Positions 1 through 5,144 of a stretch of 5,144 nucleotides of DNA are shown here, in pieces. The stretch is taken from positions 1 to 5,144 of the forward strand of contig JADFLK010000195.1 in the NCBI GenBank assembly GCA_022564455.1, written 5' to 3'. The notes under the pieces are model-generated. The model ran no database searches. It was not told the origin of the DNA and worked only from the letters and a program-made list of their open reading frames with translations. Position 1 is the stretch's first letter; the number at the start of each line of letters is the position of its first letter. The stretch is from Bacteroidota bacterium. Lineage in GTDB: Bacteria > Bacteroidota > Rhodothermia > Rhodothermales > Rubricoccaceae. The position numbers and the translations under genes are program-made.

Positions 1-147
1 ACCAGGCCCCCATCGCCTCGGTGGAAACCGCCGTCAGACGATGACGGAGAGAACGCAGAGGATGATTCAGATCGCCTCGAACATGAAGACGACGAGGATC
101 ACGACCATAAAGTCGCGGAAGATCACTGGGACGGGCGCGACGGTTGA
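1..147 (+). CDS. C-terminal end of an unidentified ORF with an Asp/Glu/His-rich tail (partial, tentative)
   Basis: A frame open from the left edge gives 48 residues and a TGA at 145-147. It starts with a Pro/Arg-rich piece (TRPPSPRWKPPS) and passes into an acidic, His-containing tail (residues 13-48, with His at 28, 34, 36 and 42), ending WDGRDG. I do not recognise the protein. Such tails often bind divalent metals, which would suit the copper enzyme next door, but that is inference. In favour of coding: a diverged copy at 2298-2360 keeps the same frame, differs by an in-frame 24-nt gap, and its similarity ends at the same stop codon. Against: the exact reverse complement reads as a hydrophobic stretch (VVILVVFMFEAI then stop) with almost all G/C third positions, as in the end of a minus-strand membrane protein. 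The true coding strand is therefore unsettled. The ATG-initiated overlapping frame at 41-265 looks like a chance frame. Confidence 0.3.
   Translation, partial: TRPPSPRWKPPSDDDGENAEDDSDRLEHEDDEDHDHKVAEDHWDGRDG
61..106 (+). repeat. Direct repeat copy A flanking the oxidase gene
   Basis: This 46-base stretch matches 2298-2343 at 40 of 46 positions (hand alignment), same orientation, 2237 bases apart. The similarity resumes after a 24-base length difference and runs to the TGA at 145-147 (about 16 of 20 positions). Copies A and B enclose the whole multicopper oxidase gene and its upstream region. Confidence 0.7.
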
Positions 148-368
148 TAATTGGAAAGCTAGTGCGGGTCGTGACCTCGTTAAGTTCAACTGCCACCTGC
201 TACTCAGGCAGCGTTGCGTCAGGTTCACGGTTGCAGGTCGGGGGCATCATTTACCAGGCGCGTGACGGTTCGGTAGCGTCTTAATTAGGACACAACCGAC
301 GGATTCATACGATTGCAGACACCGTGCTTCTCCGCTACTTTCAGTGGTGACCACGCGTTTAGCGCCCA

Positions 369-397
369 TTGAGCCTCAGTCGTTATGTGGGTATAGA
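369..397 (+). promoter_or_regulatory. Candidate sigma70-like promoter of the multicopper oxidase gene
   Basis: TTGAGC (369-374) and TATAGA (392-397) lie 17 bases apart; each matches four of six consensus positions of the -35 and -10 hexamers. Transcription would begin near 404, giving a leader of only about 16 bases that includes GAAGGG (406-411), 8 bases before the ATG at 420. Bacteroidota often use a different promoter type (TTG / TAnnTTTG), which I do not see clearly here, so this assignment is tentative. The rest of 148-368 shows no gene, no RNA gene and no convincing regulator site. An 11-base palindrome GTGGTGACCAC (344-354) sits just upstream but is too short to interpret. Confidence 0.3.
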
Positions 398-419
398 CAA
401 TACACGAAGGGCAAAACTT

Positions 420-2234
420 ATGAATAGCACCAAGATATTCTTGCTTGTTATAGCAATGTTAACATGTTCGCATTATGTTAAAGCGCAATCTTTTTTTGTG
501 CCGCCGTTAAATACCGGCGTTATAGCAAACGGCGCCAAAACCTTCAATCTTCAATTACAAAACGGCAGTACAGAGTTTTTTCCGGGTATACTCACAGCAA
601 CGTCTGGATATAATGGCAATTATTTGGGACCTACATTATTGGTTATGAAAGGCGATAGTGTGGTAATGAATGTAACCAACACAATGCCTTTTGCAACGAC
701 AACGCATTGGCATGGCATGCACTTACCTGCGGTTATGGATGGTGGCCCCCACCAAGTGATTCAACAAAATGAGACCTGGGTTGCGACCTGGCGGATAAAA
801 AACAGGGCAAGTACATATTGGTACCACCCCCACCCGCATCCTGAAGGCTTCCCAATCGATACGTTAAGCGCTACGGGTTGGCAGGTCTATCAAGGCCTGT
901 CTGGAATGTTGATCGTGAAAGACGCCGAAAGCGATACTCTGGGTTTGCCTGCGGAATATGGCGTAGATGATATTCCCATTATTCTACAAGACAAATCGTT
1001 CACAGAGGATAGCACGCATTTTGCGCCTCTTCCGCCGCAGGGCGGCGAGGAGCCGAATTTGAGGAGAGGTTACACTATTATGGTAAATGGTGTGGTAACG
1101 CCTACGCTGAATTCTCATGCACAAATGATTCGACTGAGAATTTTGAACGCCTCCAATGCCCGGACATATAGATTGGGATTTAGCGATGATCGGTCGTTTT
1201 CGGTAATTGGCTCCGACGGCGGCATATTGGATACTGTCTCTACGGTTACCCGGATAGATATATCACCGGCGGAACGCTATGAAATAGTAGTTGATTTTAG
1301 TGACGCGCAGGGTGGTTTAATAAAATTAATGGCTTTCAATTCGGAAATAGAATCTCATACATACCCGAATGGATTCCCAGGTAACATTTATTGGATTTCG
1401 GTACTCCTAGACGATTATGACACGTCTGATTTTGATATCATGACCTTTGATATCGGGCCTCCAACGCCTAATCCGGTTACCAGCTTCAACCATGGTTTAA
1501 CGGATATTGTCAGGATCGACCCTGCCACAGCGGACAATATTAACGATCCAAGATCCTACGTCTTGGCGGCGCCTGCCGGCAATGGCAACGGATTTACCAT
1601 CAATGGGCTATTGTTCGACCCGGACAGAATAGACGATTTCATTCCTCTGGGGGCTTTGGAGGTTTGGGATATCTCGAACACGGCAAATATGGCGCATCCC
1701 TTTCACATTCACGGCAATTCGTTTCAGGTTGTATCCCGAACCAATGGCGTTCGACCGATACGTGATTACGAAATGGGTTGGAAAGATGTGGTCATGGTTC
1801 ATTCACAGGAAACCGTTCGCGTCATCAAAGCCTTTGAAGATTATGCCGACCCTGATAGCCCCTACATGTCGCATTGCCATATCCTGGAACACGAAGACGC
1901 CGGGATGATGACACATTGGGTCGTCGTAGATCCCACCACAGGCATAGAAGGCCCTGACGATGCACTTCCGGGCGACTTCGCCCTGGGCCACAATTTCCCT
2001 AACCCGTTTAGTACCGTTACCCAAATTCGATTCAGCTTGGCCCAGAATAGCGATGTTCGATTGGTCGTATTTGATCGAATGGGCCGAGAGGTTGCGATCT
2101 TGGCAGAGGGCATGTACACGTCAGGCACGCACTCCGTAGCATTCGATGGAATGAACATGGCCAACGGAATATATCTGTACCAATTGACGGCTGGAGCAAG
2201 GCGGTGGACCCGCAAAATGCTGTTACTCAGATAA
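420..2234 (+). CDS. Secreted multicopper oxidase with C-terminal type IX sorting domain
   Basis: Complete 604-residue three-cupredoxin-domain oxidase, CueO/CotA/laccase-like; it should couple one-electron oxidation of a metal ion or phenolic to reduction of O2 to water. Residues 1-22 are a signal peptide (hydrophobic core FLLVIAML, cleavage after VKA). All four copper-binding motifs are present: HWHG (His96, His98), WYHPHPH (His136, His138), HPFHIHG (His426, 429, 431) and HCHILEHEDAGMM (His485, Cys486, His487, His491, axial Met496). Residues about 520-604 form a type IX sorting domain (NFPNPFSTVTQIRFSL to IYLYQL), so the enzyme is probably exported across the outer membrane and anchored or released. 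The ATG at 420 is preferred over the in-frame TTG at 369 because the signal peptide starts there and GAAGGG precedes it. Oddities: a longer loop after WYHPHPH than in CueO, no Met-rich copper insert, and an AT-rich 5' half suggesting transfer. The substrate cannot be told from sequence. Confidence 0.95.
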   Translation: MNSTKIFLLVIAMLTCSHYVKAQSFFVPPLNTGVIANGAKTFNLQLQNGSTEFFPGILTATSGYNGNYLGPTLLVMKGDSVVMNVTNTMPFATTTHWHGMHLPAVMDGGPHQVIQQNETWVATWRIKNRASTYWYHPHPHPEGFPIDTLSATGWQVYQGLSGMLIVKDAESDTLGLPAEYGVDDIPIILQDKSFTEDSTHFAPLPPQGGEEPNLRRGYTIMVNGVVTPTLNSHAQMIRLRILNASNARTYRLGFSDDRSFSVIGSDGGILDTVSTVTRIDISPAERYEIVVDFSDAQGGLIKLMAFNSEIESHTYPNGFPGNIYWISVLLDDYDTSDFDIMTFDIGPPTPNPVTSFNHGLTDIVRIDPATADNINDPRSYVLAAPAGNGNGFTINGLLFDPDRIDDFIPLGALEVWDISNTANMAHPFHIHGNSFQVVSRTNGVRPIRDYEMGWKDVVMVHSQETVRVIKAFEDYADPDSPYMSHCHILEHEDAGMMTHWVVVDPTTGIEGPDDALPGDFALGHNFPNPFSTVTQIRFSLAQNSDVRLVVFDRMGREVAILAEGMYTSGTHSVAFDGMNMANGIYLYQLTAGARRWTRKMLLLR

Positions 2235-2240
2235 AATAGT

Positions 2241-2360
2241 ATGCTCAGAAATGGGTGCGGGCGTTGCGGGGAGAGAGAAGATTGCGGCGAGGGCCATGAT
2301 GATTCAGACCGCCACGAACATGAAGATGGCGAGGATCACGGCGACGGCCACGACGGCTGA
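2241..2360 (+). CDS. Possible 39-residue Cys/His/Asp-rich micro-ORF (metal-binding-like)
   Basis: An ATG six bases after the oxidase TAA, in the same frame, opens 39 codons ending TGA at 2358-2360. The product has Cys at 6, 9 and 15 (CGRC then C) and His at 19, 25, 27, 33 and 37 among 14 acidic residues, with almost no hydrophobic residues. That composition resembles a small metallothionein- or chaperone-like metal binder and would suit a partner of the copper enzyme. There is no Shine-Dalgarno sequence, so translation would depend on coupling to the oxidase stop, or on readthrough of it. The tail (DDSDRHEHED... to HDG) is a diverged copy of the tail at 61-147. Against: the reverse complement of 2298-2360 reads as a hydrophobic C-terminus (VILAIFMFVAV then stop) with all G/C third positions, so this could be debris of a minus-strand membrane gene. 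No function is assigned. Confidence 0.28.
   Translation: MLRNGCGRCGEREDCGEGHDDSDRHEHEDGEDHGDGHDG
2298..2343 (+). repeat. Direct repeat copy B flanking the oxidase gene
   Basis: Partner of copy A at 61-106, with 40 of 46 positions identical. Five of the six differences, read on the plus strand in the tail frame, fall at second or third codon positions and keep an Asp/Gly/His-rich sequence. Read on the minus strand they exchange Ile/Val/Ala, plus one Glu/Val. The similarity stops at the TGA (2358-2360); the following 59 bases up to comM are not repeated upstream and hold nothing else I can name beyond a GAGGTG at 2391-2396, too far from the comM start to be its usual ribosome site. Confidence 0.7.
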
Positions 2361-2419
2361 GGTTATATCCGGCGTGCTCAGGTGTCTACTGAGGTGAATC
2401 CCACCCAACCACCATCTGT

Positions 2420-3973
2420 ATGCCCTCTCGCGTCTGGAGCGAGGCCGTCCACGGCGTGGACGCTCTCCCCATCGAAATCGAATCCAACGTTGCCAACGGC
2501 CTTCCCAAATGGACGGTCGTGGGCCTTCCCGACGGTGCGGTTCGGGAAAGCCGGGACCGCGTCTGGGCAGCGCTGAAGAACTCAGGCTTCCCCGTACCTC
2601 GCGGCCGTGTGACGATCAATCTCGCGCCGGCAGATGTCCGAAAAGAGGGATCGGCGTTTGATCTCCCCATTGCAGTAGGTTTGATTGCGGCCCAGCGGGA
2701 TCTCATCTCGCCGGACGTGCTGAACGAACTGGCGATCATGGGCGAGTTGTCGCTCGACGGATCCCTGCGGCCGGTACGCGGCGTATTGCCGATGGTGGTG
2801 GGCGCCCGGGATTCCGGCAGGCGGGCGGTTATCGTGCCCTCCGAAAACGCGGCAGAGGCCTCCGTGGTTGACGGCATTGACACGTATGCGGTCAACTCAC
2901 TTCGTGAGGCGTTCTCACTTCTCGCTGATCAGGATGGACGTGGTACAGCGGTACAACATGATCTGAAGGTTCTCTTCGACGAGGAGCTCCACTATCCCGT
3001 CGATTTCGCGGACGTTAAAGGGCAGCAGCACGTCAAGCGTGCGCTGGAGGTTGCCGCAGCCGGAGGCCACAACGCGTTGATGATCGGCCCGCCGGGCTCC
3101 GGAAAAACGATGCTGGCGCGGCGCATCGCGACCATTCTCCCACCGCTTTCGACCGACGAGGCGCTGGAGACCACCAAAATCCACTCGGTAGGGGGGCGGC
3201 TGACCAATGGAAGGGGCCTCATTACCGCGAGGCCGTTTCGAGCGCCGCACCACACGATTTCAAACGCCGGCCTCTGCGGCGGCGGCTCCAACCCCATGCC
3301 CGGAGAGATCTCGCTGGCGCACAACGGCGTCCTCTTCCTGGACGAACTCCCCGAATTCGACCGGGCCGTCCTTGAGGTGCTGCGCCAGCCGCTGGAAGAA
3401 GGGGATGTCACGATTGCAAGAGCGAGCATGACGGTCAGGTATCCTGCGCGGTTCATGCTGGTGGCATCCATGAACCCCTGCCCGTGCGGCCACCTGAACG
3501 ATCCCGGCAGAGCGTGCGTGTGCGCGCCGGGGCATGTTCAGCGGTACCTCGCCAGGGTATCGGGGCCGCTTCTGGACCGCATCGACATGCACGTGGAAGT
3601 CGCGCCGGTGCCGTTCGACGAGCTCGACCAGCGCGCGCCTGCGGAGGCCTCCGCCTCTGTTCGGGAGCGCGTGGTTGCAGCCAGAAACACACAGATCCTG
3701 CGTTTCAAGGACGATCCCAAAGCAAAAAACGTCCACGCCAACGCGCAGATGTCGAGCCCGCTCGCCCGGAAGTACTGTGAGCTCGACGACGCCGGCCGCC
3801 AGCTCATCAAAACCGCTTTGGCTCGCCTGGGGCTCTCCGCCCGCGCCTACGACCGCATCCTGAAAGTGGCCCGCACCATCGCCGATCTGGCCGGATCGGA
3901 CGCGATCTCGCCCGAGCACCTCGCCGAGGCCATCCAGTACCGCTCGCTGGATAGGAGTGGCTGGGCGGGCTAG
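2420..3973 (+). CDS. comM: ComM/YifB family AAA+ ATPase (Mg-chelatase-like)
   Basis: Complete 517-residue cytoplasmic protein, normal length for the family. Residues 1-165 form the N-terminal domain of the Lon-protease/S5 fold (GLPDGAVRESRDRV at 35-48, NLAPADVRKEGSAFDLPIA at 67-85). Residues about 190-395 are the AAA+ Mg-chelatase domain: Walker A GPPGSGKT (223-230), FRAPHHT (273-279), Walker B GVLFLDEL (303-310), MNPCPCG with four clustered Cys (354, 356, 366, 368), and the LLDRID arginine-finger region (Arg387). The C-terminal helical domain contains SARAYDRILKVARTIADLAG (473-492). In naturally competent bacteria ComM is a hexameric helicase that promotes branch migration while incoming DNA recombines; many non-competent species carry it too, with unclear role. 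The start is firm: the only in-frame ATG after a stop at 2390, and it aligns with the usual family N-terminus. GC is about 66 percent in a hand-counted part, typical host composition. The RAYT gene follows after 3 nt. Confidence 0.96.
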   Translation: MPSRVWSEAVHGVDALPIEIESNVANGLPKWTVVGLPDGAVRESRDRVWAALKNSGFPVPRGRVTINLAPADVRKEGSAFDLPIAVGLIAAQRDLISPDVLNELAIMGELSLDGSLRPVRGVLPMVVGARDSGRRAVIVPSENAAEASVVDGIDTYAVNSLREAFSLLADQDGRGTAVQHDLKVLFDEELHYPVDFADVKGQQHVKRALEVAAAGGHNALMIGPPGSGKTMLARRIATILPPLSTDEALETTKIHSVGGRLTNGRGLITARPFRAPHHTISNAGLCGGGSNPMPGEISLAHNGVLFLDELPEFDRAVLEVLRQPLEEGDVTIARASMTVRYPARFMLVASMNPCPCGHLNDPGRACVCAPGHVQRYLARVSGPLLDRIDMHVEVAPVPFDELDQRAPAEASASVRERVVAARNTQILRFKDDPKAKNVHANAQMSSPLARKYCELDDAGRQLIKTALARLGLSARAYDRILKVARTIADLAGSDAISPEHLAEAIQYRSLDRSGWAG

Positions 3974-3976
3974 ACA

Positions 3977-4480
3977 ATGGCGCTCTATCGAAACACATAC
4001 TGCATCGAATCAGCACGCCTGAAAGGCTGGGATTATGGCTCGCCCGGATTGTATTTCGTGACGATATGCACGCAGGGTCGGATACCGTGGTTTGGTGCGG
4101 TCAGCGAAGGACAAATGTGGTTATCCGAGGTAGGCCGTCTGGTGAATGCGGAATGGCATCGCATGGGTTGCATCCGGCATGACGTCGAATTAGATGCCTG
4201 GGTTGTTATGCCCAATCACGTCCATGGGATCATCCAATTGATCCCTACGGGACGCACGCATTCGTTGTCCGCGTGGCGGCCGGGCGTCTTGGGTTCCATC
4301 ATCAACCAATTCAAAGGTGCGTGTACCAAACGAATTCGGGCTTCTGCGGATGGCGACTTTGCGTGGCAGGCCCGGTTCCACGATACCGTAATACGGTCCC
4401 AGTCGCATCTCGATAATGATCGGCGGTACATCTCCGAGAATCCAATGCGGTGGTCAATCAAACACGAACACAAATCGTAA
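3977..4480 (+). CDS. REP-associated tyrosine transposase (RAYT), IS200-like Y1 HUH family
   Basis: Complete 167-residue protein, usual length for the family. It opens with YRNTYCIESARLKGWDYGSP and YFVTICT (26-31), typical of the RAYT branch. The HUH metal site is HVH at 81-83 within MPNHVHGI, followed by GSIINQFKGACTKRI (106-120), WQARFHDTVIR (130-140) and RYISENPMRW (150-159), whose Tyr151 is the likely nucleophile. These enzymes cut and rejoin single-stranded DNA at the foot of REP hairpins carrying a G(G/T)AG head, and are usually single-copy and not flanked by IS ends. All catalytic parts are intact. The gene starts 3 nt after the comM stop, with no good ribosome site (AGGAG at 3953-3957 is about 19 nt away), so translation may depend on comM. 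Its TAA stop is part of the head of the first REP hairpin downstream. Composition is less GC-rich than comM. Confidence 0.93.
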   Translation: MALYRNTYCIESARLKGWDYGSPGLYFVTICTQGRIPWFGAVSEGQMWLSEVGRLVNAEWHRMGCIRHDVELDAWVVMPNHVHGIIQLIPTGRTHSLSAWRPGVLGSIINQFKGACTKRIRASADGDFAWQARFHDTVIRSQSHLDNDRRYISENPMRWSIKHEHKS

Positions 4481-4502
4481 AGACGACCCTTTGGGGCGTC
4501 TC
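4477..4502 (+). repeat. REP-like hairpin, forward, with GTAA head
   Basis: GTAA (4477-4480) is followed by AGACG-A-CCC, loop TTT (4490-4492) and GGG-G-CGTCT (4493-4501): a stem of five plus three pairs split by one A/G mismatch. This is the layout of a REP unit (head tetranucleotide plus imperfect stem) recognised by RAYT enzymes, except that the head is GTAA rather than GTAG. Its TAA is the stop codon of the transposase gene. In RNA the hairpin could also help end transcription, although no U tract follows. Confidence 0.75.
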
Positions 4503-4522
4503 TCATGGTTGCGTATCGCATG

Positions 4523-4596
4523 CGGAGACGCACCGGAAGGGTCCGGAGACGCCCCGGAAGCGTGCGGAGACGCCCCGGAAGGAGACGCCCCGGAAG
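4523..4596 (+). repeat. Tandem array of four half-REP units, 21-base period
   Basis: CGGAGACGC(A/C)CCGGAAG occurs at 4523-4539, 4544-4560 and 4565-4581, each separated by a different 4-base spacer (GGTC, CGTG); a fourth copy from 4581 abuts the third without spacer. Only the first copy has a variant base (A at 4532). Each unit equals one stem arm plus the loop of the right-hand REP, so a single unit cannot fold by itself. The Arg-rich frame running through it is a by-product of the repeat, not a gene. Spacers are far too short for a CRISPR array. Confidence 0.85.
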
Positions 4597-4607
4597 GGCG
4601 TCTCTAC
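4582..4607 (-). repeat. REP hairpin, reverse, with canonical GTAG head
   Basis: On the minus strand GTAG (4607-4604) precedes AGACGCCC, a 5-base loop (4595-4591) and GGGCGTCT, a perfect 8-pair stem that extends by one pair if the last head base is included. Head plus stem match the signature of REP units mobilised by RAYT enzymes, and the transposase gene lies just upstream on the other strand. The TAG inside the head is also the stop codon of the exbD-like gene. Together with the forward hairpin at 4477-4502 it forms an inverted pair (a BIME-like arrangement) around the half-unit array. Confidence 0.85.
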
Positions 4608-5008
4608 TGATCCTCGAACACGTCCGTAGCAATCGCCACGCGCATGCCGAGGAAGCTGCCGGTGCTGGCAACCGTTGCGAGTTGCGAAATCGTCGCCTCC
4701 TGGTCGGCGTAGACGGCGAGGGCGTCGCGGTTGCCACGGATCTCGGTGATGGTAAGGGCGAGATCTTCTTCGGAGGTCTCTTCCTGTTCCACGAAAAACC
4801 GGCCGTCTTCGGTAATGGTGATCGCTACGTATTGCTGCTCAAGGGGAGCCGTGGCGTTTACCCTCGGCAGCGTCACCTGCAAAGCATACTGCGTGACGAA
4901 CGACGACGTCAGCATGAAGAAGATGAGCAGCAACAACACGATATCGGTCAGCCCGGCGAGGCTGAATACCGAGAGCGGCTTCCGGCCGGATGAGAAATCG
5001 AGCGGCAT
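4604..5008 (-). CDS. exbD: ExbD/TolR family biopolymer transport protein
   Basis: Complete 134-residue protein, usual length. A short cytoplasmic N-terminus (MPLDFSSGRKPLSV) leads into one membrane segment (about residues 17-37, GLTDIVLLLLIFFMLTSSFV) with the conserved Asp22 needed for proton passage in this family. The remaining ~95 residues are a periplasmic domain with VTLPRVNA after the membrane segment, VAITITEDGRFFVEQEE and LAVYADQEAT, the usual ExbD/TolR fold pattern. With ExbB it forms the inner-membrane motor that drives TonB (outer-membrane uptake) or Tol-Pal; sequence alone does not separate ExbD from TolR. The start ATG lies 3 nt after the exbB-like stop, so the two are co-transcribed and probably translationally coupled; there is no clear Shine-Dalgarno sequence. 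The gene ends ...VFEDQ with its TAG lying inside the GTAG head of the reverse REP, convergent with the transposase gene. Confidence 0.9.
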   Translation of the reverse strand: MPLDFSSGRKPLSVFSLAGLTDIVLLLLIFFMLTSSFVTQYALQVTLPRVNATAPLEQQYVAITITEDGRFFVEQEETSEEDLALTITEIRGNRDALAVYADQEATISQLATVASTGSFLGMRVAIATDVFEDQ

Positions 5009-5011
5009 GAT

Positions 5012-5144
5012 TCAGGAGGTCGGGGTCTGGAGCAGGTCGATGAAGTCGGTGGAGGCGCGCTCGAGGTCGTTGACCGCCCGATTGATGCGGTTGATCAGGA
5101 AGTTGTAGGCAAAGAGCGCCATGATGCCCACACCCAGGCCGAAC
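5012..5144 (-). CDS. exbB: ExbB/TolQ/MotA family proton channel protein, C-terminal end (partial)
   Basis: The gene runs off the right edge; only the last 44 residues are visible (FGLGVGIMALFAYNFLINRI, then NRAVNDLERASTDFIDLLQTPTS and TGA at 5014-5012). The GLGVGIMALFAYNFL membrane helix followed by an amphipathic cytoplasmic tail with regularly spaced Leu/Val and acidic residues is the typical end of ExbB/TolQ proteins, which form the five-subunit channel around two ExbD chains. The exbD-like gene follows after three bases (TGA-ATC-ATG) in the same frame, which supports the family call. Promoter and N-terminus are outside the window. Whether it serves TonB or Tol cannot be decided here. Confidence 0.85.
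   Translation of the reverse strand, partial: FGLGVGIMALFAYNFLINRINRAVNDLERASTDFIDLLQTPTS

Follow-up and report, generated by a model that had tools for sequence, protein, structure and literature searches.

REPs have been reported to lie mostly behind genes, and in the account of GTAG REPs given by Di Nocera, De Gregorio and Rocco (2013, PMC3733652) the GTAG termini often provide a TAG stop (there called 'opal') to the flanking open reading frames. The overlap between a REP head and a stop codon is therefore a phenomenon that was already published in 2013. REPs located immediately downstream of the stop codons of RAYT (REP-associated tyrosine transposase) genes have been reported as well (Nunvar 2010, PMC2817692). 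For the TnpA-REP enzymes that have been studied, GTAG or GTGG is described as the motif that serves for recognition or as a guide, and the mapped cuts fall next to the REP, at CT (or CA); substitutions in GTAG abolish both binding and cleavage by the E. coli enzyme, and two other enzymes tolerate some of them (PMC8266576). Subclass 2.4 of TnpA-REP is described as having a patchy spread over Bacteroidetes and other phyla (PMC6006769). In E. coli, REPs at most 15 nt from a stop codon have been linked to lower translation and ribosome stalling (PMC12306157, citing earlier work).

The stretch of DNA analysed here, referred to as the window, comprises 5,144 nt of contig JADFLK010000195.1 from a member of the Rhodothermales (Bacteroidota; assembly GCA_022564455.1). 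It contains a RAYT gene and a REP array between yifB and an exbD-like gene (Table 1), and the stop codons of two adjacent genes are supplied by the repeat, whose GTAG tag includes one.

Table 1. Features of the yifB-exbD region of the window; G049 and G050 are two other Rhodothermales genomes.
Feature	Position	Strand	Evidence
yifB (Mg-chelatase-like AAA ATPase), left neighbour	2420..3973	+	TIGR00368, 645 bits
RAYT + REP array block, absent from relatives G049/G050	3973..4610	.	blastn of window against the relatives' loci L145, L146
RAYT (REP-associated tyrosine transposase), 167 aa	3977..4480	+	PF01797, 25.4 bits (cut-off 23)
Forward REP head GTAA, non-canonical, containing the RAYT TAA stop	4477..4480	+	
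Forward REP hairpin	4481..4501	+	DNA fold z -4.58
Four degenerate GGAGACGCCCCGGAAG-type units between the outer REPs	4518..4597	.	direct repeat family D2
Reverse REP hairpin	4583..4603	-	DNA fold z -4.77
Reverse REP head GTAG, containing the exbD TAG stop	4604..4607	-	
exbD-like gene, 134 codons, 2 fewer than G049/G050	4604..5008	-	PF02472, 68.1 bits

Both coincidences of head and stop codon that had been pointed out in the earlier note are exact to the nucleotide. The RAYT frame ends in AAA TCG TAA and the exbD frame, on the minus strand, in GAT CAG TAG, each followed directly by a hairpin. It is also true, as had been remarked, that in both genes the last sense codon has the G in its third position, which adds no independent evidence because this position is unavoidable whenever GTAR supplies an in-frame TAR. 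The yifB gene ends in GGC TAG, the same as in G050, and has thus retained its native TAG stop. The G+C content of the RAYT gene is 0.54 compared to 0.645 for yifB. Further upstream, at 104-2272 (with 1-150 and 2298-2359), the window differs from G049 by another insertion. Here a gene for a multicopper oxidase with a T9SS tail, at a G+C content of 0.476, lies within the 3' end of a gene encoding a protein with a His/Asp-rich tail, and a copy of that tail flanks it on either side.

The block from 4477 to 4607 is an inverted REP pair (repeat family I2) enclosing the degenerate units. Folded as DNA and compared with dinucleotide shuffles, both outer hairpins are more stable than expected (Table 1), and the whole block has a fold z of -5.37. 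In the reverse unit, a GT[A/G]G head immediately precedes the palindrome on its 5' side, as in a canonical GTAG REP; the forward unit, whose head is GTAA, falls outside the canonical GT[A/G]G definition, though its hairpin is present. The RAYT frame contains the HUH motif NHVH and the tyrosine motif YISENP and is matched by PF01797 above the cut-off, as is characteristic of a Y1 transposase, while its score against the curated RAYT model NF047646 is 67.9 bits, under the cut-off of 80. Among 30 Rhodothermales RAYT loci, the gene end could be read in 12, one of which (L165) has a GTAG head at the RAYT stop. A reading of the array as a terminator finds no support, with a simple consensus scan of 3900-4750 giving no terminator-like or promoter-like site.

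The junction is seen without the array in G049 and G050, whose ExbD orthologs are 98% and 90% identical to that of the window at the protein level. In both genomes yifB and exbD lie tail to tail and their stops overlap, within TTAA in G049 and CTAG in G050, and a blastn comparison with the window found neither RAYT nor REPs at this junction. In place of window positions 3973-4610 there are 7 nt in G049 and 6 nt in G050. The flanking DNA is 96-97% identical to the window in the aligned parts for G049 and, for G050, 81% identical on the exbD side and 79% and 74% in two pieces of yifB. Both REP-free exbD genes stop two codons later than that of the window (...GN* and ...SN*), with the native ends GGG AAT TAA in G049 and AGC AAC TAG in G050 where the window has CAG TAG. 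At exbD neither relative has a resident G-TAG, and at least 5 nt have been lost at the exbD end of the window. As the last codons are lost and CAG TAG stands in their stead, the head has given exbD a new stop rather than landed on a resident G-TAG, and the loss of bases implies either that the insertion was not clean or that a later change followed.

The RAYT-REP block is most likely a recent arrival at the yifB-exbD junction, since both relatives are without it and have the longer exbD end in common, which makes insertion in the lineage of the window the simpler reading by parsimony. Two RAYT relatives, P0001 and P0002, are 90% and 75% identical. RAYT homologues in G049 lie on other contigs with 43% identity at best, and the 37 genomes that have a RAYT match do not include G050; together with the lower G+C content of the RAYT gene, this fits an acquisition from outside without proving it. 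Of greater use than the stop overlap is the empty site, which defines a junction before and after the event in relatives whose flanks are about 96% and about 80% identical. A testable consequence of the insertion is that the exbD message now terminates directly at a predicted hairpin.

How often heads are stops was counted in stretches from many phyla and from Rhodothermales, with the head pattern GTAG-AGACGC. Set A (L001-L114) consists of the 114 stretches listed by a pattern scan of genome contigs, which has at least this many matches. The wider pattern is present in 14 of 114 Rhodothermales genomes, and set B (L185-L263) consists of stretches around the matches listed in 8 of these 14. The matches listed contain 363 heads, 220 in A and 143 in B. 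The pattern fixes GTAG, which places GTAA and GTGG heads outside the sample; double-foot repeats are counted once per strand, and the REP copies of one genome are related to each other, though their insertion sites differ. Gene calls were our own and based on codon bias. Calls by longest open reading frame (12/188 and 6/141 heads at a stop) were discarded in their favour because the longest frame is sometimes wrong in GC-rich loci. Such cases are L200 and L206, in which no Pfam family matches and an alternative frame reaches a TGA a little upstream.

Among the matches listed, 175 of the 363 heads have a same-strand gene end at most 400 nt upstream (104 in A, 71 in B), 31 lie deep within called genes (16 in sense and 15 in antisense orientation), and the other 157 fall in neither group. 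The TAG of the head is the in-frame stop of the upstream gene in 18 heads (A 12/220, B 6/143), and 345 of the 363 heads listed are not stop codons. The number of stop-overlap heads drops to 17 without L185, a frameshifted-looking gene whose last 20 residues extend beyond the Pfam-matched part, apparently out of frame. Behind the stop, the listed matches give 59 heads at 1-30 nt and another 59 at 31-100 nt, and by our gene calls the 150 nt before a stop contain none of the 363. Uniform spread of the 175 heads over the downstream gap would place 1.76 at offset 0, so that the 18 observed amount to a roughly tenfold excess. The genome G049 has six matches of the wider pattern, and three of its six heads are stops (two without L185) against 3/137 in the other seven sampled Rhodothermales genomes; the contrast has a post hoc p of 0.014 for 2/6 and, together with the window, hints at a lineage effect. 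In G001 and in G035, 0 of 36 heads are at stops. As to heads within genes, a Parcubacteria stretch (L088) has three sense heads in a single 490-codon gene, and L190 of G049 has a head at codon 208 of a gene of 535 codons.

A different outcome is obtained when the comparison takes into account how often GTAG is found at gene ends in the first place. In a background of 472 REP-free genes whose gap measures 40 nt or more, the GTAG counts are 51 at the stop itself and 119 in the 1-100 nt that follow; this enrichment at gene ends arises because G-TAG is a common stop. Compared to these 51:119, the REP heads at 18:118 are rarer at stops (odds ratio 0.36, p 0.0005; with 17 heads, odds ratio 0.34, p 0.0003), and against a looser background the depletion is also seen in A (p 0.005) and in B (p 0.0001) separately. 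The overlap exceeds chance with regard to uniform placement and not with regard to GTAG availability. As a head is less likely to be a stop than a GTAG in general, a stop-codon rule has no surplus to explain. Measuring the overlap in this way makes a targeting rule unnecessary, and the unusual target rule that had been proposed for the transposase is not supported.

The suggestion in the earlier note that REPs are tolerated at gene ends holds up better, with 18 of the 175 downstream heads falling exactly on the stop. The note had held that the overlap would be coincidental if most copies sat away from stop codons, as they do among the matches listed, or if exbD orthologs without the REP ended at the same Gln-TAG, which those of G049 and G050 do not. 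The scoring of heads against a position control, which it had proposed, confirms an excess over uniform placement and reverses into a deficit against the GTAG background.

For seven further stop-overlap genes, the same comparison with REP-free relatives was possible. PrmA, PurQ and an amidohydrolase have the same terminal codon in REP-free relatives. A CGG-TAG end without a REP exists for PrmA in G123 and for the amidohydrolase in G122, and in the other REP-free relatives of these three genes the stop is TAA, TGA, or TAG without a preceding G; for PurQ, G120 and G122 have the REP at one and the same stop. In L189, the methyltransferase is 5 residues shorter than its counterpart in G050. The C-termini of NadE and of the L230 and L243 genes differ by at least one residue among relatives and were counted for neither route, and for the L248 gene the search gave no clear ortholog. 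In 6 of the 12 stop-overlap proteins of set A (longest-ORF calls), a Pfam match ends within six residues of the protein end, which argues against severe truncation of those six. From these comparisons, two routes probably occur, one by landing at a resident G-TAG and one by supplying a new stop. Other repeats are found near some of these stops: a relative of the L243 gene (L309 in G038) has a GTAG end followed by a different, imperfect GTAG-type palindrome, such that this gene seems to have a different repeat at its stop in each of the two genomes, and a PurQ relative without this REP (L281 in G123) has another GTAG palindrome a few bases past its TGA stop.

We consider it probable that the stop overlap marks the edge of the region in which REPs are tolerated and that the RAYT gene and its GTAG-REP array inserted at yifB-exbD without any need for stop-codon recognition. 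A RAYT gene with its array would have entered the tail-to-tail junction in this Rhodothermales lineage, a direction given by parsimony, and the protein family points to the RAYT itself as the agent of insertion. The GTAG head, the presumed recognition motif of the REP, contains TAG and would become the stop of an upstream gene that it meets in frame. Over many insertions, selection would remove copies that disrupt or lengthen a coding sequence close to its end, and those at or behind the stop would survive. Offset 0 would then be the edge of the tolerated region, where heads would accumulate because native G-TAG stops offer the motif and in-frame early heads make a new stop; exbD, with its last codons and native stop replaced by CAG-TAG, would be a case of the second route. 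The excess at offset 0 and the lack of heads in the stretch before the stop argue for this model, as do the empty sites in G049 and G050, the REP-free orthologs of PrmA, PurQ and the amidohydrolase with their unchanged ends, and the Pfam matches that reach almost to the end of six set A proteins. On the other hand, motif supply alone, as measured in the REP-free genes, predicts more stop heads than are seen, and their scarcity must be ascribed to a cost of insertion which is assumed here, such as that of a hairpin abutting the stop. The lower translation reported for E. coli genes with REPs close to the stop (PMC12306157) likewise makes it doubtful that insertion at a stop is neutral, as the earlier note had suggested. 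Furthermore, the heads inside called genes indicate that some REPs persist in coding sequence, the loss of bases at an exbD end without a resident G-TAG in relatives is not what clean transposition leaves behind, and the stop heads of G049 hint at an effect of lineage.

Heads might instead land anywhere with the element and truncate a gene whenever they fall in frame upstream of its native stop. This would explain why exbD and the L189 methyltransferase are shorter than in relatives, yet out-of-frame landings, expected to be twice as common, would read through the REP, and no heads are found in the 150 nt before a stop; with three of the seven compared genes unchanged in length as well, this account is unlikely. 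It is quite unlikely that the RAYT of this lineage places REPs at G-TAG stops or tail-to-tail ends, for example by pairing of the GTAG guide with a resident GTAG. The excess over uniform placement, the stop heads of G049, the G-TAG already present in REP-free PrmA and amidohydrolase orthologs and the position of the RAYT block at a junction of overlapping stops would all agree with such a rule; the deficit against REP-free GTAGs, the lack of stop heads in G001 and G035, the exbD relatives without a resident G-TAG and the known cut sites at CT or CA (PMC8266576) are opposed to it. The same cut sites correct the earlier view that RAYT enzymes cut at the head. That a preference for convergent or G-TAG gene ends, with the head doubling as stop, holds for the window and the G049 lineage and brought the RAYT unit to yifB-exbD is very unlikely. 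Plain coincidence in a single window chosen by eye is highly improbable: the overlap concerns a small fraction of heads and a reader seeking striking features will meet some, but the excess at offset 0, the reported arrangement of REPs right behind RAYT stops (PMC2817692) and the GTAG head ending the RAYT gene of L165 all speak against it. The overlap is real, non-random against the naive null, confined to a minority of copies and already published, and it looks like the edge of REP tolerance rather than a special targeting rule.

With the REPtron (Nunvar 2010, PMC2817692), the window shares the REP right behind the RAYT stop and the inverted REP pair. The REPtron is described with REPs on both sides of the RAYT gene, whereas a repeat search of the window found none of the repeats of the array 5' of the gene, where the gap between yifB and the RAYT start is 3 nt. 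The RAYT can also be set beside TnpA-REP subclass 2.4 (PMC6006769), for which the motifs NH[IFV]H, WQ and YIxNNP are given: NHVH and WQ are present, and YISENP differs from the Y motif at one position. Members of this subclass are described as having a REP inside the gene, and of the RAYT relatives, P0002 carries one in frame and P0029 one out of frame between HUH and Y, a region in which the RAYT gene of the window has no full REP. As in E. coli REPs near stops (PMC12306157), a hairpin lies directly behind the stop; the REP sequence is different, and an effect on expression is an analogy here. In the GTAG REPs of Di Nocera and colleagues (PMC3733652), the phenomenon is the same as in the window, with the REP terminus forming the stop of the flanking frame. 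That paper's passage on GTAG repeats does not include Bacteroidota, to which the window belongs, among the phyla it names, and its text on stop overlap comes without the control against GTAG availability that the present analysis has. Unlike those REPs, the window has a GTAA at one of its two heads and an empty site in relatives.
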